This document shows positions 1 to 63,925 of a stretch of DNA of 63,925 nucleotides, piece after piece (the first letter of the stretch is position 1; the number at the start of each line of letters is the position of its first letter). Source of the stretch: Chloroflexota bacterium (GTDB lineage Bacteria > Chloroflexota > Anaerolineae > Promineifilales > Promineifilaceae); contig JAKEFB010000108.1 in assembly GCA_022616275.1 (NCBI GenBank), forward strand, positions 1-63,925, written 5' to 3'. The notes below the pieces were generated by a model. It ran no database searches. It was not told where the DNA came from and was given only the letters and a program-made list of their open reading frames with translations. The position numbers and the translations under genes are program-made.

Positions 1-1
1 G

Positions 2-3000
2 CGCCTGCCCGCCTACATGGTCCCAGCCGCTTTTGTGCTCCTGGACCGCCTGCCCACCTCCCCCAACGGCAAGCTCGATTACCGCGCCCTCCCCCCGCCG
101 GAACTGTACCCTGAGCCAACCCACCAAGCTACGCCGCCAGGGACGCAACTTGAGCAGGTGGTTGCCGCTATTTGGTCGCGCGTGCTGGGGGTGGAGAAGG
201 TAGGCATCCACGACAACTTCTTTGACCTGGGTGGGCATTCGCTGCTCCTGGCCCAGGTACACAGCCAGGTACAGGAAGCGGTTGGCGTCCCATTGCCGTT
301 GCTTGACCTGTTTCAATACCCCACCGTAGACAGCCTGGCCCGGCGCCTGGCCGAAGGCCAGGAAAGCCAGCCGGCTGCCCTGGAACAAGGCCACACACTG
401 GCCCAGGCCAGGCGGGCATCCATTAAGCAGCGGACACAAGATCGAAGCAAACGAGAGTATCGAGGGAGTGAGGTTTCTGTGAGTAACTCGGAAGATAATC
501 TCTATGACATCGCCATAATAGGCCTGGCCGGCCGTTTTCCCGGAGCGAGAGACGTTGAGGCTTTCTGGCAAAACCTGCGGAATGGGCTGGAATCTATTTC
601 ATTCTTCTCGGATGATGAACTTATAGCCGCCGGCGTTGACCCGACGTTATTAGGCAACCCCAATTACGTCAAGGCGGCCGGCTCGCTTGAAGACGTGGCT
701 CTATTCGACGCCGCTTTTTTTGGCTTCTCTCCCCGAGAGGCCGAGTTAATGGACCCGCAACAGCGCTTCTTTTTGGAAGGCGCCTGGGAAGCCCTGGAAG
801 CGGCCGGTTACGATCCGGCCAGGCATACGGGGCGCATTGGGGTATTTGCCGGCGTCAGCACCAATACTTACCTGTTTCACAATTTGCTGCCTAACCGGGA
901 GCTGATCGAGAGCGTGGGCGCCTACCAGACGATGCTTAGCAATGATAAGGATTTTCTGGCCACGCGTGTGTCTTACAAACTGGGCCTGACCGGCCCCAGT
1001 CTCACGATCCAGACGGCCTGCTCAACGTCACTGGTGGCCGTTCACTATGCCTGCCAGAGCCTGCTCAACCACGAGTGCCACATGGCCCTGGCCGGGGGTG
1101 TATCCATTAGCGTGCCAACAAAAAGTGGCCAGCTTTACCAGCCGGGCGGCATTTCTTCGCCCGATGGCCACTGCCGGGCCTTTGACGCCCAGGCCCGTGG
1201 GACCGTCGGCGGCAATGGGATGGGCATCGTCGTCCTGAAGCGGCTGGCCGATGCCCGGCGAGATGGAGACGTTATCCACGCGGTGATTAAGGGCTCGGCC
1301 GTCAATAATGACGGGGCAGCGAAAGTAGGCTATACGGCGCCCAGCGTCGAAGGCCAGGCGCAGGTCATTGTCGAGGCCATGGCCATGGCCGACGTTCGCC
1401 CGGAGACGATCGCTTACGTCGAAGCTCACGGCACAGGCACGGAGTTGGGGGATCCGATTGAAGTGGCCGCCCTCACCCGGGCTTTTCGAACTGGCACGGA
1501 TAAAAATGGATTTTGCGCCATCGGTTCGGTGAAGACGAACATCGGCCACCTGGACGCCGCCGCCGGCGTGGCCGGCCTGATCAAGGTCGTCCTGGCCCTG
1601 AAGCACCAGGAATTACCACCCAGCCTGCATTTTACAGCGCCAAACCCGCAGATTGATTTTGCCGGCAGCCCGTTCTACGTCAACGACAAGCTGCGGTCCT
1701 GGCCAGGCGCCGCCCAACCCCGCCGGGCGGGCGTTAGTTCGTTCGGCATTGGCGGCACCAATGCTCACGTTATCGTCGAAGAAGCGCCGGCGCGCCAGGC
1801 AACAACAACGGGGGACTGGCAACTGCTGCCTCTCTCGGCCAGGGACGAAGCCACCCTGGACCGGGTGGCAGCCAGGTTAGCCGGTGAGTTTGAGCGCCAG
1901 CCCGAATTGCCGTTAGCGGACGTGGCCTACACGCTGCAGATGGGCCGGCGCGCTTTTGCCCAGCGCCGGGCTGTCGTTTGCCGCGACGTATCAGAGGCGC
2001 GGCGCCTGCTGGCGGCCCGGGGTCCAACGCCGGGTTTCGCCAATTCGGGCCAGGCGGCCGGTCACCCGGCCGTCGCTTTTATGTTTCCTGGCCAGGGAAC
2101 GCAGTACGTCAATATGGGCCGGGAACTGTACCAGCGCGAACCTGTTTTTCGGGAGCACGTAGACCGCTGCGCCCACCTGCTCCGGCCACTCCTGGGGCTA
2201 GAGTTGCCGACCCTCCTTTATCCGGAGTTCGCACAAGAAGCAGAAGGTGATAAGGTCGGCCACCAGTTAAACCAGACCGCCTTTACCCAGCCAGCGCTTT
2301 TTACGGTCTGTTACGGGCTGGCCCAGTTATGGATGGCCTGGGGTATCCATCCCCAGGCGATGATCGGCCATAGCATTGGCGAATATGTGGCTGCCTGTCT
2401 GGCTGGCGTTCTCAGCCTGGAGGACGCGCTCAAAGTAGTCGCAGCGCGCGGCCGGTTCATGCAACAAATGGCTCCTGGAGCGATGTTGGCCGTGTTGCTG
2501 CCGGAAGAACAGACCATGGCCCAGCTTGCGGGCAACAGCCTTGCTCTGGCGGCCGTCAATGGAGCGGATCAATGTGTTGTGGCCGGTACGATGGAAGAGG
2601 TCGAGGTCCTGGCCCGGGCGCTGGAGGAGCAAGGGGTGGCCTGCCGCCGGCTGCCAACCTCGCACGCCTTTCACTCGGCGATGATGGAACCGGCGATGGC
2701 GCTTTTTGAGGCTGAAGTGCAGACCGTGGCCTTAAACCCACCCCAGATACCTTATCTTTCCAATGTCACCGGCACGTGGATTACGCCGGCCGAGGCGACC
2801 GACCCGGCTTATTGGGTCAGGCAGTTGCGCCAGCCTGTGCGCTTTGCCGACGGGGCGCGCCTGTTAGCCGGGGAGCGGCGCATTTTTTTGGAAGTGGGGC
2901 CGGGGCAGTCGTTGGGCCGGGGCGTGCAATCGGTGCTGGCCGGCCCAGAAGCGCCGCTCGTTCTGGGAACGCTACCCGGACAGCGGGAGGCTGGAACGGC

Positions 3001-5086
3001 TTCGGAGCAGGCACTTATCTTGAACTCTTTAGGGCGCTTATGGTCGGCCGGCGCGCCGGTCGAGTGGCAGGGCTTGCACGCGGGTAAACCGCGCCAGCGG
3101 GTGACGCTACCAACCTATCCCTTTGCGCGAGAACCATATTGGATAGAGCCCGGCGGCCGCTCCAAAGTGATTGGCGAACGGCGCCCGGCGCTGCCGGCCG
3201 GGGAGCGAGAGGTGAGCCAGTGGTTTTATCTGCCCGCCTGGCGGCGGACCCTGCCGCCCCACTCGTCGCCCAATGGGCAACCGCGCCGTTGGTTACTTTG
3301 GTGCGACGAACAGGGTCTGGGCGAACAACTGGCCCTGCGCCTGACTGGCGATGGCCACAACGTTTTCACCGTCAAGGCTGGCCGCCAGTTCGCTCGTGAC
3401 GGAGATTATGCTTACACCATCAATCCCAGGCAACCGGCCGATTATGAAGCCCTGGTGCGACAATTGCCAGAGACGCCTCTGGCGATGGTTCATTTGTGGA
3501 GCCTGACAAGCGCTGAAAGCGACCACCCGGCCCAGGCGTTTCTGGAATGGTGCCAGGAGAGAGGTTATTACAGCCTGCTTTATCTGGCCCAGGCGCTGGA
3601 AAAGCAAAACAGAACCGGGAAGCTGGCCATAACGGTTGTTTCCAACCACCTGTGCCAGGTGGTAGCCAACGAAACGGTTCATCCAGAAAAGGCAACACTC
3701 TTGGGGCCGTGTAAAGTCATTCCCCAGGAATACGCCAACCTTACCTGCCGCTATATTGACGTGAGCTGGCCGGCAACCCGGGCGGAACCGGCCGCCAGGC
3801 TAATTGACCAGCTGGTCACAGAGATCCTGGCGCCCACCTCAGAGGCGGTGGTGGCCTACCGGGGCCACCACCGCTGGCTACAAACCTTTGAACCAATCCA
3901 GAGCGGTCCAGAGCACAAACAGCCAGGCCTGCGCCGGGGCGGCGTTTACCTGATTACCGGGGGGCTGGGGCGGGTTGGGCTGTTGCTGGCTGAGTACCTG
4001 GTGGGGGAGTGGCAGGCGAAGGTAGCCTTGCTCGGCCGGTCGGAGCTGCCGCCCCGCAGTGAGTGGCCACGATGGCTGGCCCAATCCGGGGACAATGGTT
4101 CGCGCGAGCGGATAGAAAAGATACAGGCGTTGGAGCAATTCGGAACCAAGGTGCTCGTCGTGAGCGCTGACGTAGCTGACGAAATTCAAATGAAGCAGGC
4201 CTTAGCCCAAATTCGCCAGCGCTTTGGCCAGCTTCACGGCGTTTTTCACGCGGCCGGCGTAACGAACTGGCGCCAAAGCCTGAGCGAGGTGGGCCGGCCG
4301 GAATCGGAACGGCAATTCCGTCCGAAAGTGAGTGGCCTGCAAGTGCTACAACAGCTCTTGCCGCTTGGCGAACTCGATTTTTGTCTGCTCTTTTCTTCCA
4401 ATGCGGCCATCCTGGGCGGCCTGGGCCTGGTCGCTTATGCGGCCGCCAATTCGTTTATGGATGCCTTTGCCGAAAGCCGCCTGGCAGCGGGCGAAAGCGT
4501 GTGGCGAAGCGTTAACTGGGATGGCTGGCCAACGGACGGGCAGCAGGCAGCGCCAGATTTTCTTGCCCGGCAGCAGTTTGTTATGAACCCGCGTACGGCT
4601 ATTGAAGCCGTGGAGCGAACGTTATCGCTGCCGGCAACAGGCCGGCTCGTCGTTTCGGTCGGCGAGCTGGCGGAGCGGTTGGCGGCCTGGGTACACCGGC
4701 AGGAGGCGGCCGGAGAAAAGGAAACGCCGGCCAGGGCTTATCCGCGCCCGCAACTGCCAACCAGCTACGTTGCCCCAGGCAATGAGATCGAGCGCCAAAT
4801 CGTCTGCGTCTGGCAAGAGTTGTTGGGTGTTGAACAAATAGGCATCCACGACAACTTTTTTGAACTGGGTGGCCATTCGTTGCTGGGGACGCAACTGGTC
4901 TCCCGTTTGCGCCAGAGCTTTCAGGTCAACGTGCCCTTGCAAAGTCTGTTTGAATCGGCCACGGTTGCCGAACTGGGCGCGACGATTGCCGAAAACCTGG
5001 CGGCGCGGGTGAACGAGCACTTTCTGGCTGAACTTGAAAAACTGTCGCCGGAAGAAATAGAAAAAATGCTTACGGGTAGCTCTTGA
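2..5086 (+). CDS. Hybrid NRPS-PKS protein, 5'-partial: (A)-PCP-KS-AT-KR-ACP
   Basis: Multimodular synthase whose start lies left of the window. Numbering from the Met at 17: residues 1-25 are the last part of an adenylation domain (LPAYMVP and the A10 motif SPNGK). A PCP follows with GGHS phosphopantetheine Ser at about 75. The ketosynthase spans about 161-600 (Cys 335 in TACSTS, later EAHGTGT and NIGH). The acyltransferase spans about 690-985 (Ser 786 in GHSIG); its HAFH motif at 883-886 is the signature of malonyl-CoA selection. A ketoreductase lies at about 1040-1530 with the Rossmann glycines near 1313, Ser 1461, Tyr 1474 and Asn 1478 in SDR-like spacing. An ACP has Ser 1621. There is no DH, ER or methyltransferase, so the PKS step should leave a beta-hydroxy group (inference). 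The next synthase gene begins within 20 bases, so the chain is probably handed directly to it. Confidence 0.95.
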   Translation, partial: RLPAYMVPAAFVLLDRLPTSPNGKLDYRALPPPELYPEPTHQATPPGTQLEQVVAAIWSRVLGVEKVGIHDNFFDLGGHSLLLAQVHSQVQEAVGVPLPLLDLFQYPTVDSLARRLAEGQESQPAALEQGHTLAQARRASIKQRTQDRSKREYRGSEVSVSNSEDNLYDIAIIGLAGRFPGARDVEAFWQNLRNGLESISFFSDDELIAAGVDPTLLGNPNYVKAAGSLEDVALFDAAFFGFSPREAELMDPQQRFFLEGAWEALEAAGYDPARHTGRIGVFAGVSTNTYLFHNLLPNRELIESVGAYQTMLSNDKDFLATRVSYKLGLTGPSLTIQTACSTSLVAVHYACQSLLNHECHMALAGGVSISVPTKSGQLYQPGGISSPDGHCRAFDAQARGTVGGNGMGIVVLKRLADARRDGDVIHAVIKGSAVNNDGAAKVGYTAPSVEGQAQVIVEAMAMADVRPETIAYVEAHGTGTELGDPIEVAALTRAFRTGTDKNGFCAIGSVKTNIGHLDAAAGVAGLIKVVLALKHQELPPSLHFTAPNPQIDFAGSPFYVNDKLRSWPGAAQPRRAGVSSFGIGGTNAHVIVEEAPARQATTTGDWQLLPLSARDEATLDRVAARLAGEFERQPELPLADVAYTLQMGRRAFAQRRAVVCRDVSEARRLLAARGPTPGFANSGQAAGHPAVAFMFPGQGTQYVNMGRELYQREPVFREHVDRCAHLLRPLLGLELPTLLYPEFAQEAEGDKVGHQLNQTAFTQPALFTVCYGLAQLWMAWGIHPQAMIGHSIGEYVAACLAGVLSLEDALKVVAARGRFMQQMAPGAMLAVLLPEEQTMAQLAGNSLALAAVNGADQCVVAGTMEEVEVLARALEEQGVACRRLPTSHAFHSAMMEPAMALFEAEVQTVALNPPQIPYLSNVTGTWITPAEATDPAYWVRQLRQPVRFADGARLLAGERRIFLEVGPGQSLGRGVQSVLAGPEAPLVLGTLPGQREAGTASEQALILNSLGRLWSAGAPVEWQGLHAGKPRQRVTLPTYPFAREPYWIEPGGRSKVIGERRPALPAGEREVSQWFYLPAWRRTLPPHSSPNGQPRRWLLWCDEQGLGEQLALRLTGDGHNVFTVKAGRQFARDGDYAYTINPRQPADYEALVRQLPETPLAMVHLWSLTSAESDHPAQAFLEWCQERGYYSLLYLAQALEKQNRTGKLAITVVSNHLCQVVANETVHPEKATLLGPCKVIPQEYANLTCRYIDVSWPATRAEPAARLIDQLVTEILAPTSEAVVAYRGHHRWLQTFEPIQSGPEHKQPGLRRGGVYLITGGLGRVGLLLAEYLVGEWQAKVALLGRSELPPRSEWPRWLAQSGDNGSRERIEKIQALEQFGTKVLVVSADVADEIQMKQALAQIRQRFGQLHGVFHAAGVTNWRQSLSEVGRPESERQFRPKVSGLQVLQQLLPLGELDFCLLFSSNAAILGGLGLVAYAAANSFMDAFAESRLAAGESVWRSVNWDGWPTDGQQAAPDFLARQQFVMNPRTAIEAVERTLSLPATGRLVVSVGELAERLAAWVHRQEAAGEKETPARAYPRPQLPTSYVAPGNEIERQIVCVWQELLGVEQIGIHDNFFELGGHSLLGTQLVSRLRQSFQVNVPLQSLFESATVAELGATIAENLAARVNEHFLAELEKLSPEEIEKMLTGSS

Positions 5087-5100
5087 GCGGAGAAGTCATT

Positions 5101-8100
5101 GTGGAGAACGTTTCTGAACGCATCTTGAACCTGACCCCTGAGAAACTGGCGCTCCTGCTGCGCAAAGTGGAGCAGACAGTCCAGGAAGAGACGCCGGCGA
5201 TCCAGGAACTCATCGCGCGCCAGCCTCGCCGCGACGGCCTGAACACGTTTCCGCTTTCTTTGGCCCAGACCCGACTCTGGTTTTTAAACCAGCTTGTGCC
5301 GGACAACGTCGCTTATAACTTGACCAGCGTGTTGCGGTTGACAGGTGTCGTTGACCCTGAGGTCTTAGAGCGTTGCCTGAACGAGGTCGTGCGCCGGCAC
5401 GAGACATTGCGTACCGTTTTTGATGAGGTAGACGGCCAACCCCTACAGGTCGTCCGGCCGGCAACACCGCTGCGGCTGCCTGTCGTGGACCTCTCTCACC
5501 TGGCGCCAGAGGAGCAAAGCAGGCACATTCGCCAACGGGTTGCCGCCCAGAATAGCCAGGCTTTTAATCTGGCGCAGGGGCCTTTATTGCGGATGCAACT
5601 CATTCGTCTGGCGACTGAGGAGTACCTTTCTGTGCAAACCATGCACCACCTCGTGGCCGATGGCTGGTCAGCCCAGGTGCTCATTCGGGAGCTGGTTGAG
5701 CTATATGAGGCCCATGTCAGCGGCCGGGCGGCCTCGCTGGCTGAGTTGCCGATCCAATATGGCGATTTTGCCGCCTGGCAGCGGGCGTGGCTGCAGGGAG
5801 AAAGGCTGGCCACCCAGCTCGATTACTGGAAAAAGCAACTGGCCGGGGCGCCGACCTTATTAACGCTGCCGATCAGCCGGCCACGCCCCTCGGTGCAAAC
5901 GTTCTCCGGCGCAGCACACACCTTTACTCTTAGCAGCGACCTAGTACGCCAACTCCAGGCAATCGGCCAGACGGAAAATGCTACCCTGTTTATGACCCTG
6001 TTGGCGGTTTTTAAGGTTTTGCTCTATCGCTATACCGGGCAGACAGACATTCTCGTCGGTGCGCCGATTGCCGGTCGCCATCGAGCCGAACTTGAACGCC
6101 TGATCGGCTTTTTTGTAAACACATTGGCGCTGCGGACGGATCTGGCCGGCAACCCAACGTTTCGGCAGCTGTTACGGCGAGTACACACCGTTGCCCTGGA
6201 GGCTTACGCTCATCAGGATTTGCCTTTTGAGAAATTGGTCGAAGAGATACAGCCGGAGCGTGACTTGAGCTATCACCCGCTGGTACAGATTGTCTTTGAC
6301 CTGCAAAACCTGCCTGCGGCGCCGCTGTCTTCCTCACAGTTAACTCTGAGTCCTGTCGAGGTCGAAACGGAGCAGGTTCAGTTTGACGTGGCCCTGTCGC
6401 TGGTGGAAACACCAGAAGGGTTGCAAGGGGCGTTCAAATACAACACGAACCTATTCGACGGTGGCGCCATCGCCCGGCTTGCCGGGCACTTTGTCACGTT
6501 GGCGGCGGCTGTTGTGGTCAACCCGGATGACGGCATCGCGCAACTGCCCCTGCTGGCAGCGGCCGAACGGCAGCAACTGCTGGCTCACTGGAACGATACG
6601 GCCGTTCCCTTTTCGCCAGAACATTATGCTCACCAGCTGGTAGAAATCGCTGCCGGCCGTACCCCTTGGGCGACGGCCGCCGTTCAGGGCGAGTTGCGCC
6701 TTACCTTTGGCGAATTAAATAGCCGGGCTAACCAGCTGGCTCACTATTTGCAGAAACGGGGCGTAGGGCCAGAAAGCCGGGTGGCCATTTGCCTGGAGCG
6801 CTCCCTTGACCTGATTGTCGGGGTTCTGGGAATTCTCAAAGCAGGCGGGGCTTACGTACCTCTAGACCCCGCGTATCCACCAGAAAGGCTGGCCTTCCTC
6901 ATCAAAGATGCTCAAGCGCCGGTCGTGTTGGCCCGGGCGGGGTTGGGTCCTCTGCTGCCTGAGCCAGAGAGAACGGTGGTATATCTGGACCAGGAGCGGC
7001 CGGCTATTGCCCTGGAGTCCACCGAAAACCCGGCTTCCCTCGTCGGCGGCGACAACCTGGCCTACGTTATTTACACGTCAGGCTCAACGGGGCAACCTAA
7101 AGGGGTTGAGATTCCACACCAGGGGTTGCTAAATTTAATTTTCTGGCACCGGCGCGCTTTTAACGTAACCGAAAATGACCGGGCGACGTTGCTGTCCGGC
7201 CTGGGATTTGACGCTTCGGTGTGGGAGCTATGGCCCTATCTGGCGGCCGGGGCATCTATACATGTCCCTGACGAAGAAACACGCCTGTCGGCCGGGGCCT
7301 TGCAGCAATGGTTATTGGAAGAAGAAATCACCATTTGCTTTGCGCCGACTCCGCTGGCTGAAATCCTGCTGGAACTCCCCTGGCCGGCCGAGACAAGGCT
7401 GCGGATCCTGCTGACCGGCGGCGACCGGCTGCACGGCTACCCGGCCGAAGATCGGCCCTTTACGCTCATCAATAACTACGGGCCAACGGAAACGACCGTC
7501 GTCGCCACATCTGGCGCCGTCAAACCAGGAGTGGGCGCCGGTGCAGCGTTGCCAGCCATTGGCCGGCCGATTGACAACACCGACCTTTATGTCCTCGACG
7601 CCTACTTACAGCCGCAACCGACCGGCGTGGCCGGGGAACTGTATATTGGCGGCGCCGGAGTGGCGCGCGGTTATTTAGGCCAGCCCGGCCAGACAGCCGC
7701 TAAGTTTATCCCCCACCCTTTCAGCGCGCAGCCAGGGGCGCGTCTATACCGGACGGGTGATATCGTCCGGTATCTACCGACCGGGGAGCTGGAATTCCTG
7801 GGTCGGGGCGACGACCAGGTGAAAATCCGTGGCTTTCGTATCGAACTTGGAGAAATTGAAGCGACCCTTAAGGCCCACCCGGCCGTACGTGAGGCTACTG
7901 TGGCTATTCACGGAGACACGGCCCTGGACAAACGGCTGGTGGCTTACGCGGTTATTGACGAGAGCCAGGAAGAGCCAGAACAACACCTGCGCCATTATTT
8001 GCTCGAACGATTGCCCCGGTTCATGGTGCCAACGGCTTTTGTGTTTTTGCCTGCTTTACCCCTGACGGTCAACGGCAAGGTGGATCGGGCGGCTTTACCC

Positions 8101-11100
8101 CTACCTGAACGGCGCGAGCCGGGCCAGACACACGAAGCGCCAGGCACCCCCCTGGAAACAGCCCTGGCCCACATCTGGGCAGATTTACTCCACCTGGAAG
8201 CGGTAGACGTTCATCATCACTTTTTTGAGTCAGGGGGGCATTCTCTGCTGGCTACCCAAATCGTGACCCAGCTCAGAGAGCGAGAGGGTATCACGCTTCC
8301 TTTGCGGGCAATTTTCGAAGCGCCAACGATTCGCGAGCTGGCGGAATGGATCACGGTGATGCAAGGGCAGCCGGAGCCGGGCGCACTCCTTTCGCCGGCC
8401 CAGAGACGCTTCTGGTTCCTGGACCGGTTTGAAGCCGAACGGGCCGCCTACCAGGTAGCCCGGGCCGTCCGGCTACGCGGCCCGTTAGAGTTGCTACGGC
8501 TGGAAACAGCTATCCGGGAAAGCGTCAAAAGGCATTCCATTCTGAGAACTTTCTTTATCGCCGCCGATGGGGAACCGGTCGCCGTCGTGCGGCCAGAGCT
8601 ACCCTTTTCCTTGCTGGTTTTGGACGTGCGTGACCTGCCAGATGAAGTCCAGGCGGCCAGGGTACAGGCGGCGATGCGCCAGGAGTGCCAGCAACCGTTT
8701 GACCTGGCAGAGGGGCCACTGTGGCGAATAAGGCTTTTTCACCTCAACGAAAATGATTACATTCTTTTTCTGGCCATGCACCAGATCGTCGCGGATGAGA
8801 GTTCACTGGCTCTATTCGTGGCCGAAATCTTCCGCCTTTACCGGGATACCTTCGGGGCAAAGGGCGCGCCGCAGCCGGCCGGACAGTACGCGGACTACGC
8901 AGCCCGGCAAATTGAGTGGCTGCGCAGCCAGGAGGGAACTGCCCACCTGGCCTACTGGAAGAGCCAGTTGGCCGCCCTGCCGCCGTCGCTTGCTCTACCC
9001 ACCGCCTACCCCCGGCCGGGGATGCAAAGTTTTGCCGGGGCAGCACACTCCTTTACCGTGTCGGAAGAAGTGGCCGAACGGCTAAAGCCAATTGGCCACC
9101 AGGAAGAAGCCAGCCTGCCCACCACGTTGCTGGCGGCGTTCAAGGCGCTCTTATACCGTTATTCCGGGCAGGAAGACCTGGCGATTGGCCTGGCAACGAC
9201 CAACCGCCATACCCCGGAAGTGACCCGCCTGATTGGACCTGTCTCTGATTGGCTGGTCATACGGACCCAATTAAGCAGTAGGGTTTCTTTCTTTGAGTTC
9301 CTCCGGCAGGTCCAGGCGACCGTTACCGCCGCCCGGGCTCACGGCGATGCGCCCTTGGCGACACTGGTCGAAGAAATTCAAACGAAACGTGACCTGAGCC
9401 TCCCGCCCCTGGTTCAGGTGGCCTTTGCCTGGCAGGAATCGTTGGCTGGCTGGCCGTCCCTACCTGGCCTGAGCCTCACTCCCCTGGAAGTTGACCATCA
9501 GATAGCCCACTTCGATCTGTTTCTCTCCCTGAGAGAGAGCCGGGCCGGGCTACAAGGCACGGTGATTTATAATGCCGCTCTGTTTACCACTGAAACGATA
9601 GCCACCCTGGCCCGGCATTACCAAACACTACTAATCAACATGGTCGCCAACCCGGACCTGCCAGTAGGCCGGCTACCGCTGTTAAGCGAGGAAGAGCGAC
9701 ACAGGCTATTGGTAGCCTGGAACGATCGTTATTCCGGGCCGGACATCGGTCAGGGAACAGGCGCAGAGGCCTTTACGCCGCAGGCCACCATTCACCTCCT
9801 CTTTGAGCAGCAGGTGGCCAGAACGCCCGGGCAGCCAGCGCTTATCTGGGAGGAAACGTCGTTCAGCTATGGCGAGCTGAACCGGCGCGCCAACCGGCTG
9901 GCGCAGCAGTTGCGGGCCTTAGGGGTTGGCGCGGAAACGCTGGTCGCCGTCTGTCTGGACCGGACGCCGGCCCTGGTCGTGGGGGTGCTGGCTATCCTGA
10001 AGGCCGGCGGGGCTTACGTTCCGCTGGACCCGGCTTACCCACCGGACCGGCTGGCCTTCATTATGGCCGACACCAAGGCGCCGGTCCTGCTGACCCGGCG
10101 GCCGGTGGCGGCCCGGTTAGGCGATAGCGTGGCCGGCCAGGGCGGGGCGCAGACAATCTACGTAGACGAGGGTGGTCTGGTAGAGGCAACCGGCCAACAG
10201 GAAATGGCACTGACAGAAAACCCACCACCGGTGGCCGCTCCCGGCAACCTGGCCTACGTGATTTACACGTCAGGCTCTACCGGCCGGCCCAAAGGGGTCG
10301 CCATCACCCACGGCAATGTCGTCGCCCTGCTCGACTGGGCGGCTGGACTGTTCTCAGCGGCCGAGCTGCAAGGCGTACTGGCGGCCACTTCCATTTGCTT
10401 TGACCTGTCCGTTTACGAGTTGTTCTTACCGCTGGCCAGAGGGGGCAGTATCATTCTGGCCCAAGACGCGTTGCAACTGGCCGAGCTGCCGGCCCGGGAA
10501 CGGGTTACGTTGATCAATACCGTCCCCTCGGTCATGCTCGAATTGGTACGGGCAGGAGGAATTCCGGCCACCGTCCGAACGGTCAACCTGGCTGGCGAGC
10601 CGCTCAAGTGGGCCCTGGTGCAACAGATTTGCGCCCAGGGGCCGGTTGAACGGGTCTATAACCTGTATGGACCGTCGGAAGATACGACGTACTCTACCTA
10701 CCTGCTGGTAGAACGGGCGGTAGCCGGCGAGCCAGGAATTGGCCAACCGCTTCCCGGAACCCAGGCCTACATCCTGGACGAGCACCTGGAGCCTGTTCCC
10801 ATTGGCGTAGCCGGCCAGCTCTATCTGGGGGGGGCAGGGATGGCGCGCGGTTATCTGAACCGGCCGGGGCTCACGGCCGAACGGTTTATACCTAACCCGT
10901 TTTACAGCCGGGAAAAGCCAGGACTTCCCCTCGCCGGCGCTTGCCTGCGTTTATACCGCACCGGCGACCTGGCCCGTTACCGGCCGGATGGCTGCATTGA
11001 GTTTATCGGGCGGATCGATCACCAGGTTAAGGTGCGCGGCTTTCGCATTGAATTGGGTGAAGTGGAGGCTACCCTTAGCCAGCACCCGTTGGTTCACGAC

Positions 11101-14100
11101 GTGGTCGTGGTGGTCCAGCCAGACGGGCACGACGGCCGGCAACTGGTTGCCTACGTGGTTCCAGAAGCAGGCAGGCAGCGAAGCGACGCGGCGCAGCGCT
11201 TGCGGCAGTACCTGAAGCTGAAACTGCCCGATTACATGGTACCGGCCGCCTTTATGTTCCTTGAGGCCCTGCCACTGACGCCGAACGGCAAGCTTGATCG
11301 CCAGGCCTTGCCCCTGCCGGATGGCGCCAGACCAGCCGTAGCCCAGACGTACGCAGCGCCACGGACACCGGTTGAAGGAACGCTGGCCGGCATCTGGAGG
11401 AAAATCCTGGGCCTTACCCAGATTGGTGTATACGATAATTTCTTCGAGTTGGGCGGCCATTCGCTGCTGGCTACCCGGATCGCATCCCAGGTGCGACAAC
11501 TCTTTCAGGTGGAGATTCCGCTCAGGGAGTTCTTTACGGCCCCGTGTATTGCCGATCTGGCCGAACGGGTAACGGCATTTCAGCAAACCGACCCAGGCCT
11601 CCAGGCCGGGCCAATCCTCCCTGGGCCGCGCGACGGCGATGTTCCTCTGTCGTTTGCCCAGCAGCGGTTGTGGTTGCTCAACCAAATCACACCCAACAAT
11701 CCGGCTTACCAGATTCCAGGAGCGGTCCAGCTCCTGGGACCTTTAAACGTCCAGGCCTTGCAGCACTGCCTGGAGGAAATTGTGCGCCGGCATGAGGCGT
11801 TGCGGACGACATTTCCTACCGTTGAAGGAAACCCGGTGCAGCGTATACACCGGGACTACTACCTGGAGCTGCCGGTGCTGGACCTGGCCCACCTGCCGGC
11901 AGAGCGACGAGAGGCGGCCGCGCGGGAAATAGCAGAGGCTGAGGCCAAACGCCCGTTTAACCTGGCCGAAGGCCCACTGCTGCGCATGACGCTCATCCGC
12001 CTGGGACCAGACAATCACGTCCTGTTGATGATGATGCATCATATTATTTGTGACGGCTGGTCTTTGGTGCGCGTCTTTGTGAGTGAAATGGCTGCTCTCT
12101 ACCGGGCTTTCGCCGACCACCAGCCCTCCCCTCTGCCTGAGCTACCGATTCAGTACGCCGATTATGCTATCTGGCAACGCAAGCTGTTCGACAGTGGGTT
12201 CATGGCCGGGCAGTTAGCCTATTGGCAGGAGCAACTGGCCGGCGCCGCCCCCGTGCTGCCTTTGCCAACGGACCGGCCGCGCCCGGCCGTGCAAACGTTC
12301 AACGGGGCCGTCCAATCTCTGCCTTTGCCACCGCCCTTAAGCCAGGCGTTCCGAAAGCTGTGCCGGCAACAAGCAGTGACCCCTTTCATGGCCTGGCTGG
12401 CTGCTTTTCAGGTTCTGCTCTACCGTTACACGGGCCAGGCTGATATATCCGTCGGTACACCCATTGCCAACCGCCAGCGGGCCGAAATTGAAGAGTTGAT
12501 CGGCTTCTTCGCCAACACGCTCGTGCTACGCACCGAACTGTCGGGTAATCCTTCCTTTCGCGAATTGCTGGCCCGGGTGAAGGAAGTGGCCTTAGGCGCT
12601 TATGCCCATCAGGACTTCCCTTTTGAACAATTGGTAGACAGTTTGCAGCCGGAGCGCGACATGAGTCGCAATCCGCTCTTCCAGGTCATGTTTATTATGC
12701 AAAACTTGCCGGATGAAGCGGTGGAGTTACCAGGTTCCGGCCTGGCGTTAAGATTATGGGAAATTGGCAATCGTTCTGCGAAATTTGATTTGACTCTGTC
12801 GGTCGAGGAGGTAGGCGACAGGCTCATTCCTGCTTTTGAATACAACACCGACCTCTTCGACAAGGCCACTATTGCCAACATGCTGGAGCACTTGCAAAGA
12901 GTCATTGAAGAATTCGTGACCCACAGCGACCGGCCGATTGTGAACTTTTCCCTCCTGAGTGACGCCGAGAAGGAGCAGGCGCTCGTGGCCTGGAACGACA
13001 CTTATCAGCCTGACTGCCTGGTGGAACAATGTTTACACCAGTTGATCGAAGCGCAGGTAGCCAGAACACCTGAGGCAACCGCCGTCATTTATGAGGGGCA
13101 GCGTCTTTCTTACCAGGACCTCAACCGGCAGGCCAATCAACTGGCCCATTACCTGCAAAAGAAAGGTGTCCGGCCGGAGACGCCGGTCGGTGTTTGCCTG
13201 GAACGCTCCCTGGAGATGGTCGTCGCCCTCCTGGCCGTGCTTAAGGCCGGCGGCGCCTACGTGCCGCTCGATCCGGACTATCCCGCCGAGCGATTGGCCT
13301 TTATGCTGGCTGATAGCCAGGTGCCGCTACTCGTCACCCAGAGCGAGCTGCTCTCCAGGCTTCCCGAGACCCCGGCCGGCGTCTTGTGCCTGGCGCGCGA
13401 CTGGCCGATCATTGCCGGGGAGCCGGAGGATAATCCGGCCAGTCCGGTGACGCCTGATAACACGATTTACGTTATTTATACGTCCGGCTCAACGGGTAAG
13501 CCCAAGGGAGCGGCTAACGTCCACCGTGGTCTGGCCAATCGCCTGCTGTGGATGCAGAAGACGTACCAGCTTGCCGGGGAGGACCGTGTTTTATTAAAGA
13601 CCCCTTTCAGCTTCGACGTCTTTGGCTGGGAATTCTTCTGGCCGTTATTGGCCGGCGCGCGCCTGGTGGTGGCTCGCCCGGGCGGGCATAAAGATAGCCG
13701 CTACCTGGTTCACCTGGTCAATGAGGAGGCGATTACTACCTTACACTTCGTTCCCTCGCTCCTGCGCCACTTTGTCGCCGAGCCCGGCGTGGGGAAGTGC
13801 GGCAGCTTGAAGCGGGTCATTTGCAGCGGGGAGGCGCTGCCGTATGACCTGCACGAACGTTTTTTCCAGCAGCTGCCCTGTGCCGCTTTACACAATCTTT
13901 ATGGACCAACCGAGGCCGCGATTGACGTCACGTTCTGGCATTGCCAGCCCGGCGCCGAGCGGCGTACTGTACCTATCGGGCGGCCGATTGCCAATACGCA
14001 GATTTATTTGTTAGACCGGCAGTTCCAGCCCGTCCCGGTGGGCGTAGCCGGCGAATTGTACATTGGGGGTGTGGGCCTGGCCCGGGGCTATTGGCGCCGG

Positions 14101-15621
14101 CCGGGGCTGACGGCCGAGCGATTCGTTCCTGATCCTTTCGGCCCCCCAGGCGGCCGGCTCTACAAGACCGGTGACCTGGCCCGCTATCTGGCTGACGGCG
14201 CCATCGAGTTTCTTGGTCGTCTGGACCACCAGGTCAAGATTCGGGGCTTTCGCATTGAATTAGGTGAAATTGAGTTCGTGCTCAACCAGCACCCACAGGT
14301 GGAGGCAGCCCTGGTCATCGCCCACGGCCAAGAGGATGCCCGGCGACTGGTGGCCTACATCGTCGTGGACCAAGTTGCCCCGCCTCCGGTAACAGAGCTT
14401 CGCCACTTCCTGCAAGCAAGAGTGCCCGATTATATGGTTCCGGCCGTCTTTATTCTTTTGAACGAATTTCCACTTCTTCCCAATGGCAAGGTGAACCGGC
14501 GTGCTTTACCAGAGCCGGACGGCGCCCGCCCTGATTTAGAACAGGGTTACGTAGCCCCATTAACGCCAGTGGAAGAAACGCTGGCCGGCATCTGGGAACA
14601 GGTATTAGGAATTGACCGGGTAGGTATCTATGACAACTTCTTCGAACTGGGTGGGGATTCGTTATTGGCCGTACGGTTGATGGCCCACGTCATGAAACAA
14701 TTTCAAGTGGACCTGCCGCTGGCTATCCTTTTCCAGGGGGGAACGGTTGAACGGCTGGCCCGTATCCTGGAACAACAGGTGAGCCTAGCGCCGCCGTCGC
14801 CGTTCGTGCCCATCCAGCCGCACGGCTCGAAGCGACCTTTCTTCTGTGTCCACCCGGCCGGCGGGCAGGTGCTCTGCTACGTGGCGCTGGCGCGCCGGCT
14901 GGGGACCGAGCAACCCTTTTATGGACTTCAGGCCAGTGGCCTGAAATTCGGCGCTGCTGAGCCGCTGGACGCTGACATCGAAACGATGGCTGCCCACTAT
15001 ATTGAAGCCATGCGCGACGTCCAACCGCAAGGCCCTTATCTGATCGGTGGCTGGTCCATGGGTGGAACGATTGCCTTTGAAATGGCCCGGCAATTGCAGA
15101 GCCAGGGGGAGGAAGTTGCTTTCCTGGCCCTGCTGGATACGCCCGCCCGGTTTACACCTGAAAACGCCGGCGACGTTGACGAAGTGGAGGTATTAACCAA
15201 CGTGGCCAGGCAATATCATATCCCTCTGGCAGCCAACGAGCTTGACCAGGTCGCCCCAGACCAGTTGTTGCCCTACTTTATTGAACAGGCCAGGGCGGCC
15301 AATATTGTTCCGCCAGACCTATCCCAACTACGCCACTATCTGGACGTATACAAATTGCACAACCGCATCGTTCTGGATTATACGCCGGCTATTTTTTCAG
15401 GCCGGATCACCCTTTTTCGGGCCAGCGAGGGGTTCTCGGAAGAACGGGATGGCCCTGCGCTTGGCTGGGAGCAATATTCAACGCAGCCGCTAGAAATTCA
15501 TCCAGTGCCAGGGGATCACGGGACAATGGCCTTTGAACCTCACGTGCAAGTCCTGGCTGAACAGCTACGAGCGTGCCTGGAATGTGTCAACCACGAAGGA
15601 AGGGAGGCCGCCGAACCGTAA
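5101..15621 (+). CDS. Nonribosomal peptide synthetase, three C-A-PCP modules plus thioesterase
   Basis: About 3506 residues. The GTG at 5101 is preferred because GGAG lies 8 bases upstream; a TTG at 5083 overlapping the previous stop is the alternative. Order: C1 (HHxxxDG at 182), A1 (about 530-1000), PCP1 (Ser 1048), C2 (about 1095-1540), A2 (about 1585-2070), PCP2 (Ser 2121), C3 (HHxxxDG at 2313), A3 (about 2665-3135), PCP3 (Ser 3187, GGDS), thioesterase (Ser 3319 in GWSMG; His in GDHGTM). Pocket residues aligned by eye to GrsA read D-A-W-F-L-G-N-V-V (Leu), D-L-Y-N-N-A-L-T-Y (probably Ala) and D-V-W-H-I-S-L-I-D (Ser). C2 has HQxxxDE instead of HHxxxDG, losing the catalytic His. No epimerisation domain is present. 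As the last synthase before exporter and hydrolase genes, it should release the product. Confidence 0.96.
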   Translation: MENVSERILNLTPEKLALLLRKVEQTVQEETPAIQELIARQPRRDGLNTFPLSLAQTRLWFLNQLVPDNVAYNLTSVLRLTGVVDPEVLERCLNEVVRRHETLRTVFDEVDGQPLQVVRPATPLRLPVVDLSHLAPEEQSRHIRQRVAAQNSQAFNLAQGPLLRMQLIRLATEEYLSVQTMHHLVADGWSAQVLIRELVELYEAHVSGRAASLAELPIQYGDFAAWQRAWLQGERLATQLDYWKKQLAGAPTLLTLPISRPRPSVQTFSGAAHTFTLSSDLVRQLQAIGQTENATLFMTLLAVFKVLLYRYTGQTDILVGAPIAGRHRAELERLIGFFVNTLALRTDLAGNPTFRQLLRRVHTVALEAYAHQDLPFEKLVEEIQPERDLSYHPLVQIVFDLQNLPAAPLSSSQLTLSPVEVETEQVQFDVALSLVETPEGLQGAFKYNTNLFDGGAIARLAGHFVTLAAAVVVNPDDGIAQLPLLAAAERQQLLAHWNDTAVPFSPEHYAHQLVEIAAGRTPWATAAVQGELRLTFGELNSRANQLAHYLQKRGVGPESRVAICLERSLDLIVGVLGILKAGGAYVPLDPAYPPERLAFLIKDAQAPVVLARAGLGPLLPEPERTVVYLDQERPAIALESTENPASLVGGDNLAYVIYTSGSTGQPKGVEIPHQGLLNLIFWHRRAFNVTENDRATLLSGLGFDASVWELWPYLAAGASIHVPDEETRLSAGALQQWLLEEEITICFAPTPLAEILLELPWPAETRLRILLTGGDRLHGYPAEDRPFTLINNYGPTETTVVATSGAVKPGVGAGAALPAIGRPIDNTDLYVLDAYLQPQPTGVAGELYIGGAGVARGYLGQPGQTAAKFIPHPFSAQPGARLYRTGDIVRYLPTGELEFLGRGDDQVKIRGFRIELGEIEATLKAHPAVREATVAIHGDTALDKRLVAYAVIDESQEEPEQHLRHYLLERLPRFMVPTAFVFLPALPLTVNGKVDRAALPLPERREPGQTHEAPGTPLETALAHIWADLLHLEAVDVHHHFFESGGHSLLATQIVTQLREREGITLPLRAIFEAPTIRELAEWITVMQGQPEPGALLSPAQRRFWFLDRFEAERAAYQVARAVRLRGPLELLRLETAIRESVKRHSILRTFFIAADGEPVAVVRPELPFSLLVLDVRDLPDEVQAARVQAAMRQECQQPFDLAEGPLWRIRLFHLNENDYILFLAMHQIVADESSLALFVAEIFRLYRDTFGAKGAPQPAGQYADYAARQIEWLRSQEGTAHLAYWKSQLAALPPSLALPTAYPRPGMQSFAGAAHSFTVSEEVAERLKPIGHQEEASLPTTLLAAFKALLYRYSGQEDLAIGLATTNRHTPEVTRLIGPVSDWLVIRTQLSSRVSFFEFLRQVQATVTAARAHGDAPLATLVEEIQTKRDLSLPPLVQVAFAWQESLAGWPSLPGLSLTPLEVDHQIAHFDLFLSLRESRAGLQGTVIYNAALFTTETIATLARHYQTLLINMVANPDLPVGRLPLLSEEERHRLLVAWNDRYSGPDIGQGTGAEAFTPQATIHLLFEQQVARTPGQPALIWEETSFSYGELNRRANRLAQQLRALGVGAETLVAVCLDRTPALVVGVLAILKAGGAYVPLDPAYPPDRLAFIMADTKAPVLLTRRPVAARLGDSVAGQGGAQTIYVDEGGLVEATGQQEMALTENPPPVAAPGNLAYVIYTSGSTGRPKGVAITHGNVVALLDWAAGLFSAAELQGVLAATSICFDLSVYELFLPLARGGSIILAQDALQLAELPARERVTLINTVPSVMLELVRAGGIPATVRTVNLAGEPLKWALVQQICAQGPVERVYNLYGPSEDTTYSTYLLVERAVAGEPGIGQPLPGTQAYILDEHLEPVPIGVAGQLYLGGAGMARGYLNRPGLTAERFIPNPFYSREKPGLPLAGACLRLYRTGDLARYRPDGCIEFIGRIDHQVKVRGFRIELGEVEATLSQHPLVHDVVVVVQPDGHDGRQLVAYVVPEAGRQRSDAAQRLRQYLKLKLPDYMVPAAFMFLEALPLTPNGKLDRQALPLPDGARPAVAQTYAAPRTPVEGTLAGIWRKILGLTQIGVYDNFFELGGHSLLATRIASQVRQLFQVEIPLREFFTAPCIADLAERVTAFQQTDPGLQAGPILPGPRDGDVPLSFAQQRLWLLNQITPNNPAYQIPGAVQLLGPLNVQALQHCLEEIVRRHEALRTTFPTVEGNPVQRIHRDYYLELPVLDLAHLPAERREAAAREIAEAEAKRPFNLAEGPLLRMTLIRLGPDNHVLLMMMHHIICDGWSLVRVFVSEMAALYRAFADHQPSPLPELPIQYADYAIWQRKLFDSGFMAGQLAYWQEQLAGAAPVLPLPTDRPRPAVQTFNGAVQSLPLPPPLSQAFRKLCRQQAVTPFMAWLAAFQVLLYRYTGQADISVGTPIANRQRAEIEELIGFFANTLVLRTELSGNPSFRELLARVKEVALGAYAHQDFPFEQLVDSLQPERDMSRNPLFQVMFIMQNLPDEAVELPGSGLALRLWEIGNRSAKFDLTLSVEEVGDRLIPAFEYNTDLFDKATIANMLEHLQRVIEEFVTHSDRPIVNFSLLSDAEKEQALVAWNDTYQPDCLVEQCLHQLIEAQVARTPEATAVIYEGQRLSYQDLNRQANQLAHYLQKKGVRPETPVGVCLERSLEMVVALLAVLKAGGAYVPLDPDYPAERLAFMLADSQVPLLVTQSELLSRLPETPAGVLCLARDWPIIAGEPEDNPASPVTPDNTIYVIYTSGSTGKPKGAANVHRGLANRLLWMQKTYQLAGEDRVLLKTPFSFDVFGWEFFWPLLAGARLVVARPGGHKDSRYLVHLVNEEAITTLHFVPSLLRHFVAEPGVGKCGSLKRVICSGEALPYDLHERFFQQLPCAALHNLYGPTEAAIDVTFWHCQPGAERRTVPIGRPIANTQIYLLDRQFQPVPVGVAGELYIGGVGLARGYWRRPGLTAERFVPDPFGPPGGRLYKTGDLARYLADGAIEFLGRLDHQVKIRGFRIELGEIEFVLNQHPQVEAALVIAHGQEDARRLVAYIVVDQVAPPPVTELRHFLQARVPDYMVPAVFILLNEFPLLPNGKVNRRALPEPDGARPDLEQGYVAPLTPVEETLAGIWEQVLGIDRVGIYDNFFELGGDSLLAVRLMAHVMKQFQVDLPLAILFQGGTVERLARILEQQVSLAPPSPFVPIQPHGSKRPFFCVHPAGGQVLCYVALARRLGTEQPFYGLQASGLKFGAAEPLDADIETMAAHYIEAMRDVQPQGPYLIGGWSMGGTIAFEMARQLQSQGEEVAFLALLDTPARFTPENAGDVDEVEVLTNVARQYHIPLAANELDQVAPDQLLPYFIEQARAANIVPPDLSQLRHYLDVYKLHNRIVLDYTPAIFSGRITLFRASEGFSEERDGPALGWEQYSTQPLEIHPVPGDHGTMAFEPHVQVLAEQLRACLECVNHEGREAAEP

Positions 15622-15622
15622 C

Positions 15623-16975
15623 ATGCGGCCAAGGCGGGGCTTAACTTCCTTTTTGACGATGTGGCTGGGGCAGACGATCTCCCTGATTGGCTCCGGGCTG
15701 ACGGCCTTTGCCTTGAGCGTGTGGATATACCAGCAGACGGGTTCTGTCACCCAACTGGCGCTGGTGAATTTAAGCTTTCACCTGGGCATCGTCGCCCTGT
15801 CGCCGCTGGCCGGGCCGCTGGTTGATCGCTGGGACCGGCGCTGGGTCATCATTTGGAGCGACACGGGCGCAGCTTTGGTCACCCTGTTCGTCGCCTTGCT
15901 CTGGTACAGTGGCCGGCTGGAACTGTGGCATATTTACCTAGCTGTTTTTAGTGGGGCTGCCTTTCGAGCCTGCCAGTGGCCTGCTTACTCGGCCGTCGTT
16001 CCTGTCCTTGTATCCAACCAGCAGTTGGGGCAGGCCAACGGCCTGGTCCAGCTGGGCCGGGGCCTGGGGGAGGTAGCTGCGCCGGTGCTGGCCGGCGGGC
16101 TGATAGGCTCTATCGGGCTGGGGGGCGTTATCCTGGTGGACTTCGCTACTTTTATGCTGGCGGTGGTATCTTTGCTGCTGGTGAAAATCCCCCGGCCGGA
16201 GAGAAAGAAGGCGCGAGAAATGAAGCCCGAGACGTGGTGGCGTGAAGCCGGCTACGGCTGGCGCTACATCCGGAGCCAGCCAGGACTATTGGCCATGCTC
16301 TTATTTATGACGGCCATGAGTTTCAATTATGGTCTGGCGACGATATTGTTTACACCTTATGTGCTCAGTTTTGCCTCGCCGGTTGCTCTGGGGGGCATCG
16401 TGTCGGCCGGTAGTATAGGCATCCTGGCTGGCAGTCTCATCATGAGCGCCTGGGGTGGGCCCAGGCATCGCATTTATACGGTCGTGGGGCCGGGCCTTTT
16501 ATTGAGCCTGGGCCTTGTGCTCATCGGCAGCCGGTCACATGTGGTGTGGGTGACCGGCGCTGTCTTTATGGCCCTTTTGGGCGTGCCGGTGATGCTAGGG
16601 TCAGTGGAAAGTATCTGGCAGGTGAAAGTAATCCCGGAGGCGCAGGGACGAGTCTTCGCTGCCAGAAACATGGTGGTGGAAGCCTCGCCTCTGTTGTCAA
16701 TGATTCTGGCTGGCCCCCTGGCCGACAGGCTATTTGAACCCTTGCTCAGGCCAGGGGGAGTTTTAGCCAATACCCTTGGCCAGGTCATTGGTGTTGGTGA
16801 AGGGCGGGGCATTGGCTTACTATTCATCGCTTTAGGTGCTTTCACGTTTCTCCTCACCGTTTTGGGCTGGAGTTACCCTCGCCTTCGCCTGATTGAGGAA
16901 GAGTTGCCGGATACGATCATTAGCCTGCCTGAGCAAGCGCCGGCCTTGACTAAGGCCCCTCAGGAAGCGGCTTAA
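15623..16975 (+). CDS. MFS transporter (EntS-like efflux family)
   Basis: About 450 residues with the hydrophobic pattern of a 12-helix major facilitator. The N-terminal helix carries the WLGQTISLIGSGLT-type sequence usual in MFS_3/EntS-like exporters, and the loop after helix 2 has the family DRWDRR motif. The ATG at 15623, two bases after the NRPS stop, is preferred over an upstream TTG inside the NRPS gene; the purine-rich AAGGAAGGGAGG upstream is somewhat far from it. EntS-like MFS proteins export siderophores and peptides, and the position directly behind the thioesterase-bearing synthase suggests it exports the peptide-polyketide product or gives self-protection (inference). The C-terminal 30 residues are hydrophilic and probably cytoplasmic. 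Confidence 0.9.
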   Translation: MRPRRGLTSFLTMWLGQTISLIGSGLTAFALSVWIYQQTGSVTQLALVNLSFHLGIVALSPLAGPLVDRWDRRWVIIWSDTGAALVTLFVALLWYSGRLELWHIYLAVFSGAAFRACQWPAYSAVVPVLVSNQQLGQANGLVQLGRGLGEVAAPVLAGGLIGSIGLGGVILVDFATFMLAVVSLLLVKIPRPERKKAREMKPETWWREAGYGWRYIRSQPGLLAMLLFMTAMSFNYGLATILFTPYVLSFASPVALGGIVSAGSIGILAGSLIMSAWGGPRHRIYTVVGPGLLLSLGLVLIGSRSHVVWVTGAVFMALLGVPVMLGSVESIWQVKVIPEAQGRVFAARNMVVEASPLLSMILAGPLADRLFEPLLRPGGVLANTLGQVIGVGEGRGIGLLFIALGAFTFLLTVLGWSYPRLRLIEEELPDTIISLPEQAPALTKAPQEAA

Positions 16976-16985
16976 TCACAGGCCC

Positions 16986-17924
16986 ATGGGTGTGAACAGC
17001 ATGAAAAAGCGAACGGGAAAATGGCGGCGCTTGTTGAACCTGTTGATCTTCGCGGTTATATCTGCCGTACCGATTTTTATATTAGCCAACGTCGTAATGG
17101 GCGTCCTCTTTCTGACAGTTCCGGTCAACAGACCCATTTGCTGCCAAACCCCGGCCGATTACCAATTGGCCTATGAAGACGTCGTTTTGGAAACGGAGGA
17201 TGGCGTCAGGCTGGCAGGCTGGTATATCCCGTCGCAAAATGGCGCGGCCGTGATCCTGCTGCACGGTTATGGTGGTAACCGGCTGGCTCTGTTAAACCTG
17301 GCTGATATGCTGGCGGCTCATGGCTTTGGCATCCTCTTATATGACCTGCGTGGCCATGGGGAGAGCATAAGTGATTTTCGTTCCATTGGCTGGCAGGATG
17401 TCCAGGATGTATCGGCCGCATTGGCTTACTTGCGGGAGCGAGAGGATCTGGTCGCCGGTCGTGTGGCTGTGATGGGCTTTTCGATTGGCGCGCAGGTTGC
17501 TATCCAGGCCGGCGCCAGGGCAACGGATATTCAGGCGGTCATTGCCGACGGGCCGGCCGATGTACGGGCGTCAGACCTGCCCCGGGACGACCTGTGGGAT
17601 CATTTTTACGGCGGTGTCATGGTCTCCTTGCTAAATGAGGGGATTGCCTGGCGGACTGGCGTACCCATCCCCCAGGGCATTCTCGATACGATTGCCAACG
17701 TTTCACCGCGGCCCCTGTTGCTGATTGCCGGTGGGCGAACCCCACGCAACCTGGAAATGCGGACGGTCAGAGGCTACTATGAAGCCGCCGGGAAACCAAG
17801 AGAGCTTTGGGAAGTGCCCGAGGCGGGCCACGTCGGCGCAAGGTCAGCCCGGCCGGAAGCGTACGAGGAAAGAGTCATTTCGTTCTTGACGAGGGCATTG
17901 CTGAACCATGCTCGCATACCTTAA
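16986..17924 (+). CDS. Membrane-anchored alpha/beta hydrolase
   Basis: 312 residues. After a Lys/Arg-rich start one long hydrophobic segment (about 15-42) should act as an uncleaved anchor, leaving the hydrolase domain outside or on the membrane. The alpha/beta-hydrolase fold shows in the oxyanion-hole sequence LLHGYGG (about 89-95), the nucleophile elbow GFSIG with Ser 166, and a C-terminal His 282 in EAGHVG. The usual acidic residue after strand 7 is not obvious: the segment reads IAGGRTPRNLE, so a Glu may substitute. It lies 10 bases after the MFS gene and so closes the NRPS-PKS operon. It could trim or inactivate the product, but the sequence gives no substrate. A second ATG at 17001 is an equally possible start. 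Confidence 0.85.
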   Translation: MGVNSMKKRTGKWRRLLNLLIFAVISAVPIFILANVVMGVLFLTVPVNRPICCQTPADYQLAYEDVVLETEDGVRLAGWYIPSQNGAAVILLHGYGGNRLALLNLADMLAAHGFGILLYDLRGHGESISDFRSIGWQDVQDVSAALAYLREREDLVAGRVAVMGFSIGAQVAIQAGARATDIQAVIADGPADVRASDLPRDDLWDHFYGGVMVSLLNEGIAWRTGVPIPQGILDTIANVSPRPLLLIAGGRTPRNLEMRTVRGYYEAAGKPRELWEVPEAGHVGARSARPEAYEERVISFLTRALLNHARIP

Positions 17925-17982
17925 AATGGCTTCCCAGCATGCTGATTATTCCCTCATGAGCTTCTTTGAGTAGTGAGCTGCT

Positions 17983-18117
17983 GCTGGTTGGTTGTCAGAT
18001 TTAATCTTTCTCACACTTGACAACCCTATCTGGTAGTTGGCCGCGGCCTAAAGCACCGTCTATGGGGGCAAAACCGCTGTCAAGTCCCGCGAAAATAAGA
18101 TTTGTCAGCCAACCAGC
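17983..18117. repeat. Nested inverted-repeat element (MITE-like?)
   Basis: Three nested symmetries share about one centre: outer arms gctggttgg (17983-17991) and ccaaccagc (18109-18117), inner arms acttgaca (18015-18022) and tgtcaagt (18078-18085), and the central palindrome ggccgcggcc (18039-18048). No protein reading frame is convincing here. It fills most of the 271-base gap between the NRPS-PKS operon and the truncated glycosyltransferase. It could be a small non-autonomous mobile element or a structured RNA. No target duplication was recognised. Confidence 0.4.
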
Positions 18118-18195
18118 TCTTGAATCACATGTTCGCATTTTCGCCAGACATTTACAGGCCTAGCTGGATAAGACCACGATATCAAATCGAGGTTA

Positions 18196-18483
18196 ATGAT
18201 GGCCCATATTGTTATTTTTGCGATGGGGTCGCGTGGTGACATCCAATCCTTTATTGCTCTGGCACTGGGGCTACAACAGGCTGGATATACAATATGTTTG
18301 GCAGCGCCACCCAATTTCTGCTCGTTCATAGAAAGCTACAACATCCCGTTTTCCCCGGTGGGGGATGATTGGGAGACGCTTTTACAAAGGGAAGCTGCCA
18401 TTAACTACTATGCGTCTGGTTCAATAATTCAAGGGATTCGTTTTCGGGTCGTAAAATGTGATTATCTCCAACCACATATATAG
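18196..18483 (+). pseudogene. N-terminal fragment of a GT28/UGT-type glycosyltransferase
   Basis: The 95-residue frame starts with a typical GT28/sterol-glucosyltransferase N terminus: a beta strand HIVIFAMGSRGDIQ, then an ALALGLQQAGY helix and a PPNFCSFIE strand-turn. Complete members are around 400 residues, so most of the N-terminal domain and the whole nucleotide-sugar-binding C-terminal domain are missing. After the stop at 18483 no frame up to 18652 resumes recognisable glycosyltransferase sequence. An upstream GAGG supports translation from 18196 or 18199. Glycosyltransferases of this family often decorate lipids or natural products, so it may once have belonged to the NRPS-PKS cluster (inference). 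It is probably non-functional. Confidence 0.65.
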
Positions 18484-18652
18484 GTCATTTCCCCGCATTC
18501 GGCGAGTTCTTGCCATACTTACGGGTCTGCAAGAAGTCCATTTTCGACTAAAAGTGCCTATAGTGCTTCGGCAGTGGGTCAATTTAATTGTGGCCGCTGC
18601 CAAAAAATTTCATACGCCTACCTGTCAAGCAGGGGGTTGGAGATAATCTCAT

Positions 18653-20158
18653 CTAACTATCAATGGAATTCTGCTCGCTGTGAAGCAGAAGTGGCAGGTC
18701 TAGGAGTTCGTCCAGGGGAGTGATTTCATAAGCACCCATATCAATGCGTCCGTTTTGGATGCGGCTGTTGCCGTCAAAGTCCACACTGCCGGCCGCACTC
18801 AAGTTTTCGCCCTCGTCAACGGCCAGCGACGCGCCTGGCACGTGGAGGTCAGGGATAGCTGTGCTCAAGAACTGGGGATTGACAAATTGCGAGTTCGGAT
18901 CATTGCCCGTGCCGCGCCGGTAGGCGTCAAAACCCTGATAATAGACACCCTTCCAGCCCCACTCGCTCGAATCGATCCCGGCCTGGGAGAAGTACAGGTT
19001 GTAGTTCACCACATTATCTTCGTTCTCTACGTAATCATTGCTCATGAACAGGCTTTGCTCGTTGGCGTAGAAGATGTTGTTCTCAATCAAGTTGTCGTGG
19101 GTATTGAATTGGATGAACAACTCGCCGGTTCCATCCTGGTTGGTGTCATTTTCAAAGAAGGTGTTGTTGACGATATAGCAATGGTGCGTGCTACCCCGTT
19201 GCCTATCGTAGCCACCCATGGCCAGACCGGCAACGTGGTTGTGGTAAAGGAGGTTATTACGTACCGTCACGTAGCTGGTAGACCGGCCGGCGTGTTCGCT
19301 GGCAATTTCAATGCCAAAGTCCGACTGGTAGACCCGGTTGCGCTCGATGACGATGCGCGTGCCGCCGTCCACGTAGATGCCGGCCGCGTTCTGCTGGCCC
19401 CCGTAAGCTGGGTTAGTAATTGTGTCTATGTTATAAACGATATTTTGGCTGACGATGCCATCCCGCGCCTGGTCGTAAGCGGGGTCAGGGACCGTCCCCT
19501 CGAAGCCAATGAGGTCTATGCCAATGTTATCGTTGTCGTAGACCATGTTGCCAGTAATGGTGAAAAGTTCCACGTTGCCATTGAGGACCAGCGCCTCACT
19601 GTTGCCCAGCTTCAGGTCGTGCAGTTCGTTGCCCTCAATCAAAATGTCATGAATGGACTGGGGTGCTTCTGTGCCATAGACGGCAATGCCGTGCGCGTTG
19701 CCGTCCGGGCCGGCGTTGGTTTCAATGTGGTGAATGTGGTTGTTCTTCAGTTGAAGGTGATGGGCGGAGCCGGTGACGAATATCCCGACCGGCGTGCGGT
19801 CGGCGTCGGTTGTGCGATAATTACGCAACTCGAAGCCGTCTATGATGAGGTAGCTCTGGCTATCAATGAGGAAGAGGCCGTTGTCGGCCGCGGGAACAGC
19901 CAGGTTACTCCCGTCGAGCACGGCCGTTTCGCCCGGATAGCTCTGGAAGGTAATATACCCGTCGGCCGCAGAGCCGGCGGTGTTGATTGCCACCGGCTCG
20001 GTATAAACTCCACTGCGCACCAGCACGGTGTCCCCGGCCGAAACGTGATCGGCCGCGTACTGGATAGTCCTCCAGGGTCCATCCAGAGTGCCGGGATTGT
20101 CGTTGTGCCCGGTAGTGGCGACGTAGTACATGTTATTGTTTCTCGCCGGTTCCACCAA
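18653..20158 (-). CDS. Right-handed parallel beta-helix protein without signal peptide
   Basis: About 500 residues. The N terminus (YYVATTG, then GTLDGPWRTIQYAAD) is the usual opening of secreted beta-helix proteins and PL9-like polysaccharide lyases: it begins an array of short strands with Asn ladders (NNHIHHIE, GNELHDL, NNLLYHN, VNNTFFEN, ENNIFYAN) that runs to about residue 470. The C-terminal QNGRIDMGAYE segment is a common beta-helix cap. Members of this fold bind or cleave polysaccharides. No signal peptide is present with any start (TTG 20158, GTG 20155, or the internal ATG before YYVAT), which is unusual. It lies 17 bases behind the sugar-binding-like gene on the same strand, so the two are probably cotranscribed. 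No catalytic residues were assigned, so enzymatic function is open. Confidence 0.8.
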   Translation of the reverse strand: MVEPARNNNMYYVATTGHNDNPGTLDGPWRTIQYAADHVSAGDTVLVRSGVYTEPVAINTAGSAADGYITFQSYPGETAVLDGSNLAVPAADNGLFLIDSQSYLIIDGFELRNYRTTDADRTPVGIFVTGSAHHLQLKNNHIHHIETNAGPDGNAHGIAVYGTEAPQSIHDILIEGNELHDLKLGNSEALVLNGNVELFTITGNMVYDNDNIGIDLIGFEGTVPDPAYDQARDGIVSQNIVYNIDTITNPAYGGQQNAAGIYVDGGTRIVIERNRVYQSDFGIEIASEHAGRSTSYVTVRNNLLYHNHVAGLAMGGYDRQRGSTHHCYIVNNTFFENDTNQDGTGELFIQFNTHDNLIENNIFYANEQSLFMSNDYVENEDNVVNYNLYFSQAGIDSSEWGWKGVYYQGFDAYRRGTGNDPNSQFVNPQFLSTAIPDLHVPGASLAVDEGENLSAAGSVDFDGNSRIQNGRIDMGAYEITPLDELLDLPLLLHSEQNSIDS

Positions 20159-20175
20159 TCGACCACCGGATAACC

Positions 20176-21387
20176 CTACCCGGTTAAAACCCTGTTTAAC
20201 TGGTGGGCTAACGGTTCCAAATGCTCTTGTAGAAGATTATCCAGATCTGCGCTCGAGTCTGTCACTATCTCTGTAGCAATCTGGTTGAGGGCACGCCCCA
20301 GTCTGTGCTCAATCCTGGTCCATAGAGATACAGCGTGATGGGCACGGCCGGTACGCATCACGTGGGCAATGGTTGAAGCCAGGGAATCTGGCCTGAATGA
20401 CGATGGTGACAACGCCTCCAACCGAACCGGTAGGGCCAGCTCTTCGGCCAGATAAGTGGTCTGAAATTCCAGGCTGGTCAAGAATTTAACCAGGTCAAGG
20501 CAGGTCCGCTCCAGCTGGTACTCATGAACGTGGTTCCAGATGACCAGATTGTCGCCACCTATCCAAGGGACACCTGGAGGAGGCGCCACCCCAAGTTGAG
20601 TGCGAACTTCCGTGTGCCCATTGGCCGCTTGCGCCAGTCCATAAGGTACTTCTGCACCAGCAATAAGGACGGCCGCCTTTCCCTGTGCGAACAGGGTGAT
20701 AGCTTGTTCGGCATTCAGCTCAGGTATTGAAGATGGGAGGAAGCGATAAAGTTGAAAAAATGACTTCAAGCCGGCCAGTGATTGGTGGGAGTTGAACAGG
20801 ACTTGTTTGCCATCGTGGCTGATAAAATCCCCTCCTGCTCCCCATACCCAACTGGCGATGATGTGGATTAGATCGGGATAGGGGGCAGCTGTTGGAATAA
20901 TCCAGGGTACCTCGACCCCGGCTGTTTGCAGGGCATGGAGGGTTTGGGCCATGTCGGCCGCCGTGGCAAAGGCCGTTCGTTCGCCAACGCCGGCCTGCTC
21001 TAGCAGATCACGCCGGTAACAGATGACGAAGGTATAGGCTGTCCAGGGAATGGTCCATACCTGTGAATAGCCCGGCAGGGTGGCGCTTTGCCAGGCTGGT
21101 GGCATAAAAGCATCTGGCGCACCAATTGCAGCTAGTTCTGGCGGGGTAAAGGGGCGCAAGGCCCGCATGGCGCTCAACGATGACCCCCAGGTGGAACCAA
21201 TTTGCGAGATGTGGGGTCCCTGTCCATAGATGGCGACACTGAATAATTTTGACCATGCCTCATCCCAGCTCATTCTGGTCAGCTTTACCTGGGCATGACC
21301 TTGCTGCTCAAATGCTTGTAAGAGTCTGGTAAGCGTTAGAATGTCATCCGGTAAGTCAGCAATGACAGAAAACTCGATCTCGTTCAT
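20176..21387 (-). CDS. Family-1 extracellular solute-binding-like protein lacking a signal peptide
   Basis: 403 residues resembling ABC sugar-binding proteins: an N-terminal beta-alpha unit (EFSVIADLPDDILTLTRLLQAFEQQ), the SWDEAWSKLFSVAIYGQGPHI segment that usually follows, a hinge region near PWTAYTFVICYRRDLLEQAGV, and the ALFAQGKAAVLIAG motif typical of the C-lobe. It starts directly with the first strand. An in-frame stop at 21418-21420 excludes an N-terminal extension, so there is neither signal peptide nor lipobox. No permease is adjacent. It may be a cytosolic sugar sensor or a former domain of a larger protein (inference). The sequence TGCGCAA just upstream resembles part of the palindrome at the promoter of the 26-kb operon. 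Probably cotranscribed with the beta-helix gene. Confidence 0.75.
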   Translation of the reverse strand: MNEIEFSVIADLPDDILTLTRLLQAFEQQGHAQVKLTRMSWDEAWSKLFSVAIYGQGPHISQIGSTWGSSLSAMRALRPFTPPELAAIGAPDAFMPPAWQSATLPGYSQVWTIPWTAYTFVICYRRDLLEQAGVGERTAFATAADMAQTLHALQTAGVEVPWIIPTAAPYPDLIHIIASWVWGAGGDFISHDGKQVLFNSHQSLAGLKSFFQLYRFLPSSIPELNAEQAITLFAQGKAAVLIAGAEVPYGLAQAANGHTEVRTQLGVAPPPGVPWIGGDNLVIWNHVHEYQLERTCLDLVKFLTSLEFQTTYLAEELALPVRLEALSPSSFRPDSLASTIAHVMRTGRAHHAVSLWTRIEHRLGRALNQIATEIVTDSSADLDNLLQEHLEPLAHQLNRVLTG

Positions 21388-21603
21388 GGTTAATCTACAT
21401 GGAGTAACCGTTGCGCATTACGGAAATATAGCCTGTCCAAAACGTCATCAGGTAAGCTCGACTTTGTACAAAGCTCACAAACAGGAAAATTTGTAGAGAG
21501 ACCTCATTACCAGAGCACAGAAGGCGCATTAGCTAAAAACTTCGTTTCCCGATGGCAACTTTTTGAATATCGCAGAAAAACAGTGATATCCAAAAAGGCT
21601 TGA

Positions 21604-22638
21604 TTAATTCCATAGGTGGTCGAGTAGACATCTTGGACCCTGGATTAGAAATGTACAAAGTCGAGGTAAGAACAGACCATAAATATGCCAACGCCCCTGG
21701 CTGGGTATCTCACCCGGACTGTAGTTGAAGTACTCGTCGTCGCTTTCCAGGAAACGGTAGTAAAGCCGGTACGTGTCCAGCTCAGGGCCAGTGTCGGCGC
21801 CAAATAGAATCCGGTCAGCATAGTCAAGGCAAAAGCGACGGGCTGTATATGGCTGACGCCTCAGTTCGCAGGTGCGGGCGCTAATATCTACGTAAAAGTT
21901 GGGGCAATTATCCAGCAATTGCCCGATCCAACCAAGGTTTTCGGCGTAGCCGCCGACATGAGCGCCAATGAACTTCGTTTGTGGGTGGCGCTGCACCAGG
22001 TGGGCAAATTGCTCTATAATGGTCAGGAAAGCCGGGAAGGGAGGGCTGGGAAAGTGCCACTCGCGATGGACCTGGAACTCTCCCCTACGTTCGTTGCCAG
22101 GGTCCAGAGGGTCAAAGAAGGCGGCAGGATCGGCGACGTGAATGAGAACAGGGATGTTCAGTTCGGCGGCCGTCTCCCACAAGGGCACGAGACGGGAATC
22201 GTTCACTGCTACCAGGTGGCCGCGTTGATCGCGCCCGCGCGGGCCAAAGACTTTCCAGATTTTCAAGCCTTGCGCGCCCCAAGCCACCTGCGCCCGCAGC
22301 CGGCCGGCGGCCGATTCTCCAAAGCGGTTGCCCTGTTCAGGCCAGACGTCCCAGTTGACACCGCCGAAGAAGTAAAAGCGATCAGGGACGGCAGCTTTGA
22401 ATTTGTCTAACCACCCCTGCAGAATGTCTTCACTCCAGCTCCCGTCCAGGTCCATATAGCAAAGCACGCCGGCCGCGTCTAGCGCCTCGAGCAATTCAGC
22501 TACTGGTCGTCTGTGCCATCCCCCGCCAAAGCCACCACCCAGATGGTTGTGGGTATCAATCACCGGGAAACGTGGCCTGGTGGTGATGGTTGTCTTCGTG
22601 ACCAGTTTCGGCTGCGGCCGGTATTCTGTCAGTAACAT
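21604..22638 (-). pseudogene. Amidohydrolase-2 family protein, decayed second copy with altered C terminus
   Basis: 344 residues and closely similar along most of its length to the intact amidohydrolase at 28.9-30.0 kb: same opening (EYRPQPKLVTKTT), metal-binding DTHNHLGG, GAQGLKIWK, LIHVADP, FIGAHVGGY, DISAR and LFGADTG motifs. Homology stops after IYGLFLP. The intact copy continues with a helix ending in NARRVLHLNG, while this copy runs into about 20 unrelated residues. The metal ligands remain, so residual activity cannot be excluded, but the missing C-terminal helix and the ruined upstream regulator suggest a relic. It lies in inverted orientation to the intact copy and is preceded by the deoR fragment, as in the functional operon. 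Confidence 0.7.
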
Positions 22639-22646
22639 AACCTATC

Positions 22647-22802
22647 CTAAGCCAGATAAACTTCCAACCCCTTCTCCCGCGATTCGGCCACGGTTGTCGG
22701 GGTCAGCTTTCTGTCGGTCACGATAACATGCGCTGCTGTGACCGGTGCCAGAAAGACGGCGCTGACCCGGCCGAACTTGGTGTGGTCGGCCACGACAACA
22801 CA
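22647..22802 (-). pseudogene. C-terminal fragment of a DeoR-family regulator
   Basis: The last 51 codons of a DeoR regulator: VVVADHTKFGRVSAVFLAP, AAHVIVTD and KGLEVYLA align with VADHSKLGQVSTVFLAP, AAHVLVTD and KGLKVHLA of the intact regulator at 28.1-28.9 kb. The HTH and most of the sensor domain are missing. Homology ends at the junction with the plus-strand transposase fragment starting about 22803, so an insertion or deletion tied to that element probably removed the rest. The stop lies 8 bases before the start of the amidohydrolase copy, preserving the gene order of the functional operon. Confidence 0.75.
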
Positions 22803-22946
22803 ACCAAAGCACCACGATACCTGACCTTTCATCCCCGGGAAAAGCTGGAGCTGTTGCAGGCAGCTCGTCAATATCAGCAAACACAGTCTTTCAAGGAACG
22901 GTACAAAAAGCGCGCGGGCATTGAGGCCAAGCTGCCTTTACGGTAG
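22803..22946 (+). pseudogene. IS1182-type transposase fragment
   Basis: The frame contains RYLTFHPREK, AARQYQQTQSFKERYKKRAGIE, which matches the region before the last catalytic Glu of IS1182-family DDE transposases (typically FKxRYxxRAGIEGT). The expected continuation after RAGIE is absent and the frame stops after five more residues. Only about 45 codons of a protein of roughly 450-500 residues remain. The left boundary coincides with the break in the deoR fragment. Confidence 0.6.
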
Positions 22947-22990
22947 TAAACCTCTATTTGGATGAGGTCCTGGCCGATGCCATTCGCTGA

Positions 22991-23116
22991 ACGGTGCAGA
23001 AGCTGGCCGGCCACGTCGACATCTCTACTACGACCCGCTACGACCAGCGCGGCGAGTGGGTCAAGCAACAGGTGGTTGCCGCCGGCCGCGGCCGAGCCAG
23101 AGGAGAAGGAAGGTTA
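22991..23116 (+). pseudogene. Tyrosine recombinase (integrase) C-terminal fragment, copy 1
   Basis: VQKLAGHVDISTTTRYDQR is the C-terminal box of phage-type integrases, with the LxGH motif and the nucleophilic Tyr in TTRYDxR. The nucleotide sequence from cgctacgacc to ggccgagc and agaggagaagga is repeated at 46687-46800, where the frame continues intact to a stop. In this copy about 35 bases (encoding ALLHVPYQRR) are missing, which shifts the frame. The rest of the integrase is not present upstream. Confidence 0.65.
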
Positions 23117-23162
23117 ACCGGGCGGCCGGGTTGCCGGCCCCACGAAGGGCCGCTTGATAACT

Positions 23163-23358
23163 GCTACAACTTTCACAAGCGCTTTCCGTGGGGAGGGGGT
23201 GACCGACCTTTGTACCCGACCAAACGACATGGCTCACCTGCCCATGCCGGAGGGCCGAGCCGCCTCATTCCCCGCGCCGTTAAGCGAACAATGACGAAAC
23301 AGTAAAAAGATCATCATAGGTAAAGTATGATGATCTCCTCGACTTCATTACGCTTGCC
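23163..23358 (+). repeat. Repeat block A, left copy: IS4-like transposase tail plus palindrome
   Basis: This block is homologous to 48045-48252. Both contain actttcac, gaccgacct, cgacatggc, ccccgcgccgt(t/c)aagcga and a(a)aaagatcatcata, followed by the palindrome and ctcct..acttca(t/c)tacgcttgc. The right copy reads as a protein tail ending NRINPRAVKRKTAKH, which resembles the C termini of IS4-group transposases (NPRxVKRK). In this left copy the frame is shifted, with PRAVKRTMTKQ in another frame. Similarity stops after cgcttgc. Confidence 0.6.
23308..23336. repeat. Perfect 11-bp palindrome, left copy
   Basis: agatcatcata, 7-base loop, tatgatgatct. It directly follows the stop codon of the transposase-like tail and is preceded by a run of A, so it may terminate transcription or mark the end of a mobile element. 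The counterpart at 48201-48229 keeps the same 29-base span with one mismatch in the stem. Confidence 0.7.
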
Positions 23359-23398
23359 ACTGAGGTGACATCGAAACATCGGGACATCGTCACACATA

Positions 23399-23641
23399 AT
23401 GTATTCTGAGCTATGCGCTCACGTTTTACGCCACTATGCCGCTCTCGAGAATAAACCTCCGATCCATATCCGCAACGCTCCGGAAGCGAGTTTAAACTCT
23501 GTCTTTTTGGAAAAATCAACCTGGGCAGAACTGATGGGCTGCCGCGTCACCGAGAGACGACCCACTAGCGCCATTTTAGAACAACAATTGCGGGCGTATT
23601 TGGGTTTGCCGTTGCCGAATGTTGGCGCGGATAGCCAATAA
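23399..23641 (+). CDS. Small hypothetical ORF, doubtful
   Basis: 80 residues, not recognised. The middle part (STWAELMGCRVTERRPTSAILEQQLRAYLGLPLPN) looks protein-like and amphipathic, while the beginning is low in confidence. It lies between block A and the leaderless small gene, where the right-hand copy of the module has unrelated sequence. It may be the end of another broken mobile gene. The remaining sequence to 23820 shows no other supported gene. Confidence 0.25.
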   Translation: MYSELCAHVLRHYAALENKPPIHIRNAPEASLNSVFLEKSTWAELMGCRVTERRPTSAILEQQLRAYLGLPLPNVGADSQ

Positions 23642-23825
23642 GCTCGCTGTAGGAGTAAGCGCAGCCAGCACCGAAGCTCCGCAACTGATTGGTAGCCGGC
23701 GTTTGGAAGGCCATCCAGTAAAGCGCCGCGCGCCCACTCCCTGCCCCACTGCGTCATCAGGGGCGTTTTGCCGTTAGATCGGCGGCCTTACAGGACAAGG
23801 AGATAACTCGCTTTAAGAACAGATG

Positions 23826-23834
23826 TGCTATAAT
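23826..23834 (+). promoter_or_regulatory. Extended -10 promoter TGC-TATAAT, left copy
   Basis: TATAAT at 23829-23834 preceded by TGC. The ATG codons at 23838 and 23841 lie where transcription should start, so the mRNA is probably leaderless. No -35 consensus is present. The sequence gaacagatgtgc around it resembles a Gram-positive LexA box (GAACNNNNGTTC) with one mismatch. The same arrangement is conserved at 48431-48456. Confidence 0.55.
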
Positions 23835-23837
23835 TTG

Positions 23838-24128
23838 ATGATGGAACGCCCACCTTCCTCCGAGTTCACTGCTGGCGAAGAGCGTGCTGATGACCCTCTA
23901 GCGGTACACACCTGGCTGTTACAGGAACAGCAGCGCCTGGCAGAGGAGGTTGGTGAGCCGTTGTTTATTACCATTCGTCTGGTCTACGACGGCTTTATCG
24001 AGGTGGAAGTGCAAACATTCACCGATCGGCACGGCATGGCCGCCGGCTATTCATTGCCTGAAACTCTGGTAGCGGCCGTGGAAACCTTGCTTTACCTGGA
24101 CGAAGTTAGAGAGTCTCTCTTTCGGTAA
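23838..24128 (+). CDS. Small conserved protein, leaderless, copy 1
   Basis: 96 residues from ATG 23838 (an ATG at 23823 would place the -10 element inside the gene and is rejected). The family is not recognised. The first 30 residues are variable and polar. The rest (from LQEQQRLAEEVGEPLFITIRL) is nearly identical to the copy at 48.45 kb and predicts a helix, three strands (LFITIRLVY, GFIEVEVQTF, MAAGYS) and a C-terminal helix (LPETLVAAVETLLYLDEVRESLF). Differences between the copies concentrate in the N-terminal third, and the open frame is kept in both, which argues for selection on the C-terminal domain. Each copy lies behind block A and the palindrome. Confidence 0.7.
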   Translation: MMERPPSSEFTAGEERADDPLAVHTWLLQEQQRLAEEVGEPLFITIRLVYDGFIEVEVQTFTDRHGMAAGYSLPETLVAAVETLLYLDEVRESLFR

Positions 24129-24239
24129 ACGGCTACGCCTGGCGGCCAGGTAGACCAGTTTCGTTCCCTGCCCTAAAATTGAGAACCGGCATTGATATCG
24201 CGGCTGTTAGGCTATTGGGTCAAGCGGTATGGCTAGAAA

Positions 24240-24610
24240 AAGGAAGCAGCATACCGGATCCCGGCGGAAGCGGCGCGGAGCTGGTTAGCATCCTATGAAA
24301 GTGATAAGGTTGTCAAGGATTACCGCCGTCGCTATGGGGTGGCCTGGAACGTGGCCTTTGTGGAGCTGGAACTGTTAGGCGTACCCATTGACCCCGTTTA
24401 TAAAAAGGGCGTCCTGCAAGCGGCCGCCTCCCAGGCGGCTGCCAGACAGCGCATAAAAGTAGAGCAAAAGTGGAACAGGAACGACTGTTGGGTATCCAAT
24501 CGGATGATCACTTCGCCTTTATGGTCAGATACATCAGCAGCGGCGTGCCCTATGGCTTGACATGGGAGGAATGGGCCACATTGGAAGCATCCGAATTGGA
24601 GGAAGAATAA
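24240..24610 (+). pseudogene. Frameshifted hypothetical gene
   Basis: One frame reads RSWLASYESDKVVKDYRRRY, GVAWNVAFVELELLGVPIDPVYK and AASQAAARQRIKVEQK. At about 24478 the sensible sequence jumps to another frame: ERLLGIQSDDHFAFMVRY, SSGVPYGLTWEEW and SELEEE, ending at the stop 24608-24610. No start codon is available in the first frame after the TAG near 24237, apart from late GTG codons. Together the two parts look like one acidic protein of about 120 residues. Family not recognised; probably inactive. Confidence 0.45.
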
Positions 24611-24868
24611 TTATTCATGCTCGGGCTCGCGACCCCTTTCCTGGCCTGGACGAAGTTCCCGGCCGGCGAATCCTGAAGACCTGCGGCCACCTGGGACGGT
24701 GTGGCCTGCTCATTTCGAACAGGTTATCAGAATGCAGCCGCTGGACACAGTGCTGGCGCTTGTGGCCCAAACCATAGGAAGTGTGACCTACTACGGCGCT
24801 AAGCGGTGGCCACAGAGTATCAACAACCATAGCGCAGTGCGCGAAAACTCCAGGAGACAAGAAAACCA

Positions 24869-25696
24869 ATGTCAGAGATATCCCAACCCCAGACATGGCA
24901 TTATGGGCTGGTGGCCCGCTACTGGGCCGAGTTCAACGAGGGTGGCGACGATATTGATTATTACCGGCAATTCATCGAGGAGAATGGCGAGCCAGCGCTG
25001 GACTTAGCCTGCGGCGCGGGACGTGTGTTGCTGCCTTTGCTACGCGCCGGCCTGGATGTGGATGGCTGCGATATTTCGGCCGATATGTTGGCTTATGCCC
25101 GCCAGAAGGCAGAAATAGAGGGGCTATCGCTGCGACTGTACCGGCAGGCGATGCACGAGCTGGATCTTCCGCGTCGCTATCGCACTATCCTTATTCCTGG
25201 CTCTTTCGGGTTGGGCGGCGACCGGCGCCTGGACCGAGAGGCGCTGCGCCGCGTTTATGACCACCTGGAGCCAGGTGGCTTGCTTGTCTTCGACCACGAC
25301 CCGGCCTATAACGACCGCGACGGTTGGTTGTTGTGGTTGCGCGAAGAGCGGGAAAAATTGCCGGGTCCGTGGCCCAACCGCCAACCGCGCCCGATGGCCG
25401 ACGGCGGCGAGTTGGTGATGAAGATCCGGACGGTAGATATCAACCCCCTGGAGCAGCTCATGTTTCTGGAAGCGCGGCTGGAACTGTGGCGCGATGGCCA
25501 ACTGGAGGAGGCCGAGGAGTATCCTCTACGTGGCTGCCTGTATTTCAAGCCTGAATTAGTGCTGATGCTGGAGTGCGTGGGCTTCGAGGCCGTGCATGTG
25601 TACGGCGCGTACCGGCGTGAAGGGGCGACGCCGGAAGACAATAATCTGGTGTTTGTGGCGCGCAAGGCGGGGAGCGGTACGGCTTCTACTGCTTGA
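24869..25696 (+). CDS. Class I SAM-dependent methyltransferase
   Basis: 275 residues. Motif I ALDLACGAGRVLLPLL (about 43-58) and the acidic end of strand 2 in DVDGCDIS (about 62-69) identify a Rossmann methyltransferase. Motif III-like LEPGGLLVFDHD lies at about 131-142. The central DxGxGxG is intact, so SAM binding is expected. The C-terminal third (about 180-260) is the substrate cap and gives no clue to substrate. AGGAGA lies 12 bases before the ATG. It stands alone between mobile-element remnants and the catabolic operon on the same strand, with a 526-base gap behind it. Small-molecule methylation is the most likely role. Confidence 0.85.
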   Translation: MSEISQPQTWHYGLVARYWAEFNEGGDDIDYYRQFIEENGEPALDLACGAGRVLLPLLRAGLDVDGCDISADMLAYARQKAEIEGLSLRLYRQAMHELDLPRRYRTILIPGSFGLGGDRRLDREALRRVYDHLEPGGLLVFDHDPAYNDRDGWLLWLREEREKLPGPWPNRQPRPMADGGELVMKIRTVDINPLEQLMFLEARLELWRDGQLEEAEEYPLRGCLYFKPELVLMLECVGFEAVHVYGAYRREGATPEDNNLVFVARKAGSGTASTA

Positions 25697-26078
25697 ATTC
25701 CAGGCGAAGCGCCCTCGCGATTGAAAGTTTGGTTTTTGCGTAAATTCCCGAAAAGGCCCTACTCTAGCGAAGCTGTCAGGAACTGCCACTTGTTGGCTAT
25801 AAAGTAGGCCAATAAGGAAATAGAATTCGTCTTCTACGACAGGTTTTCTGCGACGCATCTGACAGACGAAATCATCCAGCAGCGAGCGCTAATCATTCAG
25901 GCAGAGAAGCGACGCCGGGCGGGGTTGCGGTAAGGTCAGCGTGATAAAGTAAAACGAGAGCGTTAAACGCCCCCTGGACCAGTGTAGCCTCTGTTTTATA
26001 GTGGTCTCCCTTAAAATCTCTGTGTCCCTTATCTGCTGTAAACCGATCAATGCGAGTGATTGTTTTTGATTGTTATTG

Positions 26079-26107
26079 TTGACATCTGCGCGAAAGCATT
26101 GTAAGAT
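26079..26107 (+). promoter_or_regulatory. Sigma70 promoter of the catabolic operon
   Basis: TTGACA at 26079-26084, 17-base spacer, TAAGAT at 26102-26107. This is a near-consensus promoter, leaving a leader of about 110 bases before the first gene at 26223. Confidence 0.75.
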
Positions 26108-26115
26108 GATTTACA

Positions 26116-26123
26116 TTGCGCAA
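26116..26123. promoter_or_regulatory. Palindrome TTGCGCAA at the transcription start, candidate operator
   Basis: The perfect 8-bp palindrome lies at the expected transcription start, followed by related half-sites (tgcaaattattgtgca). A repressor bound here would block the promoter. The DeoR-family protein encoded third in the operon is the obvious candidate (inference). Confidence 0.4.
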
Positions 26124-26222
26124 CTTCATGCAAATTATTGTGCAGTCGCGCGCCGCCCCTTGGTAACCTGACCAGACCCTTTTCGACGTTGTTTTCGAGT
26201 GATGCCGCCGTGAGGCTGCCGG

Positions 26223-27086
26223 ATGAAAATTAGCATCGTTACCGACGAAATCAGTGCGGATCCAGAAACGGCTATTGAACTAGGCGTCGAATGGGGAGTA
26301 TCGTCTTTTGAGCTGCGTGGCTTTGGCTCAGATCGCGTCCCGCTGCTCAATCCTTTTCAAAAGGGCCGTATTCGCGAACTTATGGATGAGTTCGACGTCC
26401 AGATCGTCGCCATTTCTCCGGGCTTATTCAAATGCCCTTTTCCTCTAGGTCCGCGCGAGCGCTTTCCCTTGCGCACCTTGGATCAAGCGCTTTTCGAAAG
26501 GTGGCGCCAACCGCGGGACCTGCTCAAGTTTCACCAAGAAGAGCTTTTGCCGCTGTCCATCGAATATGCCAGGGAGATCGGCGCGGAGAAGATCGTCACC
26601 TTTGGCTTCGAGCGCGGTTCCGAACCGGGACCCCCGGTGCCCGATGAGATCTTGACCGCATTCTGGCAAGCGGCCGAACAGATCAGTCGGGCCAGCCTGG
26701 AAATGGTGATCGAAGTTGAAGCAGGCTTTTGGATCGATACCGGGCAGAATGCGGCCGCTGTTCTGCGGGCCGTTGACCACCCTGCCCTGGGCATCAATTG
26801 GGATCCTGGCAATGCCATCGTCGCCGGTGATACACCCCATCCAGACGGCTATGAAGCCGTGCGTGACTTCGTCAAACATGTGCATTTTAAGGATGTCTCC
26901 TTTGGCCCCGATGGCAGCTACCAGTATGTCCTTGATGGAGACATCGACTGGGCCGGTCAAATCAGCGCCCTGGCTGCAGACGGCTACGCCGGGTTCATCT
27001 CGGTTGAGACCCACATGGAACCCAAGGTTCGTTGTGCCCGGGCCATGACCGAACGCTTGCAGCGGCTCGTTTCCCAATATCAGTGA
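26223..27086 (+). CDS. Sugar phosphate isomerase/epimerase (AP-endonuclease-2 TIM barrel)
   Basis: 287 residues. TIM-barrel of the xylose-isomerase-like family: opening strand MKISIVTDEIS, helix and strand WGVSSFELRGFG, metal-binding Glu in MVIEVEA, Asp in GINWDPGN, His and Asp in VKHVHFKDV, and the final ISVET with Glu. All four usual metal-ligand positions are therefore filled. Such enzymes isomerise or epimerise keto-sugars, or dehydrate inosose-type compounds. GAGG lies 7 bases before the ATG. First gene of the operon behind the TTGACA promoter. The substrate cannot be read from the sequence. Confidence 0.85.
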   Translation: MKISIVTDEISADPETAIELGVEWGVSSFELRGFGSDRVPLLNPFQKGRIRELMDEFDVQIVAISPGLFKCPFPLGPRERFPLRTLDQALFERWRQPRDLLKFHQEELLPLSIEYAREIGAEKIVTFGFERGSEPGPPVPDEILTAFWQAAEQISRASLEMVIEVEAGFWIDTGQNAAAVLRAVDHPALGINWDPGNAIVAGDTPHPDGYEAVRDFVKHVHFKDVSFGPDGSYQYVLDGDIDWAGQISALAADGYAGFISVETHMEPKVRCARAMTERLQRLVSQYQ

Positions 27087-27134
27087 CCATTGGCTGGCGA
27101 CCGTGATCACTAAGCTGACGATGGAGGAGGTCAG

Positions 27135-28076
27135 ATGATAGATATCAATTTAAGAGGCATGGTTCCGGCAGCCGTTCTACCGATGACGGCCGATTACCAA
27201 CCCGATTACGACGCTTATGCCCGTTATCTGGAATGGCTCATATCCGAAAACGCCGTTGCCCTCGCTATCAATATGGACACGGGCGAGGGTCCCCAACTAA
27301 CCGTCGAAGAGCGGCGCCGCGCGGCCGAAGTCGCTGTCGAAGTCGCCGCCGGGGCTTGCACCGTCGTCGCCGGTGTCATGGGCGCCACTACCGCCGGGGC
27401 TGTTGAAATGGCCAAGATCTACCGCGATGCCGGCGTTGATGGCCTCGTCGTCTTCCCCAGCGCTGCCTTCCGCAACGATCCCCTGGATCGCCGCATCCCG
27501 GTTGATTACCATCGGGCCATCGCCGAAGAAACGGGCCTGCCCATCATCCTCTTCCAACTGGCGCCGGTCTTTGGCGGCGTCAACTTTAGCCGGGAAACGC
27601 TGCTCCACCTCCTGGAAATCCCCCAGGTGGTCGCTGTTAAGGAAGCCTCCTTCGACGCCCAATACTTCGCCTTCACCAAAGAAACATTGAATAAGGCCGG
27701 ACGGCCGATCACCCTGCTTACCGGCAACGATCGCTTCATCACCGAGAGCTTCTTGCTCGGCGCTGAGGGTGCTCTGTTAGGCTTTGGCGCCATTGGCTGC
27801 GGGATGGTGGCTGACATGATCCGGGTTTTTGCCGCCGGTGATTATGCCGCTGGTGTGGCCATGAAGCCGCGCGTCCAGGGCTTTGCCGATGTCATTTACG
27901 CCGATCCGGTTCTGGATTACCGAGCCCGCTGCAAAGTAGCGCTGGCGCACATCGGCGTGCTAACCCACGACCAAACGTATGTTCGTCCGCCCTTATTACA
28001 GATCTCGCCAGAGGAATCTGAACGTCTGCGGCGATCCATGGTCGAAGCCGGCATGCTGCAACTAACAAGGGCGTAA
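27135..28076 (+). CDS. Dihydrodipicolinate synthase family lyase (DapA-like)
   Basis: 313 residues, the usual length of the NAL/DHDPS aldolase superfamily. The Schiff-base Lys 169 sits in VVAVKEASFD. The N-terminal GTGE-like loop reads NMDTGEGPQLT, and the strand LLTGNDRFI before the sixth barrel strand is typical. These enzymes make or cleave pyruvate-derived C-C bonds (for example 2-keto-3-deoxy-sugar acid aldolases) or dehydrate keto-deoxy acids. In a sugar operon this is more likely than lysine synthesis. GGAGGAGG lies 6 bases upstream of the ATG, one of the strongest ribosome sites of the operon. Substrate unknown. Confidence 0.85.
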   Translation: MIDINLRGMVPAAVLPMTADYQPDYDAYARYLEWLISENAVALAINMDTGEGPQLTVEERRRAAEVAVEVAAGACTVVAGVMGATTAGAVEMAKIYRDAGVDGLVVFPSAAFRNDPLDRRIPVDYHRAIAEETGLPIILFQLAPVFGGVNFSRETLLHLLEIPQVVAVKEASFDAQYFAFTKETLNKAGRPITLLTGNDRFITESFLLGAEGALLGFGAIGCGMVADMIRVFAAGDYAAGVAMKPRVQGFADVIYADPVLDYRARCKVALAHIGVLTHDQTYVRPPLLQISPEESERLRRSMVEAGMLQLTRA

Positions 28077-28121
28077 CGAATTTCTCGAAAGTTTACGGCA
28101 GTTTTGACTAAGAGGTAACGG

Positions 28122-28883
28122 ATGTTGAAATTGACCAGGCACACGCAGATTCGGCAATTGGTTAACACCAACGGCCATGTGACCGTTCAACAATTGAACC
28201 AGCTCCTTAGGGTTAGTGAGGCGACGATTCGCCGCGATCTAGACGAGTTGTCCCAGGGCGGACTGATCCACCGGACCCACGGCGGGGCCGTCAAAGTGGC
28301 CCAGGCCGGTCGCGAACCGCCTATCTTGCTCCGCCAAAGCGAATACAAAGCCGAAAAGCTGCGGATCGGCCGCCTCGCCGCCGCTATGGTCGAAGAGAGA
28401 CAAACTGTCTTTTTGGGCAGCGGCACCACCGTCCATGAGATCGCCCGTAACCTCCGCTGTTTGTCAAATCTGACCGTCATTACCAACGCCATCAATGTCG
28501 TCAACGAGTTGGTGGACTGCGCGGGCATTGAACTGGTTGTCATTGGCGGTATGTTGCGCCAAAGTGAACTGTCAATGGTCGGCCACATCGCCGAAGCAGC
28601 CATAAAAGAACTACGAGCCGACAAAGTCTTCATGGGCATGCGCGGAGTCCACCCTCAACATGGGTTTACCGGTGATTTTCTGCCTGAAGCGACCACCGAC
28701 CGAACGATCCTGGGCATCGCGCCTTGCAACATCATTGTTGCCGACCACTCCAAGTTGGGCCAGGTGAGTACCGTTTTTCTGGCTCCAATCACGGCCGCTC
28801 ACGTTCTGGTTACCGACAAAGACGCACCCCCAGAATTCGTAGACACCCTCGAGGGAAAAGGCTTGAAAGTTCATTTGGCTTGA
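28122..28883 (+). CDS. DeoR-family transcriptional regulator
   Basis: 253 residues with an N-terminal winged helix (RQLVNTNGHVTVQQLNQLLRVSEATIRRDLDELS, HRTHGGAV, about 8-60) and a DeoRC phosphosugar-sensing domain (FLGSGTT at about 100, GGMLR at about 145, CNIIVADHSKLG at about 205). DeoR proteins are usually repressors released by sugar phosphates. It lies inside the operon it presumably controls, and the TTGCGCAA palindrome at 26116 is a candidate site. A ruined copy of its last 51 codons is found at 22.65-22.80 kb. AGAGGTAA precedes the ATG. Confidence 0.9.
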   Translation: MLKLTRHTQIRQLVNTNGHVTVQQLNQLLRVSEATIRRDLDELSQGGLIHRTHGGAVKVAQAGREPPILLRQSEYKAEKLRIGRLAAAMVEERQTVFLGSGTTVHEIARNLRCLSNLTVITNAINVVNELVDCAGIELVVIGGMLRQSELSMVGHIAEAAIKELRADKVFMGMRGVHPQHGFTGDFLPEATTDRTILGIAPCNIIVADHSKLGQVSTVFLAPITAAHVLVTDKDAPPEFVDTLEGKGLKVHLA

Positions 28884-28887
28884 TGGA

Positions 28888-29961
28888 TTGAGCATGGGCG
28901 GAAAAGCTGCTGAGATGGATGATATCTACCTGCACGAATACCGGCCTCGAGCCCGGCTGTTCACCAAGACTACTGAGGTGACTAAGCCCCGTTTTCCGGT
29001 CGTCGATGCTCATAACCATCTAGGTGATTCCTTCGGCAGCGCGTGGGACAAACGGCCGGTCGCCGAGTTGTTGGAGGTCCTGGACGAAGCCGGTGTCGAA
29101 GTCTACGTCGATTTGGACGGCGGCTGGGGCGAGAACATTCTTTATCAGCACCTGGACCACTTTAAAGCGGCCGCGCCAGAGCGTTTCCAGGTTTTCGGCG
29201 GGGTCGATTGGTCCGCCTGGCCGCAGCACGGCGATCGTTTCGGCGAGTGGGCGGCCCATAAGCTTCGGGCCCAAGCAGCCGCCGGAGCTCAAGGGCTCAA
29301 GATTTGGAAAAAGTTTGGCCTCCAGGTGCGCGATCAGATAGGCCAACTTGTTGCCGTCAATGACCCCTGTCTGGACCCCTTGTGGGCGGCCGCCGGCGAA
29401 CTCAATTTGCCGGTCATGATCCACGTTGCCGATCCGGTGGCCTTCTTCGACCCGTTAAACAGCCGCAACGAACGCTGGGAAGAGCTGCACCACCACCCCG
29501 ACTGGCACTTCCCCAGCCCACCCTACCCCGCCTTCCAAGCCATCATGGATGATCTGGCCGACCTGGTAGCCGGCCACCCAGATACGACCTTCATCGGTGC
29601 CCATGTCGGTTGTTATTCCGAGAACCTCGCCTGGGTAGGCCAGTTGCTCGAGCAGTGTCCGAATTTTCACGTGGATATCAGCGCCCGGATCAGCGAATTA
29701 GGTCGCCAACCCTACACCGCTCGCCGATTCATTCTCAACCACCCCGACCAGATCCTGTTTGGCACCGATATGGGCCCCGACCTGGAAACCTATCGCATTT
29801 ATTACCGCTTTCTGGAAACCGACGACGAATACTTTAACTACGGCACGGCCGAAGTGCCAGGCCAGGGCCGCTGGTATATCTACGGGCTCCATCTGCCCGA
29901 CGATGTCCTGAAGAAGGTTTATCACTTAAATGCGCGCCGAGTACTTCATCTTAACGGATAA
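28888..29961 (+). CDS. Amidohydrolase-2 family protein, probable lactonase
   Basis: 357 residues in the listed frame; starts at TTG 28888, ATG 28894 and ATG 28915 are all possible. The metal-dependent TIM-barrel motifs are present: DAHNHLG (two His), GLKIWKK with a Lys, VMIHVADP with His, FIGAHVG with His, and LFGTDMG with Asp. Amidohydrolase-2 members include sugar lactonases and decarboxylases. Next to a sugar transporter and an oxidising molybdenum enzyme a lactonase is plausible (inference). The gene follows deoR by 4 bases. An inverted relic of this gene pair lies at 21.6-22.8 kb. Confidence 0.8.
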   Translation: MSMGGKAAEMDDIYLHEYRPRARLFTKTTEVTKPRFPVVDAHNHLGDSFGSAWDKRPVAELLEVLDEAGVEVYVDLDGGWGENILYQHLDHFKAAAPERFQVFGGVDWSAWPQHGDRFGEWAAHKLRAQAAAGAQGLKIWKKFGLQVRDQIGQLVAVNDPCLDPLWAAAGELNLPVMIHVADPVAFFDPLNSRNERWEELHHHPDWHFPSPPYPAFQAIMDDLADLVAGHPDTTFIGAHVGCYSENLAWVGQLLEQCPNFHVDISARISELGRQPYTARRFILNHPDQILFGTDMGPDLETYRIYYRFLETDDEYFNYGTAEVPGQGRWYIYGLHLPDDVLKKVYHLNARRVLHLNG

Positions 29962-29967
29962 GGAATA

Positions 29968-31035
29968 ATGAAGACAAAAGGTCAACACACCATCACAGAA
30001 ATTACCTCGCAGCCTGCGGTTTGGGCAGAAGTGATTGAGTCGTTCTACGCTCGCAAGGACCAAGTGGTCGCTGCCTACCGAACCCTACCCTCCGACAACG
30101 TTTTATTCATTGGATGTGGATCGACCTATTACTTATCCCAGGCCGCGGCCGCGTTATTTCAGGGTCTGACCGGTATTCCGGCCAATGCCGCTCCCTCATC
30201 CGAACTATTACTGTTTCCAGAACAGAAGATCGCCGCCCCCGAGAGCACGCTGCTCGTAGCCATTTCCCGCTCTGGCACGACAACTGAAACCCTCCAGGCA
30301 GTCTCCCGCTTTCGCAAGATGGGCGGTCCGAATGTATGGGTGATCAGTTGCTACCCGCAGAGTGAACTGGCCCAATGCGGCGACCTAACCCTGTTGGCCG
30401 GCGCAGCCCACGAACAAAGCGTCGCCCAGACCCGTTCTTTCAGTAGCATGCTCATCCTGGCCCAGGCGCTGGCGGCCGCGGTGGCCGGTGAAGATGTGAC
30501 CGCGTTGGCAGCTCTGCCGGGCCGGCTCAGTAGCTTGCTCGAGAACACCGCTGGCCTGTTTGAGACGTTAGGTCAGCGGATCGATCTCGAACGCATTTTT
30601 TTTCTGGGGTCTGGATACCAATATGGCATCGCCAACGAAGCCATGCTCAAGATGAAGGAGATGTCGCTGACGGACAGCGAAGCCTTTCATTTTATGGAAT
30701 TCCGACATGGTCCGATGTCAATGGCCACCAAAAAGGCGCTGATCGTGGGCCTGTTCTCCGAGGGTGTGCGGGCGCATGAGGAGCGCGTGTTGTCTGAGAT
30801 GATGGCCCTCGGCGCCCATACCGTTGGGCTCAACGCATCTCCTAGCTCTGACTACGAATATAACGTCTTCTTTGATAATCATGCTGTCCCTGCCTGGGCC
30901 TTGCCGGCGCTCTTTCTGCCGCCCCTACAGTTGCTGGCTTACCATCGTTCCATTAGCAAGGGATTGGATCCCGATAACCCCCGCAATCTAGAAGCCGTCG
31001 TTTCCCTGGATGCGACAGCCTTTGCCGTCGGCTGA
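29968..31035 (+). CDS. SIS-domain sugar isomerase/deaminase (AgaS/GlmS C-terminal-like)
   Basis: 355 residues without the glutaminase half of GlmS. Two SIS domains: the first has NVLFIGCGSTYYLSQ (about 46-60) and VAISRSGTTTETL (about 97-109), the second FFLGSGYQYGIANEAMLKMKEMS (about 212-234) and EFRHGPMS (about 247-254), a phosphosugar-binding signature. Such stand-alone proteins act as amino-sugar-phosphate deaminases/isomerases (AgaS, FrlB-like). It points to an amino-sugar or fructosamine-like substrate entering the pathway (inference). AAGGAATA directly precedes the ATG, and the upstream gene ends 6 bases before. Confidence 0.8.
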   Translation: MKTKGQHTITEITSQPAVWAEVIESFYARKDQVVAAYRTLPSDNVLFIGCGSTYYLSQAAAALFQGLTGIPANAAPSSELLLFPEQKIAAPESTLLVAISRSGTTTETLQAVSRFRKMGGPNVWVISCYPQSELAQCGDLTLLAGAAHEQSVAQTRSFSSMLILAQALAAAVAGEDVTALAALPGRLSSLLENTAGLFETLGQRIDLERIFFLGSGYQYGIANEAMLKMKEMSLTDSEAFHFMEFRHGPMSMATKKALIVGLFSEGVRAHEERVLSEMMALGAHTVGLNASPSSDYEYNVFFDNHAVPAWALPALFLPPLQLLAYHRSISKGLDPDNPRNLEAVVSLDATAFAVG

Positions 31036-31135
31036 AGGAGGTGAAATAGGAAGAATCCGCCAAACTTACAGAGACGAGCAAATTTGCCCGAAAAGTTGAG
31101 GAAACCATATTTGTTGACAAAGGAGTAGAGAAGAC

Positions 31136-32485
31136 ATGAGGAAGTTCCTAATTTTACTTAGCTTGTTGCTGGTTGGCGCCTTGGTGTTGGTTGCATGTGG
31201 TGGCGAACCAGAAGAGCCGGCGCAAGAAGAAGCTACACCGGCCGGAGAAGCCCCCACTGAAGAAGCCCCGGCCGAAGAAGAAGCGGCCGCCGGCGAGCAG
31301 GTCGAGCTGACCTTCAGCGTCTGGGGTGATCCTGAAGAACTCGCGATCTTGCAGGAGATCGCCGATGATTTTCAGGCTGAGAACCCCAATGTTAAAGTCA
31401 CGGTGACCGTGTCCGACTGGGACACCTATTGGGATAAACTGCAAACCACCCTAGCCGGCGGTAATCCACCAGACGTCTTCGCGATGGACGCACCCTTGTA
31501 CCCTGACTACCAGAGTCGCGGCGTTCTGCTCAATCTGCAGGACCGCATTGAGCGTGACAACTTCGATCTGTCAGCATACTACCCTGAGTCGCTCGTCTGC
31601 TACGAGACGGCCGATGGTTATTACGGCCTGCCCCGTGACATTCAGCCCAGCGTCATGTACATCAACACGGACATGTTCGACGAAGCCGGCATCGCCTACC
31701 CCGAGGATGGCTGGACCTGGGATGATCTGCTCGAGATCGGCCAACAACTAACCAAGGACACCGATGATGACGGCACCGTCGACCAGTATGGCCTCTGGGC
31801 CGACCTCTGGGACATGGAATTGCTCTGGGGTGCCATGATCTGGCAGTTTGGCGGCGAAATCCTCAACGAGGACTTCAGCCAAACCCTGTTGGCTGAAGGC
31901 GGGGCTGTGGATGCCTGGCAGACCATCTACGATATGATCTTCGAATACGGCATCATGCCCGACCCAAGCGTGGCCGAACAATTCGGCGATCCCTTCGAAT
32001 CAGGTAACGCCGCCATGACCCCAGCCGGTCACTGGGTGGTGCCTTTTTACGGCAATGTCGACTTCAATTGGGATGTCGTTCCGCTACCCCAAGGGGTCAA
32101 CAAGCAATCAATCGTCAACAGCGTCGGCTTCGTCGTCTCCAAGGACTCCCAGCATCCGGAGGAAGCCTGGGCCTTCCTGAAGCACTTGGTTGGCGAGCCC
32201 GGTCAGACCAAGATCACCGCCCTCGGCTTGGGCGTTCCCTCCTTGCCGGCCATCGCCAATAGCGATGCTTACTTGAATCAACAAACGGCCGATATCAATC
32301 ACCAACTGTTCCTGGACGCCATGGAATACTCCCGCGTGAAGCCCTGCTTCCGCGGTTACGATGAGTGGGCCACTTTGATCGGTGACGGCATGTTCTCCGT
32401 TTGGTTAGGTGAAGCAGGCTTGCAAGAGACATTGGACGAACTAGTTCCGCAGGCGGATGCGATTTTACAGGAAGCGTCTCAGTAA
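31136..32485 (+). CDS. ABC transporter sugar-binding lipoprotein
   Basis: 449 residues. Signal peptide MRKFLILLSLLLVGALVLVAC with lipobox LVAC (Cys 21), then a Glu/Pro/Ala-rich linker to about 58, then a family-1 solute-binding fold (VELTFSVWGDPEELAILQEIA, PDVFAMDAP, YGLPRDIQPSVMYINTDMFDEAG, AAMTPAGHWVV). It should be lipid-anchored outside the cytoplasmic membrane and deliver a carbohydrate to the two permeases that follow. AGGAG lies 12 bases before the ATG. The 100-base gap before the gene shows no terminator. Confidence 0.95.
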   Translation: MRKFLILLSLLLVGALVLVACGGEPEEPAQEEATPAGEAPTEEAPAEEEAAAGEQVELTFSVWGDPEELAILQEIADDFQAENPNVKVTVTVSDWDTYWDKLQTTLAGGNPPDVFAMDAPLYPDYQSRGVLLNLQDRIERDNFDLSAYYPESLVCYETADGYYGLPRDIQPSVMYINTDMFDEAGIAYPEDGWTWDDLLEIGQQLTKDTDDDGTVDQYGLWADLWDMELLWGAMIWQFGGEILNEDFSQTLLAEGGAVDAWQTIYDMIFEYGIMPDPSVAEQFGDPFESGNAAMTPAGHWVVPFYGNVDFNWDVVPLPQGVNKQSIVNSVGFVVSKDSQHPEEAWAFLKHLVGEPGQTKITALGLGVPSLPAIANSDAYLNQQTADINHQLFLDAMEYSRVKPCFRGYDEWATLIGDGMFSVWLGEAGLQETLDELVPQADAILQEASQ

Positions 32486-32559
32486 ACTGCTCGGCTCGGA
32501 TGACTGGATCACTAGTTGACCGACCCGGCGGTTAAACGCTCGCGACTATTCTGGAGCCT

Positions 32560-33507
32560 ATGGCGGGCCAGGCTCGCCCAGGCTCCAGAATTCCTGAAAA
32601 CCTGAAGGGCATTATGCAGAGAAGTGGATTACGACCGATGCGGGGGGAACTCATTTGGGTTTGGGTTTTCCTGGGGCCTACGTTGTTTGGCCTTCTATTT
32701 GGCACTCTCGGCCCGGTACTGGCAGCCATCGGTATTAGTTTCACCGAGTGGGATGTCATCACCCCGCCGATTTTTGCCGGACTGGATAATTATAAGAGGT
32801 TAGCCGGAGACCCGACGTTCAGCAAGGCCCTTGTCAACACCATGTATTACGTGGGCGTCATGGTGCCCGTATCCACCGTCCTGGCCCTTTTATTTGCCTT
32901 CTTGCTGAATCAGAAGTTACGGGCCGTGACCTGGTATCGGACCGCCTATTTTTTGCCGGTCGTCTCGTCAACGGTAGCCGTTGCGCTGGTCTGGTCTTGG
33001 ATTTACGCCAAAGATTTCGGCTTGTTAAATTTCGTGCTGCGACAGATGGGCGTGGATCCTATTGGCTGGTTGTCGAGCACCACCTGGGCGATGCCAGCTG
33101 TGATCATTATGGGCATTTGGGGCGATCTTGGTGCGGGTATCGTGATTTTCCTGGCCGGCCTTCAATCCATCCCGGAAACGTACTATGAAGCAGCCAATGT
33201 CGACGGGGCAAACGGTATTCAGAGGTTTTTTCGCATCACCGTGCCGCTTATCACACCTAGCTTGTTCTTTTACTTCATCATTACCCTGATCGATGCCTTC
33301 CAGACCTTTGAATCGATCTACATCATGACTCGCGGTGGGCCGGTCAATTCAACCACAACAATCGTTTACTACATCTACCGCAACGGTTTTCGGAATTTCA
33401 AGATGGGTTACGCTAGCTCCCAGGCGATTGTTCTATTCCTCGTCATCATGGTCTTGACCCTGGTCTACTGGCGGCTCCAAGAGAGATGGGTGGTGTACGA
33501 TGTCTAG
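32560..33507 (+). CDS. ABC sugar permease, MalF/UgpA type
   Basis: Up to 315 residues; ATG 32614 with AAGGG upstream is an alternative start that removes an unlikely polar leader. Six hydrophobic segments are expected (first WVFLGPTLFGLLFGTLGPVLAAIG). The permease EAA loop reads YYEAANVDGANGIQRFF, then TVPLI, and couples to an ATPase. Typical family motifs YFLPVVSSTVAVALVW and FETFESIYIMT-like are present. No ATPase gene is in the operon, so a shared MsmX/MalK-type ATPase elsewhere is likely. The 3' end overlaps the next permease by 8 bases. Confidence 0.92.
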   Translation: MAGQARPGSRIPENLKGIMQRSGLRPMRGELIWVWVFLGPTLFGLLFGTLGPVLAAIGISFTEWDVITPPIFAGLDNYKRLAGDPTFSKALVNTMYYVGVMVPVSTVLALLFAFLLNQKLRAVTWYRTAYFLPVVSSTVAVALVWSWIYAKDFGLLNFVLRQMGVDPIGWLSSTTWAMPAVIIMGIWGDLGAGIVIFLAGLQSIPETYYEAANVDGANGIQRFFRITVPLITPSLFFYFIITLIDAFQTFESIYIMTRGGPVNSTTTIVYYIYRNGFRNFKMGYASSQAIVLFLVIMVLTLVYWRLQERWVVYDV

Positions 33508-34414
33508 TACCAATGCGACTCAGGCGGCTCCTTCCCGCCCTAAAGAATTTCTATCCCGTTTTCACGTCAGCACCTGGCAAAGCCAGCGCCTTCAGCAACG
33601 CGTTACCCATACCCTCAGCCACCTCATTCTTATCTCTGGGGCGGTGGTGATGGTTCTACCGTTCCTGTGGATGCTTGCCACCTCCTTCAAAGCACCCGGA
33701 AAAACATTTGTCTATCCGCCTGAGTGGATCCCGGCTCCATTTATTTGGGAAAACTATCCAAACATGTGGACGGCGCTGCCCTTTGGCCAGTTTTTTATCA
33801 ACAGTATCAAGATTGCCGGACTGACGATGATCGGGCAATTGGTGACCTGCTCCATGGCTGCCTTTGCGTTTAGCATCCTGAAATTCCGCGCTCGCGAGAT
33901 CCTGTTTTTGCTCCTCATCGCCACGCTGATGATACCCTACCAGGTCACCCTCATCCCGACCTTCATCTTATTCTCCAAGATAGGTTGGGTCGGCACGCAT
34001 TTACCTCTCTGGGTGCCTGCCTTCTGGGGTGGCGCCTTTGGTACCTTTTTGCTGCGCCAATTTTATTTGACTATTCCGCTAGATCTCGCAGAATCGGCCC
34101 GCATTGACGGGGCCAGCATTTGGCAAATTTTTCGCCACATTTACATACCCCTATCAGGTCCGGCGATGGCTGCCCTGGCGATTTTCACCTTCATGTGGTC
34201 CTGGAATGATCTCCTGAATCCCTTGATCTATGTCACCGAACTCGATCAGCTGACATTGACCATTGGCCTGAGCTTTTTCCAGAACCAGTATGGCGGCAAG
34301 TGGACGTTGATGATGGCTGGCGCAGTGGTCAGTATTCTGCCCATTTTGGTCATCTTCTTCTTCGCCCAGAAATACTTCATTCAAGGCATCGCCATGACCG
34401 GCCTCAAACGCTAA
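33500..34414 (+). CDS. ABC sugar permease, MalG/UgpE type
   Basis: 304 residues. After a polar N terminus the first membrane span is LILISGAVVMVLPFLWMLATSFK, the normal start of MalG-type permeases. The EAA loop reads LAESARIDGASIWQIFRHIYIP, and the protein ends with the usual YFIQGIAMTGLKR tail. It forms the membrane channel with the preceding permease, and the ATG lies inside the last codons of that gene (translational coupling). Confidence 0.93.
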   Translation: MSSTNATQAAPSRPKEFLSRFHVSTWQSQRLQQRVTHTLSHLILISGAVVMVLPFLWMLATSFKAPGKTFVYPPEWIPAPFIWENYPNMWTALPFGQFFINSIKIAGLTMIGQLVTCSMAAFAFSILKFRAREILFLLLIATLMIPYQVTLIPTFILFSKIGWVGTHLPLWVPAFWGGAFGTFLLRQFYLTIPLDLAESARIDGASIWQIFRHIYIPLSGPAMAALAIFTFMWSWNDLLNPLIYVTELDQLTLTIGLSFFQNQYGGKWTLMMAGAVVSILPILVIFFFAQKYFIQGIAMTGLKR

Positions 34415-34430
34415 CTATACCGGAGCAACC

Positions 34431-35450
34431 ATGGGTGATCAGAAACCGCTCCGCAGTATGAAATTCGGTTTGATTCCTGTTGAAAACTCCCGCCATTTCG
34501 CCGAATCCTTACGCCAGGTTGAGTTGGCCGAGGAACATGGCTTTGACTCGGTCTGGTTAGAAGAGCACCATGGTACCAGCGGGCACTACCACCCCTCGCC
34601 CTTCATCTACCTGGCAGGTTATGCGACCAGGACGAAGCGCTTGGTCTTAGGCACCGATATCGCCATTCTACCCCTGTATCATCCCGTCCGCGTCGCCGAA
34701 GACGTCGCCCAGCTTGACGTGATGTCCAACGGCCGCATCATTCTCGGTGTAGCCATCGGTTACCGGCCCGAAGAGTTTGCTGCCTTTCAGACCCCGCTTG
34801 ACGGCCGTGGCGCTCAGTTTGTGGAGATGTTAAAGCTGATCAAGCAGCTCTGGAGCGAAGAAAAGGTAGCCTTTGAGAGCGAGCGCTACCCGCTGAAAGA
34901 GTTCACTTTAGAACCGCGCCCGGTCCAACGACCTCGCCCGCCGATCTGGCTCGGCGGCTGGGGCAAGTTAGCCCTCAAGCGGGCGGCCGTTTTGGGCGAT
35001 GCCTGGGTTCCCGGTCCTACGGCAAACCTGGCCAAGCTGAAAGGGGCCCAGGAACAATATCATGCCCATTTAGCCGAGTTGGGGATTCATCCAAACGACC
35101 GGGATCGTCCCTTAACCCGCGACGTAATCATCGCCGAGAAACAAGCCCAGGCCGAGGAACTGGCCGAACGCTTCCTCTTGCCTGCCTACCGTGATGAATA
35201 CAGCAGCTGGGACCACCCGCTCATCGGCACAGCCGACGCGACGGCGACCGACCGGCTGGCTGAACTGCGCCGCGAGCGATTTATCATTGGCGATCCCGCT
35301 CAGGTAATCGAACAAATCACGTTCTTTGAAGAACAGTTCGGCATGAACCAGTTAATCTGCCGTCTGCATTTTCCGGGAATGCCGCCCGAAGTGGTGACTG
35401 AGTCCATCAGGCTGATCGGCCAAGAAGTGATCCCGGCCTTTTCTGAGTGA
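34431..35450 (+). CDS. LLM-class flavin-dependent oxidoreductase
   Basis: 339 residues with the bacterial-luciferase-like TIM barrel: GFDSVWLEEHHG (about 36-47), the strand LVLGTDIAILPLYHPVRVAEDVAQLDVMSNGRIILGVAIGY (about 73-113) and RPPIWLGGWGKLALKRAA (about 166-183). Such enzymes use FMN or F420 with a monooxygenase or dehydrogenase function. The sequence does not decide which cofactor. It lies 16 bases behind the permease gene and before the molybdenum hydroxylase genes, so it may perform another oxidation on the imported compound or its lactone. It is an unusual partner in a sugar operon. Confidence 0.85.
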   Translation: MGDQKPLRSMKFGLIPVENSRHFAESLRQVELAEEHGFDSVWLEEHHGTSGHYHPSPFIYLAGYATRTKRLVLGTDIAILPLYHPVRVAEDVAQLDVMSNGRIILGVAIGYRPEEFAAFQTPLDGRGAQFVEMLKLIKQLWSEEKVAFESERYPLKEFTLEPRPVQRPRPPIWLGGWGKLALKRAAVLGDAWVPGPTANLAKLKGAQEQYHAHLAELGIHPNDRDRPLTRDVIIAEKQAQAEELAERFLLPAYRDEYSSWDHPLIGTADATATDRLAELRRERFIIGDPAQVIEQITFFEEQFGMNQLICRLHFPGMPPEVVTESIRLIGQEVIPAFSE

Positions 35451-35504
35451 TGCAGCCATGATCAATGTCGGGTTTGGCCGCGAATTACCCCTGGAGATTA
35501 TCGA

Positions 35505-36377
35505 TTGAAACGATTTGATTATTTGACACCCGGCAGCTTGAATGAGGCTCTGGAAATGCTGGCCCAACGTCCAGAAGCCGCTCCCCTTGCCGGCGGTACC
35601 AATCTCCTGGTTCAGATAAAAGAGGACCACCGCTCCGAAACGGCGCTGCTCAGCCTCAAGCGAGTGTCAGATCTGAACCACATTTCTGGTGGGGACGAAC
35701 CGCCCCATGCCTTAGTGATTGGCGCGGGCGTGACCATGAAGCGCATCGCCGCCGACCCTTTGATTCAAAAGCGTTACCCGGCCTTAGCGGCCGCCGCCGG
35801 GCTGATCGGCTCGGTCCAGACCCGCAATATGGCTACCGTAGGCGGCAACTTGTGCAACGCCTCGCCATCGGCCGATACTGCCCCGCCCCTATTGGCTTTC
35901 AATGCCCAGGCCGTTCTAGTGAGCACCAAGGGCGAACGCGCCGTACCCCTGGCAGATTTCTTCACCGGACCCGGCACCACAGTGCTTCAGCCAGGCGAAT
36001 TATTGAAGGAGCTTGTCATCCCGGCGCCGGCAGCAAGGACCGGCTCGGCCTATGCCCGCCACATCCCGCGAGCGGCGATGGACATCTCCGTGGTCGGCGT
36101 CGCGGTGGTGGTCACCCTCGACGCCGATAAAACCATCCGCGAGGCCCGTATTACCCTGGGTGCAGTGGCCCCGACCTCGATTCGCGCTGGCGCGGCCGAA
36201 CGCGTATTAAACGGCCGCCTGCCGGAGGACAGCTTGTTAGCCGAAGCGGGATCAGTCGCCGCCGGAGAGGCCCGGCCCGTCGATGATGTACGGGCTTCGG
36301 TGGCTTACCGCCGTCATTTGGTCAACGTACTCACGCAGGACGCCCTGCGTCAGGCCATCGACAATGCTGAATCATAA
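35505..36377 (+). CDS. Molybdenum hydroxylase FAD-binding subunit (CoxM/XdhB type)
   Basis: 290 residues starting at TTG 35505 with GGAG 9 bases upstream; no better start exists, because the family start (RFDYLTPGSLNEAL) follows at once. FAD-binding motifs PLAGGTNLLVQIK (about 26-38) and TVGGNLCNASPSAD (about 110-123) are intact, and the C-terminal CO-dehydrogenase flavoprotein domain follows (IREARITLGAVAPT). It carries electrons between the [2Fe-2S] subunit and an acceptor. The next subunit gene follows within about 15 bases. Confidence 0.92.
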   Translation: MKRFDYLTPGSLNEALEMLAQRPEAAPLAGGTNLLVQIKEDHRSETALLSLKRVSDLNHISGGDEPPHALVIGAGVTMKRIAADPLIQKRYPALAAAAGLIGSVQTRNMATVGGNLCNASPSADTAPPLLAFNAQAVLVSTKGERAVPLADFFTGPGTTVLQPGELLKELVIPAPAARTGSAYARHIPRAAMDISVVGVAVVVTLDADKTIREARITLGAVAPTSIRAGAAERVLNGRLPEDSLLAEAGSVAAGEARPVDDVRASVAYRRHLVNVLTQDALRQAIDNAES

Positions 36378-36391
36378 AGGTGAACAATAGC

Positions 36392-36871
36392 GTGACTACC
36401 TACCAACTGCATCTGACCGTCAATGAGCATCCGGTTGTCGCAACCGTGGAACCCCACCTGACTTTATTGGAATTTCTGCGCGATACCCTGGGCCTGACCG
36501 GCACCAAGGAAGGTTGCAGCACCGGGCATTGTGGCGCCTGTACTGTTGTGGCTGACGGTGACCCCATTTCCCCCTGCCTTATGCTGGCAGCCGAAGCTGA
36601 CGGGCGCGACATTTTAACCGTAGAAGGGCTCGGCGCTAACGGCGAACTCCACCCAATTCAGGCGGCTTTTGTAACAAAAGGCGGCCTCCAGTGTGGATTC
36701 TGCACCTCGGGCATGCTACTCGCGGCCCTCACCCTCCTGAAAAGTAACCCGCAGCCAGCCGAAGCCGAAATAAGGCGGAGCCTCGCCGGCAATCTGTGTC
36801 GCTGCACTGGCTACCAAAAGATCATTGAAGCGGTGCAACAAGCCGCCGAGGAGATGAACCATGGCCGCTAA
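36392..36871 (+). CDS. Molybdenum hydroxylase [2Fe-2S] subunit (CoxS type)
   Basis: 159 residues from the GTG at 36392, preferred over the GTG at 36380 because AAAGGTG then acts as ribosome site. All eight cluster ligands are present: CSTGHCGAC plus a later Cys in SPCL for the plant-ferredoxin cluster, and CGFC plus CRC for the second cluster. The subunit passes electrons from the molybdenum centre to FAD. It overlaps the large-subunit gene by 11 bases. Confidence 0.93.
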   Translation: MTTYQLHLTVNEHPVVATVEPHLTLLEFLRDTLGLTGTKEGCSTGHCGACTVVADGDPISPCLMLAAEADGRDILTVEGLGANGELHPIQAAFVTKGGLQCGFCTSGMLLAALTLLKSNPQPAEAEIRRSLAGNLCRCTGYQKIIEAVQQAAEEMNHGR

Positions 36872-39176
36872 AAAATGGATCGGGCAGCCCCTGCCCCGCA
36901 TCGACGCCGAGGAAAAGGTGCGCGGTCAAGCTATTTTTGCCGCCGACATCAAGCTGCCCAGAATGTTGGTCGGCAAATTCCTGCCCAGCCCTCACCCGCA
37001 CGCCGAGATCCTGGCCATAGATACCTCGCAGGCAGAAGCCTTGCCCGGCGTCCAGGCAGTGATTACGGCCGCCGATATTCCGGCCGAGGTGGTCTACAAT
37101 CCGGCCTCTCGGTTTCACGGTTTCCTCGCCCGGCCTTTCGTCGTCTTTGTCGGGCAGGCGGTCGCCGCCGTTGCCGCCGATGATTTGGCCACCGCTGAAG
37201 CCGCGCTGGAACTTATCGAGGTGACTTACCGCCTGCTACCGGTAGTTAATTCGTTCGCGGAAGCATTGCGGCCCGATGCCGAACCTGTTATCCACGGTCA
37301 GGCGACCGCCGTTAGCGGTGGTACCGCCCACACCCAGGTTATCATTACCGAGGACTCCTCCACCGGGGCCGAGGAAGAACCTGACCAATCGCCCAATGTA
37401 GCCGACGCCAATACCTTCTCTTACGGCGATGTGGAAGCCGCGTTTGCCGGATCAGATGCCATCGTCGAATATACGTATACCGTGCCCACGGTCCACCAAG
37501 GGTATATCGAGCCCCATGCAGTCACGGCCCATTGGGATCGGCCGGATCATGTGATCGTTTGGGAGTGTGTCCAGGGGGCGTTTGCCGCCCGCAATCTCAT
37601 CGCCGAAACTTTAGGCTTACCCCACGGCAAAATCACCCTCAATTCGACCGAAATTGGGGGCGGTTTCGGCGGCAAAGGAGAGGGCATTTTTGCCCCCCTG
37701 GCCGTGCTCTTGGCCAAGAAGGCTGGACGCCCCGTCCAACTGGTGTTGACCCGGCAGGAGGAGTTGATTGGCGCCAACCCCGCCCCCCGTTCTCTCATCC
37801 GGCTCAAGGCCGGCGCCAGGCAAGACGGCACCTTGACGGCCGTAGAAGCGGACATTCTGGTGGACGCTGGCGCTTTTCCAACTGGCTGGATCATGAGCAA
37901 CATCACTGCCACGCTCCGGGACAACTACCGCTTCCAGGCCTGGCACTTGCGAGGCCGGGAAATCCTGACTAATAAAGCCAGCGTTACCGCCTATCGAGCG
38001 CCTGGAGCGCCTAATCTCTCCTTCGCTATGGAGTCTCACATCGATGAATTGGCCCGCCGCTTGGGAATCGATCCGATGACCTTCCGCCAACAGAATGTGA
38101 TCCGTGAAGGAGACCTCCTAACGAACAAGGAGTTACAGTCGCCAATTGGGGCCGAAGAGGTACTCAAGGCCCTCGCCCAACACCCGAGCTGGACGAAACC
38201 GGTCCCAAAGAGAACGACCGCCGCTGGCTTGTTACACGGCCGTGGCCTGGCATTAGGTAGCTGGGCCGGAGGAACAGGACCGGCTGGCGCCCTGGCTATC
38301 CTCGATGCTGGCGGCCAATTTCGCATCGTCTTGGGCACCGTCGACCTGAGTGGCTCCTTCACCAGCCTCGCCCAAATCGCGGCCGACGCCCTCGGCGCTT
38401 CCTTCGATCAAGTTGTGATCAGCAAAGCCAGCCCCGATTTTGCCCCCTTCGCCCCCATGAGCGCCGGCAGCCAGACAATTTATGCCATGGGAGCGGCCGT
38501 AAAGGAAGCCGCCCTTGATTTGCGGGCCAAAATGATTCGTTACGTGGCCCAGGATTTTCAAGTGCCGGAAAGCGAACTCAGCGTCGACCAAGACGGCGTG
38601 TTCATGGTGGCTCAACCAAGCAACAGGCTTTCCTTCGATACCTTATTTCAGCTAGGCACGCAGTGGTTTGCCGAGTATGGCCCGCTCGTCGGCCAGGGAT
38701 CGGCGCCTCAACGCCAACGGGCGCCTGGGTATGCCGCCTGCCTCGCGGAGGTGACCGTAGATCCGAGAACCGGCAAGACCACCGTGGATCATCTCGTGGT
38801 CGCTCAAGATGTCGGCAAGGCCATCAACCCCCTCGCGGTCGAAGGCCAAATACAAGGCGGTGTCACCCAGTCCATCAGCATAGCCCTCTGGGAAGAGCTA
38901 CTTTACGATGAAGCAGGCCAGGTCCGTAATCCCAGTTTGCTGGATTACCGCATGCCAACCGCTCGCGACGTGCCGGCGATTGAAACGATTATCGTGGAGG
39001 CGCCTGGCGGCGATGGTCCCTTTGGCGCCAAGTTAGTGGGCGAACCGCCGATGGTTCCCGCCGTAGCCGCCGTAGCCAACGCTGTCACCGCCGCCATCGG
39101 GGTCAGAGTCTGTGATTTACCGATCACACCAGAGCGGGTCTGGCGGGCCATTCACAGCGCCGACAGCGAAGATTAA
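36861..39176 (+). CDS. Molybdenum hydroxylase large subunit (xanthine dehydrogenase/aldehyde oxidase family)
   Basis: 771 residues. Molybdopterin-binding GGGFGGKGE (about 267-275) and AYRAPGAPNLSFAMES (about 377-392) are present. The catalytic Glu is in the C-terminal LVGEPPMVPA. CO-dehydrogenase-type active-site Cys (AYxCSFR loop) is absent, so it is an aldehyde/purine/sugar-type hydroxylase rather than a CoxL. Together with the two preceding subunits it would oxidise an aldehyde or aldose by water-derived hydroxylation. Its stop codon TAA is shared with the 5-bp target duplication of the following insertion sequence. Confidence 0.93.
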   Translation: MAAKKWIGQPLPRIDAEEKVRGQAIFAADIKLPRMLVGKFLPSPHPHAEILAIDTSQAEALPGVQAVITAADIPAEVVYNPASRFHGFLARPFVVFVGQAVAAVAADDLATAEAALELIEVTYRLLPVVNSFAEALRPDAEPVIHGQATAVSGGTAHTQVIITEDSSTGAEEEPDQSPNVADANTFSYGDVEAAFAGSDAIVEYTYTVPTVHQGYIEPHAVTAHWDRPDHVIVWECVQGAFAARNLIAETLGLPHGKITLNSTEIGGGFGGKGEGIFAPLAVLLAKKAGRPVQLVLTRQEELIGANPAPRSLIRLKAGARQDGTLTAVEADILVDAGAFPTGWIMSNITATLRDNYRFQAWHLRGREILTNKASVTAYRAPGAPNLSFAMESHIDELARRLGIDPMTFRQQNVIREGDLLTNKELQSPIGAEEVLKALAQHPSWTKPVPKRTTAAGLLHGRGLALGSWAGGTGPAGALAILDAGGQFRIVLGTVDLSGSFTSLAQIAADALGASFDQVVISKASPDFAPFAPMSAGSQTIYAMGAAVKEAALDLRAKMIRYVAQDFQVPESELSVDQDGVFMVAQPSNRLSFDTLFQLGTQWFAEYGPLVGQGSAPQRQRAPGYAACLAEVTVDPRTGKTTVDHLVVAQDVGKAINPLAVEGQIQGGVTQSISIALWEELLYDEAGQVRNPSLLDYRMPTARDVPAIETIIVEAPGGDGPFGAKLVGEPPMVPAVAAVANAVTAAIGVRVCDLPITPERVWRAIHSADSED

Positions 39177-39177
39177 A

Positions 39178-39196
39178 CTTGTCATTCGCGTAAATT
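39178..39196 (+). repeat. Left terminal inverted repeat of the IS
   Basis: 19 bases, identical to the reverse complement of 40929-40947. Confidence 0.9.
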
Positions 39197-39224
39197 TTGA
39201 ACGGAATTAAGGCTGTCATAAAGT
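39197..39224 (+). promoter_or_regulatory. Candidate transposase promoter
   Basis: TTGAAC (39197-39202), 16-base spacer, TAAAGT (39219-39224). Transcription would begin close to the ATG at 39231, beyond the left arm of the hairpin at 39211-39239. Confidence 0.45.
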
Positions 39225-39239
39225 ATAGGGATGACAGCC
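39211..39239 (+). promoter_or_regulatory. Hairpin sequestering the transposase start codon
   Basis: ggctgtcat (39211-39219) pairs perfectly with atgacagcc (39231-39239) across an 11-base loop containing the purine-rich ataggg. The ATG is inside the right arm, so transcripts entering from outside the IS would hide it, as known for IS10 and IS50. Confidence 0.65.
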
Positions 39240-40943
39240 TTACAAATAACACATCAACGAATAGACGATATACCCTTGTTGTTAGCCATCATGGTCGAAA
39301 TGGGCATAGCGCAGGAAATAGATAAGCAGATACAACCACACGGGCTGTGGCAGGGCATCAGTGTGGGAACGGTGGTGACCATCTGGTTGTGTTACATCTT
39401 GACGGAACATGACCACCGGCTGGTGGCGGTGCGAGAATGGGTCGAGGAGCGTCAGGTGTTGTTCAATCGGCTGTTGGGAATCCAGTTGCGAGACACCGAT
39501 TTGACCGATGACCGGCTGGCGAATGTGCTGACAATGTTGGGAGAAATAGAAAACCAGAGCGTGTTGGATCAAAGATTCGTTCAAGGCTGGATAACCCTGT
39601 ACGAACTGCCCCATGCCGTCACTCGGCATGACCGTACGACCGTCAGCGTCTACCAAGAAAGCGGGGATGAAGATAGCCTGATAGGCTACGGCCATAGCAA
39701 AGACCATCGGCCGGACTTGGCTCAATTCAAGGTGATGCTCTCGACCCTTGACCCGGTAGGGCTGCCTTTGACCTGCCGACTGCTCAATGGCAAACGGGCG
39801 GACGATGGCTTGTATATCCCCTCCTACGACCAGACCATTGCTACAGTGGGTCATCGGCAATTCCTGGCCGTGGGCGACAGCAAGATGGGGGCTATCGCTA
39901 CTCGTGCTTATCTGGCGGCTGGCGGTAGTTATTACCTGTGTGCCTTTCGTGAGCCAGCGGCGGATGGGGCCGAGTTGGCCCGATGGCTGGAAACAGCCCT
40001 GGCGCAAGAAACCGATTGGCAAGCGGTGGAGCAAGTGGATGAATCTAGCGGTGAAATCAAGACCATTGCTCATCTCTACGTCTGGGAACGTCGCCAAAGC
40101 CAGCCTCATCCCCAAACGGGTGAGTCGTTCACCTGGACGGAGCGCGTCCTGGTCGGTCGTTCGCTGGCCTTGCAAGCCGGCCTGAAAAGCAAACGAGAAC
40201 AGGCTCGGCAACGGTTGTATGCCGAACTGGACAAACTGGCCCAGCCGGCCAAACAAGGGCGCAAACGGTATCACCACCAAGAGGAATTGGCTCAGGAAGT
40301 GACGACCCTGCTCGACCGCTATCACCTGCCTGGCATTGTGACCGTTACCCTCCAAGCCAAGCCTCATCGGGATGGTGGTCAACGCTGGCTGGTGGCTGAC
40401 TATCATTGTGATGAAGCGGCTTGGCAACGGATGATTGACCGGCTCGGCTGGCAAGTCTATCTCAGCAATGCCCCCGCCACTCTCTATGCTGACCCCGACC
40501 TCCTCCTGACCTATCGCCGACAGCCCCGGCTGGAGCAAGGTATTGCCCGTCTCAAGAGCCGTAATCTCCACAGTCGTCCCGTTTTCTTGCACGATGAGCA
40601 GCGTATTGCTGGCTTGACCTGGCTGCTTTTCCTGGCTCTCCGGCTTATCGTCCTGCTCGAATTTCGTTTGCGTCACCAACTGGCCCAACGTGATGAGCAG
40701 ATTGTCGGTCTCAATCCGGCCTCCAAGAACCAAAGCACAGACCGTCCCACCACCGAACGAGCCCTGAAGGCTTTTGGCAACATCACCTTCTCGATGATTG
40801 ACCTGGGGCCTGTGGTTCATTACCATGTCACCCCTTTGACACCAACCCAGCAGCATATCCTTTCTCTGCTCAATTTGTCCGATGATATTTATCTGCGGTT
40901 GGCTGACCCTCAGCCCAATCCGCTTCTCAATTTACGCGAATGA
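39231..40943 (+). CDS. IS1634-family (IS4-group) transposase
   Basis: 570 residues. The N terminus (RIDDIPLLLAIMVEMGIAQEID) is the DUF4277-like domain seen in IS1634 transposases. The DDE core follows with TTVSVYQ and GYGHSKDHRPDLAQFKVML (first catalytic region, about 140-165), FLAVGDSKMGA (second Asp, about 210-220) and the late RLEQGIARLKSRNLHSRP segment with the catalytic Glu (about 430-445). The stop TGA overlaps the right terminal repeat. The gene is full length and should be active. Confidence 0.93.
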   Translation: MTALQITHQRIDDIPLLLAIMVEMGIAQEIDKQIQPHGLWQGISVGTVVTIWLCYILTEHDHRLVAVREWVEERQVLFNRLLGIQLRDTDLTDDRLANVLTMLGEIENQSVLDQRFVQGWITLYELPHAVTRHDRTTVSVYQESGDEDSLIGYGHSKDHRPDLAQFKVMLSTLDPVGLPLTCRLLNGKRADDGLYIPSYDQTIATVGHRQFLAVGDSKMGAIATRAYLAAGGSYYLCAFREPAADGAELARWLETALAQETDWQAVEQVDESSGEIKTIAHLYVWERRQSQPHPQTGESFTWTERVLVGRSLALQAGLKSKREQARQRLYAELDKLAQPAKQGRKRYHHQEELAQEVTTLLDRYHLPGIVTVTLQAKPHRDGGQRWLVADYHCDEAAWQRMIDRLGWQVYLSNAPATLYADPDLLLTYRRQPRLEQGIARLKSRNLHSRPVFLHDEQRIAGLTWLLFLALRLIVLLEFRLRHQLAQRDEQIVGLNPASKNQSTDRPTTERALKAFGNITFSMIDLGPVVHYHVTPLTPTQQHILSLLNLSDDIYLRLADPQPNPLLNLRE

Positions 40944-40947
40944 CAAG
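40929..40947 (-). repeat. Right terminal inverted repeat of the IS
   Basis: Perfect 19-base partner of 39178-39196, followed directly by the ttaaa duplication. Confidence 0.9.
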
Positions 40948-40951
40948 TTAA

Positions 40952-41899
40952 ATGTTTGACGTTTTGACTGTCGGCGAAGCGCTCGTCGAAATTATGCGGC
41001 CGGATCGGGATCAGCCCTTGGACAAACCAGGCGAATTTCTCGGCCCCTTCGCCAGCGGTGCTCCGGCCATTTTTGCCGTTGCGGCCGCCCGGTTGGGTCT
41101 GGCGAGCGCTTTCATCGGCGGCGTCGGCAACGACGCTTTCGGCCGGCTGCTCCAGGCCCGATTAACCCACGAAAATGTCAACACGGCCGGACTGCGAATT
41201 GTGCCCGGCCGCAGCACTGGCCTGGCCTTCGTCGGTTACACCGCTGATGGCCGCCGCGAATTTGTTTTTCACCTGCGGCATTCGGCCGGCAGCGCCATCG
41301 ACGTCGATTTGCTCCCGGCCGCTTATTTTTCCGGCATCCGGTGGCTGCATCTTTCCGGCTCTGCCCTGGCGCTGGGTGATGCCGGCCGTTCGGCCTGTCA
41401 CAAGACTCTCGATTGGACCCTGGCCGCCGGCGGCCGTCTGAGCCTGGATCCCAACCTACGGCCAGAATTGATGCCGCTTGACGAAGCCCGCCAGGCCCTG
41501 GGGCCCTATTTGGCTGTCGCCGCCCTGCTGCTGCCCACGGCCAAAGAAGCGCGGGCGCTGACCGGCGCCGCCGATGACGATGCCGCCGCATCTCGTTTAC
41601 TCGGCGGCCAGGAGCGCATCGCGGTCTTGAAGCGCGGGGCCCAGGGCTGCACGGTTTACACCCAACAGGCCAGGCTGTATATGCCGGGCTTTACCGTCGC
41701 TGAAGTTGACCCAACCGGGGCTGGTGATTGTTTTAACGCTGCTTTTCTTCTGGGCCTCAACTCTGGTTGGGATTTGGAGCGCGTGGCCAGATTCGCCAAT
41801 GCGGCCGGTGCGCTGGCCGTCACCAAACAAGGACCCATGGAAGGCGCGCCGACGGTCCAGGAGATAGAGGCCTTCCTGGCTCAGGCTGGCCGTGAGTAA
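40952..41899 (+). CDS. PfkB-family carbohydrate kinase, copy 1 (2-keto-3-deoxygluconate kinase-like)
   Basis: 315 residues of the ribokinase fold: start FDVLTVGEALVEIMRP, sugar-binding GGVGNDAFGRLLQARLTHENVNTAG (about 50-75), and the C-terminal signature DPTGAGDCF with catalytic Asp 259. The opening and the FLGPFASGAPA segment resemble KDG kinases and 5-keto-gluconate kinases more than tagatose-6-phosphate kinases. Its ATG begins inside the IS target duplication, so the native upstream sequence is now IS DNA. The ribosome site is poor (gaatgacaagtta), so expression may be reduced. It runs 65 bases short of the GH4 gene start at 41964. Confidence 0.9.
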   Translation: MFDVLTVGEALVEIMRPDRDQPLDKPGEFLGPFASGAPAIFAVAAARLGLASAFIGGVGNDAFGRLLQARLTHENVNTAGLRIVPGRSTGLAFVGYTADGRREFVFHLRHSAGSAIDVDLLPAAYFSGIRWLHLSGSALALGDAGRSACHKTLDWTLAAGGRLSLDPNLRPELMPLDEARQALGPYLAVAALLLPTAKEARALTGAADDDAAASRLLGGQERIAVLKRGAQGCTVYTQQARLYMPGFTVAEVDPTGAGDCFNAAFLLGLNSGWDLERVARFANAAGALAVTKQGPMEGAPTVQEIEAFLAQAGRE

Positions 41900-41963
41900 G
41901 AATAGCAAGAGCATACGAATCATGACAGTAACCATCAAAACAACAGATTTGAGGAGTGTTGAA

Positions 41964-43277
41964 ATGTCCAAAGTAACCATCATCGGCGCCGGAAGCGCTG
42001 TGTTTGCGACTGAAATCATGTCTGACATTTTGTCGACGCCTGCCTTGGAGACAGGCACCTTTGCCCTTGTCGACATTCATGAGGGCCGCTTGGAGCTGGC
42101 TCACCAGATGGCCGAATTCCTGATCGAACGCTCCGGCCGTAATTGGAACGTAGAAGCCAGCACCGACCGGACGAAAGTGTTGGCCGACAGTCACTATGTG
42201 GTTCACACTATCGAAGTTGCCGGGCGGGAGAACGTCCACCATGATTACGACATTCCCCTCAACTACGGCGTCGACCAATGCATCGGCGACACGATTGGGC
42301 CGGGCGGTCTTTTCAAAGCCTTGCGCACCCTGCCGGTCTGGCTGGAAATCCTGGCCGACGTCGAACGCCTGGCCCCGGGCACGCTGGTCATGAATTACAC
42401 CAATCCGATGTCCTTGACCGTCCTCGCCGGAGTGCGGGCTTCAAAACTGTCCATCGTGGGCTTGTGTCACTCCATCCAACATACCTCCTATCAGCTCGCC
42501 GGCTACCTGGACATACCCCAGGAAGAAATCGACTGGCGGGCCGCCGGCATCAACCACCTGGCCTGGTTTGTCCAGCTCTCGCGAGACGGCCAAGATCTCT
42601 ATCCGGTCCTGTCAGACCGTATTGAAAGGCATCCAGAGATCTACGAGCAGGACCCAGTGCGTTTTGAGATGATGCGCGAACTGGGAGCGTTTGTGACTGA
42701 ATCCAGTGGTCACACCTCTGAGTACACCGCTTACTTCCGCAAACGGCCGGATCTGATCCAGAAATATACCCGGTCGGGCTATCGCGGCGAAAGTGGTTAC
42801 TACGCCAACAATTGGCCGGACTGGGTTGAGGAAAACGCCAGCGAACTCCGCGGTTATCTGAGCGGTGCAGCCGGGTTCGAACTTGAACGGGGGCCGGAAT
42901 TTGCTTCCTACATCATGGAGGCCATCGAGACCGGCGTCCCGGCCGTAATCTACGGCAACGTGCCAAACACCGGCCTGATTGATAACCTACCCCAAGATGG
43001 TGTGGTCGAGGTAGCCTGTCTGGTGGATAAAAAAGGCATTCAACCCACCCATTTTGGGCGGCTGCCCACCCATCTAGCCGCCCTTGATGCCCAGCATATG
43101 GCCTTTCACGATCTAACGGCCGCGTCCGTGCTGGAACAAGATCGCGAGGCGGCTGTTCATGCCTTGATGATTGATCCGCTTACCTCGGCCGTCTGCTCCC
43201 TGGCCGAAATCCGCCAGATGTTTGACGAAATGGTGGCGGCCCAACGGGATTATCTACCCGAATATCTGATAGTGTGA
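41964..43277 (+). CDS. Glycoside hydrolase family 4 (alpha-galactosidase/alpha-glucuronidase-like)
   Basis: 437 residues from ATG 41964 with GAGGAG 7 bases upstream; a GTG at 41892 is in frame but lacks a site. NAD-binding VTIIGAGSAVFA opens the protein. The family-4 metal site is seen as GLCHS (Cys and His, about 167-171) and AGINHLAWF (Asn-His, about 194-202), and NYTNPMSLTV at about 146-155 is typical. GH4 enzymes cleave glycosides by NAD+/Mn2+-dependent oxidation-elimination. The IGDTIGPGG loop is common in MelA and alpha-glucuronidases. The enzyme has no signal peptide, so it acts on imported oligosaccharide or phosphorylated glycoside. Confidence 0.9.
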   Translation: MSKVTIIGAGSAVFATEIMSDILSTPALETGTFALVDIHEGRLELAHQMAEFLIERSGRNWNVEASTDRTKVLADSHYVVHTIEVAGRENVHHDYDIPLNYGVDQCIGDTIGPGGLFKALRTLPVWLEILADVERLAPGTLVMNYTNPMSLTVLAGVRASKLSIVGLCHSIQHTSYQLAGYLDIPQEEIDWRAAGINHLAWFVQLSRDGQDLYPVLSDRIERHPEIYEQDPVRFEMMRELGAFVTESSGHTSEYTAYFRKRPDLIQKYTRSGYRGESGYYANNWPDWVEENASELRGYLSGAAGFELERGPEFASYIMEAIETGVPAVIYGNVPNTGLIDNLPQDGVVEVACLVDKKGIQPTHFGRLPTHLAALDAQHMAFHDLTAASVLEQDREAAVHALMIDPLTSAVCSLAEIRQMFDEMVAAQRDYLPEYLIV

Positions 43278-43287
43278 GGCCCAATTC

Positions 43288-44253
43288 ATGAGTGATACCA
43301 TCGGCAAGATTCGCCGGTTGCAGCAGTGCGCCACGGCTGACAGGCATTTCGTCATCTTAGCCGTGGACCACCGGGGCAACTTGCGCCAAGCCTTAAACCC
43401 CGCAGCGCCCGAGACGGTAAGCTATCAGGCGATGGTCCGCTTCAAGCAGCAGGTTGTTGGCGCGCTTGCTCCCGCCGCCTCGGCCGTCTTGCTCGATCCC
43501 GAATATGGCGCCGCCCAAGCGGTAGCCAGCGGTGCGGTTCCCGGCCAAACCGGCTTGATCGTCGCTCTTGAAAAGACCGGCTATGAAGGCCATACCACCG
43601 CCCGGGAGAGCCAGATTCTGCCCGGCTGGGACGTAGAAAAGATCACCCGCATGGGTGCCTCGGCCGTCAAGCTCCTGCTTTATTATCACCCTCAGGCTCC
43701 AAATAGCGGCGAACAAGAGGCGCTGGTCCGCCAGGTGGCGGCGAGCTGCCGGCAATATGACTTGCCCTTCTTTCTGGAACCCCTCTCCTTCTCCCTGGAT
43801 CCGGCCGTCAAAAAGCTGCCTTCATCAGCCAAGCGCCAGGTGGTGGTCGAAACTGCCCGCCGCCTGACCCCTCTTGGGGTTGATGTGCTCAAGGCCGAGT
43901 TTCCCCTGAATATTGCGGATGAGGCAGATGAGAAGGTCTGGACGGACGCGTGCCTAGAACTATCACAGGCCAGTGCCGCCCCCTGGGTGCTACTGAGTGC
44001 CAGCGTTAGTTTCGAACAGTTCGCCCGCCAAACAGAAGTGGCTTGCCAGGCTGGAGCCAGCGGCGTGATGGCTGGACGAGCAGTGTGGAAGGAGGCGGCC
44101 GATATTGATGGGGAAGCCCGGCAAGCGTTTTTGCGCACCGTAGCCAGGGACCGCCTGGACCGCTTGGGAAAAATAATCGCCCAGCATGGCCAAGCCTGGA
44201 CCAGCTTTCGGCCAAATCTGGTAATCGAAGAAGGTTGGTATCATCACTACTAG
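43288..44253 (+). CDS. LacD-like class I aldolase (tagatose-1,6-bisphosphate / sulfofructose-phosphate aldolase family)
   Basis: 321 residues. FVILAVDHRGNLRQAL opens the barrel as in LacD and YihT. The Schiff-base Lys 128 is in SAVKLLLYYHP, followed by FFLEPLSFSLD and VDVLKAEFPL. The C-terminal strand WVLLSASVSFEQFARQ, GVMAGRAVWKEA matches the phosphate-binding end. It should split a phosphorylated ketose into dihydroxyacetone phosphate and an aldehyde. The neighbouring PfkB kinases and GatZ-type protein argue for tagatose bisphosphate or a related ketose. The gene starts 10 bases after GH4. Confidence 0.85.
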   Translation: MSDTIGKIRRLQQCATADRHFVILAVDHRGNLRQALNPAAPETVSYQAMVRFKQQVVGALAPAASAVLLDPEYGAAQAVASGAVPGQTGLIVALEKTGYEGHTTARESQILPGWDVEKITRMGASAVKLLLYYHPQAPNSGEQEALVRQVAASCRQYDLPFFLEPLSFSLDPAVKKLPSSAKRQVVVETARRLTPLGVDVLKAEFPLNIADEADEKVWTDACLELSQASAAPWVLLSASVSFEQFARQTEVACQAGASGVMAGRAVWKEAADIDGEARQAFLRTVARDRLDRLGKIIAQHGQAWTSFRPNLVIEEGWYHHY

Positions 44254-44285
44254 ATTGCCCGCACTCAGGTTCAGGGTACTTATCG

Positions 44286-45209
44286 ATGAAAGATTTCGAT
44301 CTGCTTGTCATCGGCGAAATTAACCCGGATTTGATCCTCACTGGAGACGACATTGATCCCGCTTATGGGCAAGTTGAGAAACTAGTCGAAGCGGCCGTAC
44401 TCACCATCGGTTCCTCCTCTGTTATCCTGGCCTGTGGCGCCGCCAGGCTCGGCTTGCGGACAGCGTTCATCGGCCTGGTTGGAGACGATGTTTGCGGCCG
44501 CTTCATGCTCGACGCCATGCGGGGGCGAGGCGTCGACACCTCGGCCTGCGTGGTCGATCCGGCCGTAAAGACCGGCATAAGCGTCATTCTGGCTCGCCGG
44601 GATGGGGATCGAGCGGTTCTCACCTTTATGGGTTCCATCTCGGCGCTCAAGCCTGACCATGTCGATACTGCCTTCTTTTCCCGCGCCCGCCACCTGCATG
44701 TTGGCGGCTACTTCTTGCTGGACCAATTGCGCTCAATGCTGCCCGCGCTGTTCCGCGAAGCCCGGCGCCTTGGCCTATCCACCTCGTTGGATACCAACTG
44801 GGATCCCAGGGGGGAGTGGGAGTTAGGCGGCCTGCTGGCACACTGCGACCTCTTCCTGCCCAATGAAACGGAGGCCCGGCAGATTTCCAGACAAACGAAT
44901 CTGCAAAGCGCTGTGGACACGCTGTCAAAAACCGTGCCTATTTTGGCGGTCAAATTGGGCGCGAAAGGAGGGCTGGCAAGGCAAGGCGAGACCATCCTCC
45001 AACTGCCGCCACCGCCGGTCGACATCGTCGACACCATCGGTGCCGGCGATTCATTTGATGCCGGCTTCTTATATGGCTTTCTGCATCATTGGCCGTTGGA
45101 GCGCACCCTTCGATTCGCCCTGGCCTGTGGTTCTCTTTCCACACGAGCCCCCGGTGGTACAGATGCCCAGCCCACCTTGGAACAGGCTAAACAATGGCTA
45201 AAAGAATGA
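44286..45209 (+). CDS. PfkB-family carbohydrate kinase, copy 2
   Basis: 307 residues from ATG 44286 (AGGG 9 bases upstream); an in-frame ATG at 44235 inside the aldolase gene is less likely. Ribokinase motifs: FDLLVIGEINPDLILTG, GLVGDDVCGRFMLDAMRGRGVDTS (about 70-93) and DTIGAGDSFDAGF with catalytic Asp 255. Overall it differs clearly from the first kinase, so the two probably act on different sugars. Placed directly behind the LacD-like aldolase and overlapping the GatZ-type gene, it could be the tagatose- or fructose-phosphate kinase of the pathway (inference). Confidence 0.88.
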   Translation: MKDFDLLVIGEINPDLILTGDDIDPAYGQVEKLVEAAVLTIGSSSVILACGAARLGLRTAFIGLVGDDVCGRFMLDAMRGRGVDTSACVVDPAVKTGISVILARRDGDRAVLTFMGSISALKPDHVDTAFFSRARHLHVGGYFLLDQLRSMLPALFREARRLGLSTSLDTNWDPRGEWELGGLLAHCDLFLPNETEARQISRQTNLQSAVDTLSKTVPILAVKLGAKGGLARQGETILQLPPPPVDIVDTIGAGDSFDAGFLYGFLHHWPLERTLRFALACGSLSTRAPGGTDAQPTLEQAKQWLKE

Positions 45210-46525
45210 CCCATACCTCGCCCTTATTAGAGATGATCGCTGCCCAGAAACGTGGCGAGAGCAAGGGGATCGCTTCCATTTGCTCGGCCAACCCCTGGGT
45301 CATTGAGGCCACGCTGCAGCAGGCCCAGGCTACCGGCGAGCCTGTCCTAATAGAATCCACCTGCAACCAGGTGAATCAATTCGGGGGCTACACAGGCTGG
45401 ACGCCGGCCCAGTTTGTCGCTTACCTTCGGGATTTAGCGGCCCAGCAGGACTTCCCCTTTAACCACATCACCATCGGCGGCGATCACTCAGGTCCCGGCC
45501 CCTGGCAAGACGAACCGGTTGCCGTGGCGATGGAAAAGGCTAAGACTCTGGTTCAGGACTGCGTCCGGGCCGGTTATTCCAAGATTCACCTGGATGCCAG
45601 CATGAAGTGCGCTGGCGACGGTCCTGATCGTCCCCTCGATACCGGGCTCTCGGCCGGTCGGGCGGCCGAACTGGCCCTGGCGGCTGAAACGGCCGTCGCC
45701 CGGCTCTCTTCTGGAGGCGCGGCGCCCTATTATGTGATCGGCACCGAAGTGCCCTTGCCCGGTGGCGCCCAGGAACAAGAAGTGACCCCGTCCGTCACGG
45801 CGACAGGCGACATAGCCGAAACCATTGAGGCCACCAAAGAAGCCTTCCTGAAACGAGGCCTGGAGCAGGCCTGGCAGCGGGTCATAGCTGTCGTGGTGCA
45901 GCCTGGCGTGGAGTATAGTGATGGCGCCTTGTTTGAATACGCTCCCGCCCAGGCGGTCGATCTCGCCCGCTATATCGAGGGCCATGACGGCTTGGTCTAT
46001 GAAGCCCACTCCACCGACTATCAGTCGGCCCACGCCCTACGCCAATTGGTGGTCGATCACTTCGCCATCTTGAAGGTGGGACCAGCGCTGACCTTTGCCC
46101 TCCGCGAAGGGATTTACGCCCTGGCCTGTATGGAAGAGGAGCTGCTGGCCGGGAAGCGCGACGCCGAACCCTCCCGGGTGCTTGAACGTTTGGATGAGGC
46201 CATGTTGGCCAACCCTATCTACTGGCAGAAGTACTATCAGGGAGATGCTCAGGCCTTACATTTAGCCAGGAAATACAGTTTCAGCGATCGGTCTCGTTAT
46301 TATTGGCCCGTTCCGGAGGTGCAATTGGCCTTATCCCGGCTGCTTCAAAATTTGGGGGAGTGGCCGCTGCCCTTGACGCTCTTGAGCCAATATGTGCCGG
46401 TCCAATACGCCCGAATTCGAAGCGGCGAGATAGCCAACGAGCCCCGGGCAATCCTCTTGGATAAGGTCAGAAGAGTGCTTTCGGATTACTCCTATGCTTG
46501 CGGTTATCTGACCGACTCTGCTTGA
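45194..46525 (+). CDS. gatZ: GatZ/KbaZ-type protein (tagatose-bisphosphate aldolase Z family or hexulose-phosphate 4-epimerase)
   Basis: 443 residues, the full GatZ/KbaZ length, with family motifs GIASICSANPWVIEATL (about 25-41), LIESTCNQVNQFGGYTGWTP, ITIGGDHSGPGPW and KIHLDASM, TEVPLPGGAQE, and KVGPALTFALREG. In Enterobacteria GatZ is described as a chaperone-like subunit for the aldolase GatY. No GatY/KbaY gene is here. Stand-alone members from Chloroflexi have, as I recall, been reported to epimerise hexulose 6-phosphates at C4. An ATG at 45206 overlapping the previous stop (ATGA) is an alternative start. Confidence 0.88.
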   Translation: MAKRMTHTSPLLEMIAAQKRGESKGIASICSANPWVIEATLQQAQATGEPVLIESTCNQVNQFGGYTGWTPAQFVAYLRDLAAQQDFPFNHITIGGDHSGPGPWQDEPVAVAMEKAKTLVQDCVRAGYSKIHLDASMKCAGDGPDRPLDTGLSAGRAAELALAAETAVARLSSGGAAPYYVIGTEVPLPGGAQEQEVTPSVTATGDIAETIEATKEAFLKRGLEQAWQRVIAVVVQPGVEYSDGALFEYAPAQAVDLARYIEGHDGLVYEAHSTDYQSAHALRQLVVDHFAILKVGPALTFALREGIYALACMEEELLAGKRDAEPSRVLERLDEAMLANPIYWQKYYQGDAQALHLARKYSFSDRSRYYWPVPEVQLALSRLLQNLGEWPLPLTLLSQYVPVQYARIRSGEIANEPRAILLDKVRRVLSDYSYACGYLTDSA

Positions 46526-46639
46526 ACGCAACCGTTGGCGGATGAGGTGTTGTCCCCTACCAACGAATTTGGCCTAATGTCGGGAGTCGGGTAGGATGCC
46601 AGCGAGCAGCATGACCTGCTTTTCCAGCATCCCCCCGCC

Positions 46640-46673
46640 AAACGGAGCGTGCCACTTTCACAACACTCCGTTT
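46640..46673 (+). terminator. Possible intrinsic terminator after the catabolic operon
   Basis: aaacggag (46640-46647) pairs with ctccgttt (46666-46673) across an 18-base loop and is followed by only a short T run. It lies 115 bases behind the GatZ-type gene. The loop is long, so function is uncertain. Confidence 0.35.
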
Positions 46674-46680
46674 TCCAGCC

Positions 46681-46842
46681 GTCACCCGCTACGACCGGCG
46701 CGAGGAGCGGGCCAAGCAGCAGGCCGCGGCTCTGCTACACGTGCCGTACCAGCGGCGGTTGCTGCCGCCGGCCGCGGCCGAGCAGAGGAGAAGGAACGTT
46801 AAGTTGAATGACCGCCTGAACCAATCGCGGGCGATTGCGTGA
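46681..46842 (+). pseudogene. Tyrosine recombinase (integrase) C-terminal fragment, copy 2
   Basis: The open stretch VTRYDRREERAKQQAAALLHV, PYQRR and a basic tail to the stop at 46840-46842 is the C-terminal end of a phage-type integrase including the nucleophile Tyr. Only 53 codons remain. The DNA is closely related to copy 1 at 22991-23116, which lacks about 35 bases. The remaining sequence of the 487-base gap (46526-47012) holds no other recognised gene. Confidence 0.7.
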
Positions 46843-47012
46843 GCTCTGACGGGTGGCGAGCTGTCCATGGCTTTCATGGTGGCCGGGCGAGCGGTTACAC
46901 GTCCCGCAGACGGTGATACTTCCCAAGTTGTCCAGCCATACCTGCTTCTTGCCAGCAGACCGGGCGCAGTAGTCTGCCGACGACGAAAGCGGCCAGGAAG
47001 CAAAGAGATGCC

Positions 47013-48038
47013 ATGATAAAGACCATTGGGTTCGGTATTCTAGGCGCCGGTGTCGCCGCTGATTACCACCAGCAGGCCATTGCCGCCAATCAGGAGAAGG
47101 GGGCGCGCCTGGTAGCCGTCGGCCATTACGACTCCGACCAGTTTGCCAGCATCAGCCGCCGTTTTGGTGTACCCTGCCTCAGCGAGGAGGCGCTGCTGGC
47201 CCAGCCTGACATTCAAGTCATTTGCCTCTGCACGCCTAGTGGCCAGCACCCGGCGCAGGCGATGGCCGCGGCCCGCGCCGGGAAGCATGTCCTGGTGGAA
47301 AAGCCGATGGCCCTCAGCCTGAGCGACGCCGAGGCCATGAGCACGGCCTGCGCCAAGGCGGGCGTCCAACTGGGTGTCGTCTTGCAGCGGCGGGCCGAGC
47401 TGCTCTTTGGCCAGATTCGCGCGGCCATTGTCACCGGAGAACTGGGCGAGTTAACCCTGGGCATGGTGACGATCCCCTATGTCAGGCCGCCAGCTTACTA
47501 CGCCCAGGCGGCCTGGCGTGGCACCTGGGCTCTGGACGGCGGCGGGGTGCTCATGAACCAGGGCATTCACCTGGTTGATCTGCTCGTCTGGTATATGGGT
47601 GACCCGGTGGAAGTGAAGGCCTATGCTGTCACGCTGCACCGTGACATCGAGGTTGAAGACTCGCTGGCGGCTACCTTGCGTTTTGGCAATGGGGCCATGG
47701 CGACCATTGCCGCCACCACCACGGCCGAGCCCGGCTTTCCGCACCGGCTGGAGATTTACGGCACGCGCGGCGGCGTCCAGGTGGAGGGGGAAAAGGTGAT
47801 CCGCTGGCCAACAGCCCGACCCGGCCAGGTCGCGCCGGCGACAGTGAATTACACAGCCCCGGCCGGGGCGGCCGGTGGCCCGCGCGGTATTCCGGCCACC
47901 GGCCACATCGCTATCGTCGCTGATTTTATTGAGGCCTTGCGAGATGGCCGGCCGCCGCTGGTGGATGGCGCCGAAGGCAGACGCAGCCTGGCGGCCGTGC
48001 TCGCCGTTTACCGGGCCGCCGGATTGCGGCCCCCATGA
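47013..48038 (+). CDS. Gfo/Idh/MocA-family oxidoreductase
   Basis: 341 residues. NAD(P)-binding FGILGAGVAADYHQQAI (about 7-23) and the family signature KHVLVEKPMALS with Lys 97, then the C-terminal sheet domain starting near LGMVTIPYVRPPAYY and the GGGVLMNQGIHLVDLLVW segment holding the catalytic His. Such enzymes oxidise or reduce hydroxyl groups of sugars and inositols. AGGAAG lies about 12 bases before the ATG. It sits between integrase copy 2 and repeat block A, in a place where the left-hand copy of the module has no gene, so it may have been inserted there as cargo. Confidence 0.9.
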   Translation: MIKTIGFGILGAGVAADYHQQAIAANQEKGARLVAVGHYDSDQFASISRRFGVPCLSEEALLAQPDIQVICLCTPSGQHPAQAMAAARAGKHVLVEKPMALSLSDAEAMSTACAKAGVQLGVVLQRRAELLFGQIRAAIVTGELGELTLGMVTIPYVRPPAYYAQAAWRGTWALDGGGVLMNQGIHLVDLLVWYMGDPVEVKAYAVTLHRDIEVEDSLAATLRFGNGAMATIAATTTAEPGFPHRLEIYGTRGGVQVEGEKVIRWPTARPGQVAPATVNYTAPAGAAGGPRGIPATGHIAIVADFIEALRDGRPPLVDGAEGRRSLAAVLAVYRAAGLRPP

Positions 48039-48044
48039 GGAGCT

Positions 48045-48252
48045 ACACAACAACCCTGCGACTTTCACGATCGCTGTCGGTGACGAGGAAGCGACCGACC
48101 TGCGCACCCAACTAGACGACATGGCACGCCGTCACGTGCTGGAAGGCCGAAACCGCATCAATCCCCGCGCCGTCAAGCGAAAAACGGCGAAACACTAAAA
48201 AGATCATCATACTTTATGTATGATAATCTCCTGCACTTCACTACGCTTGCAT
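48045..48252 (+). repeat. Repeat block A, right copy: IS4-like transposase tail plus palindrome
   Basis: Homologous to 23163-23358. The frame FTIAVGDEEATDLRTQLDDMARR, then GRNRINPRAVKRKTAKH and stop at 48196-48198, resembles the last residues of IS4-group transposases. It is fused in frame with sequence just beyond the stop of the oxidoreductase gene but has no start of its own. Confidence 0.6.
48201..48229. repeat. 12-bp palindrome with one mismatch, right copy
   Basis: agatcatcatac, 5-base loop, gtatgataatct; counterpart of the perfect palindrome at 23308-23336, directly after the transposase-like stop. Loop sequences differ although stems are conserved, which suggests selection on structure. 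Confidence 0.65.
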
Positions 48253-48438
48253 CCGGGACGATATTGAGAAGTCCCTGGATGAATCCCGGCGGACCAGCCT
48301 TTTGCCCCAGTTGTATTCTCCTGGAGCACCGGGAAACGGAAGTAGACGCGCACGCACAAGTCGCTCACAGTATATCACCCCTACGACGGCGTTGGGATGG
48401 GAACTGGAACATAAGCCCACGCTCTTTGAGAACAAATG

Positions 48439-48447
48439 TGCTATAAT
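48439..48447 (+). promoter_or_regulatory. Extended -10 promoter TGC-TATAAT, right copy
   Basis: TATAAT at 48442-48447 preceded by TGC, with ATG codons at 48451 and 48454. Identical in layout to 23826-23841, including the gaacaaatgtgc sequence that resembles a LexA box with one mismatch. Confidence 0.55.
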
Positions 48448-48450
48448 TTG

Positions 48451-48741
48451 ATGATGGACCGCTTATCTTCCTCTGAGTCCACCACTGGCAAAAAACACGC
48501 CAATGACCCTGTAGGAGCGCACACCTGGCTAATGCAGGAACAGCAGCGCCTGGCAGAGGAAGTCGGCGAGCCGTTGTTTATAACCATTCGCCTCGTCTAT
48601 GACGGCTTTATCGAGGTGGAGGTGCAAACATTCACCGATCGGCACGGCCTGGCCACCGGCTATTCGTTGCCTGAAACGCTGGCAGCGGCCGTTGAAGCCT
48701 TGCTTTATCTGGACGAGGTTAGAGAGTCTCTCTTTCGGTAA
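48451..48741 (+). CDS. Small conserved protein, leaderless, copy 2
   Basis: 96 residues. From LMQEQQRLAEEVGEPLF to the last residue it matches the copy at 23838-24128 with few changes, whereas the first 30 residues differ strongly. The predicted fold is helix, three strands and C-terminal helix. No family is recognised. Two maintained copies, each with the same leaderless promoter and each behind the same IS-like tail and palindrome, suggest the gene is carried by a mobile element. The first ATG or the second at 48454 may be used. The 209 bases before the promoter (48230-48438) hold no supported gene. Confidence 0.7.
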   Translation: MMDRLSSSESTTGKKHANDPVGAHTWLMQEQQRLAEEVGEPLFITIRLVYDGFIEVEVQTFTDRHGLATGYSLPETLAAAVEALLYLDEVRESLFR

Positions 48742-48920
48742 CCAACCAGAAGTCAACGCCAACAGTTATTTTGGGAAGGATGATCAATATTTGCCGCAAA
48801 TGGCGGTACCGATGCTGAAAGAGGGCAGCAACCAATGGGGGATTCGATAAATGTTGAGCCACGGCAGCATCAGCAGGATGGAGCGTTATCAGGATTTACT
48901 GGGGTGAACTTTTGTATACT

Positions 48921-48952
48921 AAAAAAACAAGGCGAGGCTGTGATGCCTCGCC
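48921..48952 (-). terminator. Intrinsic terminator of the injection-system operon
   Basis: On the minus strand a perfect 8-bp stem ggcgaggc/gcctcgcc with 6-base loop (48931-48952) is followed by ttgttttttt (48930-48921). It lies about 190 bases behind the last gene of the minus-strand operon. There is no T run on the plus side, so it works in one direction. Confidence 0.8.
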
Positions 48953-48953
48953 A

Positions 48954-48978
48954 GTGACATGTCACGGGATTCGAACCC
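48954..48978. other. Palindrome plus tRNA T-arm-like sequence
   Basis: gtgacatgtcac (48954-48965) is a perfect 12-bp palindrome. It is followed by gggattcgaaccc (48966-48978), which on the minus strand reads like a tRNA T loop with stem (GGGTTCGAATCCC). No other tRNA arm or CCA end can be built, so it is at most a tRNA remnant or attachment-site core. The rest of 48742-49139 shows no gene. Confidence 0.35.
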
Positions 48979-49139
48979 TATAGCTCTCTTGCAATAGTCC
49001 GTCACTTTTGGCAAACAGACAGGCCTGACAAGCAGGGAACTGAACTGAACGCTACTTCGCTACAAACTCGCTTGACAGTCTACCTATACCAATAGAATGC
49101 AACATGCACTTGATTTTATACAATATTTGACTGGTAAAG

Positions 49140-51998
49140 TCAAGCAAAATTGCCGCTCAATCCAGACACCAGCGCCGTGACCTGCGCCCGGCGCGCCAGG
49201 TGGCTATTCCGCCGATCGACACTCCAGCTCGGATCCGGGTCCGGCAGGATCTGTACGGCCTGAGCTGCCTGGACCGACACATTGTCCGTGATGATCCATA
49301 ACGGGCGTGGGAAGGTGGTCAAGGGGGTGAAATGCACACCGATGGTAAATCCGGTCATATGGTTACTGCGCACGATCACCCGCCGGTCAACGTGCCCGTA
49401 GACCTTGATGCCTTCGATGCGCATGTTCAGGGTGTTCTTTCCTCGCTGGCAAGTTACGAAATTGTTCTCAATGACCAGGCTGCGGCAGTTACCCACGAAG
49501 ATGCCATGGCGTTCGCCCAGGGCCAGGCCGGGCAGCAATACGTTCACGGTGTTGCCGACGATCAAGGCCGCTGTCAGAACGTCTGGTTGGCCAGGAGCTG
49601 GCTCGGCGTGGCTTAGCCCCAGGTGAATACCCTGAATCACGTTCTGAACCGTGTTGTCCAGCACCCGTACGTCGCCAGCCCGTTGCCCGCCGATCACGAT
49701 TCCCTGAGAGGCTGAGGCCAGCTCTGGTTGGGCGGTTTCGGTGATCACGGCGCGGATGGCAGCCGGGGCATCTGAAGCCGCCCCCCCCTCTGCCTTAAGG
49801 ATCGCTTCAATTGTATCTTTGACGTGTGCATTCACTGCCATCGCATCGGCCGGCTGGCTTAACGGGTGAGCGGCGAACAGCGTCTTCCAGGGGTTATTGA
49901 ACCGGTGCGGCACCAGCGACGAGGCTGTAGCGAAATGCGCGGTGAACTCTCCAAAGTTCACACTGGCGTTGGTCTCGGGCGGCGGCGACGCTCCCGCATC
50001 GGTGATCGTCAAGTTCGACATCACTGCTTTCATCACCAATCCACGGTAGAGCTTGTTCTCCCACCAGTTAGCCGGCGGCTGCGGCGCGGGCACGGTCTGC
50101 ACCAGGTTGTCTTCTATCTGCGAACGGCTCACGTTCACCAGCAGAAGGCCCACCTGGCGGTTTCCCACTTGCAGGTTGCAGCCGCGAATGCGCGCCACTT
50201 CGGCTGGGGTGGTAGGCGCCTGTGGATTGCGCACGGCCAGGCAGGCTGCTGCTCGCGTCAAGCCCGAGGCGCATTTCAGGCTACTATTCTCCACCGTCAC
50301 GCGCGGGCAGTTCAGGAAAGTCAGCGTGCCGTTCAGGTGCTCCGTGGCCGGCTGGCCTGAGCCCAGCTTGCCACTCTCGGCGTACAGGTCGCGCACGCTC
50401 ACACTGTGGCAGTTTTCAAAGCGTAGCGCCGTCTCACTCCCGGCCGCCACGATACGCGTCCCCGGCCCAGCGCCACGTAGCAGGATGTTCCCCTTGTTGT
50501 TCAGTAAAGCCGGCACGTCCAGATCGTAGACACCGGCGTGCAGGCAGATCTGGGCGTCCGTCCCATCTGGCAACCCGGCGAAGGCTGCCGCCAGATCCTG
50601 CCCCGGCACCACTTCCAGCGTGCAGCCGGTACCGTTGCGCTGGCAGAGGATATTGATCGCCTCCTGCACCGTCGTCACCCCCTCCAGGGCGCAGGTGGCA
50701 TTATCGAAGCTAACGTCGCTGGCCGTGATCTCGGTCAGCGCCGGGAACATCGGCCGGCAATCGCTCACGACAGTGAACTGCTGGGTAGCGCTATTGTAAT
50801 CCACCAGTGCCAGCGGGGCGTATTGGTGCTCGATCCCGTGTGGTTTGGCCAGCAGCGCCTGGTTGGAACTGTCCTTTGGCCACTCTAGCGTCCCACCTTC
50901 GGCCGGGTTGGCTCCGGGGTTGAGCGCCGTGCGGGCGGCAAACACCCAATAATCGCCGGCCCGGTAGGTGCCAGCGCTGAACTCGATCTTGATCCCATTT
51001 TCTAGTTCTATCGGCCCGGCCCCCAGGGCGATGCCCTCGCCGGTCGCGCCGGACCCACTCTGGTCCCAGCGCCGCAGCCGTACTGGCCGGCTCATATCCA
51101 GCGCCGGCACGGCTGTCTTCATAGTAATCTCACGTTTGGACGGATCAATTTTGTCAATTTGCAGCAGCGCACCGTGTCCGTCATTTAACTCCATCGGCAG
51201 GTCAATTAGCTCCACCCAATGGTCGTTGGCGAAGCCCAGGACCTCGTCGCGCCCCAGATCCTGCACCGTGACCACCGGCGAGACCGCCGCCGTGACATAG
51301 GTAGCGACTGAGCCGTTCTCACGCGACCATTTAAAGGTCGCCCGGTTGCCGGCGTTGTCCCGTTCGCCACTGCGATGGATTTCCACCCGATAGAACTGGT
51401 TCTCCAGTCCCAAGTAGCCGCTCGTGGCAGGTAGGGCACATAGGTTGGAAGAAGTCGAAACAGGATCGTGGTAGGCCCTCATCATCCCACTCGGGCTGGG
51501 TACGGGCGGCGTATCGGCATCGATAGCGTCGCAGCCGGTCACCGGGTTCGGTGAGAGGCGGATCTGCCAGAAGCTTTGCAGGCGGGTGGTCGTATCGGGG
51601 CCACCCAACGCCGACTCGCGAATCTGCGGGTCTTCGATCGCGGTCACATGCCGCTTCCAGGCGTCGAGATAAACCAGGTAGCGCCCGCCGGCGGAGGGCT
51701 TGGCCGGCGTCACGACACTGGTCAAGTCGTTTTCACAGAGTGTGCCACCGGCGTATAGCCGGCCATTGCCAATGCTCAACTGCTGCCCGCCCCCCGTCAC
51801 ACCTATCTGGAATCCACCGCCTTCCTTAGGCACGCCAGACCAGCCAACCACATCGGTCATCCCGGTCTCGCGTAGATGTGCCTGGATCGCCTGCTCCTCG
51901 TTCCAGTCGGCGTCGGTCAACACGCGCCCCTGCTGCATCAGCACGGCGTCGTAGTGTTTCTGCTCCTCAAAAGAAAGGCGACTGAAATCCCCTTTCAT
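49140..51998 (-). CDS. DUF6519/parallel beta-helix protein, last gene of the eCIS operon
   Basis: 952 residues. The N terminus MKGDFSRLSFEEQKHYDAVLMQQGRVLTDADWNE is the signature of the DUF6519 family found in contractile injection-system clusters. Residues about 1-400 are beta-rich. From about 440 a right-handed beta-helix follows, with repeated short strands and Asn turns (ALRFENCHSVSVRDL, LTFLNCPRVTVENS, LNVSRSQIEDNLVQ, SLVIENNFVTC), interrupted by a helical insert at about 690-760. Such proteins may form the outer baseplate or fibre region that touches target cells (inference). AGGAGG 6 bases before the ATG is the strongest ribosome site of the operon, so many copies may be made. A terminator follows. 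Confidence 0.85.
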   Translation of the reverse strand: MKGDFSRLSFEEQKHYDAVLMQQGRVLTDADWNEEQAIQAHLRETGMTDVVGWSGVPKEGGGFQIGVTGGGQQLSIGNGRLYAGGTLCENDLTSVVTPAKPSAGGRYLVYLDAWKRHVTAIEDPQIRESALGGPDTTTRLQSFWQIRLSPNPVTGCDAIDADTPPVPSPSGMMRAYHDPVSTSSNLCALPATSGYLGLENQFYRVEIHRSGERDNAGNRATFKWSRENGSVATYVTAAVSPVVTVQDLGRDEVLGFANDHWVELIDLPMELNDGHGALLQIDKIDPSKREITMKTAVPALDMSRPVRLRRWDQSGSGATGEGIALGAGPIELENGIKIEFSAGTYRAGDYWVFAARTALNPGANPAEGGTLEWPKDSSNQALLAKPHGIEHQYAPLALVDYNSATQQFTVVSDCRPMFPALTEITASDVSFDNATCALEGVTTVQEAINILCQRNGTGCTLEVVPGQDLAAAFAGLPDGTDAQICLHAGVYDLDVPALLNNKGNILLRGAGPGTRIVAAGSETALRFENCHSVSVRDLYAESGKLGSGQPATEHLNGTLTFLNCPRVTVENSSLKCASGLTRAAACLAVRNPQAPTTPAEVARIRGCNLQVGNRQVGLLLVNVSRSQIEDNLVQTVPAPQPPANWWENKLYRGLVMKAVMSNLTITDAGASPPPETNASVNFGEFTAHFATASSLVPHRFNNPWKTLFAAHPLSQPADAMAVNAHVKDTIEAILKAEGGAASDAPAAIRAVITETAQPELASASQGIVIGGQRAGDVRVLDNTVQNVIQGIHLGLSHAEPAPGQPDVLTAALIVGNTVNVLLPGLALGERHGIFVGNCRSLVIENNFVTCQRGKNTLNMRIEGIKVYGHVDRRVIVRSNHMTGFTIGVHFTPLTTFPRPLWIITDNVSVQAAQAVQILPDPDPSWSVDRRNSHLARRAQVTALVSGLSGNFA

Positions 51999-52014
51999 GT
52001 GCGACCTCCTCTTG

Positions 52015-54195
52015 TTACGATGCGTAATAAATGCCTGCCTCCAAGCCGAAGCGGAGGTATTCTTCCAGGCGCACGCGCAGATTAGTTTCGCGCTGTGGCT
52101 GGTACAGATCGTGGAATGCGCCCATCTCTGCCTCGTCCTCTGCTCCGTTACGGATCTCGATCGGGCAAGCCAGTAGTAGCTGGGCGTAGCCGGGATGGCT
52201 GTATTCGCGGGCGGTGAAAATCGGTTCCAGGCGACCCTCTACCTGGGCCTGGATCTGCGCTTCTTCCGCAGGCGTCAAAGAGGGGTTGTCCTCCCGCGCC
52301 TGCGCAATGGCCTGCCGGGTTGCCAGGGCGGGCTGGCAGTTGTACTGGCGCGGCGTCTGTGAATTGGGCGGCACATACGAGAAGCGCACACAGCCCTGCT
52401 GCTTGCGCTTGCTCTGCAACTGTCCGGTGAAAATGCTGTTTTCGGCCAGCTCCACCTCGCGAACATAAACACGTCCGAAAATCGTGCTACGCCGGACTTC
52501 CAGGACTCCGCTGGCCTCGCTGCCATCGGTGCTGGCAGCCAGAGCGAAGGCCACATCGTCAAGGGCGTCTACGATGCTGTCCAGGATCTCCACCCTTACC
52601 CCTGATCCGGCCAACAGCCGGCCGCAGATAGTATGGTCTAACACCAGCCGGCCCTTGCTTTCCCCGCTCAGGCTGGCCGCTTCCCATTTAACCGAAGGTG
52701 CGGTAGGAGGTTTGGGTTGGCCAGTCTCTTTTTCCAACCAGGGGGCAAGCGTACATTGTTTGACGACCAGCGTCATCGCCTCTGTCCCACCCACTTCGAC
52801 GCCGCCGGTGATCAGCAGCCCATCCAGGGTCAGGGTAGCATCCTGGGCGGCGTTTATGGTGATCTGCCCGTCCAGTACCGGGCGGAAGCCGTTGCCGGCC
52901 TGCAGAGTCAGCACCTGATCGGCCGCCAGGGTGATCGTCAAATCCCCGCTCAGCGTGCGGCTCTCAGCGATCTCCACCGCACCATCCTGGGTGGCCAGGC
53001 TATTGAGCGCCTGTTGCACGGTCAGCCCACTCTGCGGGACTTTGAATGCGGGCGCAGGTTGGGTGGCGCGGCCATACTGACCGCTGCCCATCTTGTGGCT
53101 GAAACCGTGGGCGTAGCTCACCAGCACCTGCTCGACATCCACGCCGGCCGGGAAAGCCAGCCGCCCCAGGCTGGGGTCGACGGCAACTCGAATCGTCAGG
53201 CCCACCGGCGGATCACCCGGCTTGCCGGTTGGCTGGTAGTTTTTACTGTTCGGCGGGCGGCGCCAGAACTCGGGGATGGCTGGCTGCGGGTCGCTCAGGT
53301 CGCAGATCAGGATCTCTTCCGAAAAGATCTCATCCAACCCGCCGGCGCCCGGCACAAACAGTCGCAGGACCGGCGGGCTGCTGAAATAGGCGCCCACCCG
53401 CCTGGCTTCCTCGGTAGACTGGCCATCGGCCAGCGCCTGGCGCTGCCGCTCCAGTTCCAGGAACAACTCGCGCCTGACCAGGGGCTCTGGCACGTTGACC
53501 GGCTCGGCCAGGTGGGTGATGCTCTTCTCTGTTGCCGGCGAGTTGAACAGGGGGGCGTCCATCCCCAGTGGATGGAAGGTGAAACACCCGGCGGCGAGCT
53601 TTTTGGCCGTGCCGGCCGTAATGGGAAAATCACCCAGCCGCCAGAGGAAGAGGCCCACATGGGCGATGTTGTAGCGCCCGCCGCGTCGCACCCGGCGCAC
53701 TTCCAGGGCGTGCGTTAACCGGTCGAAGGCGGTATTCAGGCGGCCCAGCGCCTCGACCTGCCGCAGGTCCGGCGTGACCTGGTTATACAACCGCAAGTGG
53801 TTCATGTGTTGGGTCGTCGCCAGCCGCTCGAAGAACTCCACCGTCCGAGCCTTCCAGCCGGTGACATCTTGGGCAAGTTGTTCCAGGGTGGCCGCCGGTC
53901 CCTTACGCCTGCGGTAGCTGATCGTGTTCGCTACCTCGGCTCGTGGGCTGCTCACCTCCGGCACCACCCCGTGCAGCCCGCGATAGCCGATCAGGTCGCC
54001 AATGTAGGGCACCACCCAGTCGGCGCAGGTCTCAATAAACTGGTCATCGTAAAGCTGTTCCAGATCCTCCTGCAGGGCCTCGACCTGTTCGAAGATGACC
54101 GAGAGCAGCGCCTTCAGCGGCAGACCCTGTTGATCGTCGTAAACCCGGTAAATCTCCGGCAGGAGGCTGTAAAAGCGTTCCAGCTTTTCGTTCAT
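52015..54195 (-). CDS. Phage tail protein I-like baseplate protein (Afp12-like) with beta-helix half
   Basis: 726 residues. The first about 230 are a tail-protein-I domain: LERFYSLLPEIYRVYDDQQGLPLKALLSVIFEQ, then IETCADWVVPYIGDLIGYRGL and YRRRKGPAATLEQLAQDVTGW. In phage P2 gpI is under 200 residues. Here the protein goes on with a beta-sandwich-like part (about 230-390) and a beta-helix-like array (about 400-560: GDLTITLAADQVLTLQAGNG, QITINAAQDATLTLDGLLIT, VLEVRRSTIFGRVY), ending with a helical tail. Baseplate wedge function plus a surface-exposed extension is likely. The ATG overlaps the stop of the upstream gene by 4 bases. Confidence 0.87.
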   Translation of the reverse strand: MNEKLERFYSLLPEIYRVYDDQQGLPLKALLSVIFEQVEALQEDLEQLYDDQFIETCADWVVPYIGDLIGYRGLHGVVPEVSSPRAEVANTISYRRRKGPAATLEQLAQDVTGWKARTVEFFERLATTQHMNHLRLYNQVTPDLRQVEALGRLNTAFDRLTHALEVRRVRRGGRYNIAHVGLFLWRLGDFPITAGTAKKLAAGCFTFHPLGMDAPLFNSPATEKSITHLAEPVNVPEPLVRRELFLELERQRQALADGQSTEEARRVGAYFSSPPVLRLFVPGAGGLDEIFSEEILICDLSDPQPAIPEFWRRPPNSKNYQPTGKPGDPPVGLTIRVAVDPSLGRLAFPAGVDVEQVLVSYAHGFSHKMGSGQYGRATQPAPAFKVPQSGLTVQQALNSLATQDGAVEIAESRTLSGDLTITLAADQVLTLQAGNGFRPVLDGQITINAAQDATLTLDGLLITGGVEVGGTEAMTLVVKQCTLAPWLEKETGQPKPPTAPSVKWEAASLSGESKGRLVLDHTICGRLLAGSGVRVEILDSIVDALDDVAFALAASTDGSEASGVLEVRRSTIFGRVYVREVELAENSIFTGQLQSKRKQQGCVRFSYVPPNSQTPRQYNCQPALATRQAIAQAREDNPSLTPAEEAQIQAQVEGRLEPIFTAREYSHPGYAQLLLACPIEIRNGAEDEAEMGAFHDLYQPQRETNLRVRLEEYLRFGLEAGIYYAS

Positions 54196-56960
54196 GACAT
54201 CACTCCTAGCTCGCTCAGCGGCACCGGGTCGAGGGTCAGCAACTCGGCCCCCACCGGTTTTCCAAGCGGGTCCAGGCTGGGCGGGTGCGGCGAAATGCGC
54301 GCTGGCGGAAAAGCCGCGGGAGTCTCCAGGCTGCGGTACAGCTTGGTCACGTTGACGGCGATCACACCTTTGACTGCCTGGATGGTGGCAATGAGTTCGC
54401 TGAGCGTTACCGGCTGGCCAAAGTCCCGTTGATCGAACGAGAACACGGCCCGCAGCGCCGCTTCCACTGCCGCCAGAACCTTAGCCGGCTCGTAGTCCGG
54501 GTCAATCTTGACCTGGGCGGCGAGCTTGAAAAACCCTTTCAGGTACGATTTAGCCTGGATAGGGATCAGGGGATCGCCAGCTTTGTGCATCGCTGCCAGC
54601 AGGTCGGAGAGCGTCTGGCTATCGTCTTTGACTTCGGCTCCTTTTGCCCCGGCCACGGTCAGGAACACCTCGCGCCGCTGGCCCGTCCAGGTCCAGGTCG
54701 CCAGCGCCTTGGCGATTCCGGCAAACGAACGAGCGAAGTCCTCGTAGTCACGGAGCGACACGATACGGTCCAGGGTCATTACCGTCAGTGGGGTGTTACG
54801 CCGCGCGTCGTCCCGGCTTTCGGGGTCCGCTGCTCCCTCCGTATCCTGCGGGTTGGTCACGGCTTTTATCCCTAGCGGGCGGGTCATCAGCAGGCTAATC
54901 TGGTCGGCTTTGACCAACCCGGCCGTGCCAATGCCACGCCGGTAGCGGGCGCGGACGTTTTCCTGTCCGGTGGGCAGGCGTGCGCCGGTTTTTCCATCGC
55001 CGAACTGCACAACGACCGACCCTTCGTCGGTCCGGCGGGTAATATAAACCCGCTCGTTTGGCCCGCGGCCGTAGAAATCCGGCACCTCCTTCCACAGCAC
55101 ATCGTTGACCCGCACTTCCAGGGTAGACTGCGCCCCACTGGCCGTCCCGGCCTTGACGTAAGTCAGTGGCGGTTGGCGCAGCTTGAAACTCTGGAAAGCC
55201 TGGCTGGCGTCCCCGCTGCCGAGCACCTCTTCGCGCGTCTCGCCGTGGGTCGCCATGGCCACGTTGGCGTGGATCGTCACTGTCTCACGTACGTAGTGGT
55301 TCACCAGCGATTTTGAAAGGGTCAGGCGCGTATAGCCGTCAGCCTGCAGCAGGTGCGCCACCTCTTTCAGGGTAGCAGTCTCGCAGGCGCGCGTTCCACG
55401 ATTGTCAGCCAGTTCGCCGCACACGACGATTTTCTGCCCGGCGGACAGCCCATCCACCCAGCCGTTACATTCGATTTCATCGTCGGCGACTTCCGTCGTC
55501 AAGGATTCACGGGCCAGGATCAATTCCTCGGGCTGCCCGTATACGAGCGTGGTCCGGATGGCGAACTGCTCCAGACCGTTGTAATCGTTCAAGGTCAGGC
55601 GTGTCACCCGTCCGCTCAGGGTGAAATCGCTCTTAGAGAGTTCGACCGTGGCGTTCACGGTATAGGCTTTGAGCGTGCTCTGGTCGCGCAGCACCACCCA
55701 GCTTCCCTGAGCAATACCAGCATAGGTATTGTCGAGGAACATGTTTGTGCTGGTGCTCGTCTCGCCAGGATAATTCCGGAGTTTGCCGGCGAAACCAACA
55801 TTGGTTACATCGGCCCAGGAGTTCTGACGGGAGGAGTAGACACCGGCCACTGTGGTAGCTTTGGTTTTGGTGTTGTCTGATGGATCGGGGATGAACACGG
55901 TCTCGTAGGCACGTTGGCTATAGGGCAGGGTAGACCAAAGCGGGGCATTGTGTCCGAAAATCGCTGCCCGCGTGCGCAGAACATAGACGTTGGGCGCGAC
56001 CGGCCGAAGCGCTTTCAAATGCTCGAACAATTCCTGGGTCTGGAAGCCCTGCTGCTGGGCCAGTGCGGCCAGCCCGGCTGACGTCTGGGTCTGGCCCAGC
56101 AGCGTGCTGGCTAGCGCGCTGGGGGCAGGGGGGGTCTTCTGGTTGCTGGCCAGAGTGAAGCCAGTCAATGTCTGCTTGGGCGCCGAGGCCAGCCGCACCT
56201 CTGTGCGCCCTTGGTCGGGCTGGGCCAGCACTTCTGCTGCCTGGCAGAACAGGTAGCTGTTTCCACCCAGCGGCACCAGCAGGGTGTCGCCTGCCTTCAG
56301 GTTGAGCGCGCCCCCCTCGACCACCAGCTTGGTCATCGCTGCGCTGCGCGGGTGCGGTTGGGTCAGGCGCGGTCGGATAGCGTTCCAGGTTGGGCGGGCC
56401 TCGATCTTCTCCACCGTCTCGAAGATCTGCGGCTGCCCCCCTGGTTCGGGGACACTCTGCGCCTTTACGCCTGCCGCCAGCATTACCTGGGAGGGCACAC
56501 CGGCCATCCCGGCCCCAACGCCCGGGAGTTCCTCCAGCGTGAAGGCCAGGGTGGTGCTGGCTGCCACGCCCGGCCGCAGTTCGTAGCCGATCAGCCGCGC
56601 CAGGTACAGCAGGGAGAGCCGCTCCTGAGCGGTGCGTAGATATTGCTCGTTGGCGATCCGCTCCTGGTAAAAAGTGAGCACATCGGCGACCGTGGCCCAG
56701 GTGTCCAGCAGGGCGATAGCAAAATCATCCTCGTCGCGGGTGTTTAGTTTTTGCAGCGCCGCCCGCAGTTCAGGGTCGCGGGGGTTAGAGAGCCGCGCCA
56801 ATAGGCTACGTTTGAAGCGACTATGCGTGCCGATGCGGTATTGAATGGCGTTCAGGCCGGGGCGATTGTATACCTCGGCCGGCGCCTGGATAGCCAGCCC
56901 CTGGCAGCACCCGCAGGTATCCAACTCCGATGGTGGGTCGCTCACTGGGCTTGTGTTCAT
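54192..56960 (-). CDS. Large baseplate assembly protein, second gpJ/gp6-type
   Basis: 922 residues. An opening with a Cys pair (CGCCQGLAI) is followed by the family segment QYRIGTHSRFKRSLLARLS and DFAIALLDTWATVADVLTFYQERIANEQYLRTA (about 40-110), the counterpart of the NYLAxDYxSFRxxLL start of baseplate J proteins. The C-terminal part has the J-typical LRDYEDFARSFAGIAKALATW (about 735-755), VFLTVAG and TLSELIATIQAVKGVIAVNV. It resembles the other large protein encoded just upstream, suggesting an old duplication. Such proteins form the wedges around the hub. The gene overlaps both neighbours by 4 bases. Confidence 0.88.
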   Translation of the reverse strand: MNTSPVSDPPSELDTCGCCQGLAIQAPAEVYNRPGLNAIQYRIGTHSRFKRSLLARLSNPRDPELRAALQKLNTRDEDDFAIALLDTWATVADVLTFYQERIANEQYLRTAQERLSLLYLARLIGYELRPGVAASTTLAFTLEELPGVGAGMAGVPSQVMLAAGVKAQSVPEPGGQPQIFETVEKIEARPTWNAIRPRLTQPHPRSAAMTKLVVEGGALNLKAGDTLLVPLGGNSYLFCQAAEVLAQPDQGRTEVRLASAPKQTLTGFTLASNQKTPPAPSALASTLLGQTQTSAGLAALAQQQGFQTQELFEHLKALRPVAPNVYVLRTRAAIFGHNAPLWSTLPYSQRAYETVFIPDPSDNTKTKATTVAGVYSSRQNSWADVTNVGFAGKLRNYPGETSTSTNMFLDNTYAGIAQGSWVVLRDQSTLKAYTVNATVELSKSDFTLSGRVTRLTLNDYNGLEQFAIRTTLVYGQPEELILARESLTTEVADDEIECNGWVDGLSAGQKIVVCGELADNRGTRACETATLKEVAHLLQADGYTRLTLSKSLVNHYVRETVTIHANVAMATHGETREEVLGSGDASQAFQSFKLRQPPLTYVKAGTASGAQSTLEVRVNDVLWKEVPDFYGRGPNERVYITRRTDEGSVVVQFGDGKTGARLPTGQENVRARYRRGIGTAGLVKADQISLLMTRPLGIKAVTNPQDTEGAADPESRDDARRNTPLTVMTLDRIVSLRDYEDFARSFAGIAKALATWTWTGQRREVFLTVAGAKGAEVKDDSQTLSDLLAAMHKAGDPLIPIQAKSYLKGFFKLAAQVKIDPDYEPAKVLAAVEAALRAVFSFDQRDFGQPVTLSELIATIQAVKGVIAVNVTKLYRSLETPAAFPPARISPHPPSLDPLGKPVGAELLTLDPVPLSELGVMS

Positions 56961-59536
56961 TTTCCACCTCTGACCGTCAGGCGAAATACGCCTCGCTTGG
57001 GAAAATTCGGATCGTTGTCCAATTGGGCGATCTCCAGCCGGCCGATCGCCAGTTGCCCACTCTTGAGAGCCACGTCGCTTGGTTGATCCTGGCGCTGGCA
57101 GCGGGTGATTTCCACCGAAGCCACGCCCGGCACCGCCTCAGCCGCCGCGTACAGTGTGCTCAGGAATACCGGCTGGCCAAAGGTGAAGTTGTCTGGATGG
57201 AAAACGCCTTTCTTCTCGCCCGGCAATGTCCGATTGCTGAAGACTTCCAACAGGGCGGCCTTCACGTCGCTGTTAAAGTAATCCGGCCGGGCGCAGACCT
57301 GTATCTCGATCTCCAGGGGTACGAAGCGCGGGCTATCAATCTCCAGGTCGTGGTTGATCATCCGGTAAGGTTCCAGGTAACTGCGCAGCCTATCTTCGAA
57401 GTCGGCGCCCACCACCAGGCCACCCAACCGGTCAACAGTCAGGAACACGGTGTGCCAGCTACCTGTCCAGCGCAGCGAGGCCGCCGCCCGCTGCACCTCT
57501 GCGTTGCCTCCGGCAATGGTGGCATAGTCCTGCAGCGTGACCGCCCGCTCCTGGGTGCGGAAAGCTACCGGGGCGTTCTGGCGCACCCGCTCAATGCTCT
57601 CCAGTTCAATGCCACCACGCGCCGCCAACGGGTTGCTTACACTTTCGATGTCAGCCACTGTGCTGACGATATGGGTGATCGCTCCCCGGCCGACGTTGCC
57701 CGCCGTCCCATTGCCCACCCGGTACACCGCCCTGAAGCGCATCTCCTCCGGCGGGCGGAAGCCGTGCCGCCCATCGCCGAAGCGTAGTGACGCGCTGCCG
57801 CCAGCCTCTACCTCCACTACGAAATCTCTTTTCTCCGGCCCACTGCTCAAAAGGTCGCGCTGGACCGTCCAGGTCTCGCTGGTTGAATCCAGGGCGCTCT
57901 CCAGGCGGGTCACAGCCGGTATGACCTCCGCCATGCGCCACTGCATGGCCGCCTGGGCCGGCTTGAGCGGTTCTTCATCATCCAGGTAAGGGTACCGTGC
58001 TGCCTGGGTCAGCGGGCTTTCCTTCAGCCGTGGGCGGTAGCGGGGCAGGATACTCTCCAACTGGCCTCTCTGTAAAGCGTTGCTGGCCGACCCGGCGAAC
58101 AGGCCGCTCAACGGCCGCCCGGAGACGCCGGCCGGGATCTCGGCCGCAGCGCGCACCAGCCTGGGACGAGGCACTGCGCCCAGATCTTCCGGATCGGTGA
58201 TCGTCCGCCCGTGGTCGGCCAGGACGATATTGCCCAGCGCCAGGCTCACGTCGTCAATGTCTACCCCGGCCGACAAACAGAGCGGGAAGGGTAGGGCGTC
58301 CTCGGCGTGCCATTCGATCTCGGTAACCGGCTGGTCGTTGAGCGGGTCGGTCAGCGGATCACCGTTCGTCTGCTGCGCCTGGACCTTCGTCAGGCGCACC
58401 GCGCAGCGATGGTCCGGGTCAGCGTCCTCCTGCTCGCCACTCTGCGGGCCGCGTACTTCGATAAAGATCAGCACGTCGCCCGCCTTTAGATTGGCCAGCG
58501 TACCGTTCAAGGTCGCCCGCGTGGCGCCTTTAGGCAGGCAGCACTGCCGTTCGCCCCAAGTGTAGAACTTTATCTCGTTGTGGCCAACGTACAGGTCGGC
58601 CACGGGCTGCATCAGCTCGAAAACCTGGGCTCCGGTCGCCAGGGCTTTCTCGAATTCTGCCGAATCGGGCCGGATGCGTGGCGCCAGCCCAGGCGCCTGG
58701 GTCAACAGTTGTGTCCCACGGGGCAGCAGCGGCTGATCCGGCCCCACCTGGTGAGCATCCTTGCTGACCCGCACCTGCACCCAGGCCCGGGCATTGCAGC
58801 CATCGTGCATGAAATAATCCACTAATCGAGCGTGGCGGCGAACCGACACCCGCCGCCGGGCAGTGCTCAAGTAAGCCTCGGTAGCAACGGCATCCTGCTG
58901 GTAACTCAGGTAATCGGCCGTGTAGGCCAACAGTTCCACCAGCGTCACTCCCAGGTCGGCAGGATTACGCGCCCGCCATTCCGGCAGCAGGATGGCGAGC
59001 CGGTCAAGCATCAGCCGCCGGAAGCTGGCATAATCCTTGGCCAGATAGTTGATCTCCGGCTCAGCCGTCAACTCCGGCGGGCAGACCTGTTCGGGCAGGC
59101 AGTCAAAATCGTTCGGGCAGGTAACTTTGAACGAAAAATCCACCGCCGAGAGCTGGGGATCGAAGCCGGCTGGCGGCGCCGGCTCTTCCTGCGAACGTAC
59201 CAGCCGCAGGGTGTAGGTCGAAAAATCGCCTGGCGTGTTGACTGTCACGGTCAGCACGTTGTCGTTGGTGACCGGGTCGGCGCTCAATTGAATATCCTTC
59301 ACCCGTTCGCCGCCTTCGATGCGCAGGTTATCGCGCGCCAGACCCGGCGCCGGCGCCGGCGGCACCGCCTCTGATCCCGAGCCAGGCAGGTTGTGGATGA
59401 AATGCACGGTCAGAGTAGTCTGATCCTCCGAAACCTCCAGGAAGTCAATCCCGTTCAGTACCGGCTTACCGTCCTTCAGCGTGGTCCGCACCGCGTTGCG
59501 CCGGTCATCGCTCTGGCATTGGTATTGAGTGCCCAT
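56957..59536 (-). CDS. Large baseplate assembly protein J/gp6-type (Afp11-like)
   Basis: 859 residues. An N-terminal beta domain (to about 160) contains immunoglobulin-like strands. It is followed by INYLAKDYASFRRLMLDRLAILLPEWRARNPADLGVTLVELLAYTADYLSYQQDAVATEAYL (about 170-230), the classic beginning of putative baseplate assembly proteins. The C terminus has VTLQDYATIAGGNAEVQRAAASLRW, VFLTVDRLGG and the closing VFLSTLYAAAEAVPGVASVEI. It is expected to build the baseplate wedge with the gp25 protein encoded before it. It overlaps the next gene by 4 bases. Confidence 0.9.
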   Translation of the reverse strand: MGTQYQCQSDDRRNAVRTTLKDGKPVLNGIDFLEVSEDQTTLTVHFIHNLPGSGSEAVPPAPAPGLARDNLRIEGGERVKDIQLSADPVTNDNVLTVTVNTPGDFSTYTLRLVRSQEEPAPPAGFDPQLSAVDFSFKVTCPNDFDCLPEQVCPPELTAEPEINYLAKDYASFRRLMLDRLAILLPEWRARNPADLGVTLVELLAYTADYLSYQQDAVATEAYLSTARRRVSVRRHARLVDYFMHDGCNARAWVQVRVSKDAHQVGPDQPLLPRGTQLLTQAPGLAPRIRPDSAEFEKALATGAQVFELMQPVADLYVGHNEIKFYTWGERQCCLPKGATRATLNGTLANLKAGDVLIFIEVRGPQSGEQEDADPDHRCAVRLTKVQAQQTNGDPLTDPLNDQPVTEIEWHAEDALPFPLCLSAGVDIDDVSLALGNIVLADHGRTITDPEDLGAVPRPRLVRAAAEIPAGVSGRPLSGLFAGSASNALQRGQLESILPRYRPRLKESPLTQAARYPYLDDEEPLKPAQAAMQWRMAEVIPAVTRLESALDSTSETWTVQRDLLSSGPEKRDFVVEVEAGGSASLRFGDGRHGFRPPEEMRFRAVYRVGNGTAGNVGRGAITHIVSTVADIESVSNPLAARGGIELESIERVRQNAPVAFRTQERAVTLQDYATIAGGNAEVQRAAASLRWTGSWHTVFLTVDRLGGLVVGADFEDRLRSYLEPYRMINHDLEIDSPRFVPLEIEIQVCARPDYFNSDVKAALLEVFSNRTLPGEKKGVFHPDNFTFGQPVFLSTLYAAAEAVPGVASVEITRCQRQDQPSDVALKSGQLAIGRLEIAQLDNDPNFPKRGVFRLTVRGGK

Positions 59537-59560
59537 CGCTCGCCTCTCCTGCGCGCTCCG

Positions 59561-59923
59561 CTACAGGTTGCGCCTGAATTTCGCCACTACTTGCTGCTGG
59601 TCGCGGCGCACCACGTACTGGATCGTCACTTCCAGCAGCGACTCGTTGCTCACTACCTGGACGGCTTCGACCTGGATCAGGTCACCGAGCCACTGTTGCA
59701 GCGCCCCCTGGGTCAGGAACTGCACTGTGGCCGCCAGTTCGCTGCTGTTCGGCGCAAACACCAGTTGTCTCAGGCCGCTGCCGAAATCCGGCCGGTTGAC
59801 CCGTTCGCCTGGGGCCGTGAACAGCACCTGCTCGATCAGGTCCCGGATGTGCTGTTCGTCGCCGGCCTGCGCCGTGCGGCCCCGGCCGTCAAATTGAAAG
59901 GGATAATCAATCTCTATAAGCAT
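59561..59923 (-). CDS. gp25/GPW-type baseplate wedge protein (Afp9-like)
   Basis: 120 residues. DEQHIRDLIEQVLFTAPGERVNRPDFGSGLRQLVFAPN is the gp25 family core with the EPR-like loop written as PGERVNRPDFG. In T4 and R-type tails this protein forms the start of sheath assembly and links the wedge to the sheath. The length fits. The gene lies between the PAAR-like and large J-type genes, as in Afp/PVC clusters. Confidence 0.92.
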   Translation of the reverse strand: MLIEIDYPFQFDGRGRTAQAGDEQHIRDLIEQVLFTAPGERVNRPDFGSGLRQLVFAPNSSELAATVQFLTQGALQQWLGDLIQVEAVQVVSNESLLEVTIQYVVRRDQQQVVAKFRRNL

Positions 59924-59929
59924 ATTGCC

Positions 59930-60274
59930 TCACGTTCCCATCACTCGGATCTGGGTGGCTACCACGGTGGGTGGGCCCTGCGGGATTTGCTCCACGCTCT
60001 GGCACAGGCCGGTGCTGGCCTGCAAAATGGCCGGCTGGCCGTTAATGAAAACACGTGTCGCCGGCACGAGCCAGCGGCCGGTGACGCAGGGTTGGGGCTT
60101 GGTGCCCGTGCCAATGGGGACCTGGAAGGGGCAACCGGCTACGGTAAAGATATCCGCAAGGGTAACGGCCGGTTGGCCGCCGAGCAAAACACGGGCATTG
60201 CTGGTGATAAAGGTGACTTGCCCGCCGTGCGGGCATATGCCGGAAGCGCCGACGTGAACGAGAAATCCAGGCAT
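59930..60274 (-). CDS. PAAR-like spike tip protein (Afp10-like)
   Basis: 114 residues with the repetitive PAAR-like pattern: a Cys/His pair near the start (ICPHGGQ), then ARVLLGGQPAVTLADIFTVAGCPF, KPQPCVTGRWLVPATRVFINGQPAI and a late GLCQS. The Cys and His residues probably bind a metal ion that sharpens the tip. It would sit on the gpV-like trimer encoded directly upstream (12-base gap). Cargo can be attached to such tips, but no extension domain is present here. Confidence 0.9.
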   Translation of the reverse strand: MPGFLVHVGASGICPHGGQVTFITSNARVLLGGQPAVTLADIFTVAGCPFQVPIGTGTKPQPCVTGRWLVPATRVFINGQPAILQASTGLCQSVEQIPQGPPTVVATQIRVMGT

Positions 60275-60286
60275 TGTCCATCTCCC

Positions 60287-60796
60287 TCAGGTGATAACCA
60301 GAGCGCCATTGTTGATGGTCACCGTAGGGCCGGCCATCACGATAGTGGCGCCTTTGCCGTTAGAAATCGTAATCCCGACATCGTTGACCAAAATCATGGC
60401 CCCGGTCGTGCTTTTGAGCATGATGCCACCGGTGCCGGGTACGTCGCTGACGACAATACTGTTTTGCCCGGTTGTTTGCAGCACGATGTTAGGCGAGGCA
60501 GGGATGCCGGCCAGGGCCAGGGCAGGTACTTCAGCGGCCGATCCCCAGAAACCGCCGGTCCAGATGGGATAGTCAGGGTTGCCGCCCTCAAATTCGACCC
60601 AGACACCGGCTCCAATGATGGGGACGACGAAAACCCCCATTTGTGGCCCGGCGATGGGCATACAGGGCATAGCCCAACTGGAAATACTGAGGCCCAATAC
60701 GTCCGGCACCTGGATCAATAAGCGCCCTTTTTGCAGCGGGTCAACGTTGTTGAGCACAAGCCCTCGATATTTGCCGTAATATTTGTTGTTATCCAT
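60287..60796 (-). CDS. Spike base protein, gpV/gp5 OB-fold type
   Basis: 169 residues from the ATG at 60796 (YYGKYRGLVLNNVDPLQKGRLLIQVPDVLG); an upstream in-frame start at 60931 overlaps the hub gene and is rejected. The OB-fold domain (about 1-95) is typical for baseplate assembly protein V/VgrG, with WVEFEGGNPDYPIWTGGFWG. The end (about 105-169) is a short beta-prism-like repeat (NIVLQTTGQNSIVVSD, GIMLKSTTGAMILVND, GITISNGKGATIVMAG). The trimer should form the needle carrying the PAAR tip. In Afp8 and VgrG this part is fused to the hub, here it is a separate gene. Confidence 0.88.
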   Translation of the reverse strand: MDNNKYYGKYRGLVLNNVDPLQKGRLLIQVPDVLGLSISSWAMPCMPIAGPQMGVFVVPIIGAGVWVEFEGGNPDYPIWTGGFWGSAAEVPALALAGIPASPNIVLQTTGQNSIVVSDVPGTGGIMLKSTTGAMILVNDVGITISNGKGATIVMAGPTVTINNGALVIT

Positions 60797-60893
60797 AAAA
60801 ACGCCCCGTAGTTTGGGGGGACTGGAGAGTGGCAACGTTCCGTTGCTCCGGCAACCAGGGTTGCTCCCAATCTCCAATCTCCAATCTCTTTTA

Positions 60894-62021
60894 TTACGCC
60901 GGCACCCGAGGAACAGTAGAAACCAGGCCATTCCGCGTCAGGGTAAAATCTTGTTTGTATTGGCCGCGTTGGATTTTGTGGGTGACACTCTTGACGAAGT
61001 AGAGACCATTGAAGGCGTCGCCTGCACCGCGTACGCCGACCAGTCCCCGCGCTTTCAGGATGCGGCCGTAGCGCAAGACATCTAGCGTGCCCGTGCCCGT
61101 CACGGCATCAGACGTTTTGGCCGCCTCGGCCAGGCCCAGGGCTATCGCCTGCGCCGGATTGAGATTGGCCGTGTTCGTCATCATCTCAAAACGCGCCGGG
61201 AAAGGGGGGATGAGGCCTAGCGGTGGATTTAGAGGGCTGATGTCAGGAATGGGGATGGGAATGGGCACTTTCGTCTCCTCGTTCTGGATGAAGACGATCG
61301 GCATCACTTTAGAGGCACCATTGAAAGTAAAACTCAACGACTCAACGTTGGTGTGGGCGTCCATGTTGACGTTGAGCGCCGGCTGGGGCACGCCGACCTT
61401 GATCTCCGGCCCCCAATAGGCGACGTTGACACCCGGCGCCGGCCCCGGCTCGATGTAAAAGACGTAACCCACTTCTCCGGCCAACCGGTTGATATATTCC
61501 AGGTCTTTGCCCTGGTGGGTGGGGATGCGGCTGATGGGAATGGGCACGTCTAGAAAAAGGCTGGGGATGATCAGGGGCACGATGCCAAAGGCGGCATACT
61601 TGAGCAGGATGAAAGCCACCCTGGCCTCGGCCGGCATGGCCGGATAGGGAATGCCGGTAAAATCCACGTAAGCCAGAACGGCCGTTAAATCTGACCCCGT
61701 CACCGTGAGCGTCGCCTGCCCTGTTTCCACGTTGGGCGTGACCTGGTGCTGCACCACCACCCCATCCATCAAGACGTGCGGCGTGCCGTTTACCGTTACC
61801 ACGATGATGGTACGGATGAAGGGGCCAATCTGGCCCAGCAGGAGCAGCAACGGGACCAGGGCTGACTTGTTGCTGAAAGTAAAGGTCAGTTGAAAGCCAC
61901 TTGGCTCACCGGCCGCGTTTCTGACCTCCACGCTGACCAGGGCATCAATGAACGCTTTCGGCACAGGCACGGGGACGATTGGCCCCATCAGGAGGGTGAG
62001 ACGGATATTACCTGGCAACAT
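60894..62021 (-). CDS. gpD-like hub protein (N-terminal VgrG/Afp8-like)
   Basis: 375 residues. The LTVTGSDLTAVLAYVDFTG and IPTHQGKDLEYINRLAGEVGYVFYIEPG segments match phage late-control gene D/VgrG hub proteins. Beta-barrel strands before and after are consistent (SFTFNGASKVMPIVFIQN). The end GVRGAGDAFNGLYFVKSVTHKIQRGQYKQDFTLTRNG is typical of gpD. It forms the ring between tube and spike. The hydrophobic, Pro-rich stretches (VPVPVPKAF, VPIPIPIPD) are unusual but no membrane segment is implied. It starts 7 bases after the LysM gene. Confidence 0.88.
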   Translation of the reverse strand: MLPGNIRLTLLMGPIVPVPVPKAFIDALVSVEVRNAAGEPSGFQLTFTFSNKSALVPLLLLLGQIGPFIRTIIVVTVNGTPHVLMDGVVVQHQVTPNVETGQATLTVTGSDLTAVLAYVDFTGIPYPAMPAEARVAFILLKYAAFGIVPLIIPSLFLDVPIPISRIPTHQGKDLEYINRLAGEVGYVFYIEPGPAPGVNVAYWGPEIKVGVPQPALNVNMDAHTNVESLSFTFNGASKVMPIVFIQNEETKVPIPIPIPDISPLNPPLGLIPPFPARFEMMTNTANLNPAQAIALGLAEAAKTSDAVTGTGTLDVLRYGRILKARGLVGVRGAGDAFNGLYFVKSVTHKIQRGQYKQDFTLTRNGLVSTVPRVPA

Positions 62022-62028
62022 CGTTGCG

Positions 62029-62340
62029 TCACCCCGTCAGCCCTTCAGGTTGGGTGATGCGGAGTTTACGGCCGATTTCGGCCGTCAGTTCCTCCGGTTT
62101 TATGGCGTTATTGGCATCGGCAATGCGCCAAAATTGCTCCGGATCGCCCAAATAGTGGGCGGTGATGTTGTCCAGCCGGTCGCCACTGCCGACGATGTGT
62201 TCTTGAATCAGGCTGAACCGGTCTGGCGAAGGCACGAAGCGGCGGCGCAGATAGGCAATGGTCGTGCCGTCAGGCATCTCTATCGTCGCCTTTTCCACGT
62301 TGTGATAGCGGCTGGTGATGGGAAACTGTTCAAAAAACAT
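62029..62340 (-). CDS. LysM-domain baseplate protein
   Basis: 103 residues from the ATG at 62340 with AGGA 8 bases upstream (a TTG at 62346 is less likely). A beta-strand front part ends in TTIAYLRRRFVP. A LysM domain follows (EHIVGSGDRLDNITAHYLGDPEQFWRIADANN, about 48-79) and the closing IGRKLRIT. In contractile systems LysM domains belong to inner baseplate or tube-adaptor proteins and are not necessarily peptidoglycan binders. The gene overlaps the Afp7-like gene end by 11 bases. Confidence 0.88.
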   Translation of the reverse strand: MFFEQFPITSRYHNVEKATIEMPDGTTIAYLRRRFVPSPDRFSLIQEHIVGSGDRLDNITAHYLGDPEQFWRIADANNAIKPEELTAEIGRKLRITQPEGLTG

Positions 62341-62995
62341 CGTCAATTCCTGTAATCCCCAAATCAGTGAAGGTGCCGGTCCGGCTTAAGGCGGCCAGGC
62401 TTTCCAACCTTTGTTGGTGTGTCATGTACAAATTGCCGCCCCTGTGTTCAAAGCCCAGATCATTCACACTCAAGACGCGCAGGCCCAGGCTGACTTTGGC
62501 CCGGATGGGGTTCAGGTTGGGGTCGAAGGCTTCCTCGGTAACGCTGAAATCGGTGAGGCGGACCGGTATGACCCGGTTCTGGCTCCAGACGAATAACGTC
62601 AGGGGCGCTTCGGTGGGCGCGATTTCCAGCGTACCGGCCGCGGCCAGGCTGTTATTGGTCAGGAGATCGCTGCTGTTGGGATAGTTGATGGTTTCCAGGG
62701 CGGCCAGTTGCGGGGCAATGCCGTGTTGCCGGACGGCGTCGTTTTGCTCTGGGAACTCAAGCTGGTCGGCCGCGTCAATTTCCGCCTCCAGCTTATACGT
62801 CTCCACCGGCGGCCCCTTGAGGCGCAGCGCCTGGGAGCGGTCGCCACTTTCACCCAGGGCTTGCGCCTGCAGCGTGCGCGACAGCGTTTCCGGGTTGTAT
62901 TGCAGCGAAATGATGCGCAGCACCTGTCCTGTGTCCGGGTCAACGAGGACAATCCCCCCCTTCAACAAACGCGGCGAACGTGGAAAAGTTGTCAT
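62330..62995 (-). CDS. Contractile injection system tube/adaptor protein (Afp7-like)
   Basis: 221 residues. The SLQYNPETLSRTLQAQ start (about 29-44), the GPPVETYKLEAEIDAADQ segment (about 60-77), PTEAPLTLFVWSQNRVIPVRLTDFSVTEEAFDPNLNPIRAKVSLGLRVLS (about 127-177) are the hallmarks of the CIS_tube family (Afp7/PVC7, gp53-like), which links the inner tube to the hub. In the canonical protein a C-terminal LysM domain follows; here it is encoded by the separate next gene. Its start overlaps the stop of the AT-rich gene (ATGA). Confidence 0.88.
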   Translation of the reverse strand: MTTFPRSPRLLKGGIVLVDPDTGQVLRIISLQYNPETLSRTLQAQALGESGDRSQALRLKGPPVETYKLEAEIDAADQLEFPEQNDAVRQHGIAPQLAALETINYPNSSDLLTNNSLAAAGTLEIAPTEAPLTLFVWSQNRVIPVRLTDFSVTEEAFDPNLNPIRAKVSLGLRVLSVNDLGFEHRGGNLYMTHQQRLESLAALSRTGTFTDLGITGIDDVF

Positions 62996-63645
62996 AGCAA
63001 TTCATTTCCCTTGTTCTTTGTAAAAGTCTCCACTTTGGTTAGTAAATTTTTAACGATTTCGTCATCATTAAGTATCTTTGTGGCGATCCGTCGCAGTTCA
63101 TCTAAGTTGGGGGGTTGGTGTGAATATAGGGCTACACACTTAGAGATGAACTCCCTGCGAAACCTGATTAATTTGTTTTGCAACACCACCTCTTCCCGCT
63201 TGGCAACCTCTTTTTCATGCTGCCTTTGTAATTCATGATGTTCCTCACTATCGGGCAAGCCATCATAACGATACTTACTAACGGCTGGAGGTTCCTGCTC
63301 CTCTTGTTGTGAGGTTTGATTGTCTAGGACCAATTTAAGACCAAGTAGATAAGGTCTGGCAATTTCTTGCCTTGCTGCAATAAAACCCCTGCTCGCAGTA
63401 TCGCCATATGACATTTCAAGCGCCTCTCCCCAATAGAGATATAATTGGCAGGCTTCAGTTAAACCAATGGGGTATTGTGTAGCTTTTTCACAATACTCAA
63501 TGACCTTCGCTGGTGGTTGCATCCTGTTGTTGGCATACATAAACGCAATTGCAGTATATACTGCCCCCATCTCTTCTGGGGACTTAGATTCCCTAAGTTG
63601 ATTCAGGTATTTAATTTCCAGTTTTTCTATTTCCGATTTGTTCAT
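62992..63645 (-). CDS. AT-rich helical (TPR-like) protein coupled to the eCIS operon
   Basis: 217 residues from ATG 63645 with AGGTAGGT 9-16 bases upstream; a GTG at 63684 would extend it by 13 residues. Family not recognised. The N-terminal half (about 1-110) is a helical pair pattern like TPR/SEL1 repeats (EEMGAVYTAIAFMYANN, AKVIEYCEKATQYP, EACQLYLYWGEALEMSY). The second half is highly charged and probably coiled coil (EEHHELQRQHEKEVAKREEVV). Base composition and codon use are visibly AT-rich against the GC-rich baseplate genes, suggesting separate acquisition. The stop overlaps the ATG of the Afp7-like gene by 4 bases, so it is translated with the operon. It could be a cargo adaptor or an immunity-like protein (inference). 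Confidence 0.7.
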   Translation of the reverse strand: MNKSEIEKLEIKYLNQLRESKSPEEMGAVYTAIAFMYANNRMQPPAKVIEYCEKATQYPIGLTEACQLYLYWGEALEMSYGDTASRGFIAARQEIARPYLLGLKLVLDNQTSQQEEQEPPAVSKYRYDGLPDSEEHHELQRQHEKEVAKREEVVLQNKLIRFRREFISKCVALYSHQPPNLDELRRIATKILNDDEIVKNLLTKVETFTKNKGNELL

Positions 63646-63723
63646 AAGTGTGATACCTACCTGTTTTAGAAAATGATGTTTCACATAGTTTTTTCCAAGT
63701 TCCTGAAGTTATAATTTGTTGGC

Positions 63724-63924
63724 TTACTTCCAAGGTCCTTGCCACTCTCCTGGAGCACCCATGTGGGTTTGTCTGGCTTGTTGATCTGCGCCTCGATATT
63801 CGGTATTGGTGGTTTCCTTTTTTACAAACTCCACCCATTTTCCAGCTTCATTTTCGTATTCTTCTTGCCATTTCACAATATAATTGAAGTCGACATAATT
63901 TGTGCCATTATGGATGTTATTTAT
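63724..63924 (-). CDS. 3' end of an unknown AT-rich ORF, cut by the window edge
   Basis: An open frame of 66 codons runs from the edge to the TAA at 63724-63726. It includes GTNYVDFNYIVKWQEEYENE, AGKWVEFVKKETTNTEYRGA and ends HMGAPGEWQGPWK. Strand-like, aromatic-rich sequence and a Gly/Trp-rich tail are seen. No family is recognised and it has no start in the window. It precedes the helical gene by about 80 bases on the same strand and shares its AT-rich composition. It may be the C-terminal domain of a larger cargo, toxin or structural protein. Confidence 0.6.
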   Translation of the reverse strand: MNNIHNGTNYVDFNYIVKWQEEYENEAGKWVEFVKKETTNTEYRGADQQARQTHMGAPGEWQGPWK

Positions 63925-63925
63925 A

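Follow-up and report, generated by a model that had tools for sequence, protein, structure and literature searches.

An AT-rich orphan gene next to the last cargo gene of an eCIS operon in a member of the Promineifilaceae

The window (the whole stretch of 63,925 nucleotides of contig JAKEFB010000108.1, assembly GCA_022616275.1) carries on its minus strand an AT-rich gene for a soluble orphan protein of 230 aa, P0001 (62992..63684; start GTG at 63684 or ATG at 63645). We think it probable that this site is the 3′ end of a mid-operon eCIS cargo bay, that P0001 arrived jointly with the AT-rich tail of the preceding cargo gene as a cargo module, and that it is the partner of that tail. The locus appears to add to a known kind, the eCIS_core cargo genes, with one unexplained gene, P0001.

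The ten minus-strand genes that the earlier note had read as a baseplate operon were recovered between 49140 and 62995, and seven of them gave a contractile-injection-type Pfam match at E ≤ 0.001. Beyond the cargo bay the structural genes resume with the gene for an Afp7-like CIS tube/hub protein (62330..62995; CIS_tube, 26.2 bits against a cut-off of 27), which was found in 14 of 148 relatives. It is followed, on the same strand, by genes for a LysM-like protein of 105 aa (62029..62346; weak matches only, outside the E ≤ 0.001 Pfam set), a VgrG-related/hub-like protein of 375 aa (60894..62021; weak NCBIfam and weak PHROG tail matches), the spike (60287..60931; Phage_base_V domain, Pfam), a PAAR-like tip (59930..60274; PAAR, 22.1 bits, below the curated cut-off of 27), the gp25 baseplate wedge (59561..59923; Pfam) and two Baseplate_J proteins (56957..59536 and 54192..56960; Pfam). 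These are followed by a baseplate-region protein of 726 aa (52015..54195), with PHROG baseplate/tail matches at E 0.05-0.06 only and no Pfam match below E 0.01, and by the last operon gene as read, for a 952-aa DUF6519 protein (49140..51998; Pfam, with weak C-terminal β-helix matches).

The right end of the window falls within the operon and is not its boundary. The earlier note had placed the AT-rich genes at the operon start and had proposed extension past 63.9 kb; the extension was found on contig C303 of the same genome, where sheath, tube, cap (Pvc16-type) and AAA ATPase genes, then three cargo-type genes, the third of which holds the rest of the partial ORF, lie upstream of the window, which removes the AT-rich genes from the operon start. 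A short gene after the ATPase is present in the window's genome. Positions 63825..63925 are identical to the first 101 bases of C303, with no further match in the genome at E ≤ 0.001, and at its far end C303 is identical to contig C245 over 101 bases. The assembly consists of 309 contigs, with 5.5% contamination; the window contig (C4) and C303 are joined by the 101-base overlap alone, which we infer to resemble a k-mer graph break. It is nevertheless very improbable that assembly or binning produced a false junction, with the two contigs non-adjacent or a strain-variant branch collapsed: the exact overlap is in frame inside a single ORF, the contigs once joined give the order of genes that relatives show on single contigs (sheath to ATPase, cargo, Afp7, hub), and low GC is present on both contigs. 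Sheath, tube, gp25, Baseplate_J, Phage_base_V spike, PAAR, AAA ATPase and Pvc16-type cap genes were found in one cluster, which spans the two contigs linked via the overlap and in which the PAAR and CIS_tube matches are below the curated cut-off. This gene content is that of an eCIS-type cluster, and release of the particle to the outside is putative; the CIS of Roseiflexus may be cytoplasmic in its action (PMC12998442).

The partial ORF at the window's end (63724..63924, minus strand; the remainder on C303) proved to be cargo-type and not the standard structural gene that the earlier note had allowed for. It encodes the C-terminal 66 residues of a third eCIS_core (DUF4157) gene, core3, the first 692 residues of which are on C303 (L003:2-2077, minus); 33 residues are common to both pieces, which were searched separately and never as a joined sequence. 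The three bay genes on C303 matched eCIS_core with E-values of 9e-33, 2.2e-31 and 1.3e-33, and all three carry the HELAH motif; HEXXH was present in 30/30 eCIS_core ORFs of the relative loci. An LRSGLRLQRC-like motif, past the eCIS_core/DUF4157 domain, marks the end of the N-terminal head. Among seven eCIS_core proteins of two genomes the heads are 48-74% identical and the tails are unrelated, except for the core2 family. Core3 is placed in the eCIS_core/DUF4157 family by its domain with HEXXH and by the shared head with differing C-termini.

By inspection of the sequence, the core3 tail may consist of an Ig-like region and a second β-rich stretch. Outside eCIS_core the tail had no Pfam match at E ≤ 0.1, and thus no recognised toxin or enzyme domain; against the PDB nothing was found below E 0.69. 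A match (38.6% over 133 aa, E 1e-10) was obtained to a plasmid protein of Opitutaceae bacterium TAV5 (CP007054, L054:5476-6723), with which the tail shares a PSDR.RSKLGVGE stretch; unlike core3, this protein has no eCIS_core match, and the gene before it matches DUF6531 and RHS only weakly, in both cases below the Pfam cut-off. The match to a protein of genome G052 was weak (HMMER domain E 0.11, whole sequence 0.56; single-comparison BLAST 4e-4). The tail alone had five other weak matches (E 0.003-0.01), one of which (L049), on reading, looks unrelated. A two-row tail alignment (A1) found nothing in genome_contigs; a three-row one (A3) had no match in viral_contigs and, among 400 genomes of the phylum, matched only the window's own genome.

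Three eCIS_core genes, of which core3 is the third, lie between the AAA ATPase and Afp7-like genes in the window's genome. The same interval holds one to six eCIS_core genes in all 11 relative loci with both flanks visible, and is therefore a standing cargo bay rather than an operon start. Where the gene directly before Afp7 could be seen, it was an eCIS_core gene in 11 of 13 relative loci, and not the afp6 that the earlier note had expected there; a non-eCIS_core gene was found in L031 (81 aa) and L026 (185 aa). The idea of a recently inserted cargo or accessory module is borne out as to the eCIS_core cargo and the foreign-looking block described below, but not as to insertion where afp6 belongs. 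In the closest relative, G041, the Afp7 match is 85% identical; other cargo is present at the site and the core3 tail had no match in the stretch. A limited literature search, by titles, returned none on a bay of cargo genes placed between those for the ATPase and Afp7. Cargo in the middle of an operon may, as such, already be known.

The composition of P0001 (GC 0.414, GC3 0.398) was compared with that of 36 ORFs hand-picked from the ORF lists of the window, the ten operon genes included (GC 0.590 ± 0.032, GC3 0.686 ± 0.049). The 66-aa open tail in the window has a GC of 0.408, and in the C303 piece of core3 the value falls from 0.590 in the head (GC3 0.561) to 0.464 in the tail (GC3 0.392), returning to 0.595 (GC3 0.730) in the Afp7 gene. 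The AT-rich block, made up of the core3 tail and P0001, runs from near the end of the eCIS_core domain to the Afp7 ATG. Head GC exceeded tail GC in 29/32 bay proteins, whereas for GC3 this was so in 17/32 (P 0.13); low tail GC is therefore partly a general property. By GC3, the foreign look is limited to core3 and some other tails, and the AT-rich tail of core3 and P0001 form one foreign-looking block.

As the earlier note had described, P0001 is an AT-rich gene that overlaps the Afp7-like ATG; the overlap takes up its last four bases (ATGA). Its AF2 model is all helix, at low confidence (pLDDT 56). An ATGA overlap with Afp7 is also made by other genes at this place (L031, L035). P0001 is without a hydrophobic segment (maximum 19-residue Kyte-Doolittle value 0.76). 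Its best Pfam match was MIR (E 0.058; 13.7 bits, cut-off 25.6), and at E ≤ 0.1 nothing was found in NCBIfam, PHROGs or PADLOC, nor in plasmids or phages. Pfam gave no TPR or helical-repeat match; the best Foldseek match was loose (E 0.27, on the pLDDT 56 model). The best of three PDB matches, a nanobody (E 0.024 over 41 residues), was taken as chance. Homologues were found in none of the 148 relatives, 14 of which hold the Afp7 gene at the same settings, and in none of 396 genomes of the class; these samples and that of the phylum overlap in part, and the counts are not additive. The earlier note had considered that both AT-rich genes might be regular members of related clusters, which applies to cargo genes at the site and not to P0001. 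Weak, partial matches in 2/399 phylum genomes (E 0.005-0.007) were attributed to chance, since on reading one ORF resembles a cytochrome P450 and the other a tyrosine phosphatase. There was no match in G041 at E ≤ 1, none below E 0.31 among the fetched ORFs of 15 loci, and no similarity to four small genes of other bays. Peptide patterns of P0001, a method that detects close relatives only, were absent from genome_contigs and viral_contigs. A 234-aa gene beside the TAV5 plasmid protein was rejected as a relative (BLAST E 0.86, hhalign probability 0.1%).

The three bay proteins combine one common N-terminal head with C-terminal tails that are unrelated. In the explanation that we propose, the role of the head is probably to dock each protein so that it can be loaded into the lumen of the tube, and the tail would be the payload. 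Core3 carries a foreign-looking AT-rich tail, together with which P0001 would have been acquired, and P0001 would most likely be the partner of that tail, serving either as an immunity protein or as a loading chaperone specific to it and remaining in the producer. What connects P0001 with the tail is that the two are adjacent, similar in composition and both missing from one relative (G041). Against a partner role, the distant tail relative in G052 and the plasmid relative adjoin genes (185 aa and 234 aa, respectively) without detectable similarity to P0001; moreover, Afp7 directly follows the last cargo gene in 11/13 relatives, so that a partner is not generally needed.

P0001 might instead itself be injected, as a stand-alone effector without eCIS_core that is loaded via the neighbouring eCIS_core protein, like Sle1 beside Sle2. 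Adjacency to DUF4157 is a reported feature of effectors (21% of EATs vs 3% of non-EATs; PMC11297309), P0001 adjoins an eCIS_core gene and is predicted to be helix-rich, and in Streptomyces the helix-rich Sle1 adjoins the DUF4157-bearing Sle2 (PMC13277306). However, the N-terminal part of Sle1 forms a large coiled coil, and a transmembrane hairpin is predicted in it as well (PMC13277306), whereas P0001 is of 230 aa, lacks a hydrophobic segment and gave no toxin-domain match, and we regard this reading as unlikely. It is quite improbable that P0001 belongs to the baseplate or hub, as an accessory specific to the lineage that stands in for a small structural gene such as afp6. The ATGA overlap with the Afp7-like gene and the non-eCIS_core genes at the same place in L031 and L026 speak for it, but the neighbour is otherwise an eCIS_core gene, and P0001 and the 81-aa and 185-aa proteins are mutually dissimilar. 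In addition, none of the 16 structural genes measured has a GC3 as low as that of P0001 (their minimum is 0.583), and the absence of P0001 from relatives that hold Afp7 is not the conservation of an Afp6-like gene.

The preferred reading, of P0001 as partner of a cargo tail, was compared with known systems. Core3 resembles eCIS-associated DUF4157 cargo (Cgo1/Cgo2 of AlgoCIS; EATs) in its HEXXH, its N-terminal head, its differing C-termini and its being encoded with the injection system; Cgo1 and Cgo2 have an N-terminal region and DUF4157 in common, have different C-termini and fill the tube (PMC8894135). Unlike these, the core3 tail is without a Pfam domain and is directly followed by an orphan gene. 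EATs tend towards the 3′ end (Geller 2021, PMC8213781), whereas here every relative with both flanks visible has its cargo in the middle of the operon, with the ATPase gene on one side and Afp7 on the other; genes within the operon are allowed for by Danov 2024 (PMC11297309). Polymorphic toxins with immunity share the constant head, the variable tail and a small gene of similar composition right after the tail; unlike in those toxins, the core3 tail has no recognised toxin domain. Sle1/Sle2 of the Streptomyces CIS likewise pair a helix-rich protein with a DUF4157 protein, although P0001 is without the hydrophobic hairpin. In Micromonospora eburnea, a gene just 3′ of a CIS effector relieved the effector's toxicity (PMC13277306), and many tested eCIS toxins were puzzlingly without immunity genes in the account of Geller 2021 (PMC8213781).

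It is conceivable, if unlikely, that the bay is a swap site for payload cassettes, each a tail with its own partner gene, across phyla and behind a constant docking head, that payload domains are shared with other secretion families, and that P0001 is the founding member of a new class of contractile-injection-system proteins, which confer immunity to a particular tail or load it. The locus bears on two questions: what marks a protein as the payload of an injection system, and how a producer withstands the payloads that it makes. A fixed bay with a conserved head, probably for docking, and exchangeable tails would provide a natural series for both, and P0001 is a small, concrete candidate for a partner gene.

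Ten closely spaced minus-strand genes occupy positions 49140-62995, and for seven of them Pfam gave families of the contractile-injection type: Phage_base_V spike, gp25, DUF6519, two Baseplate_J and, with scores below their cut-offs, PAAR and CIS_tube; matches of the LysM-like and hub-like proteins were weak. The 230-aa gene (62992-63684, minus strand) has an ATGA overlap with the start of the Afp7-like gene. Within the window, the earlier note had thus described the operon accurately; its placing of the operon start at the window end did not hold. The window ends with 101 bases that are identical, on checking, to those with which contig C303 (locus L003) of the same genome begins; they had no further match in that genome at E <= 0.001. 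At its other end, C303 matches contig C245 exactly over 101 bases, and C303 also has an 84% match to C273; exact overlaps of this length probably reflect breaks made by a k-mer assembler.

The proposed extension of the contig recovered the sheath, tube and ATPase genes and the rest of the partial ORF, with further cargo-type genes and the cap gene, all upstream on C303. Listed from the partial ORF, opposite to the direction of transcription, C303 carries the first 692 residues of the third eCIS_core (DUF4157) protein, core3 (eCIS_core at 327-404, E 9e-33; the window and C303 pieces were read separately); a second eCIS_core protein, core2 (711 aa); an LGT-family membrane protein (416 aa; L003:4236-5486, minus strand); a 757-aa protein that matches both eCIS_core and SLT transglycosylase; a 96-aa gene; an AAA ATPase; a Pvc16_N cap protein; a 299-aa protein; a T4_baseplate protein; a gp19 tube; the sheath; and, just upstream of the sheath, a protein of 898 aa bearing multiple glycosyltransferase domains (L003:15205-17901). 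A regulator with a BTAD domain, an eCIS shell domain according to PMC8213781, lies further upstream (L003:18341-19312). Since its remainder on C303 bears eCIS_core, the partial ORF is, judged from its sequence, cargo-type and not structural, in agreement with the cargo originally suggested.

An Afp7-like protein was present in 14 of 148 relatives (the genome of the window not counted). Stretches around the Afp7 matches were taken as loci; their genes were called with a simple ORF caller and compared by BLAST with the proteins of the window. ATPase and Afp7 were both visible in 11 loci (including L044, which holds just the first 34 residues of Afp7 at a contig end), and all 11 had eCIS_core genes in between (4, 4, 6, 2, 1, 2, 2, 4, 2, 1 and 1 per locus); four further loci (L026, L036, L037 and L043) were interrupted by contig ends. 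The ATPase-Afp7 interval is therefore a standing cargo bay in this lineage. The gene directly before Afp7, where afp6 had been expected, was an eCIS_core gene in 11 of the 13 loci showing that place, disregarding opposite-strand ORFs and counting L042 despite a 0.6-kb gap; L031 instead has an 81-aa gene and L026 one of 185 aa. In this lineage afp6 is not the gene to expect at that position.

Thirty bay ORFs were scanned with Pfam, namely 28 with a prior match to the cargo proteins of the window and two small ones; other, mostly small, bay ORFs were left out. PF13699 was matched by all 28 and not found in the two small ORFs. Most tails (C-terminal parts) had no Pfam match; the others gave VanY (two proteins), Aspzincin_M35 (two, one below cut-off), and Annexin, OmpA, Peptidase_M15_3, Peptidase_Mx and DUF7689 (one each). 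Annexin, a membrane-binding domain found mostly in eukaryotes, forms the tail of the eCIS_core protein L032:15905-17890 as three matches (Pfam E 1e-32). A 1358-aa bay protein (L035:10721-14797) has two matched eCIS_core stretches around a Peptidase_Mx region, the better near the C terminus and the other at about 335-411.

The LGT (prolipoprotein diacylglyceryl transferase) gene sits between the SLT-bearing and second cargo genes and overlaps the SLT-bearing one. In the nearest relative, G041, an LGT-family gene occupies the equivalent place (L031:10189-11427, 54.6% identity). The main text of PMC8213781, an eCIS survey, contains neither "LGT" nor "prolipoprotein". A short gene (80-115 aa) with a [LV]GQQIAQAVYGG-like end follows the ATPase in the genome of the window (L003:7725-8015, minus strand, the 96-aa gene) and in eight relative loci, 13 loci being scanned by pattern (L031:7692-7946, L032:8399-8692, L033:7832-8098, L034:12612-12932, L038:4641-4988, L039:14244-14510, L040:8273-8515 and L041:14638-14883); ORFs after the ATPase in L035 and L042 resemble it by eye. 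The one member scanned matched nothing in Pfam at E <= 1. The short gene may encode a small component conserved in this eCIS lineage.

Seven bay proteins were compared, three from this genome and four from G041. Their heads (N-terminal parts) share 48-74% identity as far as an LRSGLRLQRC-like motif. Their tails are unrelated apart from that of core2, which groups with the second G041 protein (57%) and, faintly, with the fourth. The GC of core3 falls over roughly residues 360-420, close to where the eCIS_core domain ends (C303 piece: GC 0.590 in the head versus 0.464 in the tail; GC3 0.561 versus 0.392). GC stays low as far as the 230-aa gene's stop codon (GC 0.414, GC3 0.398), and the Afp7-like gene is back at GC 0.595 and GC3 0.730. 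Against 36 hand-picked ORFs of the window (GC 0.590 +/- 0.032, GC3 0.686 +/- 0.049), the foreign composition reported in the earlier note was borne out from the core3 tail through the 230-aa gene. Heads and tails were compared in 32 bay proteins whose tails reach 300 bases (a row of L042 with a shorter tail was omitted): GC was higher in the head in 29 (Wilcoxon P 2.5e-7) and GC3 in 17 (P 0.13), so a modest drop in tail GC is general and partly a matter of amino-acid content. Among them, the GC drop of core3 is the largest, and its GC3 drop is one of the larger ones.

On reading the sequence, the core3 tail looks like an Ig-like region with a second beta-rich stretch behind it. Its best relative lies on an Opitutaceae bacterium TAV5 plasmid, in an ORF that the annotation does not list (38.6% identity over 133 aa, E 1e-10); this ORF adjoins a gene with weak DUF6531 and RHS matches below Pfam cut-offs. 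A weaker relative lies beside Afp7 in the relative genome G052 (BLAST E 4e-4 in a single comparison; HMMER domain E 0.11), and a three-row profile found the tail, among 400 genomes of the phylum, in the window's own genome only. These results fit acquisition from outside but are no proof of the donor. The contig break (window 63825-63925) falls within this variable tail, and if the assembly graph branches there, this would fit cargo that varies between strains of the sampled population.

The best Pfam match of the 230-aa protein was MIR (E 0.058, far under cut-off), and NCBIfam, PHROGs and PADLOC gave no match at E <= 0.1. Searches of 148 relatives, of 396 genomes from the class, of plasmids and of phages did not find it; two weak matches in 399 phylum genomes were read and taken as chance. 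The protein was predicted all helix at low confidence (pLDDT 56), and Foldseek returned nothing for the model at E <= 0.001. With no homologues and no segment hydrophobic enough for membrane crossing, it is, as far as these searches reach, a soluble, cytoplasmic-looking orphan.

In other systems it is established that two DUF4157 proteins, alike in their N-terminal region and different at the C-terminus, fill the AlgoCIS tube (PMC8894135), and that a Streptomyces DUF4157 protein binds the tube initiator (PMC13277306). By analogy, the head would dock and the tail would be the payload. The 230-aa protein is probably a partner of the core3 tail, because the two have a common composition and reading direction, the gene lies 39 bases behind the tail (78 if an ATG start is used), and both are absent from G041. 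Relatives of the tail elsewhere have different neighbour genes, which argues against an obligate pair and keeps confidence in the partnership moderate. Immunity would be the first choice for the role of such a partner, since in Micromonospora eburnea a downstream gene acted as immunity for a CIS effector (PMC13277306); a loading chaperone would come next. The locus is mostly explained as a polymorphic cargo gene of an eCIS-type system, of a kind already known, together with an unexplained companion.
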